64,000 bases of DNA from Gaiellaceae bacterium (GTDB taxonomy: Bacteria; Actinomycetota; Thermoleophilia; Gaiellales; Gaiellaceae), in assembly GCA_026002995.1 (NCBI GenBank), contig BPGK01000001.1:186001-250000 (forward strand), written 5' to 3'. The notes under the pieces were generated by a model. The model did not search any database. It saw nothing but the letters and a program-made list of their open reading frames with translations, and was not told the origin of the DNA. A program made the translations under genes and the position numbers. Position 1 is the stretch's first letter, and each line of letters begins with the position of its first letter. This document shows positions 1 through 64,000 of this stretch, piece after piece.

Positions 1-2
1 GG

Positions 3-242
3 GAGGGGACGCCGACGCTACCGCTGCTCCTCGCGGCGCGCGAGGACGAGGTGGTGCGTGCCGCGTTGGCCGGGGGCCCGAAGGACGGCGTGCTCGTCCG
101 GGTGGCGGCGACGGGCGCGTTGGAGCGCTCCCGGGAGATGGCCCTCCTCTACGCTTCGAAGGCGAGAGCCGGCCTCGACGGCGCGGAGCGACGCGCGGAG
201 CTCGAGGCGCTCGCCGAGGCAGTCGTGGAAAGGAGCTTCTGA
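3..242 (+). CDS. Polyprenyl diphosphate synthase, 3' end only
   Basis: This is the C-terminal 79 residues of a trans-isoprenyl diphosphate synthase, cut by the left edge of the window. The reading frame opens with EGTPTLPLLLA, which matches the conserved (R/K)EGTPTLP segment that follows the second Asp-rich motif in this family. The rest is helical and Ala/Glu/Arg-rich, ending AEAVVERSF. The family condenses isopentenyl diphosphate onto an allylic primer to make the isoprenoid tail of quinones. Because mqnE, mqnA and mqnC follow on the same strand, the product is probably the menaquinone side chain. Product chain length cannot be judged because the catalytic DDxxD part lies outside the window. 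The TGA stop at 240-242 touches the likely translation start of mqnE. Confidence 0.85.
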   Translation, partial: EGTPTLPLLLAAREDEVVRAALAGGPKDGVLVRVAATGALERSREMALLYASKARAGLDGAERRAELEALAEAVVERSF

Positions 243-286
243 TCGCGGTCGTCGCCCCGAGAACGCTCGAGCCCATCCGGGAGAAG

Positions 287-1348
287 GTGGTCGCCGGCGA
301 GCGCCTGGACTTCGACGACGGCGTCGCGCTCCTCGAGACGGACGACGTACTCGCCCTCGGAGAGCTCGCCGACCTCGCCCGCCGCCTTCGCGGCGGGACG
401 GACGAGGTCTACTTCGTTCAGAACCTCTACGTCAGCCAGACGAACGTCTGCCGCGTCAAGTGCAAGTTCTGTGCCTTCGCCGCCACGCGGAAGCAGCCAC
501 ACGCGTACACCCTCACGACCGAGGAGCTCGTGGAGGACGTCCTTCGCCAGCGCGAGGTGACCGGGTTCACCGAGCTGCACATGGTGAACGGCGAGAACCC
601 CCACGTGGACTTCGCCTTCTACAGGGACACGATCGCGGCCCTCCACGCCGCGCTCCCCGACGTGCATCTCAAGTGCTACACCGCCTCGGAGATCCACCAC
701 ATGACGACGCTCTCGGGGCTGACGCACGAGGAGGTGCTTCGCGAGCTCCGGGACGCCGGGCTCGGCTCGCTCCCGGGCGGCGGCGCCGAGATCTTCGCCG
801 ACCGCGTCCGGCGGATCATCGCCCCGGGCAAGGAGCCGGCCGAGATCTGGTTCCACGTCCACGACACCGCGCACCGACTCGGGATCCCCACGCACTGCAC
901 GATGCTCTACGGGCACGTCGAGACGTACGAGGAGCGGGTCGACCACATCCTCCGGCTTCGCGAGCAGCAGGACCGGACGGGGGGCTTCCTCGCCTTCATC
1001 CCGCTCGCCTTCCACCCCGAGAACACGGTGTTCGAGCGGCGGGGGTGGCGTCACACGACGGGCGTCGACGATCTGAAGATGCTCGCCTTCTCGCGCCTGA
1101 TGCTCGACAACGTCGACCACATCAAGGCCTACTGGATCATGATGGGGATGCCGCTCGCGGCGATCGCGCTCCACTTCGGCGCGGACGACGTCCAAGGGAC
1201 GGTCGTACGCGAGGAGATCTTCCACGCCGCCGGTGCGCGTACCGAGACCGAGCAGAAGATCGAGCAGCTCGTCCGCTTCGTGCGGGAGGCGGGGCGCATC
1301 CCGGTGCAACGCGACACGCTCTACAACGAGCTCCGGCGATGGGAGTGA
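287..1348 (+). CDS. mqnE: Aminofutalosine synthase MqnE (radical SAM)
   Basis: MqnE joins 3-[(1-carboxyvinyl)oxy]benzoate, the product of MqnA, to the adenosyl group of SAM to make aminofutalosine, in the cytoplasm. The radical-SAM cluster motif is CRVKCKFC at residues 55-62 (Cys 55, 59 and 62, counted from GTG 287). The segments SLPGGGAEIF and MLYGHVET, and the IPVQRDTLY tail, are shared with MqnC at 2374, its sister enzyme. The start is uncertain. GTG 287 is the first standard start in frame, but the frame is open upstream, and the peptide before it (TLEPIREK) resembles the usual MqnE N-terminus. An AAGGAG sits at 230-235, just ahead of in-frame CTG 239 and ATC 242, so translation may begin there at a non-standard codon. 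It belongs to the mqn operon. Confidence 0.9.
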   Translation: MVAGERLDFDDGVALLETDDVLALGELADLARRLRGGTDEVYFVQNLYVSQTNVCRVKCKFCAFAATRKQPHAYTLTTEELVEDVLRQREVTGFTELHMVNGENPHVDFAFYRDTIAALHAALPDVHLKCYTASEIHHMTTLSGLTHEEVLRELRDAGLGSLPGGGAEIFADRVRRIIAPGKEPAEIWFHVHDTAHRLGIPTHCTMLYGHVETYEERVDHILRLREQQDRTGGFLAFIPLAFHPENTVFERRGWRHTTGVDDLKMLAFSRLMLDNVDHIKAYWIMMGMPLAAIALHFGADDVQGTVVREEIFHAAGARTETEQKIEQLVRFVREAGRIPVQRDTLYNELRRWE

Positions 1349-1352
1349 GCGC

Positions 1353-1619
1353 GTGAGCCGCGAGGGCGCGCAGCGGCGGGCCGCCTCCGAGGCGCCGACG
1401 GGCGGGACGCCGGTCTGGGTCTGGCTCGTGTACGGCCTCGGCATCCTCTCGGCGACGATCCTCGTCGTCTCGGGCCTGTTCGTCCTCGGTGCCTACCTCG
1501 GCTCGGAAGACGGAACCGTGACGACGAACGTCTCGGTGCCTGCGCTCGTCCTCTGGAGCATCCTCGCGCTCGTGGCGTTCGTTGTTCGGCTGCGGCGGCG
1601 CCGGAGGCGGCCTCGGTGA
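1353..1619 (+). CDS. Small two-helix membrane protein between mqnE and mqnA
   Basis: This is an 88-residue protein of unknown function. It starts at GTG 1353, four bases after the mqnE stop, and its TGA overlaps the GTG start of mqnA (GTGA at 1616-1619), so it is probably translated as part of the operon. The first 20 residues are polar. Two hydrophobic stretches follow, about residues 22-47 (VWVWLVYGLG...) and 62-80 (VPALVLWSILALVAFVV), and the protein ends in a run of Arg that fits the positive-inside rule. I recognise no catalytic motif or named domain. Its position inside a menaquinone operon suggests a membrane role near quinone metabolism, but this is inference from context only. Confidence 0.65.
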   Translation: MSREGAQRRAASEAPTGGTPVWVWLVYGLGILSATILVVSGLFVLGAYLGSEDGTVTTNVSVPALVLWSILALVAFVVRLRRRRRRPR

Positions 1620-2377
1620 TCCGGCTCGGCCGCATCTCGTATGTGAACATGGCGCCCGTCTTCCACAAGCTGGAGGCGGACGTCGAGGAGGTGCTCGGCG
1701 TACCGACCGAGCTCAACCGAATGCTCCTCGACGGCGAGATCGACATCGCGCCGATCTCCTCGATCGAGTACGCGCGAAACGCGGAGCGTCTGCGCATCCT
1801 CCCGCGGGTCTGCGTCTCGTCCGAGGGGGCGGTGGACTCGATCCAGCTCGTCACGCGGCTTCCGCTCGGGCAAGTGCGCACGGTAGCCGTGACGCCGGAG
1901 AGCGCGACGTCGGTCGTTCTCGTCCAGATCCTGCTCCCCAGGGCCGAGATCGTGCCGCTCGGCCTCGAGGCCGACGCGACGCTCCTCATCGGCGACGCCG
2001 CGCTCCGCAGTGCGTTCGAGGATCCGACCCCGCACTACGACCTCGGCCGGCTCTGGCTCGAGCGGACGGGGTTGCCGATGGTCTTCGCCGTCTGGGCTGC
2101 GCCGGAGCCGCTCGTCGATGGGCTCCTCGATCTCGAGCATGCGCTCGTCGCCTCCGTCCGCCTCGCGCGCTCGGAGCCGGAGCGATTGGCGCGCCAGGCG
2201 AGCGAGGCGTATGGCTACCCGGCCGGCTTCCTCGCGCGCTACTTCGAGAAGCTCCGCTACAGCTTCGGCCCCCGCGAGCGAGCGGGGCTCTACACCTTCT
2301 TCGAGATGGCGCGCGACGCCGGGCTGCTCGCCCGCGTCCCCGAGCTTCGCTTCGTCCGCGAGGAGGTGCCCGCATGA
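1616..2377 (+). CDS. mqnA: Chorismate dehydratase MqnA
   Basis: MqnA dehydrates chorismate to 3-[(1-carboxyvinyl)oxy]benzoate, the first committed step of the futalosine route to menaquinone. The 253-residue protein has the family's periplasmic-binding-protein-like fold. Its N-terminus is IRLGRISYVNMAPVF, followed by LLDGEIDIAPISSIEYA (about residues 37-53), which is the family hallmark, then SSEGAVDSIQLVTR and LLIGDAALR. Length is normal for the family. The GTG start overlaps the preceding stop, and the TGA overlaps the mqnC start (ATGA at 2374-2377), so it is translationally coupled on both sides. It supplies the substrate of MqnE. Related MqnD-type proteins share the fold, but the N-terminal SYVNMAPVF and the chorismate-site region favour MqnA. 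Confidence 0.92.
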   Translation: MIRLGRISYVNMAPVFHKLEADVEEVLGVPTELNRMLLDGEIDIAPISSIEYARNAERLRILPRVCVSSEGAVDSIQLVTRLPLGQVRTVAVTPESATSVVLVQILLPRAEIVPLGLEADATLLIGDAALRSAFEDPTPHYDLGRLWLERTGLPMVFAVWAAPEPLVDGLLDLEHALVASVRLARSEPERLARQASEAYGYPAGFLARYFEKLRYSFGPRERAGLYTFFEMARDAGLLARVPELRFVREEVPA

Positions 2378-3528
2378 CGATCTCCGAGACAGCGCGCCCC
2401 ACGCCTCGTGACCCGGTGTCGCGACGGACCTCGGACGACGAGCTCGCGGTCCAGGAGGTCCTCGAGAAGGCGCTCGATGGGGAGCGAATCAGCGACGAGG
2501 ACGCGCTTGCGCTCCTGCGCTCACGGGATCTCGTGGCGGTCGGCCGCGTCGCCAACGAGATCCGGAACCGGCTGAACGACCCGTCCAAGGTGACGTTCAT
2601 CGTCGACCGGAACCTCAACTACACGAACGTCTGCGTCACCGACTGCGACTTCTGCGCCTTCTACCGACGTCCGGGCGACCGCCGCGAGAGCTACCTCCTG
2701 CCGAAGCCCGTGATCTTCAAGAAGATCGAGGAGACGCTGGCGATCGGCGGCACCGGCGTCCTCATGCAGGGCGGCCACCACCCCGATCTCGGGATCGAGT
2801 ACTACGAGGATCTCTTCCGCTCGATCAAGGCGCGCTACCCCATCCACCTGCATGCGCTCTCCCCGCCGGAGATCCAGCACATCGCGCGCCGCTCGAAGCT
2901 GACCGTGGCCGAGACGCTCGCGCGCCTGCGCGAGGCCGGTCTCGACTCGCTTCCCGGCGGCGGGGCCGAGATCCTCGTCGACCGGGTGCGTAGGATCATC
3001 GCCCCGAAGAAGACGAAGACCGAGGAGTGGCTCGACGTCATGCGCCAGGCGCACCGGCTCGGCATGTCGACCACGGCGACGATGATGTACGGGCACGTCG
3101 AGACGCTCGAGGAGCGGGTCGAGCACATGCGGCGGATCCGCGAGCTCCAGGACGAGACGCGTGGCTTCCGCGCCTTCATCTCGTGGACCTTCCAGCGCGA
3201 CGGGAACCGGCTCGACGATCTCGTGCCCGAGGAGCGGCGCCCGACCTCGTTCGACTACCTGCTCACCCAGGCCGTCTCGCGGATCTACCTCGACAACGTC
3301 CCGCACATCCAGTCATCGTGGGTGACACAGGGGATGAAGGTCGGCCAGGTCGCGCTCGGCTTCGGGGCGGACGATATGGGCTCGGTGATGATCGAGGAGA
3401 ACGTCGTCTCGGCGGCCGGAACGACCTACCGGACGACGACCGACGAGCTCGTTCATCTCATTCGCTCGTTCGGCAAGACTCCGGTTCAGCGCGACACGCT
3501 GTACCGCGAGGTCCGCGTCTTCGACTGA
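2374..3528 (+). CDS. mqnC: Cyclic dehypoxanthinyl futalosine synthase MqnC (radical SAM)
   Basis: MqnC cyclises dehypoxanthinyl futalosine by radical chemistry, forming the second ring of the naphthoquinone precursor. Its 384 residues include the iron-sulfur motif CVTDCDFC at residues 87-94 (Cys 87, 91 and 94), preceded by NLNYTNVC. It also has QGGHHPDLGIEYY, SLPGGGAEILVDR and a C-terminal TPVQRDTLY segment. The ATG at 2374 overlaps the mqnA stop and gives the expected family length. The MqnB-type hydrolase and MqnD needed to complete the route are not in the window. The gene ends the operon as far as can be seen; no clear terminator hairpin follows. Confidence 0.93.
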   Translation: MTISETARPTPRDPVSRRTSDDELAVQEVLEKALDGERISDEDALALLRSRDLVAVGRVANEIRNRLNDPSKVTFIVDRNLNYTNVCVTDCDFCAFYRRPGDRRESYLLPKPVIFKKIEETLAIGGTGVLMQGGHHPDLGIEYYEDLFRSIKARYPIHLHALSPPEIQHIARRSKLTVAETLARLREAGLDSLPGGGAEILVDRVRRIIAPKKTKTEEWLDVMRQAHRLGMSTTATMMYGHVETLEERVEHMRRIRELQDETRGFRAFISWTFQRDGNRLDDLVPEERRPTSFDYLLTQAVSRIYLDNVPHIQSSWVTQGMKVGQVALGFGADDMGSVMIEENVVSAAGTTYRTTTDELVHLIRSFGKTPVQRDTLYREVRVFD

Positions 3529-3790
3529 GCGTCGACGGCTGCGAAGAGTCGCTCGAGGCCTGCCCCGTAGCGGCCGACTGGCCGAGCCACGGGAAGGGCC
3601 CGGCACCCGGGCGGCGACTCGGCCCCATCCGCTCTCGACGAGCCGCTCGAGGGCTAGCGGTCTCTGTCGTCGGCGATCCCGCTCGCGTTCAGGTCGCTCA
3701 GGCACGTATCGATCCCTCCCGAGCGATTGAAGACGATGTCGAACGTCTGCGGGACTCGCGTTGACGTGTGGGCGCGACGCTACGGGGGAG
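3529..3790. other. Intergenic stretch between convergent genes
   Basis: There are 262 bases between the mqnC stop and the stop of the minus-strand secreted protein. I found no standard gene, hairpin with a T-run, or RNA gene. A minus-strand frame from about 3775 to 3654 reads like coding sequence (FDIVFNRSGGIDTCLSDL then a TAG) but has no start codon and directly follows an in-frame TAG. It may be a gene remnant. Confidence 0.4.
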
Positions 3791-4621
3791 TCAGCGGACG
3801 GTGTAGACCGAGTACGACGTTCGCCCGCTCGCGGCGCGGAACTTCACGAGCACCTCCGTGCCGCGCGGGAGCTTCGGGGTGAACGCCACCGTGAAGAGGT
3901 GGTCGCGGGTGAGGGTCGGCCGTAGCGGGCAGATGATGAGACCCGCGTCGAGCGTGCACCAGTTCGTCGTGTAGCGACCGATCGGGTCCTGGATCTGGTA
4001 CGCGGTCATCTCGGTGACCGGGAGGCCCGGGGACGCTGGCACGCCGCGTCCCGGCTCGCCGACGTTCGCCGTGGCTCTCGTCGCGGGCCCGATGATGATC
4101 TCGACGACCTCCTCGGCTGCGCTCGCGGTGACGCCCGAGTACTCCCGGTACGCCGGGACGTTGGCAAAGCTCCGGTGAACAGCCTTCGCCTGGAACTCTC
4201 GTTTGAGTGGCGCGCCGAACTCACGGAGCGCGGCGGCCTTGAGTGCGAGCGCCTCTGCGAGCTTCGCGCGGGCAGCGGCGTACCGACCCCGCGCGATGTC
4301 GGTCTCGGCCGAGCGCGCGAGCGTGCGGCCGCGTTGGAGAGCGACCCGCATCGAGCGGCTCTCGAGCGCTCCGACGGCCCGAGGGGCGACCTTGCGCGCG
4401 ACGTCGAGCGCGGCGAGCGCTCGCTCGAGCTCGGCGACGGCTCTGGCCGCTCGTGCGCGCGACGGCGTCACGAGGATGCGCTGCGCGGTCTGCGCCGAGC
4501 GCGTCGCCGCGCGCAGCTCGTTGACGAGCCGCTCGTCTGGGGTCACCGCCGGTGCCGCCGCCGAGAACGGGACGAGCGCCCCGCCGACGACGAGCGCGGC
4601 GAGGGCGGTGCGAAGCGCCAT
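3791..4621 (-). CDS. Predicted secreted protein of unknown function
   Basis: This is a 276-residue protein with a clear Sec signal peptide: MALRTALAALVVGGALVPF followed by an AAAPA-type cleavage region near residue 24. The next roughly 120 residues are Ala/Arg-rich and helical (for example ALAALDVARKVAPRAVGALE), probably a helical bundle or coiled coil. The C-terminal part is beta-rich with TNWCTLDAGLIICPL, which has two Cys that could pair, and a VLVKFRAASGRTSYSVYTVR tail. I do not recognise the family. The ATG at 4621 is chosen because the signal peptide begins exactly there; longer in-frame readings upstream are Arg/Ser-rich and unlike protein. The gene is divergent from the phosphodiester-glycosidase gene at 4755. 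Confidence 0.75.
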   Translation of the reverse strand: MALRTALAALVVGGALVPFSAAAPAVTPDERLVNELRAATRSAQTAQRILVTPSRARAARAVAELERALAALDVARKVAPRAVGALESRSMRVALQRGRTLARSAETDIARGRYAAARAKLAEALALKAAALREFGAPLKREFQAKAVHRSFANVPAYREYSGVTASAAEEVVEIIIGPATRATANVGEPGRGVPASPGLPVTEMTAYQIQDPIGRYTTNWCTLDAGLIICPLRPTLTRDHLFTVAFTPKLPRGTEVLVKFRAASGRTSYSVYTVR

Positions 4622-4754
4622 TGCCCAGGGATAGCAGGACCTGCGACGGTGCGCAACGTGCCGTTTACGACAGTGGCGCCGGCGACGTCGGCTGTTCGGA
4701 ACGTGTACGGGCTTGCGGGAGGGGGGGGAGCCGTGCGCTACCCTCGACGGGGCC

Positions 4755-6551
4755 GTGGCTCGTCTCGCGCTCGTCTCCGCGCTCGCAGCGCTCGCGGGTC
4801 TCGCCGCCGCCGTCCCCGTCCGGGCGCAGCCGCTCGAGCTGCTTCCGGGCGTGACGTACGAGCGCAAGACGCAGTTCACGCCGCACGGCCCGGTGACGAT
4901 CCACGTCGTCCGGGCTCCGAAGCCGACCGGCCTCTACCGCCTCCGCCCCTCGCTCGCGCAGGACCGCGTGCTCGGGCGCGAGACCGTCACCTCGATGCAA
5001 CGACGGCGCGCCTCGCAGGCGACGGCGGTCGGAGTGAACGGCGACTTCTTCTCGCTCTCCGACGGGCGACCGAGCGGCATCACGCTGCGCGACGGCGTGC
5101 TCGTGACGCCGCCACACCCGGGACGCTCGAGCCTCGGAGTGGGCGTCGACGGCGCGCTCGACGTCCGTCGTCTCTCGCTCCGTGCGACGTGGGCCGGCAC
5201 GGGCCCCCGGCGGCCGATTGCGAACCTCAACAAGGCTCCAGGCCCGGCTTCGGCCTCGCTCTTCACGGGCGATTGGGGGAGCGCGACGCCACGGGTCGCC
5301 GACGGGATCGCCGTGGTGCTCGCGCCGTTTCCGGACGCGGTGCCGAACGCAGACCTCGAGTCGGTGGTGACAGCCGTGGTCGAGGGCGGTGCGCCGACGC
5401 CGATCGCGCCGGGCACGGCAGTCCTCGTCGGCCGTGGCGCCGCTGCCGCGCTGCTCCGCGAAGAGGCGCTCGTCGGCGGGACGGTGGTCGTGCGGCTCGT
5501 CCTCCGGCCCGAGTGGACGGGCGTGACGGACGCGATCGGCGGCGGCCCGGTGCTCATCAGGGACGGCACGCCGGTCGCCCATGCCGGCGAGGCGCTCACG
5601 ACCTCGCAGCTCGTGTCGCGCAACCCGCGCAGCGCGGTCGGCCAGCGTGCGGACGGGACCGTTCTCCTCGTGACGGTGGACGGCCGTCAGCCCGGGTACT
5701 CGGTCGGGATGACGAGCTTCGAGCTCGCTCTCGCGATGCTCCGGCTCGGAGCGGTGCGGGCGATGGCCCTCGACAGCGGCGGGTCGGCGACGCTCGCGTT
5801 CGACGGGACGGTGCTGAGCCGGCCGTCCGACGGCCGCGAGCGGGCCGTGGCCTCGGCGCTCATGCTCGAGTACTACGGCGTCGTTGCGCGGCCTCCCCGC
5901 GAGCCGGTCTTGTCCCCGAACGGCGACGGCGTTGCCGATCGTCAGGTCCTCGCGTACAAGGTCGTTGTCCCCTCGGAGGTCGAGGTGACGCTGACCGCGC
6001 CCGACGGAACGACCGCGTTCACCCAGACGACGCAACGTCCTCCCGGTACGTTCGTCGTGCCGTTTCCGCCTCCGGCAGTCGTTCCCGAGGGCCTGCCACG
6101 GGCGGGGACGCGAACCTTCGCTCCCGTGGAGGGGCGCTGGACGCTGACGGTGTCGGCGACCGACGAGCAGGGCCTCGTCTCGACGGACTCGCGGGCGTTC
6201 TCCGTCAACTCGACGCTCGGCTTCCTGCAGGTCGGGCCGTCCGTCCTGCGACTGCGGTCGTCCGGGGGCGCGGCGAGGGTGCGCTGGCGGCAGACGCGCT
6301 CGGCGCGGGTGCGGCTCTCTGTGGAGACCCGAGAGGGCACCGTCGTCCGCGCCCTCGCGCTCGGGCGCCTGGGGCCCGGCTCCCACGAGGCGACCTGGAA
6401 CGGCCGGAGCTCCCGCGGCACGCCCGTCTCGCCCGGGAGGTATGTGCTCCGCGTGAGCGCCGAGAACGAGCTCGGGACCGTCGCCCTCGAGCGGGCCGTC
6501 CTCGTTCGGAGGGCGGCGCGAGCGTCGAGGAGGCGAGCGCTCCCCTACTAG
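4755..6551 (+). CDS. Secreted phosphodiester glycosidase-like protein with FlgD-type Ig domains
   Basis: This is a 598-residue exported protein. The signal peptide ARLALVSALAALAGLAAAV starts at GTG 4755 and ends near an AQA site. Residues from about 80 to 370 form a NAGPA/phosphodiester glycosidase domain, a family that removes GlcNAc from phosphodiester-linked sugars. Its marks are VGVNGDFFSLSDGRPSG, IGGGPVLI, NPRSAVG, VDGRQPGYSVGMTSFELA and LDSGGSATL. The usual DGGGS is DSGGS here. The rest holds Ig-like repeats, beginning LSPNGDGVADR and ending in a FlgD-type domain (ATWNGRSSRGTPVSPGRYVL). The role is probably cleavage or remodelling of a phosphodiester-linked cell-wall glycan outside the cell. 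A second FlgD-Ig protein lies at 18077. Confidence 0.85.
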   Translation: MARLALVSALAALAGLAAAVPVRAQPLELLPGVTYERKTQFTPHGPVTIHVVRAPKPTGLYRLRPSLAQDRVLGRETVTSMQRRRASQATAVGVNGDFFSLSDGRPSGITLRDGVLVTPPHPGRSSLGVGVDGALDVRRLSLRATWAGTGPRRPIANLNKAPGPASASLFTGDWGSATPRVADGIAVVLAPFPDAVPNADLESVVTAVVEGGAPTPIAPGTAVLVGRGAAAALLREEALVGGTVVVRLVLRPEWTGVTDAIGGGPVLIRDGTPVAHAGEALTTSQLVSRNPRSAVGQRADGTVLLVTVDGRQPGYSVGMTSFELALAMLRLGAVRAMALDSGGSATLAFDGTVLSRPSDGRERAVASALMLEYYGVVARPPREPVLSPNGDGVADRQVLAYKVVVPSEVEVTLTAPDGTTAFTQTTQRPPGTFVVPFPPPAVVPEGLPRAGTRTFAPVEGRWTLTVSATDEQGLVSTDSRAFSVNSTLGFLQVGPSVLRLRSSGGAARVRWRQTRSARVRLSVETREGTVVRALALGRLGPGSHEATWNGRSSRGTPVSPGRYVLRVSAENELGTVALERAVLVRRAARASRRRALPY

Positions 6552-6560
6552 ACTCCGACG

Positions 6561-7256
6561 GTGCCGCTCGTGCTCCTCTTGCAGGCCTCCATCCTCGGCC
6601 GCCTCACCGAGCTCGTCACGTCGGCGATCGGGGATCACGGGCTGTACGCGATCTTCGTCTTCATGCTCGGCGACGCGGTCCTGCCGGCGAACGAGGCCGT
6701 CCTGCTCTACGCAGGGGCTCTCGCCGCAGGCGCCTTCTCCGGCGCAGTCGTCTTCCTCGGCGCCGAGATCGACCAGGGAGTGCCCGCATACCTCGCCGTC
6801 GCGGCCGTCGCGACGGCCGGCTCGACGCTCGGCGCGCTGATCGGGTGGGCGGTCGGCAAGTACCTCGGGCGTCCGTTCGTGCTCCGGCACCCCCGCTGGT
6901 TTCGGCTGAGCGAGCAGGACCTCGCACGCGGTGAGCGGTGGCTCGACCGCTGGGGGGACTGGGCGGTGCTCGTGAGCCGCCTCACGCCGGTCATCCGCTC
7001 CGTGGCCCCCGTCGCAGCGGGGACGCTGCGCATGTCGTTCGGCCGCTACGCCGTGTTCACGCTCGCGGGCTCGGCGATCTACTGCTTCGTGTATGCGGCG
7101 CTCGGGTACGCCGTCGGCGCCGAGTGGGAGACGATCTACGATCGCGTCGGCGCCCTCGAGTACGTCGTCCTCGCTCTGCTCGCGCTCGGCGCCGCCTGGC
7201 TCGTGGTCCGGCGCGCTCGCCGGCGGCGGGCGACCGAGGACTCGGCAGGAGCGTAG
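6561..7256 (+). CDS. DedA-family membrane protein
   Basis: This 231-residue polytopic protein has the DedA/SNARE-associated fold. Members act in lipid-carrier or phospholipid flipping and in envelope homeostasis. Visible marks are a re-entrant-type N-terminal segment around DAVLPANEAVLLYAG (residues 37-51), a Gly-rich segment STLGALIGWAVGKYLGR, and the family signature SRLTPVIRSVAPVAAGTLRM (about residues 136-155), whose Arg residues match the conserved RF.P..R....AG pattern. Two further hydrophobic helices and a basic tail follow. It starts at GTG 6561, ten bases after the preceding gene, and is likely co-transcribed with it. Substrate cannot be told from sequence; undecaprenyl phosphate recycling would fit the glycan-rich neighbourhood. 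Confidence 0.85.
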   Translation: MPLVLLLQASILGRLTELVTSAIGDHGLYAIFVFMLGDAVLPANEAVLLYAGALAAGAFSGAVVFLGAEIDQGVPAYLAVAAVATAGSTLGALIGWAVGKYLGRPFVLRHPRWFRLSEQDLARGERWLDRWGDWAVLVSRLTPVIRSVAPVAAGTLRMSFGRYAVFTLAGSAIYCFVYAALGYAVGAEWETIYDRVGALEYVVLALLALGAAWLVVRRARRRRATEDSAGA

Positions 7257-7311
7257 GGAACACGTTGCGGCGGGGTGGTTCGACACCCTGCCGGAGCTAC
7301 ACTCGCCCCTC

Positions 7312-8397
7312 GTGAGCCGACCGATCCCGCTCGTCGACGTCAAGGCGCAGTACGCGCCGTCGATCCCGGCGCTCCAGGAGCGCTTCGCGGCCGTTCTCGA
7401 GTCGGGCCGCTTCATCTTCGGGCCCGAGGTCGAGGGGTTCGAGCGCGAGGCCGCGGAGTTCCTCGGCGTCCCCCACGCGATCGGCGTCGGCAACGGGACC
7501 GACGCGCTCGTGCTCGCGCTCGAGGCCCTCGGTGTGGGCCGTGGCGACGAGGTGATCTGCCCCGCGTTCACCTTCTACGCGACCGCCGAGGCGATCGCGC
7601 GGGCCGGCGCCACGCCGGTGTTCGCCGACATCGATCCCGAGACGCTCGTCCTCGACCCGGAGGACGTCGCCGCGCGGATCACGTCGCGCACGAGAGCGAT
7701 CGTCGCCGTCCACCTCTTCGGCCGCCCCGCGCCCCTCGCGGAGTTGGCCGCGCTGGGACTCCCCCTCGTCGAGGACGCGGCGCAAGCGTTCGGCGCCACC
7801 GGGGTCGCGCGGACGGGCGTGTGCTCGACCTTCAGCTTCTTCCCGACGAAGAACCTCTTCGCGCTCGGAGACGGCGGGCTCGTAACGAGCCTCGACGACG
7901 ACGTCGCCGAGCGCGTCCGGATGCTCCGCTTCCACGGCTCGCGGGACAAGCAGACCTTCGAGCTCATCGGGACGAACTCGCGCCTCGACGCGATCCACGC
8001 CGCCGCGCTCCGCGTGTTCCTCCCGCTCCTCCCCGGCTGGAACGCGGCCCGACGGGAGGCGGCGGCCCGGTACGCCGAGCTCGGCCTCGGCGAGCTCGTC
8101 GAGCTCCCGCTCGACGAGCCGGGCCACGTCTACCACATGTACGTCGTGCGCTCGCCTCGTCGGGACGAGATCGCGAGCGCCCTCGCCGCGGAGGGGATCT
8201 CGTCGGCCGCGTACTACGCGACGCCGCTCCACCTCCAGCCGGCCATGCGCTTCCTCGGGTACGAGCCGGGGAGCCTCCCCGAGACCGAGCGCGCGGCGGC
8301 CGAGAACCTCGCCCTCCCCCTGTGGGCCGGAATCGGCGCGACCGAGCAGGAGCGCGTGGTCGACGCCGTGCGCGCGGCGGTCGGCGTGCCCGCTTGA
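7312..8397 (+). CDS. DegT/DnrJ/EryC1/StrS-family sugar aminotransferase
   Basis: This PLP enzyme of 361 residues transfers an amino group to a keto-sugar nucleotide. The N-terminus IPLVDVKAQYA is typical of the family. VEDAAQAFGA holds the PLP-contacting Asp (residue 155), and FFPTKNL holds the Schiff-base Lys (residue 180), followed by GDGGL. The start is GTG 7312, and the TGA is shared with the next start (TGATG). The next gene encodes a 4,6-dehydratase of the PglF/WbpM type, which makes the 4-keto-6-deoxy sugar that such aminotransferases use. The pair probably yields a UDP-4-amino-4,6-dideoxy sugar (bacillosamine-like), though sugar identity is inference. No matching PglD-type acetyltransferase is beside it. 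Confidence 0.9.
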   Translation: MSRPIPLVDVKAQYAPSIPALQERFAAVLESGRFIFGPEVEGFEREAAEFLGVPHAIGVGNGTDALVLALEALGVGRGDEVICPAFTFYATAEAIARAGATPVFADIDPETLVLDPEDVAARITSRTRAIVAVHLFGRPAPLAELAALGLPLVEDAAQAFGATGVARTGVCSTFSFFPTKNLFALGDGGLVTSLDDDVAERVRMLRFHGSRDKQTFELIGTNSRLDAIHAAALRVFLPLLPGWNAARREAAARYAELGLGELVELPLDEPGHVYHMYVVRSPRRDEIASALAAEGISSAAYYATPLHLQPAMRFLGYEPGSLPETERAAAENLALPLWAGIGATEQERVVDAVRAAVGVPA

Positions 8398-10292
8398 TGC
8401 GCTCTCCCGTCAACAGGCATCGTCTCTGGCAGGTCGCCGTCGACGCGGGTCTCGTCGCGACGGCGTGGGTCGCCTCCTGGTACGTCCGCTTCGACGGCGA
8501 CTGGCCTCGCTACTACGACCGCTACCTCGAGTGGGACGTCGTCGTCCTCGTCGTCGGCCTCACGTTGCCCGTGTTCGCCGTCTTCGGCTTCTACAACCGG
8601 TGGTGGCGCTACGTCTCGACGCGGGACATGTGGGGTGCCGTGCGTGGGGTGCTCGTCGCGGGCGTTCTCGTCTTCCTCGCCTTCACCGTGCTCGACTTCC
8701 ACCCGGCGAAGGTTCCGCGCGGAGTCTGGGTCGTGTTCGTCCTGCTCTTGCTCGCGGCGGTTGCCGGCTCGCGCCTCCTCGCGCGGACGCTCATCGAGCG
8801 CCCTGCTGCTGGCGCGATCGTCGCGCGCGGGAAGGAGGTCATCGTGGTTGGCGCCGGCGACGCGGCGCAGCTCGTCCTACGCGAGCTGCTGCGGAACCCT
8901 GGGCTCGGGTACACGCCGATCGGGCTCGTGGACGACGACCCGCGGAAGAAGAACCTCCGGCTGCACGGTGTGCGAGTCCTCGGCACGACCGCGGAGCTCC
9001 CCGAGCTCCTACGCGAGCGCCGTCCCGATGAGCTCCTCATCGCCATCCCCTCCGCCTCGGGCGAGGTGCGCGATCGCATCGTCCAGATGGCGCGGGCGGA
9101 GAAGGTTCCGGTGAAGACCCTGCCGAGCCTCCCGGAGCTCATCGTCGGTGACTACAACCTCGCGGGGCAGATCCGCCCGGTCGAGGTCGAGGACGTGCTC
9201 GGCCGCGAGCCCGTGGAGGCCGACCTCGAGTCCATCGCCGGCTACCTCACGGGCGAGGTCGTGCTCGTGACCGGCGCGGGAGGGTCGATCGGCTCCGAGC
9301 TCTGTCGCCAGATCGCGCGCGTCGGGCCGACGCGGCTCGTGCTCGTGGACTCGAGCGAGCCAGCGCTCTTCGAGATCGAGCGCGAGCTCGTGGACGAGCG
9401 GGGCTTTCACGCTACGGCCGCCGTGCTCGGCGACGCGGGGAACGCGACGAAGATGCGCCAGATCTTCGACAAGTACCGACCGGGAGTCGTCTTCCACGCG
9501 GCTGCCTACAAGCACGTGCCGCTCATGGAGGCGAACCCGCTCGAGGCCGTCCGCAACAACACGCTCGTGACCCGGACCGTCGCGGACGTGGCCGTCGAGT
9601 ACGGGGCGAAGCGGTTCGTGCTCATCTCCACCGACAAGGCCGTGAACCCGAAGACCGTGATGGGACAGTCGAAGGCGCTCTGCGAGTGGATCGTCGAGGC
9701 CTGGGGACACCGACCCGACACCGCGACGCGCTTCTGCGCCGTCCGGTTCGGCAACGTGCTCGGGTCGTCCGGCAGCGTCATCCCGATCTTCCGGCGGCAG
9801 ATCGCCCGAGGCGGCCCCGTCACCGTCACGCACCCGGAGATGACGCGCTTCTTCATGACCATCCCCGAGGCGGTCCAGCTCGTCATCCAGGCGGGCGCGA
9901 TCGGGGGGCAGGGACAGGTGTACGTCCTCGACATGGGCGACCCGGTACGGATCGTCGATCTCGCCGACACGATGATCCGGCTCTCCGGGAAGGAGCCGGG
10001 CAAGGACATCGCCATCGAGTTCATCGGCGCTCGCCCCGGCGAGAAGCTGCATGAGGAGCTGTGGTCGGAGGACGAGTCGGTCTCGCCGTCGCCGTACGAG
10101 GCGATCATGCTCGTGACGCGCCCGCCGATCGACGCGGGCTGGCTCGAGGAGGAGCTCGACGCGCTTGCCCAGCTCGTCGAGGAGGGTGAGACGCTCGAAC
10201 TCATCGGGCGCCTGAACGCGATCGTCGCCGCGCCGAGGCGCGTCGGCGCTGTCACGGGCTCGGAGGCCGGCGCCACCTCGGAGACCCGCTGA
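8397..10292 (+). CDS. Membrane-bound nucleotide-sugar 4,6-dehydratase (PglF/WbpM/CapD family)
   Basis: This is a 631-residue polysaccharide-biosynthesis protein. About four N-terminal membrane helices (residues 8-30, 47-65, 84-100 and 110-128) are followed by a first Rossmann-like domain beginning VIVVGAGDAA, and then the catalytic SDR domain with TGAGGSIGS at 292-300. The active-site region reads STDKAV (411-416) and then VMGQSK, with Met 422 replacing the usual SDR Tyr and Lys 426. This Met/Lys arrangement with DK is characteristic of UDP-GlcNAc 4,6-dehydratases such as PglF. The enzyme is expected to make UDP-4-keto-6-deoxy-GlcNAc at the cytoplasmic membrane face for the overlapping aminotransferase gene. 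It starts at ATG 8397 inside TGATG. Confidence 0.92.
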   Translation: MRSPVNRHRLWQVAVDAGLVATAWVASWYVRFDGDWPRYYDRYLEWDVVVLVVGLTLPVFAVFGFYNRWWRYVSTRDMWGAVRGVLVAGVLVFLAFTVLDFHPAKVPRGVWVVFVLLLLAAVAGSRLLARTLIERPAAGAIVARGKEVIVVGAGDAAQLVLRELLRNPGLGYTPIGLVDDDPRKKNLRLHGVRVLGTTAELPELLRERRPDELLIAIPSASGEVRDRIVQMARAEKVPVKTLPSLPELIVGDYNLAGQIRPVEVEDVLGREPVEADLESIAGYLTGEVVLVTGAGGSIGSELCRQIARVGPTRLVLVDSSEPALFEIERELVDERGFHATAAVLGDAGNATKMRQIFDKYRPGVVFHAAAYKHVPLMEANPLEAVRNNTLVTRTVADVAVEYGAKRFVLISTDKAVNPKTVMGQSKALCEWIVEAWGHRPDTATRFCAVRFGNVLGSSGSVIPIFRRQIARGGPVTVTHPEMTRFFMTIPEAVQLVIQAGAIGGQGQVYVLDMGDPVRIVDLADTMIRLSGKEPGKDIAIEFIGARPGEKLHEELWSEDESVSPSPYEAIMLVTRPPIDAGWLEEELDALAQLVEEGETLELIGRLNAIVAAPRRVGAVTGSEAGATSETR

Positions 10293-10301
10293 GGCGTCCG
10301 C

Positions 10302-11312
10302 TCAGAGGGCAGTCAGCAGGAGATCGAGGAGGAGCGCGGGATCGCGGCCCACGGGCGCCTCGCCCGTCCCTGAGCGCTTCTCCAGCACGAGGTCGTTCGG
10401 CGAGTCGAGACGGCGTAGCCGACCCTGCGCGATCAGGGACTCGTCCACCGCTCCGAGCTTTCCCGCGAACGTCGTATAGACGGGCACCCCGAGCGCCACG
10501 GCCTCGCGGTTCATCGTCCCGCCGGCGGAGACGACGACGTCCGCGAGCGCGACGAGGCTCGCGCCGTCGACGACGTGCTCCGGGACGACGAGTGAGGGGA
10601 GCGCGAGCGCGCGGAGCGCGGCCCCCTGGTCGGGAGTCCGCGGGAGGACGACGGCCTGGACGGCGTCGTCCACGCCGATCCGACGGAGCACCGCGTCGAA
10701 GAGCGGGCTCCCGTGCCGGTGGTAGAGGGACACCTCGGGCGGCGTCCGCACGACCACGAGCACGCGTCGGGGGTCGAGCCCGAGCTCGTCGAGGACTGCT
10801 CGGTTCGGTACGAACCCGCGGAGGTAGTACTCCTCCTTCAGACCCGGGTAGCGGCGCACCTTCGCAGCCCGCGCGCCGAGCCGGTCGAGACGTCGTTGGG
10901 GGATCGCGTCGGGGACGACAACGCGCCGAGCGGCGCGGCAGCCGACGCCGTGCTGGACGAGGGCGAGCTCGTAGTCGAAGGCGTAGGCGCTCGGGACTCC
11001 GAGCGAGCGCGCGACCACGGGTAGCTCATGCGAGGCGTGCGAGAGCGCGAGGTCGAAGCGTCGCGCGCGCACGAACCTGCGCAGAGCTCGCACGCGCCCG
11101 GCCATCGCGCGTCCCTTGCCGAAGGCGCCGGCGCCGCCGTGCGGCGGGCCGACGACCTCGTGCTCGATTCCCCGCAGCGCGAGGAGCTCGAGCGTCTGGG
11201 CGAACTCGCGCGTCGTCACCTCGACCTCGTGGCCCCGCGCATGGAGGAGGTCGATCAGCGGGGCGAAGAAGGCCACCTGCGGGGAGTTCGAGACGTCGAT
11301 CCAGACGCGCAC
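10302..11312 (-). CDS. DUF354-family glycosyltransferase-like protein
   Basis: This 336-residue protein matches the DUF354 family, GT-B-like proteins found in archaeal and bacterial surface-glycan loci whose activity is not established. Family features are the N-terminus MRVWIDVSNSPQVAFFAPLI, GHEVEVTTREFAQT, the central PGLKEEYYL, VVVRTPPEVSLYH, and the C-terminal VVSAGGTMNREAVALGVPVYT, which resembles the donor-binding loop of GT-B enzymes. The GTG at 11312 is the start. The gene is convergent with the dehydratase (9 bases between stops) and divergent from the alcohol dehydrogenase. A role as a glycosyltransferase or epimerase-like enzyme in envelope glycan synthesis is inferred from fold and context. 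Confidence 0.82.
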   Translation of the reverse strand: MRVWIDVSNSPQVAFFAPLIDLLHARGHEVEVTTREFAQTLELLALRGIEHEVVGPPHGGAGAFGKGRAMAGRVRALRRFVRARRFDLALSHASHELPVVARSLGVPSAYAFDYELALVQHGVGCRAARRVVVPDAIPQRRLDRLGARAAKVRRYPGLKEEYYLRGFVPNRAVLDELGLDPRRVLVVVRTPPEVSLYHRHGSPLFDAVLRRIGVDDAVQAVVLPRTPDQGAALRALALPSLVVPEHVVDGASLVALADVVVSAGGTMNREAVALGVPVYTTFAGKLGAVDESLIAQGRLRRLDSPNDLVLEKRSGTGEAPVGRDPALLLDLLLTAL

Positions 11313-11354
11313 CCGGGCAACCTACTCCGTGCGCTGCGCCTATCGTTGCCGCTC

Positions 11355-12314
11355 GTGATCGTCCGCTGGGGCATCGAGGCGCTCGAGGAGGTCGTGCGCG
11401 AGCTCGGCATCGCGCACGGGCTGCTCGTGACGAGCGAGCGCTTCGCCTCTCTCGAGCTGCCCGTGGCGACGCGGTTCACCGGTGTTCGACGACATGCCCC
11501 ACTCGAGACGGTCGCCGCCGCAACCGCAGCCGCCGAGGGCGCGGACGGCATCATCGCCGTCGGAGGGGGGAGCGCGATCGACACGGCGAAAGCGGTCTCC
11601 GCCGCACGTGGGCTTCCGCTCGTCGCGGTTCCGACCACGTACGCGGGTGCCGAGTGGACGGAGTACTACGGGATGCGCGACGAGGCTCGTCTCGCGAAGA
11701 CGGGCGGCGCAGGAGCGCGCACCGAGGCGATCGTCTACGAGCCGGCGCTGACGCTCGACCTGCCGCGAGAGGAGACGGTCGGCACGGCGTTGAACGCGCT
11801 CGCGCACGCCGCCGAGGCGCTCTACGCGGGCCCTCTCGAGGACGCCGAGATGGGCGCTCGGCTCATCGGTGAGCACCTCCCCGAGGTCGTTGCGGACGGA
11901 CGCGACCTCGCCGTGCGCCGTGCCCTGCTCGAGGGCGCGATGCACGCGGGCCGCGCTCTGCGCGAACGCGGCCTCTTCCTCGCCCACGCGCTGGCACAGG
12001 CGCTCGGAGGACGCTTCGGGCTGCCACACGGAGCGCTCAACGCGCTGACGCTCCCGCCCGCCTTGCGGTTCAACGAGCCGGTCGTGCCGACCGCGATTGC
12101 GGCTCTGGGGGAGGCGCTCGAGACGAGCGATCCTCCGGGGCGCGTAGCGAGCCTCGCCCGGCTCGGCGGGTTCGAGCGCTTGCGCGACCTCGGCGTGCCG
12201 GCCGCCGAGCTCGACGCCGTCGCGCGCGAGGCGGCTGCGCGGCCGGGCGCCCGTCGGAATCCACGCCCGGCTTCCGTGGAGGAGATCGGGGACCTCCTCC
12301 GCTCGATCTGGTGA
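11355..12314 (+). CDS. Iron-containing alcohol dehydrogenase, maleylacetate reductase-like
   Basis: This 319-residue protein is of the Fe-ADH/dehydroquinate-synthase fold. The NAD(P)-binding motif GGGSAIDTAKA is at residues 70-80, and VPTTYAGAEWTEYYG follows, a signature shared with maleylacetate reductases. Further on, NALAHAAEALY and LPHGALNAL are the conserved His-bearing helices, which in metal-dependent members coordinate the metal. Maleylacetate reductase reduces maleylacetate to 3-oxoadipate in aromatic degradation, but no ring-cleavage dioxygenase is present here, so the substrate is open. It starts at GTG 11355. It is slightly shorter than typical maleylacetate reductases (about 350 residues), with a compact N-terminal domain. 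Confidence 0.82.
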   Translation: MIVRWGIEALEEVVRELGIAHGLLVTSERFASLELPVATRFTGVRRHAPLETVAAATAAAEGADGIIAVGGGSAIDTAKAVSAARGLPLVAVPTTYAGAEWTEYYGMRDEARLAKTGGAGARTEAIVYEPALTLDLPREETVGTALNALAHAAEALYAGPLEDAEMGARLIGEHLPEVVADGRDLAVRRALLEGAMHAGRALRERGLFLAHALAQALGGRFGLPHGALNALTLPPALRFNEPVVPTAIAALGEALETSDPPGRVASLARLGGFERLRDLGVPAAELDAVAREAAARPGARRNPRPASVEEIGDLLRSIW

Positions 12315-12350
12315 GTTGACGACGCGGGCGATTGCGCCGAGCATGGGGCC

Positions 12351-12767
12351 GTGTTCGTCGAGTACGCCGGGGTGCTGGCAGCAGTCTCGATCCTCGCGAT
12401 CGGCGTCGCCGGGGGGTTCTCGAAGTCGCTCGCGACGCTGCCCGTGACGCATGCCGCGGCGCTCCAGCAGGTCGCCGTCGCGGCGAAGGCGAAGCGCGTC
12501 CCGGTCGCGGAGGCGAAGGCGTCCTATCGGGAGTCCCCGTACGCGAAGCCGAGCCTGAAAGTCCTCTACACGCTCGGGTGGATCGGAGGACGCAGCAATC
12601 TCGCGGCCTGCGGTCTGACGCTGCTCGCCGAGGACACGGCCCGAGCCCGCGCGCTCGAGGAGATTCGAGGCGATCCGAAGGTCGTCGCCGCCCTGAAGAA
12701 GCGCGGGATCTCGGCGCGCGTCGCCGCGAGGACCCTCGTCGAGGGCGTCGTCTCGGCCTGTCGCTGA
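12351..12767 (+). CDS. Hypothetical exported or membrane-anchored small protein
   Basis: This 138-residue protein is not recognised. An N-terminal hydrophobic stretch, roughly residues 6-24 (AGVLAAVSILAIGVAGGF), could be a signal peptide or anchor. The remainder is basic and helical (AALQQVAVAAKAKRVPVAEAKASYRES). A short middle segment TLGWIGGRSNLAACGLTLL is more hydrophobic, and a second Cys lies near the C-terminus (SACR). GTG 12351 is the start that includes the hydrophobic segment. The gene lies 36 bases after the alcohol dehydrogenase and is convergent with the CBS-domain gene, with only two bases between stops. Third-position G/C use looks like that of real genes here, which is the main support. 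Confidence 0.6.
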   Translation: MFVEYAGVLAAVSILAIGVAGGFSKSLATLPVTHAAALQQVAVAAKAKRVPVAEAKASYRESPYAKPSLKVLYTLGWIGGRSNLAACGLTLLAEDTARARALEEIRGDPKVVAALKKRGISARVAARTLVEGVVSACR

Positions 12768-12769
12768 GC

Positions 12770-13156
12770 TCAGGCGCTCGCTGCGGGCGGCGTCGTGTCC
12801 ACGAGCACCCGCCGGAGGCTCACCACGCCGAGCACGTCGGAGCCGTCCACGACGGGGAGGTGGCGGAAGCCGTGGTCGAGCATCACGCGCGCCGCCTCCT
12901 CGAGCGTCATGCCGGGAGAGGCGGTGATCGGGTCCTCCGTCATCCACTGGCGCACCCGCGCCTCGCTCGTGTGGACGCGGGCGGCCATCGCGCGCAGCAT
13001 GTCGCGCTCGGTCAGGATCCCGATGAGCCGGCCGTGATCCTTCACGACCACCGCGCCGACGTTCTGCTTCGTCATCCGCTCCGCGACCTCGCCGAGGGTG
13101 TCCTCGGGCGCGACGGTGATGAAGGTCGGCTTGCAGATGTCCGCGAGCGTGCCCAC
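12770..13156 (-). CDS. Tandem CBS-domain protein
   Basis: This 128-residue protein is made of two CBS motifs, which bind adenine nucleotides or SAM and act as regulatory sensors. The first runs from about residue 7 ([20 protein letters not shown] to [15 protein letters not shown]), the second from about 70 ([20 protein letters not shown] to [14 protein letters not shown]). No catalytic domain is attached. GTG 13156 is chosen because it lies directly ahead of the first motif; longer readings upstream are Arg/Ala-rich. It is divergent from cysC (172 bases between starts), so it could sense adenylate or sulfonucleotide status near the PAPS genes, but that is speculation. Stand-alone CBS pairs are common and often have no known partner. 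Confidence 0.85.
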
Positions 13157-13328
13157 CGTGCGGAGCAGTCTACTGAGGCGCTCGCGGCCCAGCGTGCGCG
13201 AGGTGGCTCGAGGCTCGGTACCGTTTGGCGCGGCGGTGTGGCCGTGCGCGCTCGCTCTACGGAGCCGGGATGCGCCGGCTCGAACCGAGACACGGGCCGC
13301 CGGGACACGACAGCACCGAAAGGACGAC

Positions 13329-13928
13329 ATGAACGAGCACATCCATGCCCACGAGCACCCCGAGTCCGACCGGGTGCGCGGAGGCGGCTTCACCCTCTGG
13401 TTCACCGGGCTCTCGGGCTCGGGGAAGTCGACGATCGCACACCTCGTCGGGCCCGAGCTCGACCGCCGCGGCTGCATCGTCGAGTACCTCGACGGCGACA
13501 CCGTGCGCACGCACCTCTCCAAGGGCCTCGGGTTCTCGAAGGAGGACCGCGACACGAACATCGAGCGCATCGGCTGGGTCGCCTCCCGCCTCACGCGCCA
13601 GGGCGGCGCCGTCGTCTGCGCGGCGATCTCGCCGTACGCCGAGACGCGCGCGAAGGCACGGGCGATGGTCGAGCAGTTCGGCCCCTTCGTCGAGGTGTAC
13701 GTGAAGGCATCGGTCGACGAGTGCGCGCGACGCGACGTCAACGGCCTCTACGCGAAGGCGTTCGCAGGCGAGATCAAGGGCTTCACCGGGGTCGACGACC
13801 CCTACGAGGAGCCAACCTCTCCGGAGCTCGTCGTGGACACGGAGACGCTGACGGAAGAAGAGGCGGCCGCGCTCGTCCTTGCGAAGCTCGAGGAGCTCGG
13901 TCTCGTCCCGGCCGAGGTGGCGGCGTGA
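13329..13928 (+). CDS. cysC: Adenylylsulfate kinase CysC
   Basis: CysC phosphorylates adenosine 5'-phosphosulfate at the 3' position to give PAPS, in the cytoplasm. It has 199 residues. The Walker A motif GLSGSGKST lies at about 27-35. Further features are [23 protein letters not shown], which binds [12 protein letters not shown], and the lid region [17 protein letters not shown]. The His-rich N-terminus ([14 protein letters not shown]) is variable in the family. ATG 13329 has an AAGGACG ribosome-binding site a few bases upstream. Its stop overlaps the GTG start of sat (GTGA at 13925-13928), so the two steps of PAPS synthesis are translationally coupled. No PAPS reductase (cysH) is in the window, so PAPS may serve the sulfotransferases nearby. 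Confidence 0.95.
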
Positions 13929-15061
13929 CCGTTGCGGCGATCGACCGGCTGATCAAGCCCCACGGAGGCCGGCTCGTCGACCGCACGGGGGAGCGCCCCG
14001 ACGACGTCGACGCGCTCGAGCGCGTGCCCCTCACCTCGCGCGAGCGCTCCGACCTCGACCTCCTCGCCTGCGGCGCGCTCTCGCCGCTCGAGGGCTTCAT
14101 GGGGAAGGCCGACTACGAAAGCGTCCTCGAGTCGATGCACCTCGCGAACGGGCTCCCCTGGGCGCTTCCCGTCTGCCTCGCCGTCGACGAGGCGCCCCGA
14201 GGCGACCGCGTCGCGCTCACCGACGAGAGCGGCCGCGCCGTCGCCGTGCTCGAGGTCGACGAGGTCTACGACTACGACAAGGAGCGCGAGGCCGAGCTGT
14301 GCTTCCGGACGACGGATGACGCGCACCCCGGGGTGGCGCGGCTCTACGAGCAGCGCCCTCGCTACCTCGCGGGGCGCGTGACGGTGTTCGAGCGCCAGAC
14401 CCCCGAGTTCCCGGAGCTCGCCCGCGACCCCGCCGAGACCCGCCGCATCTTCGCCGAGCGCGGCTGGAAGCGCGTCGTCGGGTTCCAGACGCGCAACCCG
14501 ATCCACCGTGCGCACGAGTACCTGACGAAGGTCGCGCTCGAGACGGTGGACGGCCTCCTCGTCCACCCGCTCGTCGGAGACACGAAGTCCGACGACGTGC
14601 CGGCCGCGGTGCGCGTCGAGTGCTATCGGACGTTGCTCGAGGGCTACTACCCCGAAAACCGGGTGCTGCTGTCCGCGTTCCCCGCTGCGATGCGCTACGC
14701 GGGGCCGCGGGAGGCGATCTGGCACGCCATTTGCCGCAAGAACTACGGGTGCTCTCACTTCATCGTGGGCCGCGATCACGCCGGCGTCGGCAACTACTAC
14801 GGCACCTACGACGCGCAGCTCATCTTCGACGACTTCGAGCCGCACGAGCTCGACATCGAGCCGATGTTCTTCGAGCACACGTTCTGGTGCAACGTGTGCG
14901 GGTCGATGGCGAGCACGAAGTCGTGCCCGCACGGGCCCGAGGACCGAGTGTTCCTCTCGGGGACGAAGGTGCGCGAGATGCTCGGCGCCGGGGAGGTACC
15001 GCCGGTCGAGTTCACGCGGCCGGAGGTCGCGAAGGTGCTCATCGACGCGTACCGGAGCTGA
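13925..15061 (+). CDS. sat: Sulfate adenylyltransferase (ATP sulfurylase), Sat type
   Basis: Sat makes adenosine 5'-phosphosulfate from ATP and sulfate. This is the single-subunit form (378 residues), not the CysD/CysN heterodimer. The active-site motif [10 protein letters not shown] spans 188-197 (the HxxH-type ATP site), and GRDHAGVG lies at 282-289. A Zn-type cluster [17 protein letters not shown] (Cys 322, 325 and 334, His 336), seen in the bacterial/archaeal branch, is intact. The N-terminal PUA-like part contains [14 protein letters not shown]. It starts at GTG 13925, overlapping the cysC stop. Together CysC and Sat form a complete PAPS synthesis pair. A 299-base gene-free stretch follows, before a TauE/SafE permease gene. 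Confidence 0.95.
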
Positions 15062-15360
15062 GCTCGTTCGTGTCGCCGCTCGTGCTCGCTTCGCTCGGCC
15101 GTGACGTCTCTCCGCGTCCCCGGAGCTCTCTCCGTCGCTGTGTCTCCCTCTCTCGCCGCGTCCCCCGTTGCCGCCGGGTCACCCTCTCTGGTGGCGTCCC
15201 TCTCCGTCTCGACGCCCGTCTTCGTTGCCACGTTGACACGGAGGCGCCAACCACGCGTGAGGAAGGTCGCGCTAGCGTTCAAGTAGGGACACGGGAGTGC
15301 CCCTGGGGGTGCTTTCGGGAGTGTGAGGCGAGAGCGGCCGCCCGGGCCTGGCGCTAGCCG
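15062..15360. repeat. Gene-free stretch with an imperfect 18-bp tandem pattern
   Basis: The 299 bases between sat and the permease gene contain no convincing gene. From about 15106 to 15213 the plus strand is pyrimidine-rich and falls into six imperfect 18-base units, five of which begin GTC (for example GTCTCCCTCTCTCGCCGC and GTCACCCTCTCTGGTGGC). Short open frames across it are low-complexity in both directions and are not called. No hairpin with a T-run was seen. Confidence 0.45.
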
Positions 15361-16260
15361 ATGGACTGGAAATACGCCGTTCTCGGCCTCTTCACCGGAC
15401 TGCTCGTCGGGATGACCGGCATGGGAGGGGGGTCGCTCATGACCCCCCTCCTCGTCTTCCTGTTCGGCGTCCCGCCGGCGACGGCGATCGGCACCGACAT
15501 CGCGCACGGAGCCGCGTTCAAGACGGTCAGCGCGGTGCAGCACAGACGGATGGGGAACGTCCGCGCGCGACTCGCCGGCTGGATGCTCATCGGCTCCGCG
15601 CCGGCGTCTCTGGCCGGGGTCTGGCTCAACGTGAAGCTCGTCGAGCGCTACGGCGACGACGTGGAGTCCGTGCTCGGGCAGGTCCTCGGCGGGGCGCTCG
15701 TCTTCGGCGCGGTCGGGTTGATCGCGAAGAGCCTCGTCCAGGGAGAGACGGGCCCCGAGCCGAAGTGGACGCTCTCGAATCGTGACCGTGTCGCCGCCGT
15801 CCTCATCGGTGTTCTCGGCGGCTTCGTCGTCGGCCTGACCTCGGTCGGCAGCGGCGTCTTCTTCGGCCTGACCTTGCTCGTGATCTTTCCGCTCCGGGCG
15901 CACAAGGTCGTCGGCACCGACATCTTCCACGCCGCCGCGCTCCTGTACGTCGCCGGCGCGGCTCACTGGTTCGCCGGCAACGTGGACTTCCCGATCCTGT
16001 TCTGGCTGCTGCTCGGATCGATCCCGGGCGTGCTCATCGGCGGTCGGCTCTCGATCTCGATCCCCGAGCGGCGGCTCCGCTTCGTGCTCGCCGGCATCCT
16101 CGGGCTCGCGGGCATCAAGCTCCTGAACGTTCCCGGGGCGTCCGTCATCGCGGTCGTGGCCCTTTCGGCCGGCGGCGTCGCGCTCCTCGTCTGGCTCGCG
16201 CGCCACAGTTGGGTACGGATCCAGCGCGTCCGGGACGGCGGCGCCTCGCTCAGCGAGTAG
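15361..16260 (+). CDS. TauE/SafE-family sulfite/sulfonate-type membrane permease
   Basis: This 299-residue polytopic protein has the inverted-repeat architecture of the TauE/SafE family (transport of sulfite, sulfoacetate, sulfate or related anions). The N-terminal half contains GLLVGMTGMGGGSLMTPLL (about 13-31) and GTDIAHGAAFKTVSAVQHRR. The second half repeats the pattern with GFVVGLTSVGSGVFFGLTLL and GTDIFHAAALLYVAG (about residues 155-210). Eight or so hydrophobic helices are visible, and the C-terminus is basic. ATG 15361 gives a short cytosolic lead. Location right after the PAPS genes points to a sulfur oxyanion as substrate, though direction of transport is unknown and the family also moves other anions. 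Confidence 0.87.
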   Translation: MDWKYAVLGLFTGLLVGMTGMGGGSLMTPLLVFLFGVPPATAIGTDIAHGAAFKTVSAVQHRRMGNVRARLAGWMLIGSAPASLAGVWLNVKLVERYGDDVESVLGQVLGGALVFGAVGLIAKSLVQGETGPEPKWTLSNRDRVAAVLIGVLGGFVVGLTSVGSGVFFGLTLLVIFPLRAHKVVGTDIFHAAALLYVAGAAHWFAGNVDFPILFWLLLGSIPGVLIGGRLSISIPERRLRFVLAGILGLAGIKLLNVPGASVIAVVALSAGGVALLVWLARHSWVRIQRVRDGGASLSE

Positions 16261-16514
16261 AGCGAGGCTCGCCCCGCCCCGGCGGGCTGTTCGGGCCGCT
16301 CGTCCGCGACGAGCTCGACCCGATCCTGCCGTTCTCTCTACGAGCCGTGGACGAGCTCGAGCCTCCGGCGGCCATCGTCTCGGCGACGGTCGGCGACCAG
16401 CGCGGTGATGGGGCTGCGGTCTTCTCGGATCCCATCCCGGGCAAGCGCGTCGGCGGTCTCCGTCATCTCCGCACTGTGTCCCGTTCCGGCACTGGTCGTC
16501 TACCATCGCGCGAC

Positions 16515-17405
16515 GTGCGCACGGTCTGGGTCAGCTTCGACACCATGGGCCGGGAGTGCCTGGAAGCGGCCGCCGGTGCGGGCGCGGAGGTCGTGGGAAT
16601 CGTGACGCTTCCGGGCCCGATCCACCCGAACCGCTCGGGCCAGTGCTCCTTCGACGAGGTCGCCGCCCGGCTCGGCGCGAGGCTGATCGAGACCCAAGAC
16701 GTGAATGCCGACGAGACCGTCGCTGCGGTCGGCGCGCTCGAGCCCGATCTGATCTTCGTCGTCGGATGGTCGCAGCTCGTGCGGGAGCCCTTCATCGCGC
16801 TCGCCCGCGAGGGCGTCTTCGGGATGCATCCCACGCTCCTGCCCCGGCACCGGGGGCGCGCGCCGATCCCCTGGGCGATCCTCTCCGGCCTCGCGCGGAC
16901 GGGGGTCACGCTCTTCGAGATCGTCGACGCCAGCGCCGACTCGGGCGCCATCGTCGGGCAGGTGGTGGTCGAGATCGACCCGGACGAGACCGCGACGACG
17001 CTCTACGAGAAGATCACGCGCGCCCACGTCGACCTGCTCCGCGAGTACGTCCCTCGGCTCCTCGCGCGGACGGCGCCGCGGATCCCGCAGGACGGGCGTC
17101 GCGCGAGCGCCTGGCCGAAGCGGACGCCTGCGGACGGGATCATCGACTGGGAGACGCGAGCGCCTTACCTCTACGACTGGGTGCGCGCCCAGACCCGTCC
17201 CTACCCCGGCGCGTTCACGTGGCTCGGAGACGAGAAGGTGATCGTGTGGAAGGCGCGGCCGGTCGCGCTGGAGGCTCCCGCTCCCGCGGGGACGATCGTC
17301 GCCGAGCGTGCGGAGGGTCCGGTCGTTGCCTGTGGCGAGGGCGGGCTGCTGCTCGAGGAGGTCGAGACCGCCGGTACGCTCGCGGTCGGAGCGAGGCTGG
17401 GATGA
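16515..17405 (+). CDS. Formyltransferase-family protein (sugar N-formyltransferase candidate)
   Basis: This 296-residue protein is related to methionyl-tRNA formyltransferase and sugar N-formyltransferases, which use N10-formyl-tetrahydrofolate. The core motif reads FGMHPTLLPRHRGRAPIPW (about 102-120). His 105 and Asp 142 (in ASADSGAIV) of the classic Asn-His-Asp triad are present, but the Asn position is Gly 103. The WPKRTPADGIIDWE segment and a C-terminal OB-like domain resemble the second domain of the family. GTG 16515 gives a natural N-terminus (VRTVWVSFDTMG). The stop overlaps the next start (ATGA), coupling it to a PIG-L deacetylase that could expose the amine it would formylate. Housekeeping Fmt is less likely given the context. 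Confidence 0.8.
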   Translation: MRTVWVSFDTMGRECLEAAAGAGAEVVGIVTLPGPIHPNRSGQCSFDEVAARLGARLIETQDVNADETVAAVGALEPDLIFVVGWSQLVREPFIALAREGVFGMHPTLLPRHRGRAPIPWAILSGLARTGVTLFEIVDASADSGAIVGQVVVEIDPDETATTLYEKITRAHVDLLREYVPRLLARTAPRIPQDGRRASAWPKRTPADGIIDWETRAPYLYDWVRAQTRPYPGAFTWLGDEKVIVWKARPVALEAPAPAGTIVAERAEGPVVACGEGGLLLEEVETAGTLAVGARLG

Positions 17406-18067
17406 CGCGAATCCTCGTGGTCGCCGCGCACCCGGACGACGAAGTGCTCGGGATGGGCGGCACGATCGCGGTGCACACGGACCGCGGAGACGCAGTGCGC
17501 GTGCTCGTGGTGACCGACGGCAGCTCGACCCAGTACCCGGGGGACGCGGAGATCCGCGCCCGGAAGGAGCAGGAGGCGGTCGCAGCCGCGCGCGAGCTCG
17601 GCGTCGACGACTACATCCACTTGGACCTCCCGGACATGCGCCTCGACACGCTCGCTCACGTCGAGCTCAACCACGTCGTCGAGCAGCACGTGCGTGACTT
17701 CGCTCCCGAGGTCGTCTACACGGTGCAGCCGGACGTGAACCTCGACCACAGGACGCTCTTCGACGCCGTTGCGGTGGCGACCCGTCCGACGCCCGGGCAC
17801 CCGGTCCGCCGTCTCCTCACCTACGCGCCGACTTCGAGCACGGAGTGGACGCCCGCGCCGCTCAACTGGTTCGTCCCGAACTGGTACGTCGACATCTCGG
17901 GCACGCTCGAGCGCAAGGTGGCTGCCTTCGCGCGCTACGAGACCGAGCGGCGCGACGAGCCGCACCCGCGCAGCGAGCGCGCGATCCGCGCGACCGCCGC
18001 CCATCACGGCTCGGCCTGCGGCTGTGCGTACGCGGAGCCGTTCGTGCTCGTCCGCGGCCTCGAGTAG
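17402..18067 (+). CDS. PIG-L/LmbE-family N-deacetylase
   Basis: This is a 221-residue zinc-dependent deacetylase of the PIG-L family, whose members remove the acetyl group from N-acetylglucosaminyl compounds. The metal motif AHPDDE lies at residues 9-14 (His 10 and Asp 13 as ligands), followed by VLGMGGTIA. The third ligand region is NLDHRTLFDAV (His 116). The C-terminus ends in YAEPFVLVRGLE, a family-typical tail. ATG 17402 overlaps the formyltransferase stop by four bases, implying coupled synthesis. The most economical reading is that the product of this enzyme, a free amino sugar, is formylated by the upstream protein. The true substrate, soluble or lipid-linked glycan, is not visible from sequence. 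Confidence 0.88.
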   Translation: MTRILVVAAHPDDEVLGMGGTIAVHTDRGDAVRVLVVTDGSSTQYPGDAEIRARKEQEAVAAARELGVDDYIHLDLPDMRLDTLAHVELNHVVEQHVRDFAPEVVYTVQPDVNLDHRTLFDAVAVATRPTPGHPVRRLLTYAPTSSTEWTPAPLNWFVPNWYVDISGTLERKVAAFARYETERRDEPHPRSERAIRATAAHHGSACGCAYAEPFVLVRGLE

Positions 18068-18076
18068 CGGTCCGCG

Positions 18077-19015
18077 ATGTCCCGGCTTCCGCAGACGATC
18101 GTCGTACTCGTCCTGCTCGGCGCGACCGCGGCAGCGTTCGCCGTGACCGAGCGTCTCAAGCTCGAGCGCAGCCCGATCACGGGGACGCGGGTGGACAAGG
18201 TCTTCTCTCCGGTCTGCGAGTGCGCCCGAGATCTCGCCGAGATCTCGTTCGTCCTTCGCCAGGGGACGCGTGTGACGGTCGACCTCCTCGACCGAGAAGG
18301 CGATCGGGTGCGGACGCTCGTCCGCGACCGCCCCGAGCGCCAGGGCCGCGTCGCGTACATCTGGGACGGCCGCGACGACGCCGGCCGCATCGTCCCGGAG
18401 GGGGTCTACCGTCCCCGGGTGCAGCTCCGGCGCCATGGGCGGACGATCGTGATGCCGAACCCGATCCGCGTCGACACGTCGGCGCCGAGGATCAGGGTGG
18501 AGCGGGTCTTCCCGCGCGTCTTCTCGCCCGACGGCGACGGTCGCCGCGACCGCGTGACGGCGACGTACGTCAGCGACGAGCCGGCGCGAGCGATGCTGCT
18601 CGTGGACGGACGGCGACGGGCGTTCGAGCGGTTCCCGAAGACTCGGGGGCGGCTCACCTGGTACGGGCGTGTCGCGGGGAGGCCCGTGCGCCCGGGGAGC
18701 TACGAGATCCAGCTTCGCGGCGTCGACCGTGCGGGGAACCGCTCGCTCAGCACCCGCCCCATCACCGTCAGGGTGCGCTACGTCGAGCTCTCGCGAGAGC
18801 GGATCGAGGTCGTGGCCGGCCGCCGCTTCTCCGTGCGCGTCTCCACCGACGCGCGCTCGTACCGGTGGCGCTTGGCTCGTCGGACGGGGGTGGAGACGCG
18901 GCGCCTTCTCGTTCTCCGCGCCCCCGCGCTACCCGGCGAGTACGTGCTCTACGTCGTCGTCGGGCGTCGCGCCGCCCGAGCGGAGGTCGTGGTCGCCGAG
19001 CCGCCGCCCGAGTGA
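18077..19015 (+). CDS. Membrane-anchored FlgD-type Ig-domain protein
   Basis: This 312-residue protein has an N-terminal hydrophobic anchor or signal (PQTIVVLVLLGATAAAFAV, about residues 5-23) and two Ig-like modules related to the FlgD Ig domain. The first contains YIWDGRDDAGRIVPEGVYRPRVQL (described in part: WDGRDDAGRIVPEGVY, about 94-109). The second begins FSPDGDGRRDRVTATY and ends with RPVRPGSYEIQLRGVDRAGN. A basic beta-rich C-terminal domain follows, with no motif I recognise. It is predicted to sit outside the membrane. It lies between a deacetylase gene and a sulfotransferase gene with which it shares TGATG, so it may be a scaffold or accessory of the tailoring set; that is inference. 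It resembles the C-terminal part of the protein at 4755. Confidence 0.75.
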   Translation: MSRLPQTIVVLVLLGATAAAFAVTERLKLERSPITGTRVDKVFSPVCECARDLAEISFVLRQGTRVTVDLLDREGDRVRTLVRDRPERQGRVAYIWDGRDDAGRIVPEGVYRPRVQLRRHGRTIVMPNPIRVDTSAPRIRVERVFPRVFSPDGDGRRDRVTATYVSDEPARAMLLVDGRRRAFERFPKTRGRLTWYGRVAGRPVRPGSYEIQLRGVDRAGNRSLSTRPITVRVRYVELSRERIEVVAGRRFSVRVSTDARSYRWRLARRTGVETRRLLVLRAPALPGEYVLYVVVGRRAARAEVVVAEPPPE

Positions 19016-20010
19016 TGAGGCCTCCTCTGATCGTGCTCGGCGTGAGCCGGTCGGGGACGACGCTCCTGCGCGTGATCCTCGACCGCTCGCCGGGCATCGC
19101 GATTCCGGACGAGTCGTTCTTCGTACCCCTCCTCGCGCGCCGCCACGGTCGTCGGCTCGTCCCCGCGCGGTTTCTCGACGACGTGAGCCGTCTCCCTACG
19201 GTCGCCGCCTGGCATCTCTCTCCGGCCGACGTGGGGGCGCGCCTGCGGCCGGGCATGGGGGTGGGGGAGGCGATCGGCGCGATCTTCGAGGCGTACGCGG
19301 CGAGAGAGGGAAAGCCTCGCTGGGGGGACAAGACCCCGATGTACATGCGACACCTCCCGCTCCTCGAGCGGCTCTTTCCTGACGCGCAGTACGTCCACCT
19401 GATCCGCGACGGCCGCGACGCCGCCGTCTCGTTCCTGGAGATGCCCGCCGGGACGTACACGCGCACGTGGGCGCACCCGGACGCGCCGGCGGGGTTCGCC
19501 TGCCTGTGGCGGACGGAGGTCCTCGCGGCGCGCGCTCTCGGAGCACGGGTCGGGCGGGCGCGCTACCACGAGGCGCGCTACGAGGATCTCGTCGCCGATC
19601 CCGAGGGGGTCGTCCGCGGGATCTGCCGCTTCGCCGACCTGCCGTTCGAGCCTGCGATGCTCGACTACTCGGACGCGGTCGACGTCTCCGCGAAGCCGCA
19701 CCAGCAGCGCCTGCTCCAGCCGCCGACGTCTGGCGTCCGCGACTGGCGAGTCGAGCTCGGCCGCGACGACGTACGGAGATTCGAGGCGATCGCCGGCGAT
19801 CTCCTCGCCGAGCTCGGCTACGAGTTGGCCTACCCGCCGGCGCGTCGCCTGTCCCTGCCTGCTCGACTCGCGCTCGGCCGCTACCGCACGATGCTGGGAG
19901 CATGGAACGCGACCGTCTCGGCGGTGCAGCGATCGCCGCTCTGGCGGCGCAGACACCCTCGGCTCGACGGGCTCAGCGCGCCGGAACGTTGCGTCCGCGG
20001 TACGCGATGA
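19015..20010 (+). CDS. PAPS-dependent sulfotransferase
   Basis: This 331-residue cytosolic sulfotransferase moves the sulfuryl group from PAPS to an acceptor, probably a glycan or lipid. The 5'-phosphosulfate loop is GVSRSGTTLLRVI (about residues 9-21). The 3'-phosphate site is YVHLIRDGRDAAVSF (126-140), with the Arg and Ser of the family motif present. RWGDKTPMY (102-110) is a conserved segment of the Sulfotransfer_1/3-type bacterial enzymes. ATG 19015 sits in TGATG with the preceding Ig-domain gene. Its last 38 bases overlap the 3' end of the convergent PQQ-repeat gene. CysC and Sat at 13.3-15.1 kb would provide its donor. Confidence 0.9.
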   Translation: MRPPLIVLGVSRSGTTLLRVILDRSPGIAIPDESFFVPLLARRHGRRLVPARFLDDVSRLPTVAAWHLSPADVGARLRPGMGVGEAIGAIFEAYAAREGKPRWGDKTPMYMRHLPLLERLFPDAQYVHLIRDGRDAAVSFLEMPAGTYTRTWAHPDAPAGFACLWRTEVLAARALGARVGRARYHEARYEDLVADPEGVVRGICRFADLPFEPAMLDYSDAVDVSAKPHQQRLLQPPTSGVRDWRVELGRDDVRRFEAIAGDLLAELGYELAYPPARRLSLPARLALGRYRTMLGAWNATVSAVQRSPLWRRRHPRLDGLSAPERCVRGTR

Positions 20011-21232
20011 GGCGCCCGTTGAGCGAGAAGAAGTACGTTCGCTCGGTGGCGATCCCCGGGGTGTAGCGTCCCATCGGCAGCCGCCAGACGATCCTTCCGT
20101 CCGCGACGCGAAGCCCGAACGTGCGGCCCTCGAGAACCGAGACGAAGACGGCGTCGCCGATCACGACCGGGGCGCCGAGGATCCTTCCTCCGACCCACCG
20201 GCTCCAGAGCTCTTCCCCGGTCGTCGCCCGGAACGCTCGGACGACGCCGTCGAAGCCGCCGACGAAGACGCGCCCTCGGGCGACGGCGGGCGTCGTGTAG
20301 CCGAGGCCGCCGACCCTCCCGGTCCAGGCGATTGCGCCGCTCGCCGCGGAGAGAGCGACCACCTTGCCCGAGCGGGCGAGGGAGTACACGCGCTCGCCGT
20401 CGGTGGACGGGCTCGCGTAGAAGCTCTCGTAGCGGAAGCTGTCGCGCGCGACGTACGTCGTCCAGAGCTCTCGTCCCGTGCGCCGGTCGACGCAGACGAA
20501 GGCGCCGGAGTAGTTCGTCACGCACACTCGGTCCGCGACGACAGACGGGCTCGCATTGATCCGACCGCGCGTGTCGTAGGCCCACCGCACCTCGCCGGTC
20601 GCCGAGCGCACCGCGAAGAGCCGTCCGTCGTGCGAGCCGAAGTAGGCGAGCCCGTCCACGACGACCGGAGAGGACTCGACCTTGCCGGCCGTCCGCACCT
20701 GCCAGAGGCGCCCCCCGGTGCGCCGGTCGAGCGCCGTGACCGTGCCAGCCTGGGAAGCGACGAGCAGTCGCGGGCCGTCGATCGCGGGGCTCGAGGGGAG
20801 CGTGCCGCCGACGCGGGTTTTCCACTCCACCTTCCCCGTCGTGGCATCGATCGCGTAGGTCGTGCCGCGGAAGCTATTCACGTATAGGACGCCGTCGCAG
20901 TAGACCGGGGCGAACTCGATGTAGCTGTCGAGGACGCGCGTCCAGAGAAGGCGCTTGCGGGGAAGGCCGAGTCGCGCTCCCGGCCGGGCGAGCGTGCGTC
21001 TCGGATCGCCCCCGAACTCGCGCCAGCAGAGGCGGTCAGCGCTCGTCTCGGGCCGCGTGGGTGGAAGCGGCACGGGCTCGGTCGCCTCCGAGACGGTCAC
21101 GCCTTCGAGCTCCGTGTCGAGGGCGCCCCGGGATGCCTCCGGGCGAAACATCCAGACGGCCACGGTTACACCTCCGAGGGCGACGACGAGCGCAGCGACG
21201 GCGGCGAGGATCCAGACGAACGGCTTTGGCAT
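19973..21232 (-). CDS. Membrane-anchored PQQ-type beta-propeller protein
   Basis: This 419-residue protein has one N-terminal membrane helix (PFVWILAAVAALVVALGGVTV, given by position 4-24) and an outer-face domain. The domain consists of repeated PQQ/YVTN-like blades from about residue 90 to the end. Blade consensus is visible in ATTGKVEWKTRVGG, DRRTGGRLWQVRTAG, SATGEVRWAYDTRG, DRRTGRELW, SGAIAWTGRVGG and TTGEELWSRWVGG. No PQQ-dependent dehydrogenase catalytic residues are obvious, so a structural, binding or assembly role (BamB-like fold) is likelier than oxidation. The start ATG 21232 is the only one that includes the anchor. The 3' end overlaps the convergent sulfotransferase gene by 38 bases. 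Confidence 0.85.
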   Translation of the reverse strand: MPKPFVWILAAVAALVVALGGVTVAVWMFRPEASRGALDTELEGVTVSEATEPVPLPPTRPETSADRLCWREFGGDPRRTLARPGARLGLPRKRLLWTRVLDSYIEFAPVYCDGVLYVNSFRGTTYAIDATTGKVEWKTRVGGTLPSSPAIDGPRLLVASQAGTVTALDRRTGGRLWQVRTAGKVESSPVVVDGLAYFGSHDGRLFAVRSATGEVRWAYDTRGRINASPSVVADRVCVTNYSGAFVCVDRRTGRELWTTYVARDSFRYESFYASPSTDGERVYSLARSGKVVALSAASGAIAWTGRVGGLGYTTPAVARGRVFVGGFDGVVRAFRATTGEELWSRWVGGRILGAPVVIGDAVFVSVLEGRTFGLRVADGRIVWRLPMGRYTPGIATERTYFFSLNGRLIAYRGRNVPAR

Positions 21233-21263
21233 GTGGAGGGGCCGGTCGCGTGCCGGCCCGAGG

Positions 21264-22760
21264 TCAGTGTGCCAACGAAAGCGGCGTCCCCCCGCTCGTC
21301 GCCGGCTCGGACTCGGCGCTCCTTGCCTGCGTGGCGGGAGCCGCGAGCACCGCTGCGGCCAGTCCCAGGACTCCCCAGACCAGGGGGTCCTCGAAGAATC
21401 CCGCGTACAGGAGCGAGTGCACGACGAGCGCCCCGAGCACCGCGGCGAGGCCGACGCCGAGCATGCGGTCGCGGCGGGCGACGAGTCGGAGCGCCCAAGC
21501 CGTCGCCGCGAGGAGCCACGCGTACAGGGCGAATCCGACGAGGCCGAGGTCGGCGAGGATCGTCAACGGCGTCGTGTGGGAGGCGTTGCGGGCCGGGGAG
21601 CCCCGTCCCGAGAGCTCGCTCGAGGCACGCGGCTGCCCACCGATCCCGACTCCGACGAGCGGGCGCGCTGCGACTACCTCGAGGGTGACCTCGACGAGGC
21701 GGGAGCGTCCGCTCGTGACCTCGCGGGCCGAGCGTCCCTCGATCGCCTGTGCAGCGAAGGCGGCCGCTGCGAGCGCTGCGAGGAGCGCGCAGACGACGAG
21801 GACGAGGCGGACCGGCCTGCTCGCCCCGACGAGAGCGATCGCGAACGTCGCGGCGAACAGGGCGACGAAGCTCGACTGCGAGTACGAGTAGAAGAGCCCC
21901 CAGAAGAGGAGGCCGACGAGGGCGCTGAGGGCAACCCACTCGAGTGTCCGTCCTCGGCGGAAGAGGATCGCGACGAGTAAGACGACGATCGGCACGACGA
22001 GGTAGCGCCCGTAGAGGCTCGGATCCTTGAACAGCGACGTGACGCGGAAGAACGTCGTGTATGCGTTCGCGACCTCGACGTCGCGTGCGAAGAAGAGCGT
22101 CCGCGTCTGCGCCTGCCAGATTCCGATCACTGCGAAGAGCGTCCCCAGCCCGGCGAGCGTCAGCAGGAGCGCCCGAGGCAGCCACCCCGCCAGCGGCGCT
22201 CGCGCGAGCGTGGCGAGGCCGGCAGTGAAGGGGAAGACGAAGAACGCGAGCGCGATCCCTCCGGAACGTGGATCCCACGTCCACAGAAACGACGCCGAGG
22301 CGAAGGTCGCGAAGGCGGCGAGCGGGAGCGCGAGCAGGCGCGGCGGGGCCGGCGGTCGTTTGCCGAGGACGACTCGGAGAGCGAGCGCGAGCGCGGAGGC
22401 GGCGATCGCGACGTAGAGGGGCCCGAGCAGAAAGGCCTCCTCGGAGCCGAGCTCGACCGGAACCCGGAACGGCGCGGCGGCGAGGAGCACGACCGGCACG
22501 ACCGTTGGGTAGCGGACGAGCGGCACCGCGGCCACGACGACGACGGCGACGCCGACCGCGACGAGCGCAAGCCCGGTCGGCTCGGTCAGCAGGAGCCGGA
22601 GGTCGTCGTCGCCGACGAGCGAGCGCACGAGGCCGAGCGAGCCGACTCCGAGCAGGAGGAGGCCGACGAGGGGCGAGAAGCGGTCGCGTGGGACGAGCGC
22701 GAGGATCGCGCCCAGCGCTCCGACGAGCGCGGCGACCTGCGCGGCCTCCGGGTGCTCCAT
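21264..22760 (-). CDS. O-antigen ligase/polymerase-like membrane protein
   Basis: This 498-residue, very hydrophobic protein has about 12 predicted membrane helices and a large outer loop, the architecture of the Wzy/WaaL (O-antigen ligase) family. The family loop region includes SGRSRLVEVTLEVVAARPLVGVGIGG, of which VAARPLVGVGIGG (about residue 385) is the characteristic ARP-L-G-G segment, followed by NASHTTPLTILADLGLVGF with the conserved His and Glu/Asp-type contacts. Such proteins polymerise or transfer undecaprenyl-linked glycans on the outer face. The gene starts at ATG 22760 and is divergent from the second PIG-L gene. A second, different member lies at 50727. Confidence 0.85.
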   Translation of the reverse strand: MEHPEAAQVAALVGALGAILALVPRDRFSPLVGLLLLGVGSLGLVRSLVGDDDLRLLLTEPTGLALVAVGVAVVVVAAVPLVRYPTVVPVVLLAAAPFRVPVELGSEEAFLLGPLYVAIAASALALALRVVLGKRPPAPPRLLALPLAAFATFASASFLWTWDPRSGGIALAFFVFPFTAGLATLARAPLAGWLPRALLLTLAGLGTLFAVIGIWQAQTRTLFFARDVEVANAYTTFFRVTSLFKDPSLYGRYLVVPIVVLLVAILFRRGRTLEWVALSALVGLLFWGLFYSYSQSSFVALFAATFAIALVGASRPVRLVLVVCALLAALAAAAFAAQAIEGRSAREVTSGRSRLVEVTLEVVAARPLVGVGIGGQPRASSELSGRGSPARNASHTTPLTILADLGLVGFALYAWLLAATAWALRLVARRDRMLGVGLAAVLGALVVHSLLYAGFFEDPLVWGVLGLAAAVLAAPATQARSAESEPATSGGTPLSLAH

Positions 22761-22800
22761 GGCGGAGAACGGTACGTGGTTTCGATGCTTGAATAGCGCG

Positions 22801-23436
22801 GTGATCGAGGGCTGGAAGAAGGCGCTCGTCCTCGCTCCGCATACCGACGACGGCGAGCTCGGGTGCGGGGGGACGATGGCGAGGCTGGTCGAGGGCGGCT
22901 GCGAGGTGCGCTACGTCGCCTTCTCCATCGCCACCCGCTCGCTCCCGCCCGGCTTCGAGCCGGACACGCTCGCCCGTGAGGTACGCGCCGCGACTGCCGA
23001 GCTCGGGATCCCCGAGTCGCACCTCACCGTCCACGACTTCGACGTTCGCACCTTCCCCGAGCGCCGCCAGGACATCCTCGAGCTCCTCGTCGCGCTCTGG
23101 GAGGAGTGGCGTCCCGACGTCGTCTTCCAGCCCTCCCACCACGACGTCCACCAGGATCACCAGACGATCGCGCAGGAGGGCCTGCGGGCGTTCAAGCGGA
23201 CGACGATCCTTGGCTACGAGGTGCCCTGGAACAACTTCGACTTCTCCTATGGCGCCTACCTCGCGCTCGAGCGTCGCCACGTCGAGCGGAAGGTGGCCGC
23301 GCTCGCCTGCTACGCGTCGCAGCAGCACCGCCGCTACGCGAACCCGGAGTACATCTGGAACCTCGCCCGCGTCCACGGCGTGAACGTGAACCGCGAGTAC
23401 GCGGAGTGCTTCCAGGTGTACCGCATCGTCGCGTAG
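22801..23436 (+). CDS. Second PIG-L/LmbE-family N-deacetylase
   Basis: This zinc deacetylase of about 211 residues is related to the one at 17402 but in a different subfamily. The motif reads APHTDDGELGCGG (His 14, Asp 16 and Asp 17 from GTG 22801), a common variant of AHPDDE. The second metal region is QPSHHDVHQDHQTIAQEG (about residues 107-124). The C-terminal part, HVERKVAALACYASQQHRRY, is typical of sugar N-deacetylases of surface-polysaccharide loci. GTG 22801 is preferred because the protein then begins four or five residues before the core strand; ATG 22759 would add 14 residues and overlap the divergent gene. Its substrate is probably an N-acetylated sugar or glycolipid. Confidence 0.85.
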   Translation: MIEGWKKALVLAPHTDDGELGCGGTMARLVEGGCEVRYVAFSIATRSLPPGFEPDTLAREVRAATAELGIPESHLTVHDFDVRTFPERRQDILELLVALWEEWRPDVVFQPSHHDVHQDHQTIAQEGLRAFKRTTILGYEVPWNNFDFSYGAYLALERRHVERKVAALACYASQQHRRYANPEYIWNLARVHGVNVNREYAECFQVYRIVA

Positions 23437-23446
23437 AGCAACAACA

Positions 23447-23590
23447 GGGGTCAGGTCTCTCGTGTTGCACGCGGCCGATCCTGCTCCGCAGTGGCGGTTG
23501 GGCGGGTAGCGCCGCGAGCGCGTCGACCGGCGTGCAACGCGAGAGACCTGACCCCGTGTTGCAGCCGAGCAACGCGAGAGACCTGACCCC
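23447..23590. repeat. REP-like palindromic repeat, three copies (GGGGTCAGGTCTC family)
   Basis: A 26-base arm at 23447-23472, starting GGGGTCAGGTCTCTCG, is inverted at 23530-23555 with one mismatch. A further copy of the right arm (22 bases, ending GAGAGACCTGACCCC) follows at 23569-23590. The arms flank a 57-base spacer. The same core recurs at 34106-34154. The layout resembles REP/BIME elements mobilised in trans by a RAYT-type transposase; no such gene is in the window. Confidence 0.7.
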
Positions 23591-23673
23591 GAACAAGCAG
23601 GCGGAAGGCAACGCCGACGCCGGTGTCGAGCGCGTCCTTCAGTCGATCCGCGCCGGTGCCGATAGTGGAGTAA

Positions 23674-25110
23674 GTGACCCCCCGACAGGGCGACACCACG
23701 GTGCCTGCGGCGACCACAGAGGTGGAATCGCATACACCGCTCCCGCGCCTCACGCGCCGGGTCTTCCACGACCTCGCGATCTGGATGGTCGGTCTCGGGC
23801 TGCTCACGGGACTGGTCTTCCCTCCGTTCGTCCTCCTCCTCGGCCTGCCGGCGGAGCGTGTCCTCGAGCCGACCTTCTTCTCGGCAACGCTCGGTGCGGG
23901 CCTCTTGGTCGGGGCACTCAACTTCTGGCTCGCACGTTCGGTCGTGGGGGCGCGCCTGGAGCTGCTCCGTGGCCGGATGGCGGAGATCGAGGAGACCGTG
24001 CGCCGCGTCGTCGAGCTCGGGGACGCGAGCGGCTGCGATCCCGATGCGTGCCGGATGCAGGTCGACTCGGACGACGAGCTCGGGGCGGTGGCGGAGGCGT
24101 TCAACGCCCTCGTCGAGGCGCTCGCAGCGAGTCACCGGGTGAACGACGTCGACCGGAGGATGGGCGCCCTTCTCGCCGCGCACCTCGATCTCACGATCCT
24201 CGCCCGCGAAGTGCTCCAAGAGCTCGGGAGGAGCTTCGAGGCGGAGGCGAGCGCTCTCTGCCTCGAGCGCGACGGCGAGCTCGTCGCCGTGGCCGCGCAG
24301 GGGCTCGTGGACGCCGATTCGGTAGCGACGAGCGATCCGGTTCGCGTCGCCTACCGCGAGGGACGCACGCTCCGGATCGCCGTTCCCAGCGACCTCCTCG
24401 TCGACGCCGGGGTCACGCACTTCCGGCCTCGCTCCGTCCTCGTCCTTCCGCTCGAGCTACGGGGCGTCCGCCTGGGCGCTCTCCTCGTCGCCTCATCCAA
24501 GGAGATCGACGAGGAGAGCGAGCGGCTCCTCGGTCGCCTGCTCCCCCACATGGCAGTTGCGATCCACAACGCGCTCGGGCACGAGCGGCTGCAGCGGGTC
24601 GCGGCTCGAGACGCGCTCACCGGCGTCTACAACCGCCGGTACGGCATGGAGCGGCTCGCGAAGGAGTTCGAGCGGGCGGTGCGCTCGAGCGAGCCGCTCG
24701 GCCTCCTCCTCTTCGATATCGACCGCTTCAAGGCGATCAACGACTCCCACGGCCACCTCGTGGGCGACCGCGTACTCGTCTCCGTGGCGAGGTGTGCGCA
24801 ACGCTCTCTGCGCGAGGGAGACGTTCTCGTGCGCTATGGGGGCGAGGAGTTCCTCGCCATCCTCCCGGGAGCGGGCCACGCCGACATCTCGGTGATCGGG
24901 GAGCGGATCCGCTCCATCGTGTCGGAGGAGCGCATCGAGGCGCCGATGCCGCAGGTCACGGTGAGCGTCGGGGGCGCTTCCTACCCCGCAGTCACGGCAG
25001 CAGACGTAGACGAGCTCCTCCGAGCGGCAGACCAGGCCCTCTACCTCGCGAAGGCAGCGGGTCGAGACCGCGTCGTGATGGCCGATCCTGTGCTGCGTGC
25101 GGCTTCCTGA
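23674..25110 (+). CDS. Diguanylate cyclase with membrane anchor, HAMP-like and GAF domains
   Basis: This 478-residue protein makes cyclic di-GMP from two GTP. The order is: two N-terminal membrane helices (about 30-52 and 65-85), a HAMP-like linker (LELLRGRMAEIEETVRRVVE to DELGAVAEAFNALVEAL, including a CDPDAC insert), a GAF-like sensor from about 165 to 310, and a GGDEF domain from about 320. The active loop is RYGGEEF (GGEEF about 389-393), and an intact inhibitory I-site REGD lies five residues before it, so product feedback is expected. FDIDRFKAINDSHGH carries the metal and GTP contacts. It starts at GTG 23674, just after the REP-like repeats. It may tie surface-glycan output to c-di-GMP, but no receptor is visible here. 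Confidence 0.92.
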   Translation: MTPRQGDTTVPAATTEVESHTPLPRLTRRVFHDLAIWMVGLGLLTGLVFPPFVLLLGLPAERVLEPTFFSATLGAGLLVGALNFWLARSVVGARLELLRGRMAEIEETVRRVVELGDASGCDPDACRMQVDSDDELGAVAEAFNALVEALAASHRVNDVDRRMGALLAAHLDLTILAREVLQELGRSFEAEASALCLERDGELVAVAAQGLVDADSVATSDPVRVAYREGRTLRIAVPSDLLVDAGVTHFRPRSVLVLPLELRGVRLGALLVASSKEIDEESERLLGRLLPHMAVAIHNALGHERLQRVAARDALTGVYNRRYGMERLAKEFERAVRSSEPLGLLLFDIDRFKAINDSHGHLVGDRVLVSVARCAQRSLREGDVLVRYGGEEFLAILPGAGHADISVIGERIRSIVSEERIEAPMPQVTVSVGGASYPAVTAADVDELLRAADQALYLAKAAGRDRVVMADPVLRAAS

Positions 25111-25165
25111 CCTGCATGAGCTCGGGGTCGAGCTCCGAGCCTCGTCGCTCGTCGGCGCCGGCTCT

Positions 25166-26605
25166 TTAGCGCGCGAGGCGGAGGCGCGCGCCGATCGCCC
25201 GCCGCTCAGCGGGCAGGTAGAAGCCGAGCGGCACGAGCGCGAGCGGGTAGAGGACGACGAGGGCGAGCGCGAGCGGGAGCCCGGCGTCGACGAGCTTGCC
25301 GACCACCGCGAGCGCGATCCCCGTTCCCGCGGCCGTCAGGACGCGCCGCCACTGGTACGGCACGGGGAAGATGCGCTGCGCCCACCAGGCCATCGTGGCG
25401 AACATCGTCGCGTAGGCGGCGATCGTGGCGATCGCCGCCCCCATCATCCCGTAGGGCGGGATGAGCACGAGGTTGAGGGCGATATTGACGACGGCGGCTG
25501 CGCCGGTCACGACCCAGTTGAACTGCGTTCGCTTCGCCCGTCCGACCCCGATCGCGACGACGACGTAGCCGGCGAAGGCGACGGTGGAGAAGGCGAGCGG
25601 GCCGACGACCCGCGAGGAGGTCGCGAAGGCCGGCGCCGCGAGCCAGTCGACGATCCAGGGGGAGAGGAGCGCGAGCGCAGTCGCCACCCAGGTCGTGAAC
25701 GTCACGAGGTAGGTGAGGACGAAGGCGTACGTCCGCTTCGCCTCGCGGTCGTCCTCGATCGAGTACGCGAAGGCCGGCCAGGCGAGCCGGAACGCCGTCA
25801 GGATGAGCACCATCGCCGAGGCGATGCGCACGCCGACCGAGTAGAGCCCCACCTCGCGGACGTCGGCGAGCTGCCCGAGGAAGAGTCGATCCGAGAAGTT
25901 CGTCGTCCAGAGGAAGAGCGCCGTCGGCATGAGCGGGATGCCGAAGCGGTTCATCTCGCGTAGCAGCGACCGGTCGAACTGGAGCCCGAGCTGCTCGCGC
26001 CGATAGCCGAGGAGCACGGCGTAGACGAGGAGCGTGCCCGTGAAGTTGCCCACGATCACGCCGAGCGGGCCCTGCTCGAAGGCGACGACGAGGAGGAGCG
26101 TCGCCCCGACCGTGAGCAGGATGTTCGCGACACTGGCCGTGACGAACGCGACCGACCGCTCCTCGACGCGGAAGACCGACGAGATCTGCTCGTAGTTCAT
26201 CCCCGCCCAGAGCCCCACGAGCGCCGCCGCCACGAGCTCGGCGTCCCCCGCCGAGCCGAAGAGGAGATCGGCGAGCGGCGCCGAGACGAGGAGGCCGAGG
26301 CCGAGCCCGAGCGTCGCCATCCCCATCGTGAACCAGAACGACGTCCGCAGGACGACTCTGCGCCGCTCGGGGTCGGGGGAGTCGAAGGTGAAGCGAAAGA
26401 ACGCGCTGTGGATTCCCAAGCGGAGGACGATCCCGATGACCGTGGTCAGGGCGATGAGCGTCTCGACCTTCCCGTAGTCGGACGGCGTCAGGTACCGCGT
26501 GTAGAGCGGCAGCAGCAGGACGGCGAGGATCCGCGAGATCAGGCCGCCGAGGCCGTAGATCGCGGAGTGCTTGCCGAGCCGTCGGAGCTCCGCGCCCAGA
26601 GCCAT
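25166..26605 (-). CDS. Polysaccharide flippase (Wzx/MATE-like)
   Basis: This 479-residue integral membrane protein of the oligosaccharide-flippase family has about 14 hydrophobic helices. The N-terminus KHSAIYGLGGLISRILAVLL and the following YTRYLTPSDYGKVETLIAL are typical Wzx-like segments, and IPPYGMMGAAIATIAAYATM near residue 400 matches the second-half signature. Such proteins move undecaprenyl-linked repeat units across the membrane. It starts at ATG 26605, sharing TGATG with the upstream glycosyltransferase gene, so these two and the deacetylase-like gene at 27543 form a tight three-gene unit. Substrate cannot be assigned. Confidence 0.88.
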   Translation of the reverse strand: MALGAELRRLGKHSAIYGLGGLISRILAVLLLPLYTRYLTPSDYGKVETLIALTTVIGIVLRLGIHSAFFRFTFDSPDPERRRVVLRTSFWFTMGMATLGLGLGLLVSAPLADLLFGSAGDAELVAAALVGLWAGMNYEQISSVFRVEERSVAFVTASVANILLTVGATLLLVVAFEQGPLGVIVGNFTGTLLVYAVLLGYRREQLGLQFDRSLLREMNRFGIPLMPTALFLWTTNFSDRLFLGQLADVREVGLYSVGVRIASAMVLILTAFRLAWPAFAYSIEDDREAKRTYAFVLTYLVTFTTWVATALALLSPWIVDWLAAPAFATSSRVVGPLAFSTVAFAGYVVVAIGVGRAKRTQFNWVVTGAAAVVNIALNLVLIPPYGMMGAAIATIAAYATMFATMAWWAQRIFPVPYQWRRVLTAAGTGIALAVVGKLVDAGLPLALALVVLYPLALVPLGFYLPAERRAIGARLRLAR

Positions 26606-27546
26606 CACAGGCGAGCGTAGAGGTCGAGCAGGCGATCGGCGACGCGCTCGAGGTCGTGGACGCGTTCCGCGTACGCGCGCGAGGCCTCGCCGATCCGCCG
26701 TCGCTCGGCGGCCGAGGCCACGAGCGGCTCGAGCGTGGCGCGGAGGTCGTCCTTCGTCGTCGAGACGATGGGCACGCGCATGCCGAACGCCTCTTCCGTG
26801 CGCCGCACGCCCTCCTCGTGCAGGTAGCCGACCACGGGTTTGCCGAGCGCCAGGCACTCGATCGCGAAGAGCCCGTACCAGCCCGAGTTGAGCTGGTCGA
26901 CGACGATGTCGGCCTGCCGGTAGCGCTCGAAGGCCTCGTCGTGGCGGAGGCCCTCGACGAGGACGAGGTCGGCGGCGAGCCCCTCGCAGGCCGCGATCAC
27001 GTGCTCGGTGCCCTTGCGGCGTCGCGAGGAGGGCGCGTGCAGGATCACGGGTCGCTCGCGGTCGCCGGGGTAGGCGGGCTCGATCGCGCGCACGTCGATT
27101 CCGGGCGGGAGCACCTCCGCCTCGGGAACCCAGCGGAGCGCGTCGTAGGAGCCGACGAGCTGCGCTCCGGCCTTCCGGCCAGGAGCGAGCTCCTCGGGCG
27201 ACTTGCCGCGGATGTCCGAGCCGAGGTAGTGCATGACGGAGCGCTTCCCGAAGAGCGAAAGCAGCGGATACTGCAGCGACTGCGGGACGAGCGTGAGCCC
27301 GAAGTAGAAGTGGAAGATGTCCGTCCGCGGGAGGAGCCGGGCAAGCGCGCGCCAGGCCGCGAGCTGGCGCCGGGCGAATCCTCCTCTGCGGTCGAGCGAC
27401 CAGTCGGCTTCAGGGTGCAGCGGGTAGCGGTTGAAGACGACGAGCCGCGCCTCGACGCCCCGGCGCCGGAGCGCCTGCACGTGCGACCACGGGACCCCGG
27501 CGGTGTTCACGGGGCAGTGGACGACCCGGAGCGGCCGTCCGCTCAC
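26605..27546 (-). CDS. GT-B fold glycosyltransferase (GT4-like)
   Basis: This glycosyltransferase has 313 residues. The N-terminus RPLRVVHCPVNTAGVPWSHV and FHFYFGLTLVP fit the acceptor domain of a GT-B enzyme. The C-terminal half has VILHAPSSRRRKGTEHVIAA, ADIVVDQLNSGWYGLFAIECLALGKPVVGY (key part WYGLFAIECLALGKPVV, about 222-238), with the family E(x)7E-type donor-site motif, here with one Glu in IECLALGKP. It lies between a flippase gene (TGATG overlap) and a polysaccharide deacetylase-like gene (GTGA overlap), consistent with building a repeat unit on a lipid carrier. GTG 27546 is chosen from this overlap. Sugar specificity is unknown. Confidence 0.84.
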   Translation of the reverse strand: MSGRPLRVVHCPVNTAGVPWSHVQALRRRGVEARLVVFNRYPLHPEADWSLDRRGGFARRQLAAWRALARLLPRTDIFHFYFGLTLVPQSLQYPLLSLFGKRSVMHYLGSDIRGKSPEELAPGRKAGAQLVGSYDALRWVPEAEVLPPGIDVRAIEPAYPGDRERPVILHAPSSRRRKGTEHVIAACEGLAADLVLVEGLRHDEAFERYRQADIVVDQLNSGWYGLFAIECLALGKPVVGYLHEEGVRRTEEAFGMRVPIVSTTKDDLRATLEPLVASAAERRRIGEASRAYAERVHDLERVADRLLDLYARL

Positions 27547-28184
27547 TCGAGGTGGATGCCGTCCGCAGCGAGCTGCTCGAGGCGCCGCTCGCTCTCGGCG
27601 GCGACCATCGCCCGCATCGTCTGACCCATCGTCGTCCCCGGGTAGACCCAGATCTCGGGGTGGACGAGCACCTGCAACCAAGGGAACGCCCCCGCGCGGA
27701 GCTCCTCGTGCGGGCAGCCCGCCCGCCAGCGCTGGTTCGAGTCGGAGCGGTAGGTCTGGGGGGAGAAGTACGGCTCCGCGTAGACGTTGATCGCCCCGTC
27801 GAGCGGCTCGGACATCGTCGCCGGGTCGGGGTTGTGCCAGGAGACGACGCGGTCGAAGCGCTCGTCGAGCTCCACGTTCGGGTAGACGGCGTGGAGGCCG
27901 ACGGCGTGGCCGAGCTCCCGGAGGCGCTCGATCGCGGCCACCCCCTCCGAGGAGGCGAGGTTGTAGAAGACGGACTCCGTCATGAGCAGGTAGGTCGTCG
28001 TGACCCCGAGCTCCGCTTCGAGCCCCGCCATCGTGAGCGCCGCGTCGAGCGAGAGGTCGACGTCGTGGCGGAGGAAGAGGTCACCGCGCGTCGGGGCCTC
28101 GCCGAAGGTGCGGAAGCGGTAGCCGCCCGCGCGCGCGGCTGCCAGGAGCTCGCGGTAGTGATCGAGGTCGAACCCGCAGCTCAC
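27543..28184 (-). CDS. Polysaccharide deacetylase-like (NodB-fold) protein
   Basis: This 213-residue protein is related to the NodB/carbohydrate esterase 4 fold often found in surface-glycan loci. LFLRHDVDLSLDAALTMAGLE (key RHDVDLSLDAA, about residues 38-48) holds the Asp-Asp-type metal and catalytic region, followed by TTYLLM, LGHAVGLHAVYPN (His-containing motif 2-like) and VVSWHNPDP. The classical HxxxH metal pair of NodB is reduced here, so activity may differ from amide deacetylation. GTG 28184 starts the protein directly before the first strand. Its stop overlaps the glycosyltransferase start. Related proteins are annotated as deacetylases, but few are characterised. Confidence 0.72.
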   Translation of the reverse strand: MSCGFDLDHYRELLAAARAGGYRFRTFGEAPTRGDLFLRHDVDLSLDAALTMAGLEAELGVTTTYLLMTESVFYNLASSEGVAAIERLRELGHAVGLHAVYPNVELDERFDRVVSWHNPDPATMSEPLDGAINVYAEPYFSPQTYRSDSNQRWRAGCPHEELRAGAFPWLQVLVHPEIWVYPGTTMGQTMRAMVAAESERRLEQLAADGIHLE

Positions 28185-28236
28185 AGCGCAGGCTCCAAGA
28201 CGCGCTCTCTGCTCACGGGCGCCGATGCTAGCCGCG

Positions 28237-28647
28237 TTAGCGGGTGACGCCGCCGGCCGGGAGGAGCCACGGCGACAGGCGTTGCCAGCGGTCGATCTCG
28301 CATCCGTTGGCGCGCGTGAAGGTCGTCCAGATCCGCGTGCCCTTCACCGTGCCCACCACGCGCGCTACCTGCGGGCCGCCGTAGATCTCCGTGCACGCCA
28401 TGTCGGGTGGCACGGGCGCGAAGAGCTTCGGCCCGCCGGCTGCGAGCCTGGCGCAGGCGCGGGCAGGCCGTGGGAGCGTGCCGCGCGCAGGGTCGCAGCG
28501 GAGCGTCCAGACGATGGGCGTGCTCGTGCCGCGCCCGTTCTCCCAGAACGTGATCCGCAGCGAGGTCGTCGTCGAGGCCGACGCCGAGCCGCCCGCGCAC
28601 GCGGCCAGGGCCACGATCGCGGCGAGCGAGGCGATGAGCGAGCGCAC
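28237..28647 (-). CDS. SSI-like (subtilisin inhibitor family) lipoprotein
   Basis: This is a 136-residue lipoprotein. The signal peptide VRSLIASLAAIVALAAC ends in an LAAC lipobox with Cys 17 as the lipid-modified residue. The mature part resembles the Streptomyces subtilisin inhibitor family: TFWENGRG near the N-terminus, WTLRCDPARGTLPRPARAC with the first disulfide pair, then MACTEIYGGPQVARVVGTVKG (key MACTEIYGG), and NGCEIDRW near the end. SSI proteins block secreted serine proteases; the P1-bearing loop (around PPDMACTEIY) is present. GTG 28647 gives a standard signal peptide; ATG 28668 is possible and adds seven residues. It is divergent from the GT87 gene. A membrane-bound inhibitor or a fold-only relative are both possible. 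Confidence 0.78.
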   Translation of the reverse strand: MRSLIASLAAIVALAACAGGSASASTTTSLRITFWENGRGTSTPIVWTLRCDPARGTLPRPARACARLAAGGPKLFAPVPPDMACTEIYGGPQVARVVGTVKGTRIWTTFTRANGCEIDRWQRLSPWLLPAGGVTR

Positions 28648-28679
28648 GCCTTCAGGGTACCCCCGCATACTGTGCGACT

Positions 28680-29873
28680 GTGCGAAGCGCCGAGCGCCGC
28701 CGGGCGCCTCTCGTCGTCGCGGTGGTCGTCGCCGCGCTGATCGTGCTGCCGCTCGGCGCTCGCGCTCTCGAGCCGCATCTCACACGTGACACGCTCTGGG
28801 CGAATGCGCTCGCGTCCCTCGGAGGGACGATGAAGCCCGGGGACTTCGGCTACGTGTTCCTCGTCGCGGGTGACGACGTGCTCGCGGGGCGGAGCCCGTA
28901 CATGGACGCAGAAGAGTTCGAGGGCCCGCCGCAGGCGCCGTACGCCTACCCACCGGTGCTCGCGATTCTCATCACGCCGCTCTCCGCTCTGCCCGAGACC
29001 ATGAACGGGACGTTCCTGCCCGGCGTGCTCTTCAGCCTGCTCCTGCTCGCGGCGATGGTCGGCGGCCTCCGCCTCCTCGACGTGCGCGACTGGCGCTGCT
29101 ACCCCGTGGCGCTGCTCGCTCCGGTCACGCTCGAGGCGATCGAGTACGGAGCCATCGGGCCGTTCCTCGTCCTCCTCGTCGCGCTCGCCTGGCGCTACCG
29201 CGACCTCCCCCGGGCTGCGGGCGCCGCGACCGGAGGGCTGGTCGTGCTCAAGCTGTTCCTCTGGCCGCTCGTCGTCTGGCTCGCGTTCACGCAGCGGCTG
29301 CGCGCCGCCGTGACCGCCGCGCTCTTCGTCGGCGCTCTCGGTCTCGCCTCCTGGGTCGTCATCGCCTTCCGAGGCTTCCTCGAGTACCCGCGGCTCCTGC
29401 GCCGGCTCGTGGATGTCGAGGCGGAGCAGTCGTACTCGGCGTTCGCGCTCCTTCGCGCGCTGGATGTTCCTGAGCTCGCTGCGCGCGTCTTCGTGCTCGT
29501 CGGGGGGGTTGCGCTCCTCGGTCTCGCCTGGCGTGCAGCACGGGACGAGCGGAGGCGGAGACTCGACCGTGACCGCGTCTCGTTCGGCCTCGCGCTCGCC
29601 GCAGCGCTCGTGCTCACACCCATTCTGTGGCTGCACTACCTCGTTCTCCTCTTCGTTCCCATCGCTCTCGCGCGCCCGCGCCTCTCGTGGGTCTGGTTCG
29701 TGCCGCTCGCGATGAGCGTCCTCGAGTGGCGCGACTGGTACCGCGGGTGGCCGCGGGGCGAGCTCGACTCGCTCCTGAGCGTCGCGATCGTGTCGGCGCT
29801 CGTGCTCGTGGTGTCGTTGTGGTCACGTCCCGCAGCTGCCACGGGCGAGCTGGGCGGTGCTGCACGTGCGTAG
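28680..29873 (+). CDS. GT87-family (DUF2029) membrane mannosyltransferase-like protein
   Basis: This 397-residue protein with about nine to ten membrane helices is of the GT-C type. The first outer loop has KPGDFGYVFLVAGDDVLAGRSPYMDA, whose DxxxY/AGRSPY pattern (about residues 60-75) is the GT87 hallmark, followed by YAYPPVLAILITPLSALP. GT87 enzymes of actinobacteria transfer mannose or related sugars from polyprenyl phosphate donors to glycans outside the membrane. Near the C-terminus, LTPILWLHYLVLL carries a conserved His-Tyr pair. GTG 28680 is 9-10 bases after no clear ribosome-binding site. An epimerase and an aminotransferase gene follow on the same strand within ten bases. Confidence 0.82.
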   Translation: MRSAERRRAPLVVAVVVAALIVLPLGARALEPHLTRDTLWANALASLGGTMKPGDFGYVFLVAGDDVLAGRSPYMDAEEFEGPPQAPYAYPPVLAILITPLSALPETMNGTFLPGVLFSLLLLAAMVGGLRLLDVRDWRCYPVALLAPVTLEAIEYGAIGPFLVLLVALAWRYRDLPRAAGAATGGLVVLKLFLWPLVVWLAFTQRLRAAVTAALFVGALGLASWVVIAFRGFLEYPRLLRRLVDVEAEQSYSAFALLRALDVPELAARVFVLVGGVALLGLAWRAARDERRRRLDRDRVSFGLALAAALVLTPILWLHYLVLLFVPIALARPRLSWVWFVPLAMSVLEWRDWYRGWPRGELDSLLSVAIVSALVLVVSLWSRPAAATGELGGAARA

Positions 29874-29882
29874 ACTCGATCC

Positions 29883-30857
29883 GTGGCTCTGAGCGGGAAG
29901 CGGATCGTCATCACCGGGGGCGCGGGCTTCATCGGCACGACGCTGGCACGTCGCCTCGTCGATGAGAACGACGTGATCGCGGTGGACAACCTCCACCGCA
30001 ACTCACTCGCGGGAACCGAGCTCGAGCGTCATCCGAGGTTCCGGTTCGTGCAGGCCGACGTGCTGGACGGTGCGACGCTCACCGAGCTCGTCCGCGGCGC
30101 GACCCATCTCGTGCACGCGGCCGCGATCGCCGGGGTCGACACCGTGCGCGAGAGCCCCGTGCGGACGATGCGCGTGAATCTCATCGGCACGTACAACGCG
30201 CTCGAGGCCGCGCTCGCGACGAAGGACACGATCGAGCGGGTCGTCGAGTTCTCGACGAGCGAGGTGTTCGGCACGTACGCGTACAAGGTCGACGAGGAGC
30301 ACATGACGACGCAGGGCTCGGTCGGGGAAGCGCGGTGGACGTACGCCGTCTCGAAGCTCGCTGGGGAGCACATGGCGCACGCCTACCACGACGAGCTCGG
30401 TCTGCCGACAGTGTCGGTGCGCCCGTTCAACGTCTATGGGCCGGGCCAGATCGGTGGCGGGGCGATCCGCGCCTTCATCGAGACCGCCCTCGCCGGGCGC
30501 GACCTCGTCATCCACGGCGACGGGTCGCAGATCCGCGCCTGGTGCTACGTGGACGACATGGTCGACGCTCTCCTCCTCGTCCTCGAGCACCCAAACGCCG
30601 TCGGCGAGAGCTTCAACATCGGCAACGCCCGTTCGGCGGTGACGATCTACGATCTCGCGCAGCGGATCAAGCGCCTGACCGGCTGTCCCGGCGAGCTCGT
30701 CTTCGCGCCGCTCCACTACACCGACGTCGAGCTGCGCGTCCCCAACGTCGAGAAGGCGCGCCGACTCCTCGGGTTCGAGGCGAAGGTCGAGCTTGACGAC
30801 GGGATCCAGCGCACGATCGCGTGGTACCGGGAGAAGCTGAAGGCTGCGGGCTCGTGA
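29883..30857 (+). CDS. NAD-dependent nucleotide-sugar epimerase/dehydratase
   Basis: This 324-residue extended SDR has a Rossmann motif TGGAGFIG at 11-18 and AVDNL for NAD ribose binding. The catalytic set is STSEVFG (about 124-130), Tyr 154 and Lys 158 in YAVSKLAGEH, and RPFNVYGPGQ. The acidic-basic C-terminal domain ends with VPNVEKARRLLGFEAKVELDDG. The overall pattern is close to GalE/UDP-glucuronate-type epimerases and dTDP-glucose dehydratase relatives of glycan loci. GTG 29883 is the start. Its stop overlaps the following aminotransferase start (GTGA at 30854-30857), so it probably feeds a keto- or epimerised sugar nucleotide to that enzyme. The exact reaction cannot be fixed from sequence. 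Confidence 0.88.
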   Translation: MALSGKRIVITGGAGFIGTTLARRLVDENDVIAVDNLHRNSLAGTELERHPRFRFVQADVLDGATLTELVRGATHLVHAAAIAGVDTVRESPVRTMRVNLIGTYNALEAALATKDTIERVVEFSTSEVFGTYAYKVDEEHMTTQGSVGEARWTYAVSKLAGEHMAHAYHDELGLPTVSVRPFNVYGPGQIGGGAIRAFIETALAGRDLVIHGDGSQIRAWCYVDDMVDALLLVLEHPNAVGESFNIGNARSAVTIYDLAQRIKRLTGCPGELVFAPLHYTDVELRVPNVEKARRLLGFEAKVELDDGIQRTIAWYREKLKAAGS

Positions 30858-31918
30858 GCGAGCCCATCCGGCTCGCGCGTCCGGACGTCGGCGACCGAGA
30901 GCTCGCGGCGGTCGCCGAGGTCGTCGCGAGCGGCCAGCTCACGATGGGGCCGAAGGTCGCCGAGTTCGAGGAAGCGATCGCGCGTGCGGTCGGCACGGCG
31001 CATGCGGCTGCGGTCTCGTCGGGAACGGCGGCGCTCCACCTCGCCCTCCTCGCGCTCGAGGTCGGGCCCGGCGACGAGGTGATCGTCCCGGCGTACACGT
31101 TCCCGGCGACCGCCAACGCTGTCGCGCTCTGCGGGGCCCGCGCGGTGCTCGTGGACGTCGATCCGGACACCTTCCTCCTCGAGCCGGGCGCCGTTGCGGC
31201 TGCGGTGACCCCGCGCACGCGCGCCGTCGTCGCGGTACACCTGTTCGGGCGGCCGGTGGGGTGGGAGGCGCTGCAGACGGCGGTGCCGCAGGACGTCCTC
31301 CTCGTCGAGGACGCCGCCGGCGCGCTCGGGGCTCGCTACCGCGGCACGCCGTGCGGGGCGCTCGGCGTTGCGGGCTGTCTCTCCTTTCACCCTCGCAAGA
31401 TCGTCACCACCGGCGAGGGCGGCGCGGTCACGACAGACGAGGCCGCCCTCGACGCCGCTGTGCGCCGGCTGCGGCATCACGGGTGGGAGACGCTCGGCGA
31501 CATGCCGTCTCCTGGCTTCAACTACCGCATCCCCGACCTCCTGTGCGCGATCGGGATCCCGCAGCTCGAGCGGCTCGAGGAGCTCCTGCGCGCGCGCGAG
31601 CGGGTGGCGGCCTGGTACACGGAGCGGCTCGAGGACCGCGTCCTCACGCCCCGCGCAGACGAAGGGGATCGCCACGGCTGGCAGGCCTACGTCGTCCAGC
31701 TCGAGCGCCGCGACGAGGCGCTCGAGGCGCTCCGCGCCGCGGGGATCGAGGCCCAGATCGGGACGTGGGCGCTCCACCGGCTCGCGCCCTACCGCGAGCA
31801 GGGCTCGTTCCCGGGTGCCGACCGGGCGTTCGCGCGGGCGCTCGCGCTCCCGTTCGCGACGACGACGACCGAGGCCGAGGTCGAGCGGATCGTGAGCGTG
31901 CTCGCGCGCTACGCGTGA
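30854..31918 (+). CDS. DegT/DnrJ/EryC1/StrS-family aminotransferase
   Basis: This 354-residue PLP-dependent sugar aminotransferase is the second in the window and is clearly different from the one at 7312. VEDAAGALGA holds the PLP-binding Asp (residue 153), and SFHPRKIVTTGEGG holds the Schiff-base Lys (residue 182). The N-terminal half has VSSGTAALHLAL for phosphate binding and VPAYTFPATANAV. Its GTG 30854 overlaps the epimerase stop, coupling ketosugar formation to amination. The likely job is making an amino-deoxy sugar nucleotide for the local glycan. A palindromic REP-like element lies six bases after its stop at 31924-31951 and may act as a transcript end. Confidence 0.9.
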   Translation: MSEPIRLARPDVGDRELAAVAEVVASGQLTMGPKVAEFEEAIARAVGTAHAAAVSSGTAALHLALLALEVGPGDEVIVPAYTFPATANAVALCGARAVLVDVDPDTFLLEPGAVAAAVTPRTRAVVAVHLFGRPVGWEALQTAVPQDVLLVEDAAGALGARYRGTPCGALGVAGCLSFHPRKIVTTGEGGAVTTDEAALDAAVRRLRHHGWETLGDMPSPGFNYRIPDLLCAIGIPQLERLEELLRARERVAAWYTERLEDRVLTPRADEGDRHGWQAYVVQLERRDEALEALRAAGIEAQIGTWALHRLAPYREQGSFPGADRAFARALALPFATTTTEAEVERIVSVLARYA

Positions 31919-31923
31919 GCGAC

Positions 31924-31951
31924 GGTGCCTGGCACCTCGGTGCCAGGCACC
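31924..31951. repeat. Perfect 28-base palindrome (GGTGCCTGGCACC family)
   Basis: Two 13-base arms, GGTGCCTGGCACC at 31924-31936 and GGTGCCAGGCACC at 31939-31951, are exact reverse complements separated by TC. Each arm is itself almost self-complementary. A related short element, GGTGTCAGACACC, lies at 41341. It sits between the aminotransferase stop and the tetR promoter and could also fold as a strong hairpin without a T-run. Confidence 0.7.
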
Positions 31952-31964
31952 GGGCGTTGCGGGC

Positions 31965-31993
31965 TTGACAAACGCGAGCTAGTGAGTTATCAA
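31965..31993 (+). promoter_or_regulatory. Putative promoter of the tetR gene
   Basis: A consensus -35 TTGACA is at 31965-31970. About 16-17 bases later, TTATCA/TATCAA at 31987-31993 can serve as a -10 element. The stretch is much more AT-rich than its surroundings. The -10 region is covered by the palindromic operator at 31981-31998, so repressor binding would block RNA polymerase. The match at -10 is weak and the call rests largely on the perfect -35 and on placement. Confidence 0.55.
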
Positions 31994-31998
31994 TCACT
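31981..31998. promoter_or_regulatory. Operator 1 (likely TetR binding site) upstream of tetR
   Basis: An 18-base imperfect palindrome, AGTGAGTTATCAATCACT, has seven of nine half-site positions matched (GTGA...TCAC core). It overlaps the -10 of the tetR promoter and ends five bases before the ATG. An 18-base site matching at 15 positions occurs before the transporter gene at 32602-32619, which is the main reason to call it an operator of the adjacent regulator. Confidence 0.65.
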
Positions 31999-32003
31999 TC
32001 AAT

Positions 32004-32573
32004 ATGACGACAGCGACGAGACAGACGGCAGACGAACGGCGCGAGGCGGTCCTCGAGGCCGCCGGCCGCGAGTTCGCGAAGCACGGTTTCCACGGGGCGT
32101 CCACGGACGCGATCGCGCGGAGCGCCGGCATCTCGCAGCCGTACCTCTTTCGCCTCTTCGGATCGAAGAAGGAGCTCTACATCGCATCCGTCCGGCGCTG
32201 CTTCCGGCGGACGCTCGAGGCGATGCAGGCGGCGGCCGAGGGGCTGCGGGGCGACCAGGCGCTCCAGGCCATCGGCGACGCGTACGCGCGCCTCCTGGCC
32301 GAAGACCCGAGCATGCTCCAGGCGCAGCTGCAGGCGTGGGCCGCGGCGCTCGACGACGAGGACGTCCGGGCGGCGGCACGCGACGCGTTCGGGGACATCT
32401 ACGCGTACACGGAACGGGTGTCCGGAGCCACGCCGCAGACGCTCGCGCGGTTCCACGCGACCGGGATGCTCCTCAACGTGATGGCGGCCATCGGCCTCCT
32501 CGGCGAGGAGATCGAGCCGTGGGGCGAGCGCCTCGTCGAGGGCTGCAGGACCGGTCACGAGTGGGCGGCGTAG
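32004..32573 (+). CDS. TetR-family transcriptional repressor
   Basis: This is a 189-residue TetR regulator. The N-terminal DNA-binding domain reads REAVLEAAGREFAKHGFHGASTDAIARSAGISQPYLFRLFGSK in essence; its helix-turn-helix is TDAIARSAGISQPYLFRLF (about 35-53), ending in the family's typical FGSKKELY. The C-terminal ligand domain is Ala/Leu-rich and helical. Two near-identical palindromes, one over its own promoter and one before the efflux gene at 32644, suggest it represses both itself and that transporter, with release by a drug-like ligand. The ATG 32004 is clear. The gene pair has AT-richer control regions than the rest of the window. Confidence 0.92.
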   Translation: MTTATRQTADERREAVLEAAGREFAKHGFHGASTDAIARSAGISQPYLFRLFGSKKELYIASVRRCFRRTLEAMQAAAEGLRGDQALQAIGDAYARLLAEDPSMLQAQLQAWAAALDDEDVRAAARDAFGDIYAYTERVSGATPQTLARFHATGMLLNVMAAIGLLGEEIEPWGERLVEGCRTGHEWAA

Positions 32574-32601
32574 GACCGATTCTCTCTTTTTTTCACCATA
32601 T

Positions 32602-32619
32602 GGTGAGTAAGCAATCACT
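32602..32619. promoter_or_regulatory. Operator 2 (likely TetR binding site) upstream of the MFS transporter gene
   Basis: GGTGAGTAAGCAATCACT matches operator 1 at 15 of 18 positions. It lies 25 bases before the transporter start and is preceded by a perfect 12-base palindrome CACCATATGGTG (32594-32605) that shares its first four bases. A ribosome-binding stretch GGGAGG then AGGAG precedes ATG 32644. A T-run at about 32587-32593 lies just after tetR, but I see no hairpin before it. Confidence 0.62.
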
Positions 32620-32643
32620 ACACAAAATACGGGAGGTCAGGAG

Positions 32644-34071
32644 ATGAAAGCCGGGACACGCACGATCTGGACGTTCGCGATCACGTCGATCGCGCTCTTC
32701 ATGGTCGTGCTCGACAACCTCGTCGTCTCGACGGCGATCCCCGCCATCCGCGTCGACCTCGGCACGACGCTCGAGCAGCTCGAGTGGACGGTCAACGCCT
32801 ACACCCTCACGTTCGCCGTGTTCCTGCTCACGGGCGCGGCGCTCGGCGACCGCTTCGGCCGCAAGCGCATGTTCATGCTCGGGGTCGGGATCTTCACCGG
32901 CGCGTCTTGGCTCGCCGCCCTTGCTCCGTCGGCCGACTGGCTCGTCGCGGCCCGTGCGCTGCAGGGTCTCGGTGGCGCCATCGTCACCCCGCTGACGCTG
33001 ACGCTTCTCAGCGCGTCCGTGAGCCGTGAGCGGCGCGGGGCCGCCCTCGGGGCGTGGTCGGCGATCGCGGGCCTCGCGGTCGCGATGGGGCCGGTCGTCG
33101 GCGGCGCCGTCGTGTCCGGCATCTCGTGGCAGTGGATCTTCTGGCTGAACGTCCCGGTGGGGCTCGTACTGCTGCCGCTCGCGACGCAGCTCGCGGAGTC
33201 GAAGGGGCCGGACAAGGCGCTCGACCTGCTCGGTCTCGGACTTGCGAGCCTCGGGTTGCTCGGCATCGTCTGGGGCCTGATCCACGGAAACGGCGACGGC
33301 TGGACGAGCCCGCAGATCGTCGGCGCGCTCGCCGCCGGGGTGGCGCTGCTCGCTGGCTTCGTCGCCTGGGAGCTCCGGGCCCGGGCGCCGATGCTGCCGA
33401 TGCGCTTCTTCCGCGAGCGGGCGTTCTCCGCCGCGAACGGCGCGTCGCTCTTCATGTACTTCGGGATGTTCGGCTCGATCTTCCTGCTGACGCAGTTCTT
33501 CCAGACGGCTCAGGGCTACAGCGCCTTCGAGTCCGGGCTGCGCGTCCTGCCGTGGACGGCGATGCCGATGCTCGTCGCGCCGATCGCCGGAGCGCTCTCC
33601 GACCGGATCGGCGGCCGGCCGCTGATGGCGACGGGCCTGGCGCTGCAGGCGCTCGGGCTCGCCTGGATCGCCGCGGTGACGACACCGACGGTCGGCTACA
33701 CGTCGCTGGTGGGGCCGTTCGTCGTCTCGGGCATCGGCATGGGGATGTTCTTCGCCCCGGTCGCCAACGTCGTCCTCTCAGCGGTGAAGCCCGTCGAGGA
33801 GGGCAAGGCGTCCGGCGCCAACAACGCCATCCGGGAGGTCGGCGGCGTGCTCGGCGTCGCGGTGCTGGCGACGATCTTCGCCCGCGAGGGCGGCTACGCG
33901 ACCGCCCAGACGTTCGTTGACGGGCTCGTGCCCGCGATGTGGTTCGGTGCCGCAGTCGTCGGACTGGGAGCCCTGTCGGCGCTGCTCGTCCCGCGGAAGC
34001 GTCGACAGGTCGAGGTCGAGCTCTTGATCCCAGAGCCGGAGCTCGCCGCTCCGCAGCCCGAGGCAGCCTGA
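32644..34071 (+). CDS. MFS drug-efflux transporter, DHA2 (14-helix, EmrB/QacA) family
   Basis: This 475-residue proton-driven multidrug exporter has about 14 hydrophobic helices. Motif A-like GAALGDRFGRKRMFMLG follows helix 2 (about residues 66-82). LVVSTAIPAIRVDLG (motif D1 region) is at about 25-39. RALQGLGGAIVTPLTLTL is motif B (its Arg conserved), and GPVVGGAVVSGISWQWIFWLNVPVG (key GPVVGGAV and WQWIFWLNVPVG) is motif C with the DHA2-typical WRWIFxIN-like segment. The C-terminus is acidic and cytosolic. It follows tetR by 70 bases and has its own operator copy, so it is likely induced when the repressor is released. Substrate unknown. Confidence 0.93.
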   Translation: MKAGTRTIWTFAITSIALFMVVLDNLVVSTAIPAIRVDLGTTLEQLEWTVNAYTLTFAVFLLTGAALGDRFGRKRMFMLGVGIFTGASWLAALAPSADWLVAARALQGLGGAIVTPLTLTLLSASVSRERRGAALGAWSAIAGLAVAMGPVVGGAVVSGISWQWIFWLNVPVGLVLLPLATQLAESKGPDKALDLLGLGLASLGLLGIVWGLIHGNGDGWTSPQIVGALAAGVALLAGFVAWELRARAPMLPMRFFRERAFSAANGASLFMYFGMFGSIFLLTQFFQTAQGYSAFESGLRVLPWTAMPMLVAPIAGALSDRIGGRPLMATGLALQALGLAWIAAVTTPTVGYTSLVGPFVVSGIGMGMFFAPVANVVLSAVKPVEEGKASGANNAIREVGGVLGVAVLATIFAREGGYATAQTFVDGLVPAMWFGAAVVGLGALSALLVPRKRRQVEVELLIPEPELAAPQPEAA

Positions 34072-34105
34072 CGAGTTGCGGTACGGGGTCTGCGGTACGC
34101 GGTAC

Positions 34106-34154
34106 GGGGTCAGGTCCCTCGTGTTGCGAGGTGCAACGATCGGGACCTGACCCC
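34106..34154. repeat. REP-like hairpin (GGGGTCAGGTCCC family)
   Basis: The left arm is 34106-34127 (GGGGTCAGGTCCCTCGTG then TTGC) and the right arm is 34133-34154 (ending GGGACCTGACCCC), with a five-base loop and a few central mismatches. The outer arm matches the repeats at 23447-23590 apart from one base change (GGTCTC versus GGTCCC). It lies 35 bases after the transporter stop. Just upstream, GGTACGGGGTC occurs twice (about 34080 and 34101) as a short direct repeat. Confidence 0.7.
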
Positions 34155-34277
34155 GGCTGTTGCGTCTGCGGGGCGGCGCGGAGCGCCCGATCGCGTCCCT
34201 CCACGCTGGTACCGTCGCCGCGTGGCGCCCGAGCACGCTTTCGGCTGCGCGCCCGTTCCTGCGCACGGAGCGGCCGC

Positions 34278-35249
34278 GTGAGGCGAACGACGCGCATCGT
34301 CGGAACGCTCGTCCTGACGGCGGCTGCGGTCGCGTACCTTGCTTGGAAGATCGACCTCGGGACGACGGTCGAGGTTCTCCGCACCGCGAGTCTGGGCTGG
34401 TTCGCGCTCGCCGTCGCGATCATGGTGCTCACGGTGCCCGTGCTCGCCGCGCGCTGGGGCTGGCTGTTGCGGGCGCAGGGCATGGAGGAGCGCCTGCGCT
34501 GGCTCACCCGCACGTACTTCGCGGCGTACACCGCCGGGCAAGTCCTGCCGACCTCCCTCGGCGGAGACGCGCTCCGCGTGGTCGAGACCGCACGTCGCCA
34601 CTCTGGCCGCACCGCGGTCGCCACCGGCATCGTGCTCCTCGAGCGCGGGCTCGGAGGCGCCGCGACAGTGCTGCTCGGCGCAGTCGGCTTCCTCCTCTCG
34701 ATCGGCCACTTCGATGTCAGCGCGTACCTCTGGATCGAGGGCGTCTTCGTGTTCGGCACGATCGTCCTCTCGTTCCTCTTCTTCGCCCGGTCCGCGCGTC
34801 CGCTGCTCCGTCTCGCGCAGCCGCTGCTCGAGCGTCTGCGGATCGCGAGCCCCCTCCGTGCGTTCTACGAGGGGATCCACCACTACCGCGGCCGTCCACG
34901 CGTGCTCGGCACGGTGCTCGTCGTCACGCTCGCGGTGCAGGCCGTCCGGATCCTCGCCATCTGGGCGTCGGCGAAGGCGGTGGGGATCGACCTCGACGTG
35001 CGCGTCTACTACGTGATGGGCCCGCTCCTCTTCCTCGTCATGCTCGTGCCCTTCACGCTGAACGGCATCGCTGTGCGGGAGGCCTTCTTCGTGAGCTTCC
35101 TCGGCACGCTCGGCGTGAGCGCGAACGAGGCGTTCGCAGCCGGGTTCGTCTACTTCCTCGTCGTCGTCTGCCTCGCACTGCCGGGAGCGGTCTTCCTCGT
35201 GGCGAGCGGCCTGCGCGGCGGCGCGCGCCCGCGGGTGGAGCATGGCTGA
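34278..35249 (+). CDS. Lysylphosphatidylglycerol synthase TM-type (UPF0104) flippase-like protein
   Basis: This 323-residue membrane protein has eight or so helices of the UPF0104/LPG-synthase transmembrane family, often encoded in lipid or glycan transport loci. Visible hallmarks are AYTAGQVLPTSLGGDALRVVE (key QVLPTSLGGDALR, about residue 92), LLERGLGGAATVLLG, and near the end PFTLNGIAVREAFFV, where the conserved P.S.GG.G.RE pattern appears as NGIAVREA. It lacks the soluble aminoacyl-transferase domain of MprF. GTG 34278 gives a short basic lead before the first helix. It overlaps the following glycosyltransferase gene by eight bases, so it may act with it in moving a lipid-linked sugar. Confidence 0.84.
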   Translation: MRRTTRIVGTLVLTAAAVAYLAWKIDLGTTVEVLRTASLGWFALAVAIMVLTVPVLAARWGWLLRAQGMEERLRWLTRTYFAAYTAGQVLPTSLGGDALRVVETARRHSGRTAVATGIVLLERGLGGAATVLLGAVGFLLSIGHFDVSAYLWIEGVFVFGTIVLSFLFFARSARPLLRLAQPLLERLRIASPLRAFYEGIHHYRGRPRVLGTVLVVTLAVQAVRILAIWASAKAVGIDLDVRVYYVMGPLLFLVMLVPFTLNGIAVREAFFVSFLGTLGVSANEAFAAGFVYFLVVVCLALPGAVFLVASGLRGGARPRVEHG

Positions 35250-36144
35250 GGGCCCGCGCGTCCCTGACGTCGCCGTCGTCGTCGTCACCTACGACGCCCT
35301 GCCCTGGATCGAGCAGTGCCTGACGAGCGTCGCGGGCACGCCGACGGTGGTGGTCGACCACGGCTCTCGCGACGGCACCGTGCCGTTCGTGCGCGAGCGG
35401 TTCCCGGAGGTGCGCGTGCTCGAGCAGGAGAACCTCGGCCTCGGAGCGGGGTGGAACCGTGGGGTGCGCGAGACCGAGAGTCGGTACGTCCTACTCCTCA
35501 ACGCCGACGCCTGGCTTCTCGGCGACGCGCTCGAGCGGCTCGTCGCCTTCGCGGACGCGCATCCGCGAGCCGCCGTCGTCGGGCCACGTCTGCGCTACCC
35601 CGACGGACGGCTCCAGCGGTCGGTGCGCGGCTTCCCGACCCTCTGGCGGCTGGCGACGGAGTACCTCTTCCTCCGCAAGCTCGCTCCGCGGACGCAGGCG
35701 CTCAACGCGTTCTACGCAGGGGGGTTCGACCACGACGAGGTGCGGAAGGCGGAGTTCCTCATGGGCGCCTGCCTGCTCGTCCGCCGCGCGGCGATCGAGG
35801 AGGTGGGGGGGCTCGACGAGGAGTACTTCCTCTTCAGTGAGGAGACGGACTGGTGCTACCGCTTCCGGCAGGCGGGGTGGGAGGTCGTCTTCTTCCCAGG
35901 CGCCGAGTGCGTGCACGTCGGAGGCGCGTCGCACGGGGGTCGCATGTATCGCGAGATCCTGCGGGGGCACCTCCGGTTCCTCGCCAAGCATCGCGGCCCG
36001 CGCGAGGCCGAGCGCGCCCGGAAGCTCCTGCTCCTCGCGATGCGCCTGCGCGCGCGCGTCTTCCGTAGGGAGCGGGCAGCGCTCGCGCGCGAGCTGGCCG
36101 ACTGGCTCGCGTCCGGCTCCGCCGCCGACCTGCTCGAGCGGTGA
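35242..36144 (+). CDS. GT2-family glycosyltransferase (rhamnosyltransferase-like)
   Basis: This 300-residue GT-A enzyme has the N-terminus DVAVVVVTYDALPWIEQCL, then VVVDHGSRDGT as the first nucleotide-binding strand-loop and NLGLGAGWNRG. The DxD-type site is LLLNADAWLL (about 89-98), and the acceptor helix is MGACLLVRRAAIEEVGGLDEEYFLFSEETDWCYR (key DEEYFLFSEETDW, about 193-205), which is the ED..D pattern of WbbL/rhamnosyltransferase-like enzymes. A basic C-terminal helix follows, likely for membrane attachment. ATG 35242 lies within the last codons of the preceding gene, and its stop overlaps the GTG of the next gene. Sugar and acceptor are unknown. Confidence 0.9.
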   Translation: MAEGPRVPDVAVVVVTYDALPWIEQCLTSVAGTPTVVVDHGSRDGTVPFVRERFPEVRVLEQENLGLGAGWNRGVRETESRYVLLLNADAWLLGDALERLVAFADAHPRAAVVGPRLRYPDGRLQRSVRGFPTLWRLATEYLFLRKLAPRTQALNAFYAGGFDHDEVRKAEFLMGACLLVRRAAIEEVGGLDEEYFLFSEETDWCYRFRQAGWEVVFFPGAECVHVGGASHGGRMYREILRGHLRFLAKHRGPREAERARKLLLLAMRLRARVFRRERAALARELADWLASGSAADLLER

Positions 36145-38075
36145 GCGGGATCCTCCTCGCGCTCCGACTCACGGGCGCGCTCGCGCTCGTGCTGGCACCG
36201 GGATGGCTCCTCGCTCGCGTCCTCGGCGTGCGCGGGCTCGCCGCGACACTCGTCTGGTCGCTCACCGTCGTCTTCGGCGCCCTCGTCGTGACGTTCGCTG
36301 TCGGCGGCTCGATCGACCTCGCGCTCGCGCTCCTCCTCGTCGCGGCGATCCTCCTCCTCGTCGCGATGCGCGTACGCCGCCGCGCCAGTGGAGGCGTCCG
36401 TGCGCCTGGGAGGCGGTGGGCGGCCGCTGCGGGGGCGGCGGTCGGGCTCCTGCTCTGGCCGATCGCCGACTCGGTGCAAGGCGACGGCCTCTTCCACCTC
36501 GCCCGGACGAGGAAGCTCCTCGAGCTCGACGACCTCTCCCTTCGCGCGGTCGGGGAGTTCGCCGACGCGAGCTTGCATCCCGGGTACGCCTTCCCCCTCT
36601 GGCACGGCTTCCTCGCGCTCATCGCACGTCTGGCGGGAGCAGACCCCGAAGAGGTCGTCCGTCTGCTCCCGGCGCTGCTCGCTCCGCTTGCGGTCGTGCT
36701 CGCGTACGAGGTCGGATGGGCGCTCTTCCGCCGCACGTGGGCGGCAGGCGCCGTTGTCGGCGCGCAGCTCGCCCTCGTCTGCTTCGCGCCGCCGAGCGGA
36801 GGGGCCTATCGGGTGCTCGCGCTGCCGGCCACCTCGTCGACGGAGCTGCTTGTGCCGGCGGCGCTCGCGCTCGCGCTCGTCTGCGTCCGCGGCCCCTCGT
36901 GGCCGCTCCTCGCCTCGACGGCCGCTGCCGGCCTCGTGCTCGCGGTCGTCCATCCGACCTACGCGCTCTTCCTCTGGGTCCCCTTCGTCGGATTCCTCGG
37001 CACCAGGCTGCTCTGGGAGCGTCGCGACCTCCGCACGGGCGCTCTCGCGCTCGGGGCGCTCGCCCTGCCGGCAGCCCTGTTCATGCTCTGGCTTCTGCCG
37101 ACGATCCGGGAGACGGTGTCGGTCTCCCCCGACGCCGACGAGGTGCGGCGGGCGCTCCGCCAGTACGCGAGCCAGCTCGACGTTCGCTCGGAGTCGAGCT
37201 ACAGCCTCGCCGCGGAGGTCTTCACGCGGCGCGGCGCAGTGGCGATCGCCGCGCTGCTCCTGATCCCGCTTGCCGGCCTCGCGGCGCGCCGGCGCTGGGC
37301 GGCGTACGTCGTCGGCGGCTCGCTCGCGGTCTTCGCGCTCACGCTCGTCCCGTTCGTGTTCCCGATCTTCTCCGATCTCGTGTCGGTCTCGCAGTCGCGT
37401 CGGCTCGCGGGCTTCCTCCCCCTCGCCTTCGCCTTCGCGGGTGGGCTCGGGGTACTCGCGCGGCTGCTCGGGCCATTCGTGCTCCCGCTCGCGCTCGTCG
37501 CCGGGATCCTCCTCCAGTGGGTCTACCCGGGCGACTTCGGGTACGTGCTTCGCGATCCGGGGCCGGCGCTCGTCACCTGGGTCGGCGCCGTGGGCGCGGT
37601 CGTCGCGCTCGTCGTGGGCCTGCGCGGGCGGAGGCCCGCGCTCGAGGCGCCGGCGTCGCTCGCCGCCGCGCTCTTCCTGGCGCCGGTGCTCGCCGTAGGG
37701 CTCTGGAGCTGGTCGGCTCCAGCCCCCGATCCGGGCGCGCTCACGCCCGGCCTCGTCGCGGCGCTGCGCAGTGAGGTTCCGTCGCGGGCAGTCGTGTGGT
37801 CGGACCCGGAGACGAGCTTCCGGATCGGGGCGTACGCACCCGTGTACGTCGCCGTAGCGCCGCCGGGCCACGTCGCGAACACCGCGACGAATCGTCCCTA
37901 CGAGCGGGCCAGGGACGCGCGCCGGTTCGTGCGCACCGGCGATCTCGGCATCCCGCGGAGCTACGGGGCGGAGTACCTCGTCGTCGACCGACGGCTCGGA
38001 GAGCGCGCCTTCGATCTCCCTGTGCTCTACCGGGATGAGCGGTTCACGCTCTACCGGCTCGTGGGCGCTCCGTAG
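36141..38075 (+). CDS. Large multi-helix membrane protein, GT-C glycosyltransferase-like
   Basis: This 644-residue protein has about 13-15 predicted membrane helices and a C-terminal outer domain from about residue 535 (SRAVVWSDPETSFRIGAYA). The first large outer loop holds IADSVQGDGLFHLARTRKLL (Asp 110, Asp 115 and His 119), a pattern similar to the catalytic acidic loop of GT-C polyprenyl-phosphate-dependent glycosyltransferases. This supports a GT-C call but does not prove it. GTG 36141 overlaps the GT2 stop. Its last 25 bases overlap the convergent hyuB-like gene. A role in final sugar transfer to a surface glycan fits the neighbours; a plain membrane protein is the alternative. Confidence 0.72.
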   Translation: MSGILLALRLTGALALVLAPGWLLARVLGVRGLAATLVWSLTVVFGALVVTFAVGGSIDLALALLLVAAILLLVAMRVRRRASGGVRAPGRRWAAAAGAAVGLLLWPIADSVQGDGLFHLARTRKLLELDDLSLRAVGEFADASLHPGYAFPLWHGFLALIARLAGADPEEVVRLLPALLAPLAVVLAYEVGWALFRRTWAAGAVVGAQLALVCFAPPSGGAYRVLALPATSSTELLVPAALALALVCVRGPSWPLLASTAAAGLVLAVVHPTYALFLWVPFVGFLGTRLLWERRDLRTGALALGALALPAALFMLWLLPTIRETVSVSPDADEVRRALRQYASQLDVRSESSYSLAAEVFTRRGAVAIAALLLIPLAGLAARRRWAAYVVGGSLAVFALTLVPFVFPIFSDLVSVSQSRRLAGFLPLAFAFAGGLGVLARLLGPFVLPLALVAGILLQWVYPGDFGYVLRDPGPALVTWVGAVGAVVALVVGLRGRRPALEAPASLAAALFLAPVLAVGLWSWSAPAPDPGALTPGLVAALRSEVPSRAVVWSDPETSFRIGAYAPVYVAVAPPGHVANTATNRPYERARDARRFVRTGDLGIPRSYGAEYLVVDRRLGERAFDLPVLYRDERFTLYRLVGAP

Positions 38076-39562
38076 CCGCCGCCGCCCGGCGTCTCGATGC
38101 GCAGCACGTCTCCCGGCTCGAGGTCGACCGTCGTGAACGCGGGCAGCTCCCTCCCGTTCAGGAGGTTGCGGCCGGGGAGCCCGTCGTTGCCACCCGCCTC
38201 GCCGCGCGGTGCCTGCGCTCGGCGCTGCGTCAGGAGAGAGAGGCGGCAGCGCTCGAGAACGCGGAGCTCGCGGACGACGCCGTCGCCGCCGCGGTGGAGC
38301 CCGCTACCTCCCGACCCGAGGCGGAGGGCGTAGCGCTCGACACGGAGCGGGTACGCGAGCTCGAGCGCCTCGATGGGGGTGGTCAGCGTGTTCGACATCG
38401 CGACGTGGACGCCCGACGGCCCGTCGGCATCGGGGCATGCGCCCTGGCCGCCGCCGATCGTCTCGTAGTACGTGAACCGCTCGTTGCCGAGGACGACGTT
38501 GTTCATCGTGCCCTGGCCCTGCGCCGGCACGGGCAGCGCTCGGCCGAGCGCGCGGAAGACGACGTCGACGATACGGCTCGAGGTCTCCGTGTTGCCCGCC
38601 GCGACGGCCGCCGGCGGCCGGGCGTTGACGAGGCACCCTTCCGGTGCGCGGACGGTGACGGGCGCGAAGGCGCCACCCGAGGCGGGGAGGTCGGGCGCCG
38701 TGAGGCAGCGAACGACGTAGAAGCACGCGGAGCGCGTGACGGCGAGCGGGCAGTTGAGGTTCCCGTCGTGCTGTGGCGCGGTGCCCGTGAAGTCGATCTC
38801 GATCGCGTCTCCGTCGATCGTGACCGTCGCTCTGATCGGGAGCTCGCCGTCGGGAGCCTCGAGGACGTCCTCGGCGCTGAAGCGCCCGTCGGGGAGCTCC
38901 CGGATCGCGGCGCGGACGACGCGCTCCGAGTAGGCGAGGAGCTCGTCCATCGCGGCGCTGACGCGTGCGCGACTCCGGCGCGCGCAGAGCTCGTCGAGTC
39001 GTCGGCCCGCGAGGTGGTGCGCCGCGAGCTGCGCGCGGAGGTCGCCGTATCGCTCCTCCGGGTTCCGCATCCTCGAGACGAGGGACGCGAGCGCGTTCTC
39101 GTCGAGGCGCGTCGGCGGGATGACGACGCCCTCCTCCTCGAGGCGTCGCGAGCGCGCGGGCAGGCTGCCCGGCTCCGACCCGCCGACGTCGGCGTGGTGC
39201 GCGCGCGAGACCGCGTACCCGAGCTCGTGGCGGGTGACGACGGTCAGATCCGGGAGGTGGGTGCCGCCGGTGTACGGGTCGTTCACGATCCAGGGCTCGC
39301 CGAGCGCCGGCTCCTGCGCGCGGACGGCCGCGACCGCCTCGGGCATGGCGCCCAGGTGGACGGGGATGTGCTCGGCCTGCGTTACCATGCGCCCCTCCTC
39401 GTCGAAGAGCGCGGTCGAGCAGTCTCGTCGCTCCTTGATGTTGGCCGAGAAGGCGGAGCGGATCAGGACGGCGCCCATCTCCTCGGCGATCGCCCGCAAC
39501 CCGGCTGCGATGACCTGGAGCTCGACGGGAAACCGCGGCTCGTCGTTCCCGGCTCGGGTCAT
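38051..39562 (-). CDS. Hydantoinase B/5-oxoprolinase B-type subunit
   Basis: This 503-residue protein of the hydantoinase B family works with the A subunit in ATP-dependent opening of hydantoin or 5-oxoproline rings (acetone carboxylase is a relative). Typical segments are VELQVIAAGLRAIAEEMGAVL, SANIKERRDCSTALFD, VNDPYTGGTHLPDLTVV (about 93-109), RAHHADVGGSEPGS and, near the end, GSGGSGLHRGGDGVVRELR followed by GGGGYGAP. Many of the His and Asp residues shared with the acetone carboxylase alpha-type fold are present. ATG 39562 overlaps the stop of the A subunit (ATGA), so the two are coupled. The substrate is not determinable; no carbamoylase or racemase gene is beside it. Confidence 0.9.
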   Translation of the reverse strand: MTRAGNDEPRFPVELQVIAAGLRAIAEEMGAVLIRSAFSANIKERRDCSTALFDEEGRMVTQAEHIPVHLGAMPEAVAAVRAQEPALGEPWIVNDPYTGGTHLPDLTVVTRHELGYAVSRAHHADVGGSEPGSLPARSRRLEEEGVVIPPTRLDENALASLVSRMRNPEERYGDLRAQLAAHHLAGRRLDELCARRSRARVSAAMDELLAYSERVVRAAIRELPDGRFSAEDVLEAPDGELPIRATVTIDGDAIEIDFTGTAPQHDGNLNCPLAVTRSACFYVVRCLTAPDLPASGGAFAPVTVRAPEGCLVNARPPAAVAAGNTETSSRIVDVVFRALGRALPVPAQGQGTMNNVVLGNERFTYYETIGGGQGACPDADGPSGVHVAMSNTLTTPIEALELAYPLRVERYALRLGSGGSGLHRGGDGVVRELRVLERCRLSLLTQRRAQAPRGEAGGNDGLPGRNLLNGRELPAFTTVDLEPGDVLRIETPGGGGYGAPTSR

Positions 39563-41307
39563 GCGGCCTTCTCCAGGTGGCGGAGGACGAGGGTGCCGTG
39601 CGCGTCGGTGGCTCCCTCCCAGCCGCGGGGAACCCAGGCGGTCGCACCGTCGAGCTCGAGCACTGCCGGGCCACGGACGGCTCGAGGAGGGCCGGAGATC
39701 TCGACCGGCGGTGCCCGCCGGACGTCCGCCGTGCGCACGGCGACGAGCTCGATCTCTCGCTCGCGGTCGGCGTACCCGTAGCGTTCCCGGTGTGCGGCGT
39801 GGAAGCGCTCGGCGAGGTCGGGGCCGAGGGGGATCGACAGCTCGAACGATTGTCCGCGGTACCGGAGGTCGGCCTCGCCGGTGGGAGGGAGCTCGCCGGC
39901 ATCTCCGAGTGGGACGAGGTACGAGCGGACGCGATCTCGCCGCTCGTCGGCTGCTGCGAGGCCGAGCGCCGAGAGGACTCCGGCTGCCGCGGGAACGAGG
40001 ACGGTACGGATCTCGAGCTCCTCCGCGAGCGCGCATGCGTGCAAGGGCCCGGCGCCGCCGAAGGCGACGAGAGCGAAGTCTCGCGGGTCGAGTCCCTGCT
40101 CGACGGAGACGACGCGCAGCGCCCGGGTCATCTCGGCGTTGACGACGTCGATCACGTCCTCCGGAGCGAGGGTGCCGAGCGCGCGGCGCGCGGCGTCGGG
40201 ATCGAGCGTGATCCCGCCCGGAAGGCGCTCCGGCAGGCGACCGAGCAGGAGGTTCGCGTCCGTCACGGTCGGGCGCAGACCGCCGCGCCCGTAGCACGCC
40301 GGTCCAGGGAAGGCGCCCGCGCTCTCGGGCCCGACGTGGAGCGCTCCACCGGCGTCCCTCCACGCGATGGAGCCGCCCCCCGCGCCGACGGTGTGTACGG
40401 CAAGCGTCGGCAGGCGGATCGGGTAGCCGGCGACGACGCGCTCGTGTTCGCGCCTGGCCGCACCGTTCACGATCGCGCAGACGTCGGTTGAGGTGCCGCC
40501 CATATCGAAGGAGAGCACGTTCGGGAAGCCCGAGAGCGCGGCGCTCTTCGCTGCGCCCACGACGCCCGCTGCCGGGCCGGAGAGGAGCGCGAAGGCTGCG
40601 TGTGCCGCTGCCTCCTCGATCGTCGCGACGCCGCCCGACGAGCGCATGACGAGGGGCTCCGGGAGGCCCTCCCGGATCGCAGCTCGTGCGAGCCGTCGCA
40701 GGTACGAGGCGAGGGCGGGACCGAGGTAGGCGTCGACGACTGCCGTCGAGGCGCGCTCGTACTCCCTGAGCTCGGGCGAGACCTCGTGCGAGGCAACGAC
40801 GTGGGCTCGTGGGTAGCGTTCACGGAGGTAGTGGGCGAGCGCGCGCTCGTGTGAGCTGTCCCGGTAGGAGTGGAGGAGACAGACGGCGATCGCTTCCGCG
40901 TCGATCTCCGGCAGCGACGAGAGGACGAGCGGCTCGAGCTCTCCATCGGGGCCGAGGCGGCCGCGCACCCCGTGGCAGCGCTCGAGCGGGACGAGCGGGG
41001 GCGGGTGATCGGCGCAGGGACGGTAGAGGTGCGCACGGGCTTGCCGGCGCAGGTGGAGGAGGTGCTCGAAGCCTGCGTTCGTGACGAAGGCGGTGCGCGC
41101 GCCGAGCCTCTCGAGGAGCGCGTTCGTGGCGATCGTCGTTCCGTGGGTGAAGCGCTCGATCTCATCGGCTCCGACCTCGCGCGCAGCAGCGATGACGGAC
41201 CCCTCCTGCCGAGGGAGGGTCGGAACCTTCGCCACGCGGAGCTCCCCGCCTGCGACGAGCACGGCGTCCGTGAACGTTCCCCCCACGTCGATGCCCAGGA
41301 CGGCCAC
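39559..41307 (-). CDS. Hydantoinase A/5-oxoprolinase A-type subunit
   Basis: This 582-residue ATP-dependent subunit has an actin-like fold. The ATP phosphate-1 motif GIDVGGTFTDAVLV is at about residues 5-18, THGTTIATNALLER follows, SFDMGGTSTDVC is the second phosphate motif, and TVGAGGGSIAW and FGGAGPLHACALAEEL complete the family pattern. GTG 41307 is preferred because it places the first strand directly at the start. A longer reading beginning in a palindrome at 41352 adds 15 residues unlike the family. It is transcribed away from the heme operon, with about 118 bases between the two starts. With the B subunit it would open a cyclic amide using ATP. Confidence 0.9.
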   Translation of the reverse strand: MAVLGIDVGGTFTDAVLVAGGELRVAKVPTLPRQEGSVIAAAREVGADEIERFTHGTTIATNALLERLGARTAFVTNAGFEHLLHLRRQARAHLYRPCADHPPPLVPLERCHGVRGRLGPDGELEPLVLSSLPEIDAEAIAVCLLHSYRDSSHERALAHYLRERYPRAHVVASHEVSPELREYERASTAVVDAYLGPALASYLRRLARAAIREGLPEPLVMRSSGGVATIEEAAAHAAFALLSGPAAGVVGAAKSAALSGFPNVLSFDMGGTSTDVCAIVNGAARREHERVVAGYPIRLPTLAVHTVGAGGGSIAWRDAGGALHVGPESAGAFPGPACYGRGGLRPTVTDANLLLGRLPERLPGGITLDPDAARRALGTLAPEDVIDVVNAEMTRALRVVSVEQGLDPRDFALVAFGGAGPLHACALAEELEIRTVLVPAAAGVLSALGLAAADERRDRVRSYLVPLGDAGELPPTGEADLRYRGQSFELSIPLGPDLAERFHAAHRERYGYADREREIELVAVRTADVRRAPPVEISGPPRAVRGPAVLELDGATAWVPRGWEGATDAHGTLVLRHLEKAA

Positions 41308-41340
41308 GCGCGCATTCTGCGCTGTGGAAAGCGTGGAAAA

Positions 41341-41353
41341 GGTGTCAGACACC
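41341..41353. repeat. Short palindrome GGTGTCAGACACC
   Basis: A 13-base element with six-base arms around a single A lies between the divergent hydantoinase and heme genes. It resembles one arm of the 31924-31951 palindrome. It may be a REP-like fragment or a regulator site at this shared promoter region. Copies elsewhere in the genome would decide. Confidence 0.45.
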
Positions 41354-41425
41354 GTTCGAGGTACGGGCGCGGTTGAGCGGGAGGCTGTCCTACTCGGTCG
41401 TGGCCGCCGCGGAGTAGAGTCTGAG

Positions 41426-42697
41426 GTGCACGTGGAGCGCCTCGTCTGCCTCGGGCTCAGCCATCGTACGGCTCCGGTGGAGCTGCGAGAGCGCGTCGGC
41501 TCGCTGGGGCCCGGCGCAGCTCGCTGTCCCGCGGTCGAAGAGCATGCGGTGCTCTCGACCTGCTACCGCGTCGAGCTCTACGCGTGTCTCACCGAGCACG
41601 TCGACGATGCCCGCGACGAGCTCATCCGAGCGCTCGCGGGGGCGCACGACATCGACCGCGACCTGCTCGTCGATCACCTCTACGTCCACTCGGGCGACGA
41701 CGTCGCCCGCCACCTCGGGCGGGTCGCCTCCGGGCTCGACTCGCTCGTCCTCGGCGAGACGGAGATCCTCGGTCAGGTGCGCGACGCATTCGACGCCGGG
41801 CGCGCGACGGGAACGGTCGGCCCCGTCCTCACGCTCCTCTTCCGCAGCGCGATCGCTGCGGGGAGAAGGGCCCGTGTCGAGACGGCGATCGGGGCGAACC
41901 CTGCGACGGCGAGCTCGATGGCGCTCGCGCTCGCCTCGGGCACGCTCGGCGATCTGCGCGAGCGGAACGCCCTCGTCGTCGGTGCGGGGCGTATCGGCCT
42001 GCAGACGCTCAAGGCCTTCGCGAGCAAGGAGATGACGCACGTGGCGGTCGCGAATCGCACGCCCGCGCGCGCGGAAGACGTCGCGCGTCGTTTCGATGCC
42101 GCGCTCTACACGCTCGAGGAGCTCGAGGAGGCGCTAGCCTGGGCGGACGTCGCGGTGACGGCGACGAGCGCGCAGGAGCAGCTGATCGACGTCGACCTCG
42201 TGCGGCGCGCGATGGCGCGACGGGGTCCGACGAGGCCCCTCGTCATCGTCGACCTCGCCGTTCCCGCGGACGTCGAGCGCGAGGTCGGCGCCCTCGACGG
42301 GGTCCGGCTCTTCGACGTCGACGATCTTCGCGCCGGGCTCGACGAGACGATGGCGTCTCGCCTGCGAGAGGTGCCGCGCGTCGAGTCCATCGTCGAGGAG
42401 GAGGTACAGGCGTTCGCACGCAAGTACCGACAGCTCGAGATCGAGCCGGTCGTTGCCGAGCTCCGACGGCAGGCCGAGGAGATCCGTGCGCGCGAGCTCG
42501 CTCGCGCCTTCCGGGATCTCGGTGAGGTCGACGCCGAGACCGCGGAACGCATCGAGCACCTCTCCCGCGCTCTCGTGAAGAAGCTCCTGCACGAGCCGAC
42601 GGTTCGTCTCCGTGAGCACGCGGGATCCGAGGCCGCAGACGACCTCGCCGCGCTCGCCCGGGCGCTCTTCGGGCTCGCCGCGCCACGCGAGCCGTGA
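41426..42697 (+). CDS. hemA: Glutamyl-tRNA reductase HemA
   Basis: HemA reduces glutamyl-tRNA to glutamate-1-semialdehyde, opening the C5 route to heme. It has 423 residues from GTG 41426 (GTG 41432 is also possible). GLSHRTAPVELRERV is at about 10-24. The catalytic Cys 46 lies in LSTCYRVELYA, where the almost invariant Asn after Cys (STCNR) is Tyr 47. GLDSLVLGETEILGQVRDAF (about 107-126), the NADPH motif VVGAGRIGLQT and the C-terminal dimerisation helix (RIEHLSRALVKKLLHEPT, key part KKLLHEPT) are intact. The stop overlaps hemC. The Tyr substitution is notable but the rest of the enzyme looks functional. It is the first gene of an eight-gene heme cluster. Confidence 0.94.
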   Translation: MHVERLVCLGLSHRTAPVELRERVGSLGPGAARCPAVEEHAVLSTCYRVELYACLTEHVDDARDELIRALAGAHDIDRDLLVDHLYVHSGDDVARHLGRVASGLDSLVLGETEILGQVRDAFDAGRATGTVGPVLTLLFRSAIAAGRRARVETAIGANPATASSMALALASGTLGDLRERNALVVGAGRIGLQTLKAFASKEMTHVAVANRTPARAEDVARRFDAALYTLEELEEALAWADVAVTATSAQEQLIDVDLVRRAMARRGPTRPLVIVDLAVPADVEREVGALDGVRLFDVDDLRAGLDETMASRLREVPRVESIVEEEVQAFARKYRQLEIEPVVAELRRQAEEIRARELARAFRDLGEVDAETAERIEHLSRALVKKLLHEPTVRLREHAGSEAADDLAALARALFGLAAPREP

Positions 42698-43635
42698 GCG
42701 CATCGCCGCCTGCGGCGGCGATCGCCATCGGCACGCGGGGCTCGCCTCTTGCGTTGGCGCAGGCGCGTCTCGTCGCCGCGCTCCTCGAGCAGTCCTGGCC
42801 CGAGGTGGCCGTCTCGATGCGGATCGTGGAGACTCGAGGCGATCGCACCCAGGCGACGGGTGAGCCGCTCCCCGAGATCGGCGGAAAGGGGCTCTTCACC
42901 GCCGAGCTCGAGGCGGCGCTCGCGGCGCACGAGATCGACGTCGCTGTCCACTCGCTGAAGGATCTCCCTACCGCCGACTCGCCCGGCCTCGTCGTCGGTG
43001 CCGTCTGCGCGCGGGACGACGTCCGCGACTGCCTCGTCTCGCGGGATGGCGCCGTGCTCGCGGAACTCGCCTCCGGTGCGACGATCGGGACGAGCAGCCT
43101 CCGTCGCGCCGCGCAGCTCCGGGCGCTCCGACCAGATCTCGTCGTCGAGCCGGTGCGCGGGAACGTCGGAACTCGAGTCCGAAAGGTGCGCGACCGGGTC
43201 GTCGACGCGGTCGTCGTCGCTGCGGCCGGCGTTCGCCGCCTCGGGTTCGAGGGCGAGGTGAGCGAGTGGCTCGGGCTCGACGTGATGCTGCCGGCGCCCG
43301 GGCAGGGCGCACTCGCCGTTCAGTGTCGCGCCGAGGACGACGCGGTCCTCGCCGCCCTCGCTCCGCTCGACGATGCGGCGACGCGCGCGGCGACGAGCGC
43401 CGAGCGGACGTTCCTCGCCGCGCTCGCTGCGGGCTGCTCCGCTCCCGTGGCCGCATGGGCGCGTCAGGACCGAGCTCGCGAGCTCGTGCTGACCGGCCTC
43501 GTCGCCTCTCCCGACGGGCAGCGGGTCGTGCGGGTCGAGGGCCGTGGCGCCGACCCCGAGGAGCTCGGAGCACGTCTCGCCGGCGAGGCGCTCGTCGCAG
43601 GGGCGGCGGAGATCCTGGGCGCGACCGGTGGCTGA
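42694..43635 (+). CDS. hemC: Porphobilinogen deaminase HemC
   Basis: HemC links four porphobilinogen units into hydroxymethylbilane. It has 313 residues: IGTRGSPLALAQA near residue 12, GGKGLFTAELEAAL at 63-76, and VHSLKDLPT at about 85-93 with the catalytic Asp. GTSSLRRAAQLRALRPDL follows. Cys 248 in LAAGCSAPVAA is the attachment site of the dipyrromethane cofactor. GTG 42694 overlaps the hemA stop. The stop is eight bases inside hemD, so the cluster is translationally coupled. Length and domains are normal for the family. Confidence 0.96.
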   Translation: MSASPPAAAIAIGTRGSPLALAQARLVAALLEQSWPEVAVSMRIVETRGDRTQATGEPLPEIGGKGLFTAELEAALAAHEIDVAVHSLKDLPTADSPGLVVGAVCARDDVRDCLVSRDGAVLAELASGATIGTSSLRRAAQLRALRPDLVVEPVRGNVGTRVRKVRDRVVDAVVVAAAGVRRLGFEGEVSEWLGLDVMLPAPGQGALAVQCRAEDDAVLAALAPLDDAATRAATSAERTFLAALAAGCSAPVAAWARQDRARELVLTGLVASPDGQRVVRVEGRGADPEELGARLAGEALVAGAAEILGATGG

Positions 43636-44353
43636 AGCTCCCCTCGCAGGCACACGCGTCGTCGTGACGCGACCGCGTGGAACCGGCGGGCGCCTCGTTT
43701 CCGAGCTCGAGCGCCTCGGCGCCGTGCCGGCCGAGGTACCGCTCGTCGCGATCGAGCCTGTCGACGCGGCCGGGCTCGACGCGGCCTGTCGCGGGCGCGT
43801 CGACTGGGTCGTCGTGACGAGCGCGAACGCAGCTCGAGCGGCCGGTGAGCGGCTCACGGCCCTCAGAGGAGCGCGATTCGCCGCGGTAGGCCCGGCGACG
43901 GCGGAGGCGCTGCGAGCGCTCGGCCTCGAGCCGGCGTTCGTACCCGAGCGCTTTCAGGCGGAGGCGGTCGCAGCCGGACTCGGGGACGTTGCGGGCCTCC
44001 GAGTCGTCCTCCCGCAGTCGGATATCGCGAGCCCTGCACTCGCCGACGAGCTTCGCGCGCGCGGCGCGCACGTCGAGGCCGTCGTCGCCTACCGCACCGT
44101 CCCGCTCGTTCCAGACGAGGAGGGGGTCGCGCTGCTCCGCAGCGCCGACGCGATCCTGCTCGCGAGCGGGTCGGCGGCGCGCTCCCTGGCGGCGCTCGCC
44201 CTTCCGCTCGACACGACCTCCCTCGTGTGCATCGGTCCGACGACCGCGCGGGAGGCGGAGGCGGCGGGGCTCGAGGTGCGCTGCGTCGCCGACGAGGCTA
44301 CGGAGGTGGGCATGATTCGGGCACTGGTGGCGATCTTCGGGGGACGCAGGTGA
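43628..44353 (+). CDS. hemD: Uroporphyrinogen-III synthase HemD
   Basis: HemD closes hydroxymethylbilane with ring-D inversion to give uroporphyrinogen III. It has 241 residues in two domains: [19 protein letters not shown] at the N-terminus, [17 protein letters not shown] (about 59-75), then the second domain beginning [21 protein letters not shown]. Its [14 protein letters not shown] and [15 protein letters not shown] match the family pattern of SxxAV and IGxxTAxAAxxxG. Sequence is weakly conserved in this family, so the call leans on motif order and on location between hemC and hemB. GTG 43628 overlaps hemC by eight bases, and its stop overlaps hemB. Confidence 0.92.
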
Positions 44354-45372
44354 CCGAGCTGACGGGGCTGAGCTCGACGTTAGGCGAACACGCGGGGCTG
44401 AAGCGCCCTCGGCGCTGGCGCCGCACCCCTGCGCTGCGCGAGCTCGTCCGGGAGACGACGCTCGACGTCGCCGACCTCGTCTACCCGCTCTTCGTCGTGC
44501 CGGGCACTGCCGTCCGTCGACCCGTGCCGTCGATGCCGGGAGTGGAACAGCTCTCCGTCGACGCACTCCGAGCCGAGGCTGAAGAGCTCGCCGCGCTCGG
44601 AATCCGCGCGGTGCTCCTCTTCGGGGTGCCGGAGTCCAAGGACGCCGTCGGATCGGAGAGCTACGCCCCCAACGCGCCGGTGCAGAGGGCGCTCGAGGCG
44701 CTTCGTGCCGCGGTCCCCGAGCTCGTCCTCGTCACCGACGTCTGCCTCTGCGAGTACACGGATCACGGCCACTGCGGCCTCCTCGACCCCGACGGGCAGG
44801 TGCTGAACGACGAGACGCTCGAGGTCCTCGGACGCGTCGCCGTCTCGCACGCGGAGGCCGGGGCGGATGTCGTCGCTCCGAGCGGAATGCTCGACGGGAT
44901 GGTGGGGGCGATCCGCGCGGCGCTCGACGCGGAGGGACACGAGCAGGTCGCGATCCTCTCCTACGCGGTGAAGTACGCGTCGGCGCTCTACGGCCCCTTC
45001 CGGGACGCGGCCGAGGGCGCGCCTGCCTTCGGCGATCGTCGGTCGCACCAGATGGACCCCGCGAACGTGCGCGAGGCATTGCGCGAGGCTGCGCTCGACG
45101 TGGAGCAGGGGGCGGATGCCTTGCTGGTGAAGCCGGCGCTCGGGTACCTCGACGTCGTACAGCAGGTGCGCGAGCGCTTCCCGGAACTCCCGCTCGCGGC
45201 CTACAACGTCTCCGGCGAGTACGCGATGGTGAAGGCGGCCGCAGCACGGGGATGGCTCGACGAGCGGGCGGCCGTGCTCGAGCTACTCACCGGAGTCCGC
45301 CGCGCGGGAGCCGATCTCGTCGTGACCTACCACGCGAAGGACGCTGCCCGCTGGCTCGGAGGCAGCGCATGA
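44350..45372 (+). CDS. hemB: Delta-aminolevulinic acid dehydratase HemB
   Basis: HemB condenses two 5-aminolevulinate molecules into porphobilinogen. It has 340 residues. The zinc-site segment [15 protein letters not shown] (Cys 132, 134 and 142) shows a zinc-dependent enzyme. The Schiff-base Lys residues are Lys 208 in SYAVKYAS and Lys 261 in [23 protein letters not shown] and [13 protein letters not shown] are further conserved parts. GTG 44350 overlaps the hemD stop (GTGA), and its own stop overlaps hemQ (ATGA). The order hemC-hemD-hemB is common in actinobacteria and other Gram-positive lineages. Confidence 0.96.
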
Positions 45373-46112
45373 AGCAGCGCATCGACGCGCGCCCCGAGGT
45401 CGAAGCGCTCGACGAGGTCGACGTCCACGAGCACGGTCTCAGCGCCGACGGCGAGACGACCTCTCTCGATCGGCGCCTGTACATGCAGCTCCACGCGTAT
45501 CGGCGAGCCCCCGACACGCCCGAGCTCGTCGCCGCGCTCGAGGCTGCGGGCGTCGAGGGGGCCCTGTACGAGGACGTACACGACCCCTCCGGGGTCGCGC
45601 TCCTCACGCTCAGCGAGGATCCGGAGGCGTTCGTCGGACATCTCCGAGCCTTCCTGCGGAAGCCTCCGTTCTCCGAGCTCGAGCCTCGGCCGGAGCTGAC
45701 GATGCTCGGTCGGACGTACGCGCTCGGGTACGAGCAGGATCTCGTCGAGACCCTCCTCGAGCGACCTCGGCGGCGCGTCCTCGATCCGGCGCTGCGCTGG
45801 GCCGTCTGGTACCCGCTTCGACGCGCGGGGTCGTTCGAGCGCCTCTCGCGTTCCGAGCAGAACGCGATCCTCATGGAGCACGGAGGGATCGGGATGGCGT
45901 TCGGCCGGGCGGGGCTCGGCTACGACATCCGCCTCGCCTGCCACGGCCTCGATCGGGAGGACAACGACTTCGTCGTCGGCCTGCTCGGCCCGGAGCTCCA
46001 CCCGCTCTCCGTCATCGTCCAGCGGATGCGCAAGACGAAGCAGACCTCGCTCCACCTCGAGCGCCTCGGACCGTTCTTCGTCGGCAGGGTGGCGTGGCAG
46101 TCGAAGCCGTGA
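45369..46112 (+). CDS. hemQ: Coproheme decarboxylase HemQ (ChdC, chlorite dismutase family)
   Basis: HemQ oxidatively decarboxylates coproheme to heme b, the last step of the coproporphyrin-dependent route. The protein has 247 residues and the chlorite-dismutase fold. The catalytic Tyr 148 is in WYPLRRAG, the proximal His 171 in [12 protein letters not shown], and the tail [15 protein letters not shown] is the family's closing segment. An N-terminal extension of about 35 acidic residues precedes the first strand. ATG 45369 overlaps hemB. Finding it inside the hem operon, with a ferrochelatase of the Gram-positive type, supports the coproporphyrin pathway rather than the protoporphyrin one. 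A true chlorite dismutase is unlikely here because the distal Arg context and neighbours do not fit. Confidence 0.9.
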
Positions 46113-47176
46113 GGGGCACATCGGCCGAGGTGGCAGGGGAGCCGGCCGCTCCCTTCCTCCGCGCCTGTCGCGGGCTTCCGGCCGACCACACCCCCGTCTG
46201 GCTCCTGCGCCAAGCCGGGCGCTACCTGCCCGAGTACCGGGCGCTCCGCGCGCGGTACTCGATGCTCGAGCTCATCCGCGACGCCGAGCTCTCGGCGGAG
46301 GTCTCCCTCCAGCCCGTCGACGCGCTCGGAGTCGACGCTGCGATCGTCTTCTCCGACATCCTCCCGCCCTTGCAAGGGATGGGGCTCGAGCTCGACTTCG
46401 TGCCCGGGGACGGGCCGCGGATCGGGAACCCGATCGCTCGGCCCCGCGACGTCGATCTCCTCGGGACGCCGCCGGCGGAGGAGACGATGCAGGGGACGCT
46501 CGGCGCGATCGCGATCCTCCGCCGAGAGCTCGAGCCGCGCGGGATCCCGGTCATCGGGTTCGCCGGCGCGCCCTTCACGCTCGCGAGCTACGCGATCGAA
46601 GGCGGAAGCTCGCGCGACTTCACGAAGACGAAGGCGTTCATGCTTTCCGAGCCCGCTGCGTGGAAGCGGCTCCTCGGCAAGCTCGTGACGGTGCAGGCCG
46701 ACTACCTCCTCGCGCAGGCGCGCGCGGGCGCGCAGGCGTTGCAGGTCTTCGACTCCTGGGCCGGGCGAGCGCTCGGGCGCGAGGACTACCTGCGCTACGT
46801 CGCGCCGCACAACCGAGAGCTCTTCGCGCGGCTCGCGCGGGCCGGCGTCCCCGTGATCGCGTTCTCGCTCGGCGTGAGCGCCTACCTCGAGGAGGCCGCC
46901 GCCTGCGGAGGGGACGTCGTGGGCCTCGACTGGCAGCTCCCGCTCGACGAGGCGTGGGCCCGCGTCGGCTTCGAGCGGCCCGTGCAGGGGAACCTCGACC
47001 CCGCGGCGCTGCTCGCGCCCTGGCGCGAGCTCCGCCACCGGATCGACGACGTCCTCGACCGCGCCGGCGGTCGACCCGGGCACGTCTTCAACGTCGGGCA
47101 CGGGCTCGTCCCGCAGACGCCGGTCGACAACGTCCGTCGGCTCGTCGCGTACGTGCACGAGAGGACGGCGCGGTGA
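46094..47176 (+). CDS. hemE: Uroporphyrinogen decarboxylase HemE
   Basis: HemE removes four carboxyl groups from uroporphyrinogen III to give coproporphyrinogen III. It has 360 residues. The family signature PVWLLRQAGRYLPEYRALR is at about 34-52 (the usual MRQAGR is LRQAGR). FSDILPPLQGMGLELDF carries the catalytic Asp region, GFAGAPFTLASYAIEGG is next, and the C-terminal LDWQLPLDEAW and VFNVGHGLVPQTP are present. GTG 46094 overlaps hemQ by 19 bases, and the N-terminal 20 residues are a variable extension. Its stop overlaps hemH. The enzyme works in the cytosol and links the early steps to the coproporphyrin branch. Confidence 0.95.
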   Translation: MAVEAVRGTSAEVAGEPAAPFLRACRGLPADHTPVWLLRQAGRYLPEYRALRARYSMLELIRDAELSAEVSLQPVDALGVDAAIVFSDILPPLQGMGLELDFVPGDGPRIGNPIARPRDVDLLGTPPAEETMQGTLGAIAILRRELEPRGIPVIGFAGAPFTLASYAIEGGSSRDFTKTKAFMLSEPAAWKRLLGKLVTVQADYLLAQARAGAQALQVFDSWAGRALGREDYLRYVAPHNRELFARLARAGVPVIAFSLGVSAYLEEAAACGGDVVGLDWQLPLDEAWARVGFERPVQGNLDPAALLAPWRELRHRIDDVLDRAGGRPGHVFNVGHGLVPQTPVDNVRRLVAYVHERTAR

Positions 47177-48117
47177 GCGACGCCCCGATCGGTGTGCTCG
47201 TGATGGCCTACGGAGCCCCCGAGTCGCTCGAGGAGATTCCCGGCTACCTCGCCGACATCCGCTCGGGGCGAACGACCCCGCGCGAGGTGCTCGAGGAGAT
47301 CACGGAGAACTACCGCGCGATCGGTGGCCGCTCACCGCTCCTCGACGTCACGCGTGCCCAGGTGGACGCTCTCGGAGCCGAGCTCGGGGAGGGCTTCCGC
47401 TGCTACCTCGGCATGCGTCACTGGGCACCGTGGATCGAGGAGGTGGTGGGCGAGATGGTCGACGACGGCATCGAGCGAGCGGTCGGGCTCGTCCTCGCGC
47501 CCCAGTTCAGCGCACTCTCGATCGCCCGCTACCAGCAGAAGGTCGCGGACGGGCTCGAGCTCGCGCGCGGGCGGATGGACGTCGCGCACGTCGGTAGCTA
47601 CCACGACCACCCCGGGGTCGTCGCGGCGTTCGCCTCCCGCGTGGAGGAGGGGCTCGCGCGCTGGCCCACGCCCGAGCGCGGGCGCGTCCACGTCGTCTTC
47701 ACCGCGCACAGCCTCCCACGTCGCCTGCTCGACTCCGGCGATCCGTACGAGGCGCAGTGCCTCGAGACGGCGCGGCTCGTCGCCGAGCGCGCGGGCGTCC
47801 CGGAGGAGCGCTGGTCGTGGGCGTACCAGTCCGCCGGGAGGACGCCCGAGCCGTGGGCGGGGCCGGATCTCTCCGAGCACCTCGGCGAGCTCGCGACGCG
47901 GGGCGTGCGCGACGTGGTCGTCTGCCCGGTCGGGTTCGTCTCCGACCACGTCGAGATCCTCTTCGACATCGACGTGCAGGCTCGCGCGACGGCGGAGGCT
48001 CTCGGGCTGCGCCTCGAGCGGCCTCCGGCGCTGAACGACCATCCGGGCTTCGTGGCCGCGCTCGCGGAGCTCGTCCGCGAGCGGGCCGCCTCCCTCGTCC
48101 CGGCAGTGGTGCGATGA
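47173..48117 (+). CDS. hemH: Coproporphyrin ferrochelatase (HemH/CpfC)
   Basis: This enzyme inserts ferrous iron into coproporphyrin III. It has 314 residues. Tyr 13 in [15 protein letters not shown] matches the iron-proximal Tyr of the Gram-positive monomeric enzymes. The catalytic His 179 is in [11 protein letters not shown], and Glu 261 is in [14 protein letters not shown]. The absence of a long membrane-binding C-terminus fits the soluble CpfC type. GTG 47173 overlaps hemE, and its stop overlaps hemL. It would hand coproheme to HemQ (45369). The coproporphyrinogen oxidase (cgoX/hemY) needed just before it is not in the window. Confidence 0.94.
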
Positions 48118-49379
48118 GGGAGCGGTCGGAGGCGCTCTTCGCCGAGGCGCTCGGGCTCATGCCGGGCGGCGTGAGCTCGCCCGTGCGCGCCTTCCGCGCG
48201 GTCGGCGGCACACCCTTCTTCGTCGAGCGGGGCGAGGGCGCCTTCCTCGTCGACGTCGACGGCAACCGCTACCTGGACTACGTCCTCTCTTGGGGCCCGC
48301 TCGTGCTCGGCCACGCCCACCCGCGGGTCGTCGCGGCTCTCGAGGAGGCGGTTCGGCGCGGAACGAGCTACGGAACGCCGACCCCGCTCGAGCTCGAGCT
48401 CGCGGCGCTCATCCGCGAGGCGATGCCGTCGCTCGAGCTCGTTCGCTTCGTGAGCTCCGGAACGGAGGCGACGATGAGCGCGCTCCGTCTCGCGCGGGCG
48501 TTCACCGGGCGGGAGAAGATCGTGAAGCTCGCCGGCTGCTACCACGGGCACGCGGACTTCCTCCTCGTGCAGGCGGGCTCCGGGGTGGCGACACTCGGCC
48601 TCCCGGACTCGCCCGGCGTGACCCCGGGGGCGGCAGCGGATACGTTGACGGCGCGCTTCAACGACCTCGACTCGGTCGAGCAGCTCTTCGACCACCACGA
48701 GATCGCCGCGGTGATCGTCGAGCCGGTCGCCGGGAACATGGGCCTCGTCCCGCCGCGGGAGGGCTTCCTCGAGGGGCTGCGCGAGGTGACCGAGGCAAAT
48801 GGCGCGCTCCTCGTCTTCGACGAGGTCATGACGGGCTTCCGTGTCCACCCCGGAGGCGCACAGGCGCTGTACGGGGTGACGCCCGACCTGACGACGCTCG
48901 GCAAGGTGATCGGCGGCGGGCTTCCGGTCGGCGCCTACGGCGGGCGACGCGAGATCATGGAGCTCGTCGCGCCCGCCGGCCCCGTCTACCAGGCGGGAAC
49001 GCTCTCGGGAAACCCGCTCGCGATGACGGCCGGTATCGAGACGCTCCGCGTCCTCGCCGAGCCGGGGGTCTGGGAGGCGCTCGAGCGGGCGGCGGCGAGC
49101 CTCGTCGAGGGCCTCGCGGCGCTCGGCGGGCCGGTGCACGTCGACCGTGTCGGGACGATGTTCGGGCTCTTCTTCACGGACGGTCCCGTGACGTGCTGGG
49201 ACGAGGCGAAGGAGGCCGACACCGAGCGCTATGCGCGCTTCCACCGCGCGCTGCTCGAGCGCGGCGTCTACCTCGCGCCCTCCCAGTTCGAGGTCGGCTT
49301 CCTCTCGACCGCGCACGGCGAGGACGAGGTCGCGGCGACGATCGAGGCGGCGGCCGAGGCGTTCGCGACGCTCGCGTAA
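48114..49379 (+). CDS. hemL: Glutamate-1-semialdehyde 2,1-aminomutase HemL
   Basis: HemL converts glutamate-1-semialdehyde (HemA product) to 5-aminolevulinate with PMP/PLP. It has 421 residues: [17 protein letters not shown] at 16-32, [28 protein letters not shown], and the PLP Lys 264 in [31 protein letters not shown] completes the family pattern. ATG 48114 overlaps hemH (ATGA). It is the last gene of the cluster, so the operon supplies every step from glutamyl-tRNA to heme except the coproporphyrinogen oxidase. Ninety-seven bases follow before the next gene; no clear hairpin with a T-run was seen there. Confidence 0.96.
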
Positions 49380-49476
49380 CGCGGTGTCGGCGCAGGGCGA
49401 CGGTGGCGAGCGCAGAGCGTGAGCGACTGATCGCTGCCGGCCATACAGAGCACCCTCCCGTCTACCCTTCGCGCGC

Positions 49477-50730
49477 GTGAAGGTGCTGCTCGTGACGATG
49501 TACTTCCCACCCGCGGGCGGAGGCGGCGTGCAGCGCTCGCTCAAGCTCGCGCAGTACCTCCCCGCGCTCGGCATCGAGACGCACGTGCTCGCCCCCGACG
49601 ACCCGAAGTGGGTGCACCGCGATGCGGAGCAGCGCGTCCCGACGCAGGCGTGGATCCACCGCGTCCGCTACCTCGGCCCGCGCGCGCGAAGGCCGAGGCA
49701 GGAGCTGCGAGCGGCCGCCGACGGGCTCGAGCGCGTGCTCGTGCACGCCCAGGTGACAGCCCGCCGCCTCCTCCTCCCGGACGCGAGCGTGACCTGGAAC
49801 GTGACCGCGATCCCGGCGGCGATCCGGATCGTGCGTAGCGAGGGTATCGATGCCGTGATCACGACCTCGCCGCCAGGATCGATCCACTTCGTCGGCGCTG
49901 CGGTCCAGCGCGCCACGGGCGCGCGCTGGCTCGCCGACCTCCGGGACCCGCTTGTTGCCAATCAGCATCGCCGTGCCGACACCGCGGCCACGCGCGCGCG
50001 CCAGGCGACGAACGAGCGCCTCGCCCGGCTCGTGGCGGCGAGGGCGGATGCGATCTCCTGCGTCTCCGAGGCGATCGCCGACGAGGTGCGCGCGCTCTCC
50101 GCGCGCGGGGTGGTGCGCACGATCGCGAACGGCTGCGACTTCGACGACTTCGCCGGGCTCGAGTACGAGCCGGCGTCCCGCTTTCGGATCACGCACACGG
50201 GGAGCTTCTTCGGCCGGCGCGACCCGAGACCGTTCCTGCAGGCGCTCGTCGACTCCGGCCTCGACCTCGAGGCGCGGTTCGTCGGGGACTTCCGGGACGC
50301 CGACCGCGAGTGGGCCGAGGCGCTCGGGCTCGGCGACCGACTGCGGCTCGTCCCCTACGCGCCGCGCGCCGAGGCGCTTCGTCTACAGCGGGACTCCGAG
50401 GCGCTCCTCCTCCTCGTTCCCGATGCGGACGGACGCGGCCAGGGCGTCCTCTCCGGGAAGGTCTTCGAGTACCTCGCGGCGCGCCGGCCCATCCTCGCCG
50501 TCGTCCCTCCCGACGGCGCCGCGGCCGCGCTCGTCCGCGAGACGAGCGCCGGGATCGTCGTCGCTCCAGACGACGTCGAAGGAATCCGCGCCGCGCTCGA
50601 GGAGCTGCACGGACGCTTCCTCGACGGCGGTCTGGCCGATGTCGAGCTCACCGAGGAGGAGCGCGAGCGGCTCTCGCGCCGCGCCCGGGTCGAGGAGCTC
50701 GCCGAGCTGCTGCGGGAGATCGCAGCGTGA
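49477..50730 (+). CDS. GT4-family glycosyltransferase
   Basis: This 417-residue GT-B enzyme begins MKVLLVTMYFPPAGGGGVQRS, the Gly-rich acceptor-domain loop of GT4 enzymes that build surface glycans. LADLRDPLVANQH (about 149-161) is typical of a subclass annotated as glycosyl transferase family 1 with DLRDP. The donor domain includes ITHTGSFFGRRDPRPFL, YAPRAEALRLQRDSEALLLL and GKVFEYLAARRPILAV (about 328-343), with the EYLA donor contact. GTG 49477 gives the canonical N-terminal strand. Its stop overlaps the Wzy-like gene (GTGA), beginning a tightly packed run of seven genes that ends at 56340. Sugar is unknown. Confidence 0.9.
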   Translation: MKVLLVTMYFPPAGGGGVQRSLKLAQYLPALGIETHVLAPDDPKWVHRDAEQRVPTQAWIHRVRYLGPRARRPRQELRAAADGLERVLVHAQVTARRLLLPDASVTWNVTAIPAAIRIVRSEGIDAVITTSPPGSIHFVGAAVQRATGARWLADLRDPLVANQHRRADTAATRARQATNERLARLVAARADAISCVSEAIADEVRALSARGVVRTIANGCDFDDFAGLEYEPASRFRITHTGSFFGRRDPRPFLQALVDSGLDLEARFVGDFRDADREWAEALGLGDRLRLVPYAPRAEALRLQRDSEALLLLVPDADGRGQGVLSGKVFEYLAARRPILAVVPPDGAAAALVRETSAGIVVAPDDVEGIRAALEELHGRFLDGGLADVELTEEERERLSRRARVEELAELLREIAA

Positions 50731-52100
50731 CGAGCGCCGCGCTTGCCCTGCGTGACCGGCGTGCCGAGCGCGTGCTCGTCCAGCCGCTCCTCGACGGGCT
50801 CTTCCTCCTGACCGCGTTCATGGTCACGTTCCACAAGCTCCAGTGGGAGCTCGCCGGGTCGCTCATCGTCTCGGACGTCCTCACCTCGGTGTTCCTGCTC
50901 GCCTTCCTCTGGGATCGGCTCGAGCGGGGCGACCTGCGCCTGACGCGCAGCGCCGCGGTGGCGCTCGCGTTCCTCGTCGCGTTCGCGCTCGTCTATTTGG
51001 CGGGCTTCTACAACCTCGACACGGCGCAGGCGTTCGACCAGTGGTGGAAGGGGTTCGTGAAGTTCGTGCTCCACTTCGGCTTCGTCGTCGCGGGCGTCTC
51101 CCTCCTCGCGCGCAGGCCGCTCCGGATGTACTGGTACGCGCTCGCCGCCTTCCTCGGCGGGATCGCCGTCAACGCGCTCTACGGCGTGATCCAGCTCGTC
51201 GTCGCGGAGGTGACGGGTGCGAACCTCGACTCCATCCTCATCGAGCCGCTGACGTCGCGGCAGACCGGGATCAACGTGTTCGGCGTCGTCGGCGGCGTGC
51301 AGCCCGTCTACCGGCCGAACGGGCTCGCCGGCGATCCGAACCACCTCGGCATCGAGCTCCTGCTCCCGTTGCTCGTCCTGCTCCCGCTCTACCTCCGGCT
51401 CGAGCGTGGCCACCGGCTGCGCACGCCGCTGGCTGCGCTCCTCGTCTTCCTCCTCGTCGTCCAGCTCGCCACCCTCTCGCGGAGCGGTCTGCTCGGGCTC
51501 GCCGTGGGCGGCCTCGTGCTCGCGCTCCCCTACCGCCGGCACCTCCGCCGTCCGGCCTTCCTCGTTCCGCTCGGCGCGGTCGTCGCGATCGTCGCGTCCG
51601 TTGTGCTGGCGCGGCTCGACTTCTTCCTGACCGTGCTGCGCGCTCGGACGAACACGAGCCGCGGGGCCGCCTCGCCCCACTTCGAGGTCTACACCTTCAT
51701 CCCAGACATCCTCCAGACGCATCCCGCGCTCGGGCTCGGGTTGAACAACTTCTCCGTCTACTACGAGTTCGTGACCGGGAGGGAGGACTTCGGGCCGCAC
51801 TCGTTCTACGTCGCGACCCTGGTGGAGACGGGGCTCGTCGGCACCGCGCTCTTCGCGGTCTTCGTCGTCTGGCTCTTCGCGCGCCTCGGGGCGGCGCGGC
51901 GTCTCGGCCGGGCGCTGCGCGCCGCGGGCGACCCGCTCGAGCGACGTGTCACGCCGCTCGCCTGGGGGATGACCGCCGCGCTCGCCGCCACGCTCGCAGC
52001 GAACCTCTTCTACCTGACGATGACGTTCTACTACTTCTACGTCTACGCCACCCTCGCCGTCGCGCTCCCCGTCGTCTTCGGCCGGCGCCGTCCCGGATGA
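50727..52100 (+). CDS. O-antigen polymerase/ligase-like membrane protein (Wzy family)
   Basis: This 457-residue protein has about 11-12 membrane helices and belongs to the Wzy_C/O-antigen ligase group. The large loop contains VYRPNGLAGDPNHLGIELLLPLLVLL (key RPNGLAGDPNHLG, about 190-202), a segment often seen in actinobacterial members. THPALGLGLNNFSVYYEF and GPHSFYVATLVETGLVGTALF (key PHSFYVATLVETGL, with the conserved His and Glu) form the ligase signature. It probably polymerises a lipid-linked repeat unit outside the membrane. GTG 50727 overlaps the preceding GT4, and its stop overlaps the next GT4. It differs from the protein at 21264, so the window has two polymerase/ligase candidates. 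Confidence 0.88.
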   Translation: MTSAALALRDRRAERVLVQPLLDGLFLLTAFMVTFHKLQWELAGSLIVSDVLTSVFLLAFLWDRLERGDLRLTRSAAVALAFLVAFALVYLAGFYNLDTAQAFDQWWKGFVKFVLHFGFVVAGVSLLARRPLRMYWYALAAFLGGIAVNALYGVIQLVVAEVTGANLDSILIEPLTSRQTGINVFGVVGGVQPVYRPNGLAGDPNHLGIELLLPLLVLLPLYLRLERGHRLRTPLAALLVFLLVVQLATLSRSGLLGLAVGGLVLALPYRRHLRRPAFLVPLGAVVAIVASVVLARLDFFLTVLRARTNTSRGAASPHFEVYTFIPDILQTHPALGLGLNNFSVYYEFVTGREDFGPHSFYVATLVETGLVGTALFAVFVVWLFARLGAARRLGRALRAAGDPLERRVTPLAWGMTAALAATLAANLFYLTMTFYYFYVYATLAVALPVVFGRRRPG

Positions 52101-53107
52101 GGGCCCTCGTCGTGACGACGTCGTATCCGCGCGATGCGGACGACGTCGCCGGCTCCTTCGTCCGGGACGCGGTCGAGGCGCTGCGCCACGCCGGCGTCGA
52201 GGTCTCGGTCGTGTCGCCGGCGAGCGTTCCGCACTTCGGCCTCGCCTATGGCGACGGGATCGCCGGCAACCTGCGCAGGCGGCCGTGGAAGGTGGTGTTC
52301 GTGCCGCTCTTCCTGCTCGCGCTCGGGCGGGCGGCCCGGCGCGAGGCGCGTGGCGCGGACGTCGTGCACGCGCACTGGCTCCCCTCGGCGCTCCCGGCGC
52401 TCGCGGCGCGCAGGCCGCTCGTCGTCCAGCTCTGGGGTACGGACGTCGAGATCGCCCGGCGAGCGCCGTGGGCCTTCCGTTGGCTCCTCCGTCGCGCGCG
52501 GCTCGTCCTCTGCCCCTCGCGTGCCCTCGCCGAGGAGGCGCGCGCGCTCGGCGGGCGGGACGTCCGGGTGGTCGCTCCGGGGGTAGCGGTGCCCGACGTC
52601 GTCGCCGAGCCGGAGGAGCCGCCGCACGTCCTCTACGTCGGTCGGCTCTCGGAGGAGAAGGGGATCCTCGAGCTCGCGGAGGCGACGGAGGGGATGCGGC
52701 GGGTCGTCGTGGGTGACGGGCCGCTCCGTGACCGCGTGCCGGACGCGCTCGGCTTCGTCGCGCCGAGCAGGATCGGCCCGTACTTCGAGCGGGCAGCGGT
52801 CGTCGCGTGCCCGTCGCGCCGGGAGGGATACGGCGTCGTCGCGCGGGAGGCGATGGCGCACGGACGGCCCGTGGTCGCCTCGGCGGTGGGAGGGTTGCTC
52901 GACGCCGTGGAGGACGGCGTCACGGGGTTCCTCGTGCCGCCGCGCGACCCGCGGGCGCTCCGGGAGGCGCTCGAGCGCCTACTCGCCGACTCCGAGCTCC
53001 GTGCGCGGATGGGGGTGGCGGCGCGCGAGCGCGCGCGAGAGCGCTTCTCTCCGGAGGCCGCGGCGCGCGGGACGATCGAGGCCTACGGCGCCGCCCTTCG
53101 TGCCTGA
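52097..53107 (+). CDS. GT4-family glycosyltransferase (second of the cluster)
   Basis: This 336-residue GT-B enzyme has the N-terminus RALVVTTSYPRDADDVAGSFV, a pattern of GT4 proteins related to Wbu/KanE-like transferases, and VVHAHWLPSALPAL for acceptor-side contact (about 87-100). The donor half has VLYVGRLSEEKGILELAEA (about 178-196) and SRREGYGVVAREAMAHGRPVVASAVGG (key EGYGVVAREAMAHGRPVV), the ExxxxxxxE donor motif. ATG 52097 overlaps the Wzy-like gene (ATGA). It is likely to add one sugar of the lipid-linked unit. The following NeuB-like gene starts 29 bases later. Confidence 0.9.
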   Translation: MRALVVTTSYPRDADDVAGSFVRDAVEALRHAGVEVSVVSPASVPHFGLAYGDGIAGNLRRRPWKVVFVPLFLLALGRAARREARGADVVHAHWLPSALPALAARRPLVVQLWGTDVEIARRAPWAFRWLLRRARLVLCPSRALAEEARALGGRDVRVVAPGVAVPDVVAEPEEPPHVLYVGRLSEEKGILELAEATEGMRRVVVGDGPLRDRVPDALGFVAPSRIGPYFERAAVVACPSRREGYGVVAREAMAHGRPVVASAVGGLLDAVEDGVTGFLVPPRDPRALREALERLLADSELRARMGVAARERARERFSPEAAARGTIEAYGAALRA

Positions 53108-53136
53108 CCGACCGCGCCCACGAGTACCATCGCGCC

Positions 53137-54225
53137 GTGGCCGAGCTGTACGTCGACGGGAGGCGCATCGCGGACGACACGGACGTCTATGTGATCGCCG
53201 AGATCGGGAACAACCACCAGGGAGACGTCGAGAAGGCGAAGGCGCTCATCCACGCAGCGAAGGAGTGCGGTGTCGACGCCGTGAAGCTCCAGAAGCGGGA
53301 CAACCGGCGGCTCTACACGCGCGCGCTCTACGACGCTCCCTACGACAACGAGCACTCGTTCGGTGCGACGTACGGGGAACACCGGGAGGCGCTCGAGCTC
53401 TCGCCGGCGGAGTGGCTCGAGCTGCGGGAGTTCTCCCGCGAGGAGGGGGTGACGCTGTTCGGCACCGCGTTCGACGAGTCGAGCGCAGACCTCCTCGCAG
53501 AGCTCGGGATGCCGGCGTTCAAGATCGCGTCCGGCGATCTCACGAACACGCCGCTCCTGCGCCACGTCGCGTCGTTCGGACGGCCGCTCTTCCTCTCGAC
53601 GGGCGGCGGCACGCTGGAAGACGTCGAACGGGCCGTCGACACGATCCTCCCGATCAACCCGCAGCTCTGCCTCCTCCAGTGCACGGCGTCGTACCCGTGC
53701 GACGTCGAGGAGCTCGACCTCCGGGTGATCGAGATGTACCGCGAGCGCTTTCCCGACCTCGTCGTGGGGCTCTCCGACCACCAGGACGGGATCGCGATGT
53801 CGCTCGTCGCGTACATGCTCGGCGCGCGCGTGATCGAGAAGCACTTCACCTTGAGCCACTCCTGGCGAGGCACCGACCACGCGTTCTCGCTCATGCCCGA
53901 GGGGATGCGCAAGCTCGTCCGCGACCTCCGCCGCGCGCCGCGGGCTCTCGGGGACGGAGAGAAGCGTCGCTACCCGAGCGAGGCCCGACCGCTCGAGAAG
54001 ATGGGCAAGAAGCTCGTCGCGGCGCGCGACCTCCCGGCGGGGCACGTGCTCGCCCCCGGGGACCTGGTCGCGAAGTCCCCGGCCGACGGTGGGCTCCCGC
54101 CGTACGAGCTCGACCGACTCATCGGCCTGCGCCTGACTGCGCCGCTCGCGTTCGAGCAGGAGGTGACATTCGACGTGGTCGAGGCGAGCGAGGTACTCAC
54201 CGGCACCCGACCCGGCGAGGCGTGA
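53137..54225 (+). CDS. NeuB-like nonulosonate (sialic acid type) synthase
   Basis: This 362-residue enzyme is of the NeuB family, which condenses phosphoenolpyruvate with an N-acetyl-hexosamine to make a nine-carbon acid. The TIM-barrel domain has VIAEIGNNHQGDVEKAKALI (about 18-37), VDAVKLQKRDNRRLYT, FKIASGDLTNTPLL, and VIEKHFTLSHSWRGTDHAFS (key EKHFTLSHSWRGTDH, the metal His-bearing segment). A C-terminal SAF/antifreeze-like domain starts around 285 (KKLVAARDLPAGHVLAPGDL). GTG 53137 is the start. Its stop overlaps a KdsC-like phosphatase gene, hinting at a phosphorylated intermediate as in the Neu5Ac-9-phosphate route. No NeuA-type cytidylyltransferase or NeuC-type epimerase is in the window. 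Confidence 0.87.
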   Translation: MAELYVDGRRIADDTDVYVIAEIGNNHQGDVEKAKALIHAAKECGVDAVKLQKRDNRRLYTRALYDAPYDNEHSFGATYGEHREALELSPAEWLELREFSREEGVTLFGTAFDESSADLLAELGMPAFKIASGDLTNTPLLRHVASFGRPLFLSTGGGTLEDVERAVDTILPINPQLCLLQCTASYPCDVEELDLRVIEMYRERFPDLVVGLSDHQDGIAMSLVAYMLGARVIEKHFTLSHSWRGTDHAFSLMPEGMRKLVRDLRRAPRALGDGEKRRYPSEARPLEKMGKKLVAARDLPAGHVLAPGDLVAKSPADGGLPPYELDRLIGLRLTAPLAFEQEVTFDVVEASEVLTGTRPGEA

Positions 54226-54707
54226 CCGAGCTAGAGGCCGTTCGGCTCGTCGTCTTCGACTTCGACGGCGTCTTCACCGACAACCGCGTGTGGACGAACG
54301 AGCGCGGCGAGGAGAGCGTGGCTTGCTGGCGCGGCGACGCGCAGGGGCTCCGGCGGCTCGAGGAGGTCGGCGTCGACTGCTTCATCCTCTCGACCGAGAC
54401 GAACCCGGCGGTCGGAGCGCGAGCGCGGAAGATCCGAGCCGAGTGCATCCAGGGCGTCGCGGACAAGCTGTCCGTACTGCGAGCGGAGGTCGAGCGGCGC
54501 GGCGTCTCGCTCGCCGAGACGGCGTACCTCGGCAACGACGTGAACGACGCTGCGTGTCTGGAAGCCGTCGGCCTCGCGGTCGTGCCCGCCGACGCGTGGC
54601 CGGAGGTGGTTCCGCTCGCCTCGCTCGTCCTCGAGCGCGAGGGGGGCCGCGGCTGTGTGCGGGAGCTCTGCGACGCGATCTGGCACGCGAAGCGAGGGGC
54701 TGCGTGA
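54222..54707 (+). CDS. KdsC-like HAD phosphatase
   Basis: This 161-residue protein of the HAD superfamily, C0-type KdsC group, lacks a cap and usually forms tetramers. Motif I is VVFDFDGVFTDN (Asp 13 nucleophile, Asp 15). FILSTETNP is motif II, Lys 82 in ADKLSVL is motif III, and YLGNDVNDAACL (about 102-113) is motif IV. Relatives dephosphorylate KDO-8-phosphate or nonulosonate-9-phosphate, or are fused to CMP-sialate synthase. GTG 54222 overlaps the NeuB-like stop (GTGA), so the two products are probably made together and act in sequence. Its stop overlaps the SDR start. Confidence 0.88.
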   Translation: MTELEAVRLVVFDFDGVFTDNRVWTNERGEESVACWRGDAQGLRRLEEVGVDCFILSTETNPAVGARARKIRAECIQGVADKLSVLRAEVERRGVSLAETAYLGNDVNDAACLEAVGLAVVPADAWPEVVPLASLVLEREGGRGCVRELCDAIWHAKRGAA

Positions 54708-55489
54708 ACGACCCGCTGTTCGATCTCTCGGGCCGCATCGCGGTCGTGACCGGCGGCGCCGGGCAGCTCGGCGCCGTCTACACGGCCGGGCTCGTCGAGC
54801 GCGGGATGCGCGTCGCCGTGCTCGACGTCGTCGAGACGGCCGTCCCAGAGGGCGCCCGCGCCTACCGTGCCGACGTCACCGATCGGTCTGCCCTCGAGGA
54901 GACGCTCGCGACCGTCGAGTCCGAGTGGGGGACGCCGCACCTGCTCGTGAACAATGCCGGCCTCGACTCTCCGCCGGACGCTCCCGCGGAGGAGGTCGGC
55001 CCGTTCGAGTCCTACCCCGAGGCGTCGTTCGACGAGGTCATGGCGGTGAACGTCAAGGGGACGTTCCTCTGCTGCCAGGTGTTCGGGGCGGCGATGGCGC
55101 GAGCCGGTCGCGGCTCGATCGTCAACATCTCCTCGGTCTACGGGATGCTCTCCCCTGTACAGGAGCTCTACGCCTTCCGTCGGGCTCGTGGCGAGGAGTT
55201 CACGAAGCCCGTGGCGTACTCGGTCTCGAAGTCCGCCATCCTGAACTTGACGCGCTACCTCGCGACGTACTGGGCGAAGGCGGGTGTTCGCGTCAACACG
55301 CTGACCCTGGCGGGCGTCTGGAACGACCAGCCCCGCGAGTTCCTCGAGGCCTACGAGGCTCGCGTTCCTCTCGGGCGCATGCTGCGCGCAGAGGAGGCGC
55401 TCGGTGCGCTCGTCTTCCTGGCCTCCGACGCGTCCTCGTACGTGACCGGCTCGAACGTCGTCGTCGACGGGGGGTGGTCGGCGTGGTGA
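54704..55489 (+). CDS. Short-chain dehydrogenase/reductase
   Basis: This 261-residue classical SDR has the cofactor motif TGGAGQLG at 16-23 (the usual TGxxxGxG), NNAG at 83-86, the catalytic Ser in NISSVYG (about 141-147), and Tyr 172 and Lys 176 in AYSVSKSAI. The insertion PVQELYAFRRARGEEFTKPV before the Tyr is characteristic of a subgroup found in nonulosonate and flagellar glycan loci (PtmA-like). The ending VTGSNVVVDGGWSAW is typical. GTG 54704 overlaps the phosphatase stop. It may oxidise or reduce a sugar used with NeuB, but the substrate is not established. Confidence 0.88.
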   Translation: MNDPLFDLSGRIAVVTGGAGQLGAVYTAGLVERGMRVAVLDVVETAVPEGARAYRADVTDRSALEETLATVESEWGTPHLLVNNAGLDSPPDAPAEEVGPFESYPEASFDEVMAVNVKGTFLCCQVFGAAMARAGRGSIVNISSVYGMLSPVQELYAFRRARGEEFTKPVAYSVSKSAILNLTRYLATYWAKAGVRVNTLTLAGVWNDQPREFLEAYEARVPLGRMLRAEEALGALVFLASDASSYVTGSNVVVDGGWSAW

Positions 55490-56340
55490 GCGAGGGGAGG
55501 ACGAGAGCCGAGCACGAGCTCTTGCAGGAGGTTCGGGAGCTTCGCGCCCGCGTCGCCGCCTACGAGTCGAGTCGCTGGTGGCGGCTGCACCCTCGGTTCG
55601 CGCTGAGCCGGCTCCGTGGCAGTCGTGCTGCTCCTGCCCTCGACGACGGGCTGTCGAAGCCGCGCTACCCGTTCGATTTCAGCGAGGCCGATCGTGAGCT
55701 CTGCGAGCGCGTCGCCCCGTACACGATGACAACGCCGCCGCGGATCCATGCGCTCGCCCGTGCGGTCGAGTACGTGGTCGGCGCGCGGATTCCCGGAGCC
55801 ATGGTCGAGTGCGGCGTCTGGCGGGGCGGGAGCATGATGGCGGTGGCGCTCACGCTCCTCCGTGCGGGGGTAAGCGACCGCGAGCTCTGGCTCTACGACA
55901 CATACGCCGGGATGACCGCGCCGGGCGACGCGGACGTCTGCTACTCGGGCGAGCGGGCGAGCGACCTGCTCGTCGAGAAGGAGCGCGCCTCCGAGGTCTG
56001 GGCCTACGCGAGCCTCGAGGAGGTCCGTAGCGCGATGCGTGGAACGGGCTATCCAGAGAGTCGGATCCGATTCATCGAAGGGCCGGTCGAGGAGACCGTG
56101 CCCAAAGCGATGCCCGACGAGATCGCGCTGCTTCGGCTCGACACCGACTGGTACCAGTCGACCAAGCACGAGCTCGTCCATCTCTATCCGCGCCTCGTCG
56201 TCGGCGGGGTGCTCCTCCTCGACGACTACGGCTACTGGGAAGGCCAGCGGCAGGCAGTCGACGAGTACTTCGCGGAGCAGGGGATCACGATCCTCCTGAA
56301 CCGCATCGACCACTCGGCTCGGATCGGCGTCAAGCTCTGA
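55486..56340 (+). CDS. TylF/MycF-type SAM-dependent O-methyltransferase
   Basis: This 284-residue protein matches the TylF/MycF macrocin O-methyltransferase family, which methylates sugar hydroxyls in a metal-dependent way. The first 45 residues form a coiled-coil lead with RWWRLHPRFAL. GAMVECGVWRGGSMMAVAL (about 104-122) is the SAM-binding loop, LYDTYAGMTAPGDAD follows, and LRLDTDWYQSTKHELVHLYPRL (key LRLDTDWYQST) and LLDDYGYWEGQ hold the metal and catalytic Asp residues. GTG 55486 is chosen since the SDR stop overlaps it; GTG 55483 is equally possible. It may methylate the local glycan. Its 3' end overlaps the convergent broken sulfotransferase. Confidence 0.88.
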   Translation: MSEGRTRAEHELLQEVRELRARVAAYESSRWWRLHPRFALSRLRGSRAAPALDDGLSKPRYPFDFSEADRELCERVAPYTMTTPPRIHALARAVEYVVGARIPGAMVECGVWRGGSMMAVALTLLRAGVSDRELWLYDTYAGMTAPGDADVCYSGERASDLLVEKERASEVWAYASLEEVRSAMRGTGYPESRIRFIEGPVEETVPKAMPDEIALLRLDTDWYQSTKHELVHLYPRLVVGGVLLLDDYGYWEGQRQAVDEYFAEQGITILLNRIDHSARIGVKL

Positions 56341-57035
56341 CGGCGTGAGGCGTCACGCCGCCTCGCAGGCGCAGCGCACGCGCCATCGCCCTGGACGTCC
56401 GGACGAACGCGAGGTCGTCCGCATACCAGGCTTCGAGGTTTGCCCGTCCCTCCTCCGAGAGCGTCGTCTCGAACCCGTCGGGAGTTCGGTGCGCCTCGCG
56501 ATCGCCGGTCGGCAGTCGAACTCTGGCAGGGAGCCCGATCATCGCTCGGAGCGCCTCGAAGTCGTCGTCGAGGCTGTCCTGAAAACCGATCAGGAGAATG
56601 TCGTCGGCTCGATCTCGGAGCGCCTGCTCGCTGTTGAACCAGTACGCGTACGGCGTGTTGAGGGGCCGATGCTCCGCATCGCGTCGTTGGCACGCCGACG
56701 CAGCCCGGGATCGGGCGCCGAGAGCGCGCGTGCAAGCGCGTCCGGAGTGCGGAAGATCGAGAGTGCCCGTCGCTCACCCTCGGTCCACGGGTAGACGAAC
56801 CGCGGACGGTCTTCTCGGAGGCGACTGTTGAACGCGCTTACGAATCGACTCACGGGGTCGCGTACGACGAAGAAGACCTTCTCGCCGCGAGGGACGTCCT
56901 GGAGCGAACGTCGTGGCCGTGGAAGACGAGCCGATACGACGTCTCGGTGACGTGCTCGAGGAGCGCATGGCGAAGCGCCGTTCTCCCGGTCTTGCCGGGG
57001 TGGAGACCGTGGAGCGTCGGCCGCGGGTCGCGCAA
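56330..57035 (-). pseudogene. Frameshifted sulfotransferase (Sulfotransfer_2 type)
   Basis: A sulfotransferase can be followed across three minus-strand frames. From about 57035 it reads LHGLHPGKTGRTALRHALLE, the 5'-phosphosulfate loop (P-K-T-G-x-T type), to VFHGHDV. After a frame change near 56905 it continues as DVPRGEKVFFVVRDPVSRFV, the 3'-phosphate site, through AFNSRLRED to NDAMRSI. After a second change near 56667 it runs LNTPYAYWFNSEQALRDRADD to a stop at 56330. Each break is repaired by adding one base. It is either a true pseudogene or contains two assembly errors. The 11-base overlap with the methyltransferase end is as for intact neighbours. If intact, the first codon is a TTG at 57035. 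Confidence 0.75.
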
Positions 57036-57044
57036 TCTGCCGAT

Positions 57045-59009
57045 TCACTCGTGAAGTGGGTCGATGAGGGACTTTGCGCGGCGGCCGACGAAGCGGCGAG
57101 TCGGCAGCCGTGCACGCACGCGTACGAGAAGCCCGGGTACGCCCTCGTTCCGCACGACGGACGCCGCGCGCCGGAAGAGTCCCTGGCTCGGGGGTGGCTG
57201 TCTCGATTCCCGGGCCTCGGATCGTGCGAGCGCGGCGGCGAGTGTCGCCGCGAGAGCAGCGATCCCGGGACTGTCGTGACCGCGTGTCTCGAAGAGACGG
57301 AGCACGGCGAGCCCTTCGCCCGGAACATCGGAGATCGTTCCCGGGCGTCCGCGGTGCGTGGCGAACGCGATTGGCAGAGAGACGATCTGCCCGCCCCGGA
57401 GCGCGATCCCCGCCAGGAGCGGCCAGTCCGGGTCGCTCGTACTCGGCGCGAGCTCTTCGTCGGTGAGCAGTGCACGCCGAACGAGCGCGATGACGCCGTA
57501 CTGGTTCTCCACGAGCCCGAGCGCTCCGGGATCGCCGAGAAAGACGCGGACTCCGTCCGGGGTGTCCGCAGGTCGAACCGCGGTCGTCACGGCGTCCGCT
57601 CCAGTCAGCGCTTGCGCCTCGACGAGGGCGTCGAGGAGGCCGGCGTCGGGATCGTCGTCTCGATCCACGAAGACGACCCAGTCGTGACTGGCGCGGGCGA
57701 GGCCCGCTGCGCGCGTGTCGCTCTCGATGTGCTCGAGCGTGAGGTCGACCGCTCCGATGGGGGTTCGCGACGGGTACGAAGGCGCGGCGACGACGCTGAC
57801 GGCGGAGATCCGGGGCCCGCGGGCTCGGGGGATTGGCTCGATCGTCTCGACGAGCTCGACCCAGCGGACAAGTGCTGCCCGCGGATCGAAGCCGGGCGTC
57901 GCCGGGCCGACGCCGTCGGCCGCCGTGAGCGCCGAGCGGAGCGCGCGGGCGAGATCATCGGCCGTCGGGTCGAAGAGCGTCCGCGCGTGGTCTTCCTCGG
58001 CGACGAGCTCGGGAATGCCTCCCGTGCGTGCAGCGAGGAAGGGGACGCCGTGCTCGAGGCACTCCGAGACCGTGTAGGGCGAGTTGTCGAGGAGCGAGGG
58101 CATGACGGCGAGCGTTCCCGGAACGCGCAGCTCGGCGAGTGCCGCGATCGGGTCGAGGCCGGTCTCGAAGCGCAGCGAGCGAAGATGGGCCTGCGTCTCA
58201 CGCGGAAGCGCCGCGCGAATCCGCTCCGTGGTCCAGCGAGGCGTCTCGCGTCCGAGAAAGAGGAGGTCGATGTTCTCGACGACCGGGCCGAGCTGCGCGA
58301 GGGCGTCGAGGAAGATCCGAACGCCCTTGCCTTCGCGGAGCTGCCCGAAGAAGGCGAGCCGCGTGACTCGCGCCCGTCCCTCGGCGCGTACCGGCTCCTC
58401 GCCGAGGGCGACGGAGCGCCAGAGACAGGGCACGACGAGCTCGTTGCGCGCAGCCGGCCAGCCTCGCTCTCGCTCCCACGCGAAGAGCCAGGCGCTGGGG
58501 CTGACGGCGGCGTCGGCGAGCTCGAGCGCGGCACGCTCGGCGATCTCTTCCCCGTAGCGCGCGACGGTGTCGGGCACCTTGCGCGCGAACTCGGCCAGCA
58601 TGCGCGCAGGACCGTGGCAGTAGAGGATGACGGCGGTTCGCTCTGGCTCGAGCCCGAGTTGACGTGCGCGCAGGGTCGCCCAAGCGAGCCCACGCCAGTC
58701 GTCGGCTACGAGGACGTCCGGCTTGATCGCGCGGGCCGTCTCGAAGACGGAGTAGCTCGGCGCGAGGTAGGACGGGAAGACGCGCTTGCTCGGCTCGAGG
58801 TGCGTCACACGCACTCCCAGGTCGGCGTACAGGCTCTTCCACGGCTCCGCGAGCTCTCCGGCGGAACGTCCGGGCGCGACGAGCAGGTCGACCTCGTGGC
58901 CGTAGCGTGCGAGCGCGAGCGCGAGCAGCGAGTCGGCAGTCGCCGCGCCCCCCGTCCCGTCCATGCCGAGCACTTCGCTCGCGGCGACGACGACGCGCCG
59001 ACCGCTCAC
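57045..59009 (-). CDS. Two-domain glycosyltransferase, paralogue 1 (GT4 + GT2-like)
   Basis: This protein of about 654 residues combines a GT-B domain with a C-terminal GT-A-like domain. The first starts VVVAASEVLGMDGTGGAATA, has VLVADDWRGLAWATLRA and VILYCHGPARMLAEFA, and the donor site RLAFFGQLREGKGVRIFLDA, then MPSLLDNSPYTVSECLEHGVPF (about 330-351), the E-containing donor motif. The second, from about 425, has WVVFVDRDDDPDAGLLDAL (DxD-like) and LGLVENQYGVIALVRRALL, but lacks part of the first nucleotide-binding strand compared with paralogues 2 and 3, so it may be shortened. GTG 59009 overlaps the stop of paralogue 2 (GTGA). Expected role: adding sugars to a surface glycan. Confidence 0.85.
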   Translation of the reverse strand: MSGRRVVVAASEVLGMDGTGGAATADSLLALALARYGHEVDLLVAPGRSAGELAEPWKSLYADLGVRVTHLEPSKRVFPSYLAPSYSVFETARAIKPDVLVADDWRGLAWATLRARQLGLEPERTAVILYCHGPARMLAEFARKVPDTVARYGEEIAERAALELADAAVSPSAWLFAWERERGWPAARNELVVPCLWRSVALGEEPVRAEGRARVTRLAFFGQLREGKGVRIFLDALAQLGPVVENIDLLFLGRETPRWTTERIRAALPRETQAHLRSLRFETGLDPIAALAELRVPGTLAVMPSLLDNSPYTVSECLEHGVPFLAARTGGIPELVAEEDHARTLFDPTADDLARALRSALTAADGVGPATPGFDPRAALVRWVELVETIEPIPRARGPRISAVSVVAAPSYPSRTPIGAVDLTLEHIESDTRAAGLARASHDWVVFVDRDDDPDAGLLDALVEAQALTGADAVTTAVRPADTPDGVRVFLGDPGALGLVENQYGVIALVRRALLTDEELAPSTSDPDWPLLAGIALRGGQIVSLPIAFATHRGRPGTISDVPGEGLAVLRLFETRGHDSPGIAALAATLAAALARSEARESRQPPPSQGLFRRAASVVRNEGVPGLLVRVRARLPTRRFVGRRAKSLIDPLHE

Positions 59010-61030
59010 GGGCGCCTCCACGCTCGGAGTGCGAGAGTCGTGAGGGGACGCCGTCGAGGCGGTCTCCCTCCGCCTGTCTGGCCCACACGGCTCGCGTGCT
59101 GCGCAGCCTGCGCGGCGAGCCCAGCGGCGAGCCGAGCGGCGGAGTCGGCCTCGTCCGGGAGCGCCCGCTCGGCGTCCTCGAGCACGAGCAGCGCGTCTCC
59201 GGGAGCTCCGTCCACCGTTCCCGGTCGGCGGCTCGTCGTCACGAGCGGCCGGGGCACGGAGACGATGCGCGCCCCCTGCAGCCGCAGTCGGGCGAGGAGC
59301 ACCCAGTCGGGGTCGTGCTCGCTCGGCCAGGCGGTGGAGAGATCGCGGAGCAGAGATCTGCGCACGAGGGCGACGGTGCCGTAGGCGTTCTCGAGCACGC
59401 CCAGTCCGCCCGGCTCGCCGAGGAAGAGGTGGACGCGCTCGCGATCGGCCTCGCGCAGGCGAAGGCCGCAGGTCACGACATCCGCTCCGGAGCTGGCTCG
59501 GGCTCGGGCGAGGGTGACGAGGAGGTCGGGGTCGGGGACGTCCTCCTCGTCCAGGAAGCAGACGAGGGGCGCTGCACCGGCCTCGAGACCTGCTTGCCGT
59601 GCCGCTTCGAACGTCGAGCGGGCTGCCCGTACGACCTCGACCCCGGCGGGGAGCTCGCTCGGCTCGGGGACACGTGGGCCGGCGAGGGCGACGACCACCG
59701 TCGCTTCGACCCCCTCCTGGTGGGCGAGCGCCTCCAGGCAGCGTGCGAGCCTCTGCCCGGAGCCGCGAGAGGTGACGACGACGTCGATACGCTCGACGGA
59801 AGCCTCAGGCCGAGGGCTTGGGGCGCTCGGAGAGAGGCGCACGGTCTCGTCCCAGGCGGTCAGCGCAGCCTCGAGGTCGTACGCGGGAGCCGCCGGAGCG
59901 GGCAGCGTCCCCGCGCGGAGCACCCGCTCGAGCGCCTCGACGAGGCCGTCGACGGTGGGCTCGAAGAGCACACGCTCACGGTCTTCCGGCGCGACGAGCT
60001 CGCTCGTGCCGCCGGCGCTGCTCGCGAGGAACGGGACCCCGAGCTCCAGACACTCGTAGATCGCGTTGGGAGAGTTGTCGCCCAGCGCCGGCATGACGAC
60101 GAGCGTTCCCGGCCGAGCGAGACGGAGGAGCGCGGCCGGTTGGTCGAGCCCGCTCGCGAACGAGACGCTCCGCAGCGCTCGCCGAGCCTTCCTCGGCAGC
60201 GCTCGCTCGACGCGTTTCCTGGGCCAGGTCGGCGTCGGCGCCCCCAGGAGCTCCAACTCGAGCCCACGAAGGAGGGACGGATCGAGGCGCTCGAGGGCCG
60301 CAATGAGCAACCCGATCCCCTTCCGCTCCTCGAGTCGACCGAAGAAGCAGAGGCGTGCGATCGTCTCTCCGGCCCGACGGCTCGATGGCTTGCTCGCAAG
60401 CTCACCGAGGGCAGCTCGGCGTGTCAGCAGCGGGACGACCCGTCGCTGGGCGGGCAGGGCCCAGCCTCGTGCAGCCATCCACTCCAGCATGTACGTGCTG
60501 GGGCTGACGAGCACGTCGGCGAGCTCGACCGCCGAACGCTCGAGGATGGTTGCCGAGGCGAGCTCGGCCGGGTCGGTGACGCGGGCGCGTCGGGCGCACT
60601 CGTTGATCCACTGACTCGTCCCGTGGCAGTAGACGACGAAGAGTGTGCCGCGGAGCGCGAGGTCGAGATGACGAAGGCGCAGCGAGGCGGCTGCCGGAGC
60701 GCCGAGGTCCTGCGCGATGACGACGTCCGGTGGCGCAGCGACGAGGCGCTCGGCGATACGCGTCGTGCGGTCCCAGTGCCAGTCCTTGCGTGATCCGTCG
60801 GGCGGGAGGACAGGTCGCACGACGACTCCGAAGCGCTCGTAGAACGCCATCCAGTTCCCCTTCCGAAGCGCCGCCGCTTGGAGGCCGTAGTAGAGCACCT
60901 CGACGCGGTGGCCGAGGCGCGCCAGTGCGATCGCGAGCCACGAGTGCGCAGTCCCGATCCCGCCTGCTCGCCCGGCTCCGAGCAGCTCCCCCGTCACGAG
61001 GGTGACGTTCCTCGGGCTCGGCGTGTTCAC
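59006..61030 (-). CDS. Two-domain glycosyltransferase, paralogue 2 (GT4 + GT2-like)
   Basis: This 674-residue protein follows the same plan. The GT-B part has VTLVTGELLGAGRAGGIGTA, VVIAQDLGAPAAASLRLRH, LFVVYCHGTSQWINECA, LCFFGRLEERKGIGLLIAAL and MPALGDNSPNAIYECLELGVPF. The GT-A-like part starts near residue 410 (ERIDVVVTSRGSGQRLARCL), with VCFLDEEDVPDPDLLVTLA as the acidic site and LGVLENAYGTVALVRRSLL. Two stretches of its DNA (59184-59794 and 59889-60031) match paralogue 3 with no mismatch found, while the N-terminal half is clearly diverged. ATG 61030 overlaps the stop of paralogue 3. The two active domains suggest that each protein may add two sugars in turn. Confidence 0.88.
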   Translation of the reverse strand: MNTPSPRNVTLVTGELLGAGRAGGIGTAHSWLAIALARLGHRVEVLYYGLQAAALRKGNWMAFYERFGVVVRPVLPPDGSRKDWHWDRTTRIAERLVAAPPDVVIAQDLGAPAAASLRLRHLDLALRGTLFVVYCHGTSQWINECARRARVTDPAELASATILERSAVELADVLVSPSTYMLEWMAARGWALPAQRRVVPLLTRRAALGELASKPSSRRAGETIARLCFFGRLEERKGIGLLIAALERLDPSLLRGLELELLGAPTPTWPRKRVERALPRKARRALRSVSFASGLDQPAALLRLARPGTLVVMPALGDNSPNAIYECLELGVPFLASSAGGTSELVAPEDRERVLFEPTVDGLVEALERVLRAGTLPAPAAPAYDLEAALTAWDETVRLSPSAPSPRPEASVERIDVVVTSRGSGQRLARCLEALAHQEGVEATVVVALAGPRVPEPSELPAGVEVVRAARSTFEAARQAGLEAGAAPLVCFLDEEDVPDPDLLVTLARARASSGADVVTCGLRLREADRERVHLFLGEPGGLGVLENAYGTVALVRRSLLRDLSTAWPSEHDPDWVLLARLRLQGARIVSVPRPLVTTSRRPGTVDGAPGDALLVLEDAERALPDEADSAARLAAGLAAQAAQHASRVGQTGGGRPPRRRPLTTLALRAWRRP
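59184..59794 (-). repeat. 611-bp segment repeated at 61232-61842
   Basis: Base-by-base comparison found no difference between this stretch and 61232-61842 (offset 2048). It covers almost all of the GT-A-like domain of paralogue 2. The flanks diverge abruptly on both sides. Confidence 0.85.
59889..60031 (-). repeat. 143-bp segment repeated at 61931-62073
   Basis: No mismatch was found with 61931-62073 (offset 2042). It codes for the end of the GT-B domain (SAGGTSELVAPEDRERVLF onward). It is separated from the 611-bp copy by 94 diverged bases (88 in paralogue 3). Confidence 0.85.
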
Positions 61031-63051
61031 GGCACGCTTCCCCGAGTCGCGCGCAGCATCTTGGCCCCGGCATGCGTCGTTGTGCGGAGGAGCCCGCGCT
61101 CTCGCACCGCCCGGATTCCGCGTCTCAGAAGTCCCGCCTCGCCAGCCACGGCTGCTGGCTCGCCGATCGCGAGGGCGAGCCGGGCGAGGTTCTCGAGCGG
61201 CTCGGGATAGGCACGCTCGAGCTCGCCCGCGACGAGCAGCGCGTCTCCGGGAGCTCCGTCCACCGTTCCCGGTCGGCGGCTCGTCGTCACGAGCGGCCGG
61301 GGCACGGAGACGATGCGCGCCCCCTGCAGCCGCAGTCGGGCGAGGAGCACCCAGTCGGGGTCGTGCTCGCTCGGCCAGGCGGTGGAGAGATCGCGGAGCA
61401 GAGATCTGCGCACGAGGGCGACGGTGCCGTAGGCGTTCTCGAGCACGCCCAGTCCGCCCGGCTCGCCGAGGAAGAGGTGGACGCGCTCGCGATCGGCCTC
61501 GCGCAGGCGAAGGCCGCAGGTCACGACATCCGCTCCGGAGCTGGCTCGGGCTCGGGCGAGGGTGACGAGGAGGTCGGGGTCGGGGACGTCCTCCTCGTCC
61601 AGGAAGCAGACGAGGGGCGCTGCACCGGCCTCGAGACCTGCTTGCCGTGCCGCTTCGAACGTCGAGCGGGCTGCCCGTACGACCTCGACCCCGGCGGGGA
61701 GCTCGCTCGGCTCGGGGACACGTGGGCCGGCGAGGGCGACGACCACCGTCGCTTCGACCCCCTCCTGGTGGGCGAGCGCCTCCAGGCAGCGTGCGAGCCT
61801 CTGCCCGGAGCCGCGAGAGGTGACGACGACGTCGATACGCTCCTTCGGCTCGGGAGCCGCGGGCCTCCGTGGCCGTATCGCGACCGCCTCCAGCCAGAGG
61901 TCGAGCGAGGAGCGCTCGGCGCGTGGAGCTGCCGCCGGAGCGGGCAGCGTCCCCGCGCGGAGCACCCGCTCGAGCGCCTCGACGAGGCCGTCGACGGTGG
62001 GCTCGAAGAGCACACGCTCACGGTCTTCCGGCGCGACGAGCTCGCTCGTGCCGCCGGCGCTGCTCGCGAGGAAGGGGAGACCGAGCACGACGCACTCGAC
62101 CACCGTGTTCGGAGAGTTGTCCTCGAGGGACGGCATCACGACGAGCGTCCCGGGCTGCGCGAGCGCGGCGAGCGCTTCGCTTCGACCGAGCTCTGTCTCG
62201 AACGTGATGGCTCCGAGCGTCGTCCGCACTCGTTCGGACATGTCTTCGAGGATGCGCGCGGGAGTCCATGCCGCGGTCGCCGTGCCGAAGAACGCGACCT
62301 CCACTCCTCGGAGGAGCTCCGGGTCGAGCGCCTCGAGCGCCTCCAAGAAGATGCGGATTCCCTTTCGGACCTCCAGCCGACCGAAGAAGGCGAGTCGTCG
62401 CGGTGCCAGACGATGTGTCTGTGTGACGCCGTCCGCTTGTACGCCGAGCTCGTGCCTGCGGGTCAGGTACGGAATCACGAACTCATGGGGTGGCAGGCGC
62501 CAGCCCTGGCCGCGCATCCAGTCGAGCATGTACTCATTCGCGCTGACCACGACATCCGCGAGCTCGAACGACTCGCGCTCGAGCAGCGAGACGGCGAGCG
62601 CTCCGGGAAGCACGCGCGGCTTGCGGGACGCGTAGGCGACCCAGCGCCGGGTGCCGGAGCAGCGGATGACGAAGGTCGTGTCGGCGAGCCCGAGCCCGAG
62701 CTCCCGGAGCCGGAGCGCGACGACGCACGGCGCTCCGAGGTCCTGGCTGACGACCACGTCCGGGGCGCGCTCGAGGAGGTTGCGCGCCACCACCAGGCTC
62801 TTCTCGAGGAACGCGGGGGCGAGGTCGAGCTCGAGCTCGCCGGGGCGACGAATGACGATGCCTGCGTCGGCGTACCGCGTCCGCCACTCGGGGTCGGACG
62901 TCTCTTCGCCTACTCCGGTGTAGAGCATGTCCACTCGGTGGCCCGCCTCGGCGAGCGCGAGCGCGTCGAGGGTCGTCGCAGTTCCCAGGCCGCCGCAGCG
63001 GTGGTAGCCGAGGAGCTCGTCTGCGACGAAGGTGATGTGCTTGCTCTGCAT
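61027..63051 (-). CDS. Two-domain glycosyltransferase, paralogue 3 (GT4 + GT2-like)
   Basis: This 674-residue protein is the first gene of the minus-strand trio. The GT-B half has ITFVADELLGYHRCGGLGTA, VVVSQDLGAPCVVALRLREL, FVIRCSGTRRWVAYAS, LAFFGRLEVRKGIRIFLEAL and MPSLEDNSPNTVVECVVLGLPF. The C-terminal GT-A-like half is identical in sequence to that of paralogue 2 over roughly 200 residues (ERIDVVVTSRG through PGDALLV), and then differs again in the last 55 residues. ATG 63051 is chosen because the first beta-strand begins there; an in-frame start 30 codons upstream adds Arg-rich sequence and would overlap the divergent dehydrogenase. The trio is coupled by four-base overlaps. Acceptor unknown. 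Confidence 0.88.
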   Translation of the reverse strand: MQSKHITFVADELLGYHRCGGLGTATTLDALALAEAGHRVDMLYTGVGEETSDPEWRTRYADAGIVIRRPGELELDLAPAFLEKSLVVARNLLERAPDVVVSQDLGAPCVVALRLRELGLGLADTTFVIRCSGTRRWVAYASRKPRVLPGALAVSLLERESFELADVVVSANEYMLDWMRGQGWRLPPHEFVIPYLTRRHELGVQADGVTQTHRLAPRRLAFFGRLEVRKGIRIFLEALEALDPELLRGVEVAFFGTATAAWTPARILEDMSERVRTTLGAITFETELGRSEALAALAQPGTLVVMPSLEDNSPNTVVECVVLGLPFLASSAGGTSELVAPEDRERVLFEPTVDGLVEALERVLRAGTLPAPAAAPRAERSSLDLWLEAVAIRPRRPAAPEPKERIDVVVTSRGSGQRLARCLEALAHQEGVEATVVVALAGPRVPEPSELPAGVEVVRAARSTFEAARQAGLEAGAAPLVCFLDEEDVPDPDLLVTLARARASSGADVVTCGLRLREADRERVHLFLGEPGGLGVLENAYGTVALVRRSLLRDLSTAWPSEHDPDWVLLARLRLQGARIVSVPRPLVTTSRRPGTVDGAPGDALLVAGELERAYPEPLENLARLALAIGEPAAVAGEAGLLRRGIRAVRERGLLRTTTHAGAKMLRATRGSVP
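61232..61842 (-). repeat. 611-bp segment repeated at 59184-59794
   Basis: This is the copy in paralogue 3 of the stretch at 59184-59794; no mismatch was seen. See the paralogue entries for what it encodes. Confidence 0.85.
61931..62073 (-). repeat. 143-bp segment repeated at 59889-60031
   Basis: This is the copy in paralogue 3 of the stretch at 59889-60031; no mismatch was seen. Confidence 0.85.
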
Positions 63052-63100
63052 GAGCTGGTGCAGGCTAACGAGGGTCGGAGGCCGGCAGCGCCGCCTGAGT

Positions 63101-64000
63101 ATGCTCGCGCACGTACCGGTGGGCGGCCTCCTCGCAGACACTCCGAACCTCGTCGACGGTCAGCTCTCCGAGGCTGCGTCGGGAAAGTGGCTCGAGAAGC
63201 GTCGGCCCGCCGACGGGACGCTCCTGTGCCGGATCGCTCGGTCCGGGGCCGCGGACGTCGAGCAGGCGGTCGCGGCGGCCACCGCCGCGCAGCCGGCCTG
63301 GGCGGAGGCGACGGCGGTCGCGCGTGGCGAGACGCTCCGCGAGCTGGCCCTCCTCCTTCGCGCGCATCGGCAGGAGTTGGCCGAGATCGTCGTCGAGGAG
63401 ACGGGAAAGTCCCTCGAGCTCGCCCTCGGAGAGGTGGACGCCGCTGTCGAGATGGGGTTCTTCGTCGCCGGGGAGGGACGGCGCTCGTACGGGCGAACGC
63501 TCACCTCGGCGATGGCGCACCGAACCGTCTACACGACCCGGCAGCCGCTCGGCGTCGCGGCGCTGATCACGAGCTTCAACACGCCGCTGCCGAACATTGC
63601 CTGGAAGGCCTTCCCGGCTCTGCTCTGCGGGAACGCGGCGGTCGCGAAGCCGTCCGAGCACACGCCTGCCTCCGCGCTCCGCTTCGGTGAGCTCGCCCTC
63701 GAGGCAGGCGTCCCGCCCGGCGTGCTGAACGTCGTGCACGGCCTCGGCTCGGAGGCGGGCGCGGCGCTCGTCGAGCACGAGGACGTGGCGCTCGTCAGCT
63801 TCACGGGCTCCGCCGGTACCGGCCGGTGGATCAACGAGCGGGCCGGTCGTCGCCTCGCGAAGGTGTGCCTGGAGCTGGGAGGGAAGAACGCGCTCGTCGT
63901 CTGCGATGACGCCGACCTCGACAACGCCGAGCGGTGGGCGCTCGCCTCGGCCTTCTCGAACGCCGGTCAGCGCTGCGCCGCCGCGAGCAGGATCGTCGCC
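63101..64000 (+). CDS. Aldehyde dehydrogenase, 5' part (runs off the window)
   Basis: These are the first 300 codons of an NAD(P)-dependent aldehyde dehydrogenase, open to the right edge. The N-terminus PNLVDGQLSEAASGKWLEKR is typical. PLGVAALITSFNTPLPNIAWK carries the conserved Asn region, GNAAVAKPSEHTPASA the cofactor Lys-Pro-Ser-Glu site, and VSFTGSAGTGRWINE the Rossmann Gly motif. The general-base Glu is in LELGGKNALVV, and the catalytic Cys is in FSNAGQRCAAAS near residue 294. ATG 63101 lies 49 bases from the divergent glycosyltransferase start, so a promoter pair is likely there. The substrate cannot be told. Only the C-terminal oligomerisation part is missing. Confidence 0.92.
   Translation, partial: MLAHVPVGGLLADTPNLVDGQLSEAASGKWLEKRRPADGTLLCRIARSGAADVEQAVAAATAAQPAWAEATAVARGETLRELALLLRAHRQELAEIVVEETGKSLELALGEVDAAVEMGFFVAGEGRRSYGRTLTSAMAHRTVYTTRQPLGVAALITSFNTPLPNIAWKAFPALLCGNAAVAKPSEHTPASALRFGELALEAGVPPGVLNVVHGLGSEAGAALVEHEDVALVSFTGSAGTGRWINERAGRRLAKVCLELGGKNALVVCDDADLDNAERWALASAFSNAGQRCAAASRIVA

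What the first reader, a model, noticed from the sequence alone, without database searches (positions are those of the whole stretch)
59006..63051. Two tandem giant glycosyltransferase genes share two exactly matching blocks inside otherwise diverged genes
The stretches 59184-59794 and 61232-61842 (611 bases), and 59889-60031 and 61931-62073 (143 bases), show no difference by eye, yet the roughly 90 bases between them and both gene ends are clearly diverged. Whole-gene recent duplication would not give this. Local gene conversion, or selection for one donor-adding domain on different acceptor domains, would. It looks like domain swapping in progress in a surface-glycan locus, which could vary the glycan.
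Basis: seen in the sequence. Interest (0 to 1): 0.62.

Follow-up and report, generated by a model that had tools for sequence, protein, structure and literature searches.

The report
Gene conversion between tandem glycosyltransferase genes
Two neighbouring, long-diverged sugar-transfer enzyme genes in an actinobacterium share two perfectly identical patches (611 and 143 bases), which is best explained by one gene recently copying parts of itself into the other; the process is known, but the very low similarity around the patches makes this a striking example.

Summary
59184-59794 equals 61232-61842 (611/611) and 59889-60031 equals 61931-62073 (143/143). The 94/88-nt linker and both flanks are diverged. 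Outside the blocks A and B are 54% identical with no run over 12 nt. Shuffling never gave a run above 38. The genes lie on the minus strand (A 61027-63051, B 59006-61030, C 57045-59021). Each encodes a GT4 (GT-B) domain fused to a GT2-like domain, beside NeuB, SDR and aldehyde-dehydrogenase genes. Another genus of the family carries similar arrays in the same setting. In the GT4 part A and B are less like each other (42%) than either is like genes from those relatives (45-49%). In the GT2 part A equals B, and both are 55-60% like the relatives. So old paralogues were homogenised recently, in this lineage, only in these patches. Gene conversion is the best explanation. The skipped island is the most variable segment of the family: the last GT4 helix and the tether. 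Assembly could have erased a few differences but could not have made the identity. Not shown: direction, recurrence, selection, any glycan change. The relatives' arrays show no such blocks. Known kind of process; unusual divergence context.

The parts
61027..63051 (-). gene A: GT4 (GT-B) domain fused to GT2-like domain, 674 aa (ATG at 63051; the ORF itself extends to 63141)
   Evidence: ORF; Pfam PF13692, PF13579, PF00534, PF13641 above cut-off
59006..61030 (-). gene B: same architecture, 674 aa; overlaps the end of A by 4 nt
   Evidence: ORF; Pfam
57045..59021 (-). gene C: third array member, 658 aa, not homogenised with A or B
   Evidence: ORF; Pfam; A-C 56% nt in the GT2 region
61232..61842 (-). 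block 1 in A: GT2-like domain, 611 nt identical to B
59184..59794 (-). block 1 in B
61931..62073 (-). block 2 in A: end of the C-terminal Rossmann half of GT4, 143 nt identical to B
59889..60031 (-). block 2 in B
61843..61930 (-). unconverted island in A (88 nt): last GT4 helix (W..E motif) and interdomain tether
   Evidence: 20% aa identity to B; helix 386-397 in the model of B; W aligned to sucrose-phosphate synthase near residue 411
59795..59888 (-). unconverted island in B (94 nt)
   Evidence: as above
52807..54225 (+). NeuB-family synthase (nonulosonate type), neighbour
   Evidence: PF03102 E 2e-76; NeuB_NnaB and PseI matched but below their cut-offs
54290..55489 (+). SDR oxidoreductase, neighbour
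50310..52100 (+). O-antigen ligase/polymerase (Wzy_C), neighbour
63032..64000 (+). aldehyde dehydrogenase, neighbour (continues beyond the window)
   Evidence: L051:33-1550, PF00171

Best explanation
Interlocus gene conversion between two old tandem paralogues. One gene (direction unresolved) served as template for the other over the GT2-like domain and the end of the GT4 domain. This occurred either as two tracts, or as one heteroduplex from which the heterologous linker (different sequence and 6 nt longer in B) was left out or restored. The event is recent enough that no base has changed in 754 nt. Shown: exact identity, sharp edges, ancient divergence of the rest, discordance between the two domains across relatives. 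Inferred: the homologous-recombination step, the one-interrupted-tract detail, and any effect on the glycan.
For: Identity of 100% in both blocks against 54% elsewhere, with sharp edges. In the GT4 part A-B is 42% aa, below A or B to the non-C genes from G066/G067 (45-49%); in block 1 A=B is 100% while relatives are at 55-60%. Trees: GT4 places A and B as separate long branches (0.88, 0.93) in an unresolved fork with the relatives' genes, whereas GT2 makes them one tip. Relatives carry the same array type in the same gene neighbourhood, so the paralogy is older than the event. There is no third source copy in the genome. Block GC (0.735, 0.762) lies within the range of its flanks (0.69-0.77).
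Against: Background identity of 54% is far below what normally supports homologous recombination (conversion mainly above 80% identity: PMC3924818), so initiation needed a local patch of higher identity that is no longer visible, or an already homogenised ancestor. Donor and recipient could not be told apart. No population or raw-read data.
Confidence: 0.82

Rival explanations
1. Assembly or polishing artefact: one block's sequence was written into the other gene.
For: The sequencing method is unknown. The contig ends overlap by exactly 34 nt, which could be a k-mer overlap of a short-read assembly. A 611-nt repeat is longer than short reads, and consensus steps can erase a few differences between near-identical copies.
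Against: Consensus errors need prior near-identity; they cannot raise 54%-identical copies to 100% over 611 and 143 nt while sparing 90 nt between. Tails and linkers are separately resolved and all frames are open. The genome is a single contig with overlapping ends.
Confidence: 0.07
2. Both genes were independently overwritten from a third source (imported DNA or a now lost paralogue).
For: Incoming DNA by transformation commonly gives interrupted tracts (general knowledge). The direction between A and B is unresolved.
Against: No third copy in the genome, no close relative of the block in the family, order or class samples, and GC is not foreign. It needs two coincident replacements with the same boundaries.
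Confidence: 0.08
3. Long-running concerted evolution (a recurrent form of the best explanation, not exclusive of it): repeated conversion keeps the GT2 module identical while heads, linkers and tails diverge, perhaps under selection.
For: It would explain how conversion can happen at 54% background identity: the block never diverged. The linker is the most variable segment in the whole family.
Against: Relatives' arrays show no within-genome exact blocks of 24 nt or more apart from runs of N and no raised within-genome identity in GT2. C is not included. Edges are abrupt.
Confidence: 0.2
4. Purifying selection alone keeps the GT2 domain identical.
For: None beyond domain conservation.
Against: Third positions are also 100% identical over 754 nt, against about 0.5 elsewhere, and homologous GT2 domains of relatives differ at 40-45% of residues.
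Confidence: 0.01

Closest known systems
Helicobacter pylori futA/futB fucosyltransferase paralogues (PMC2583950)
   Same: Recombination between two paralogous glycosyltransferase genes, exchange of short segments, chimeric genes found in nature.
   Different: There population isolates show the exchange and a Lewis-antigen outcome. Here there is one genome, strongly diverged paralogues, and no phenotype.
PE_PGRS17/PE_PGRS18 gene conversion in Mycobacterium tuberculosis (PMC1762029)
   Same: Conversion between adjacent paralogues in a high-GC actinobacterium, inferred from a shared tract.
   Different: The paper speaks of sequence divergence up to 12%; A and B differ by about 46% outside the blocks. 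There many strains define direction and recurrence.
Domain movement (DOMO) in type I restriction specificity subunits (PMC3077401)
   Same: A whole domain is transferred while the rest of the protein differs.
   Different: DOMO moves a domain between two positions within one gene; here it occupies the same position in two genes.

Membership tests
Interlocus (ectopic) gene conversion | Bounded tract of near-identity, synonymous sites included, between otherwise diverged paralogues | tested here: met
Interlocus (ectopic) gene conversion | Phylogeny of the tract discordant with that of the rest of the gene | tested here: met
   GT4 part A-B 42% vs 45-49% to relatives; GT2 part identical. The finer branching inside the GT4 tree is unresolved.
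Interlocus (ectopic) gene conversion | Non-reciprocal: donor and recipient identifiable | tested here: inconclusive
   No unconverted orthologue available; tail and head similarities do not settle it
Interlocus (ectopic) gene conversion | Unconverted alleles exist in sister strains | not testable with these tools
   None of the 10 same-genus genomes holds an array at significant similarity
Antigenic variation by silent cassettes (pilE/pilS type) | Reservoir of partial silent copies elsewhere | tested here: not met
   Only A, B and C match in the genome; other hits are short or weak; no remnant copy in the flanks
GT4 glycosyltransferases (GT-B fold) | Glyco_transf_4 and Glycos_transf_1 domains above cut-off; GT-B fold | tested here: met
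   (6eji, 6kih, 7qsg, BshA)
GT2 glycosyltransferases (GT-A fold) | Family model above cut-off with catalytic motifs | tested here: inconclusive
   PF13641 35.8 vs 27 bits; FLDEED and DPDW present but 'DDGS'-like segment replaced by VVALAGP; first 50-75 residues missing in most relatives

The most novel reading that the evidence does not exclude
A modular glycosyltransferase array in which one accessory GT2-like module is kept identical on different GT4 heads by repeated conversion, with the GT4 C-terminal helix and tether excluded because they must match their own N-terminal domain. The resulting 611-nt and 143-nt direct repeats would then also let the array lose or gain in-frame chimeric genes.
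Probability: 0.15. Interest if true: 0.55.

Novelty: new member of a known kind. Interest (0 to 1): 0.36.

Why it matters
It is a clean natural example of conversion between paralogues only 54% identical, in an actinobacterial lineage of the class Thermoleophilia, with the skipped island lying exactly at a domain junction. It makes testable whether such conversion depends on previously homogenised patches, and whether the array generates in-frame chimeric transferases in the population.

Tried and rejected
Recent whole-gene duplication: rejected, flanks at 54%. Purifying selection: rejected on synonymous sites. Third template copy in the genome: none. Same phenomenon in relatives' arrays (G066, G067) and in the f10-family genomes G274, G386, G157: no comparable blocks; the largest exact matches are 36 nt or less. 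Close relatives in genome contigs or viral contigs: none confirmed. Decayed fourth copy in the flanks: none. Donor direction from heads, tails and GC: unresolved. AlphaFold model from three sequences: GT4 usable, GT2 not (pLDDT under 50 after residue 404), so helix packing was not measured.

Full report
OBSERVATION. The two exact blocks are real and the coordinates are exact: 59184-59794 = 61232-61842 (611 nt) and 59889-60031 = 61931-62073 (143 nt), neither extendable. The repeat offsets are 2048 and 2042; the 6-nt difference is the length difference of the linker (94 vs 88 nt). On a codon alignment, A and B outside the blocks are 54.4% identical over 1241 sites with a longest run of 12. In 2000 shuffles of all sites the longest run was 38. 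Third-position identity is 1.00 inside and about 0.5 outside, and edges are sharp. In 103 kb of chromosome around the locus no other direct repeat exceeds 24 nt. With no difference in 754 nt, the divergence of the two copies is below about 0.4% (95% bound, rule of three; my calculation).

WHAT THE GENES ARE. The genes read on the minus strand in the order A (61027-63051), B (59006-61030), C (57045-59021), with 4- and 16-nt overlaps, so they are probably co-transcribed. Pfam places a GT4 domain (PF13439/PF13692/PF00534) before a GT2-like domain (PF13641 in A and B; only a sub-threshold match in C). The AlphaFold model of B is usable only for GT4; Foldseek matches GT-B enzymes (6eji, 6kih, 7qsg, BshA). 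Block 2 is the last part of the GT4 C-terminal Rossmann half (ASSAGGTSELV...LPAPAA). Block 1 starts at the first strand of the GT2-like domain (ERIDVVV...) and stops before the variable tail. The skipped island encodes the last GT4 helix (SLDLWLEAVA in A, ALTAWDETVR in B), aligned to the end of the GT4 domain of sucrose-phosphate synthase, plus a Pro-rich tether. In GT-B enzymes this last helix generally crosses back to the N-terminal domain (general knowledge, not measured here).

SURROUNDINGS. Neighbours are an O-antigen ligase-type protein, a NeuB-family synthase and an SDR, a TylF-type methyltransferase, an aldehyde dehydrogenase, a ketopantoate-reductase-like protein and a transketolase. 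This is a surface-glycan, nonulosonate-like locus; the sugar is not identified. Upstream lies a haem biosynthesis cluster.

RELATIVES. The genome is one 2.62-Mb contig whose ends overlap by 34 nt, so it is probably circular. Its class is Thermoleophilia: one same-class genome (G274) has exactly the published length of Conexibacter woesei, 6,359,369 bp. None of ten same-genus genomes has the array at significant similarity, but another genus of the family does (G066, G067, G069). It lies in a similar context: exact 24-42-nt matches of the region after the array to L069 and L071, and of the SDR region to L072, with NeuB, SDR and aldehyde dehydrogenase recognisable by eye in the ORFs there. C has clear counterparts in G066 and G067. 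A and B fall with the remaining relatives' genes in an unresolved fork.

THE KEY TEST. In the GT4 part before block 2, A-B identity is 42%, lower than A or B to the non-C genes of the relatives (45-49%). In block 1 A and B are identical while both are 55-60% identical to the relatives. Old paralogues therefore became identical in part, after separation from the other genus. Synonymous identity excludes selection alone. The relatives' own arrays have no exact blocks of 24 nt or more apart from runs of N and no excess within-genome GT2 identity, so recurrence is not supported.

MECHANISM. Interlocus gene conversion explains every feature, either as two tracts or as one heteroduplex in which the heterologous linker was not copied. 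The linker is the least conserved segment in nearly all family pairs (17-41% aa), so heterology alone can explain why it was skipped; selection to keep each GT4 helix with its own N-terminal half is possible but untested. A difficulty is initiation: conversion mainly occurs above 80% identity (PMC3924818). Either a local patch of higher identity existed in the block before, or the block had been homogenised earlier. Direction is unresolved.

ARTEFACT. Consensus building can erase a few differences between near-identical copies but cannot turn 54% into 100% in two patches while sparing the linker between. At most it would hide a small number of differences and make the event look younger. Read data were not available.

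CONSEQUENCE. The blocks are now tandem direct repeats of 611 and 143 nt. A crossover in either would delete about 2 kb and leave an open in-frame A-head/B-tail gene (665 or 667 aa). That the population does this is an inference.

THE GT2-LIKE DOMAIN. Its name as donor-adding domain is doubtful. A and B keep FLDEED and DPDW, but the usual VVDDGS-type segment reads VVALAGP, and most relatives lack the first 50-75 residues. It may be an inactive or altered module.

COMPARISON. Recombination between paralogous glycosyltransferase genes is known for H. pylori futA/futB (PMC2583950), and adjacent-paralogue conversion in high-GC actinobacteria for PE_PGRS17/18 (PMC1762029). This case is of the same kind, with far more diverged partners.

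Noticed in passing
L071 end (12534), L072 end (11741), L073 end (10116), L069:14491-14568 (run of N): In the draft genomes of relatives, contigs end or have a gap inside array genes, mostly near the GT4/GT2 junction. This could mean unassembled repeats there, or only high GC.
   Followed up: partly
L069:8795-15128, L071:8440-12532: The GT2-like domain of most array genes in relatives has lost varying amounts of its N-terminal half while keeping the DxD-like and DW motifs; looks like progressive decay or re-use of a GT2 module.
   Followed up: partly
L069:16557-17993: Next to the G067 array, on the other strand, a GT4-remnant/GT2 protein with a complete GT2 domain (VSIVVPYRE...VIVADDGS), possibly the ancestral form of the module.
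   Followed up: no
L095:1-34 and L096:5967-6000: The first and last 34 bases of the single-contig genome are identical, suggesting a circular chromosome closed with a k-mer overlap.
   Followed up: no
L083:7794 and 11123 (36 nt), 5928 and 12076 (26 nt): Weak exact direct matches within the two-copy array region of G386, a genome of another family in the class.
   Followed up: no
54655-56340: Open frame with a TylF-type methyltransferase domain between the SDR gene and gene C.
   Followed up: no
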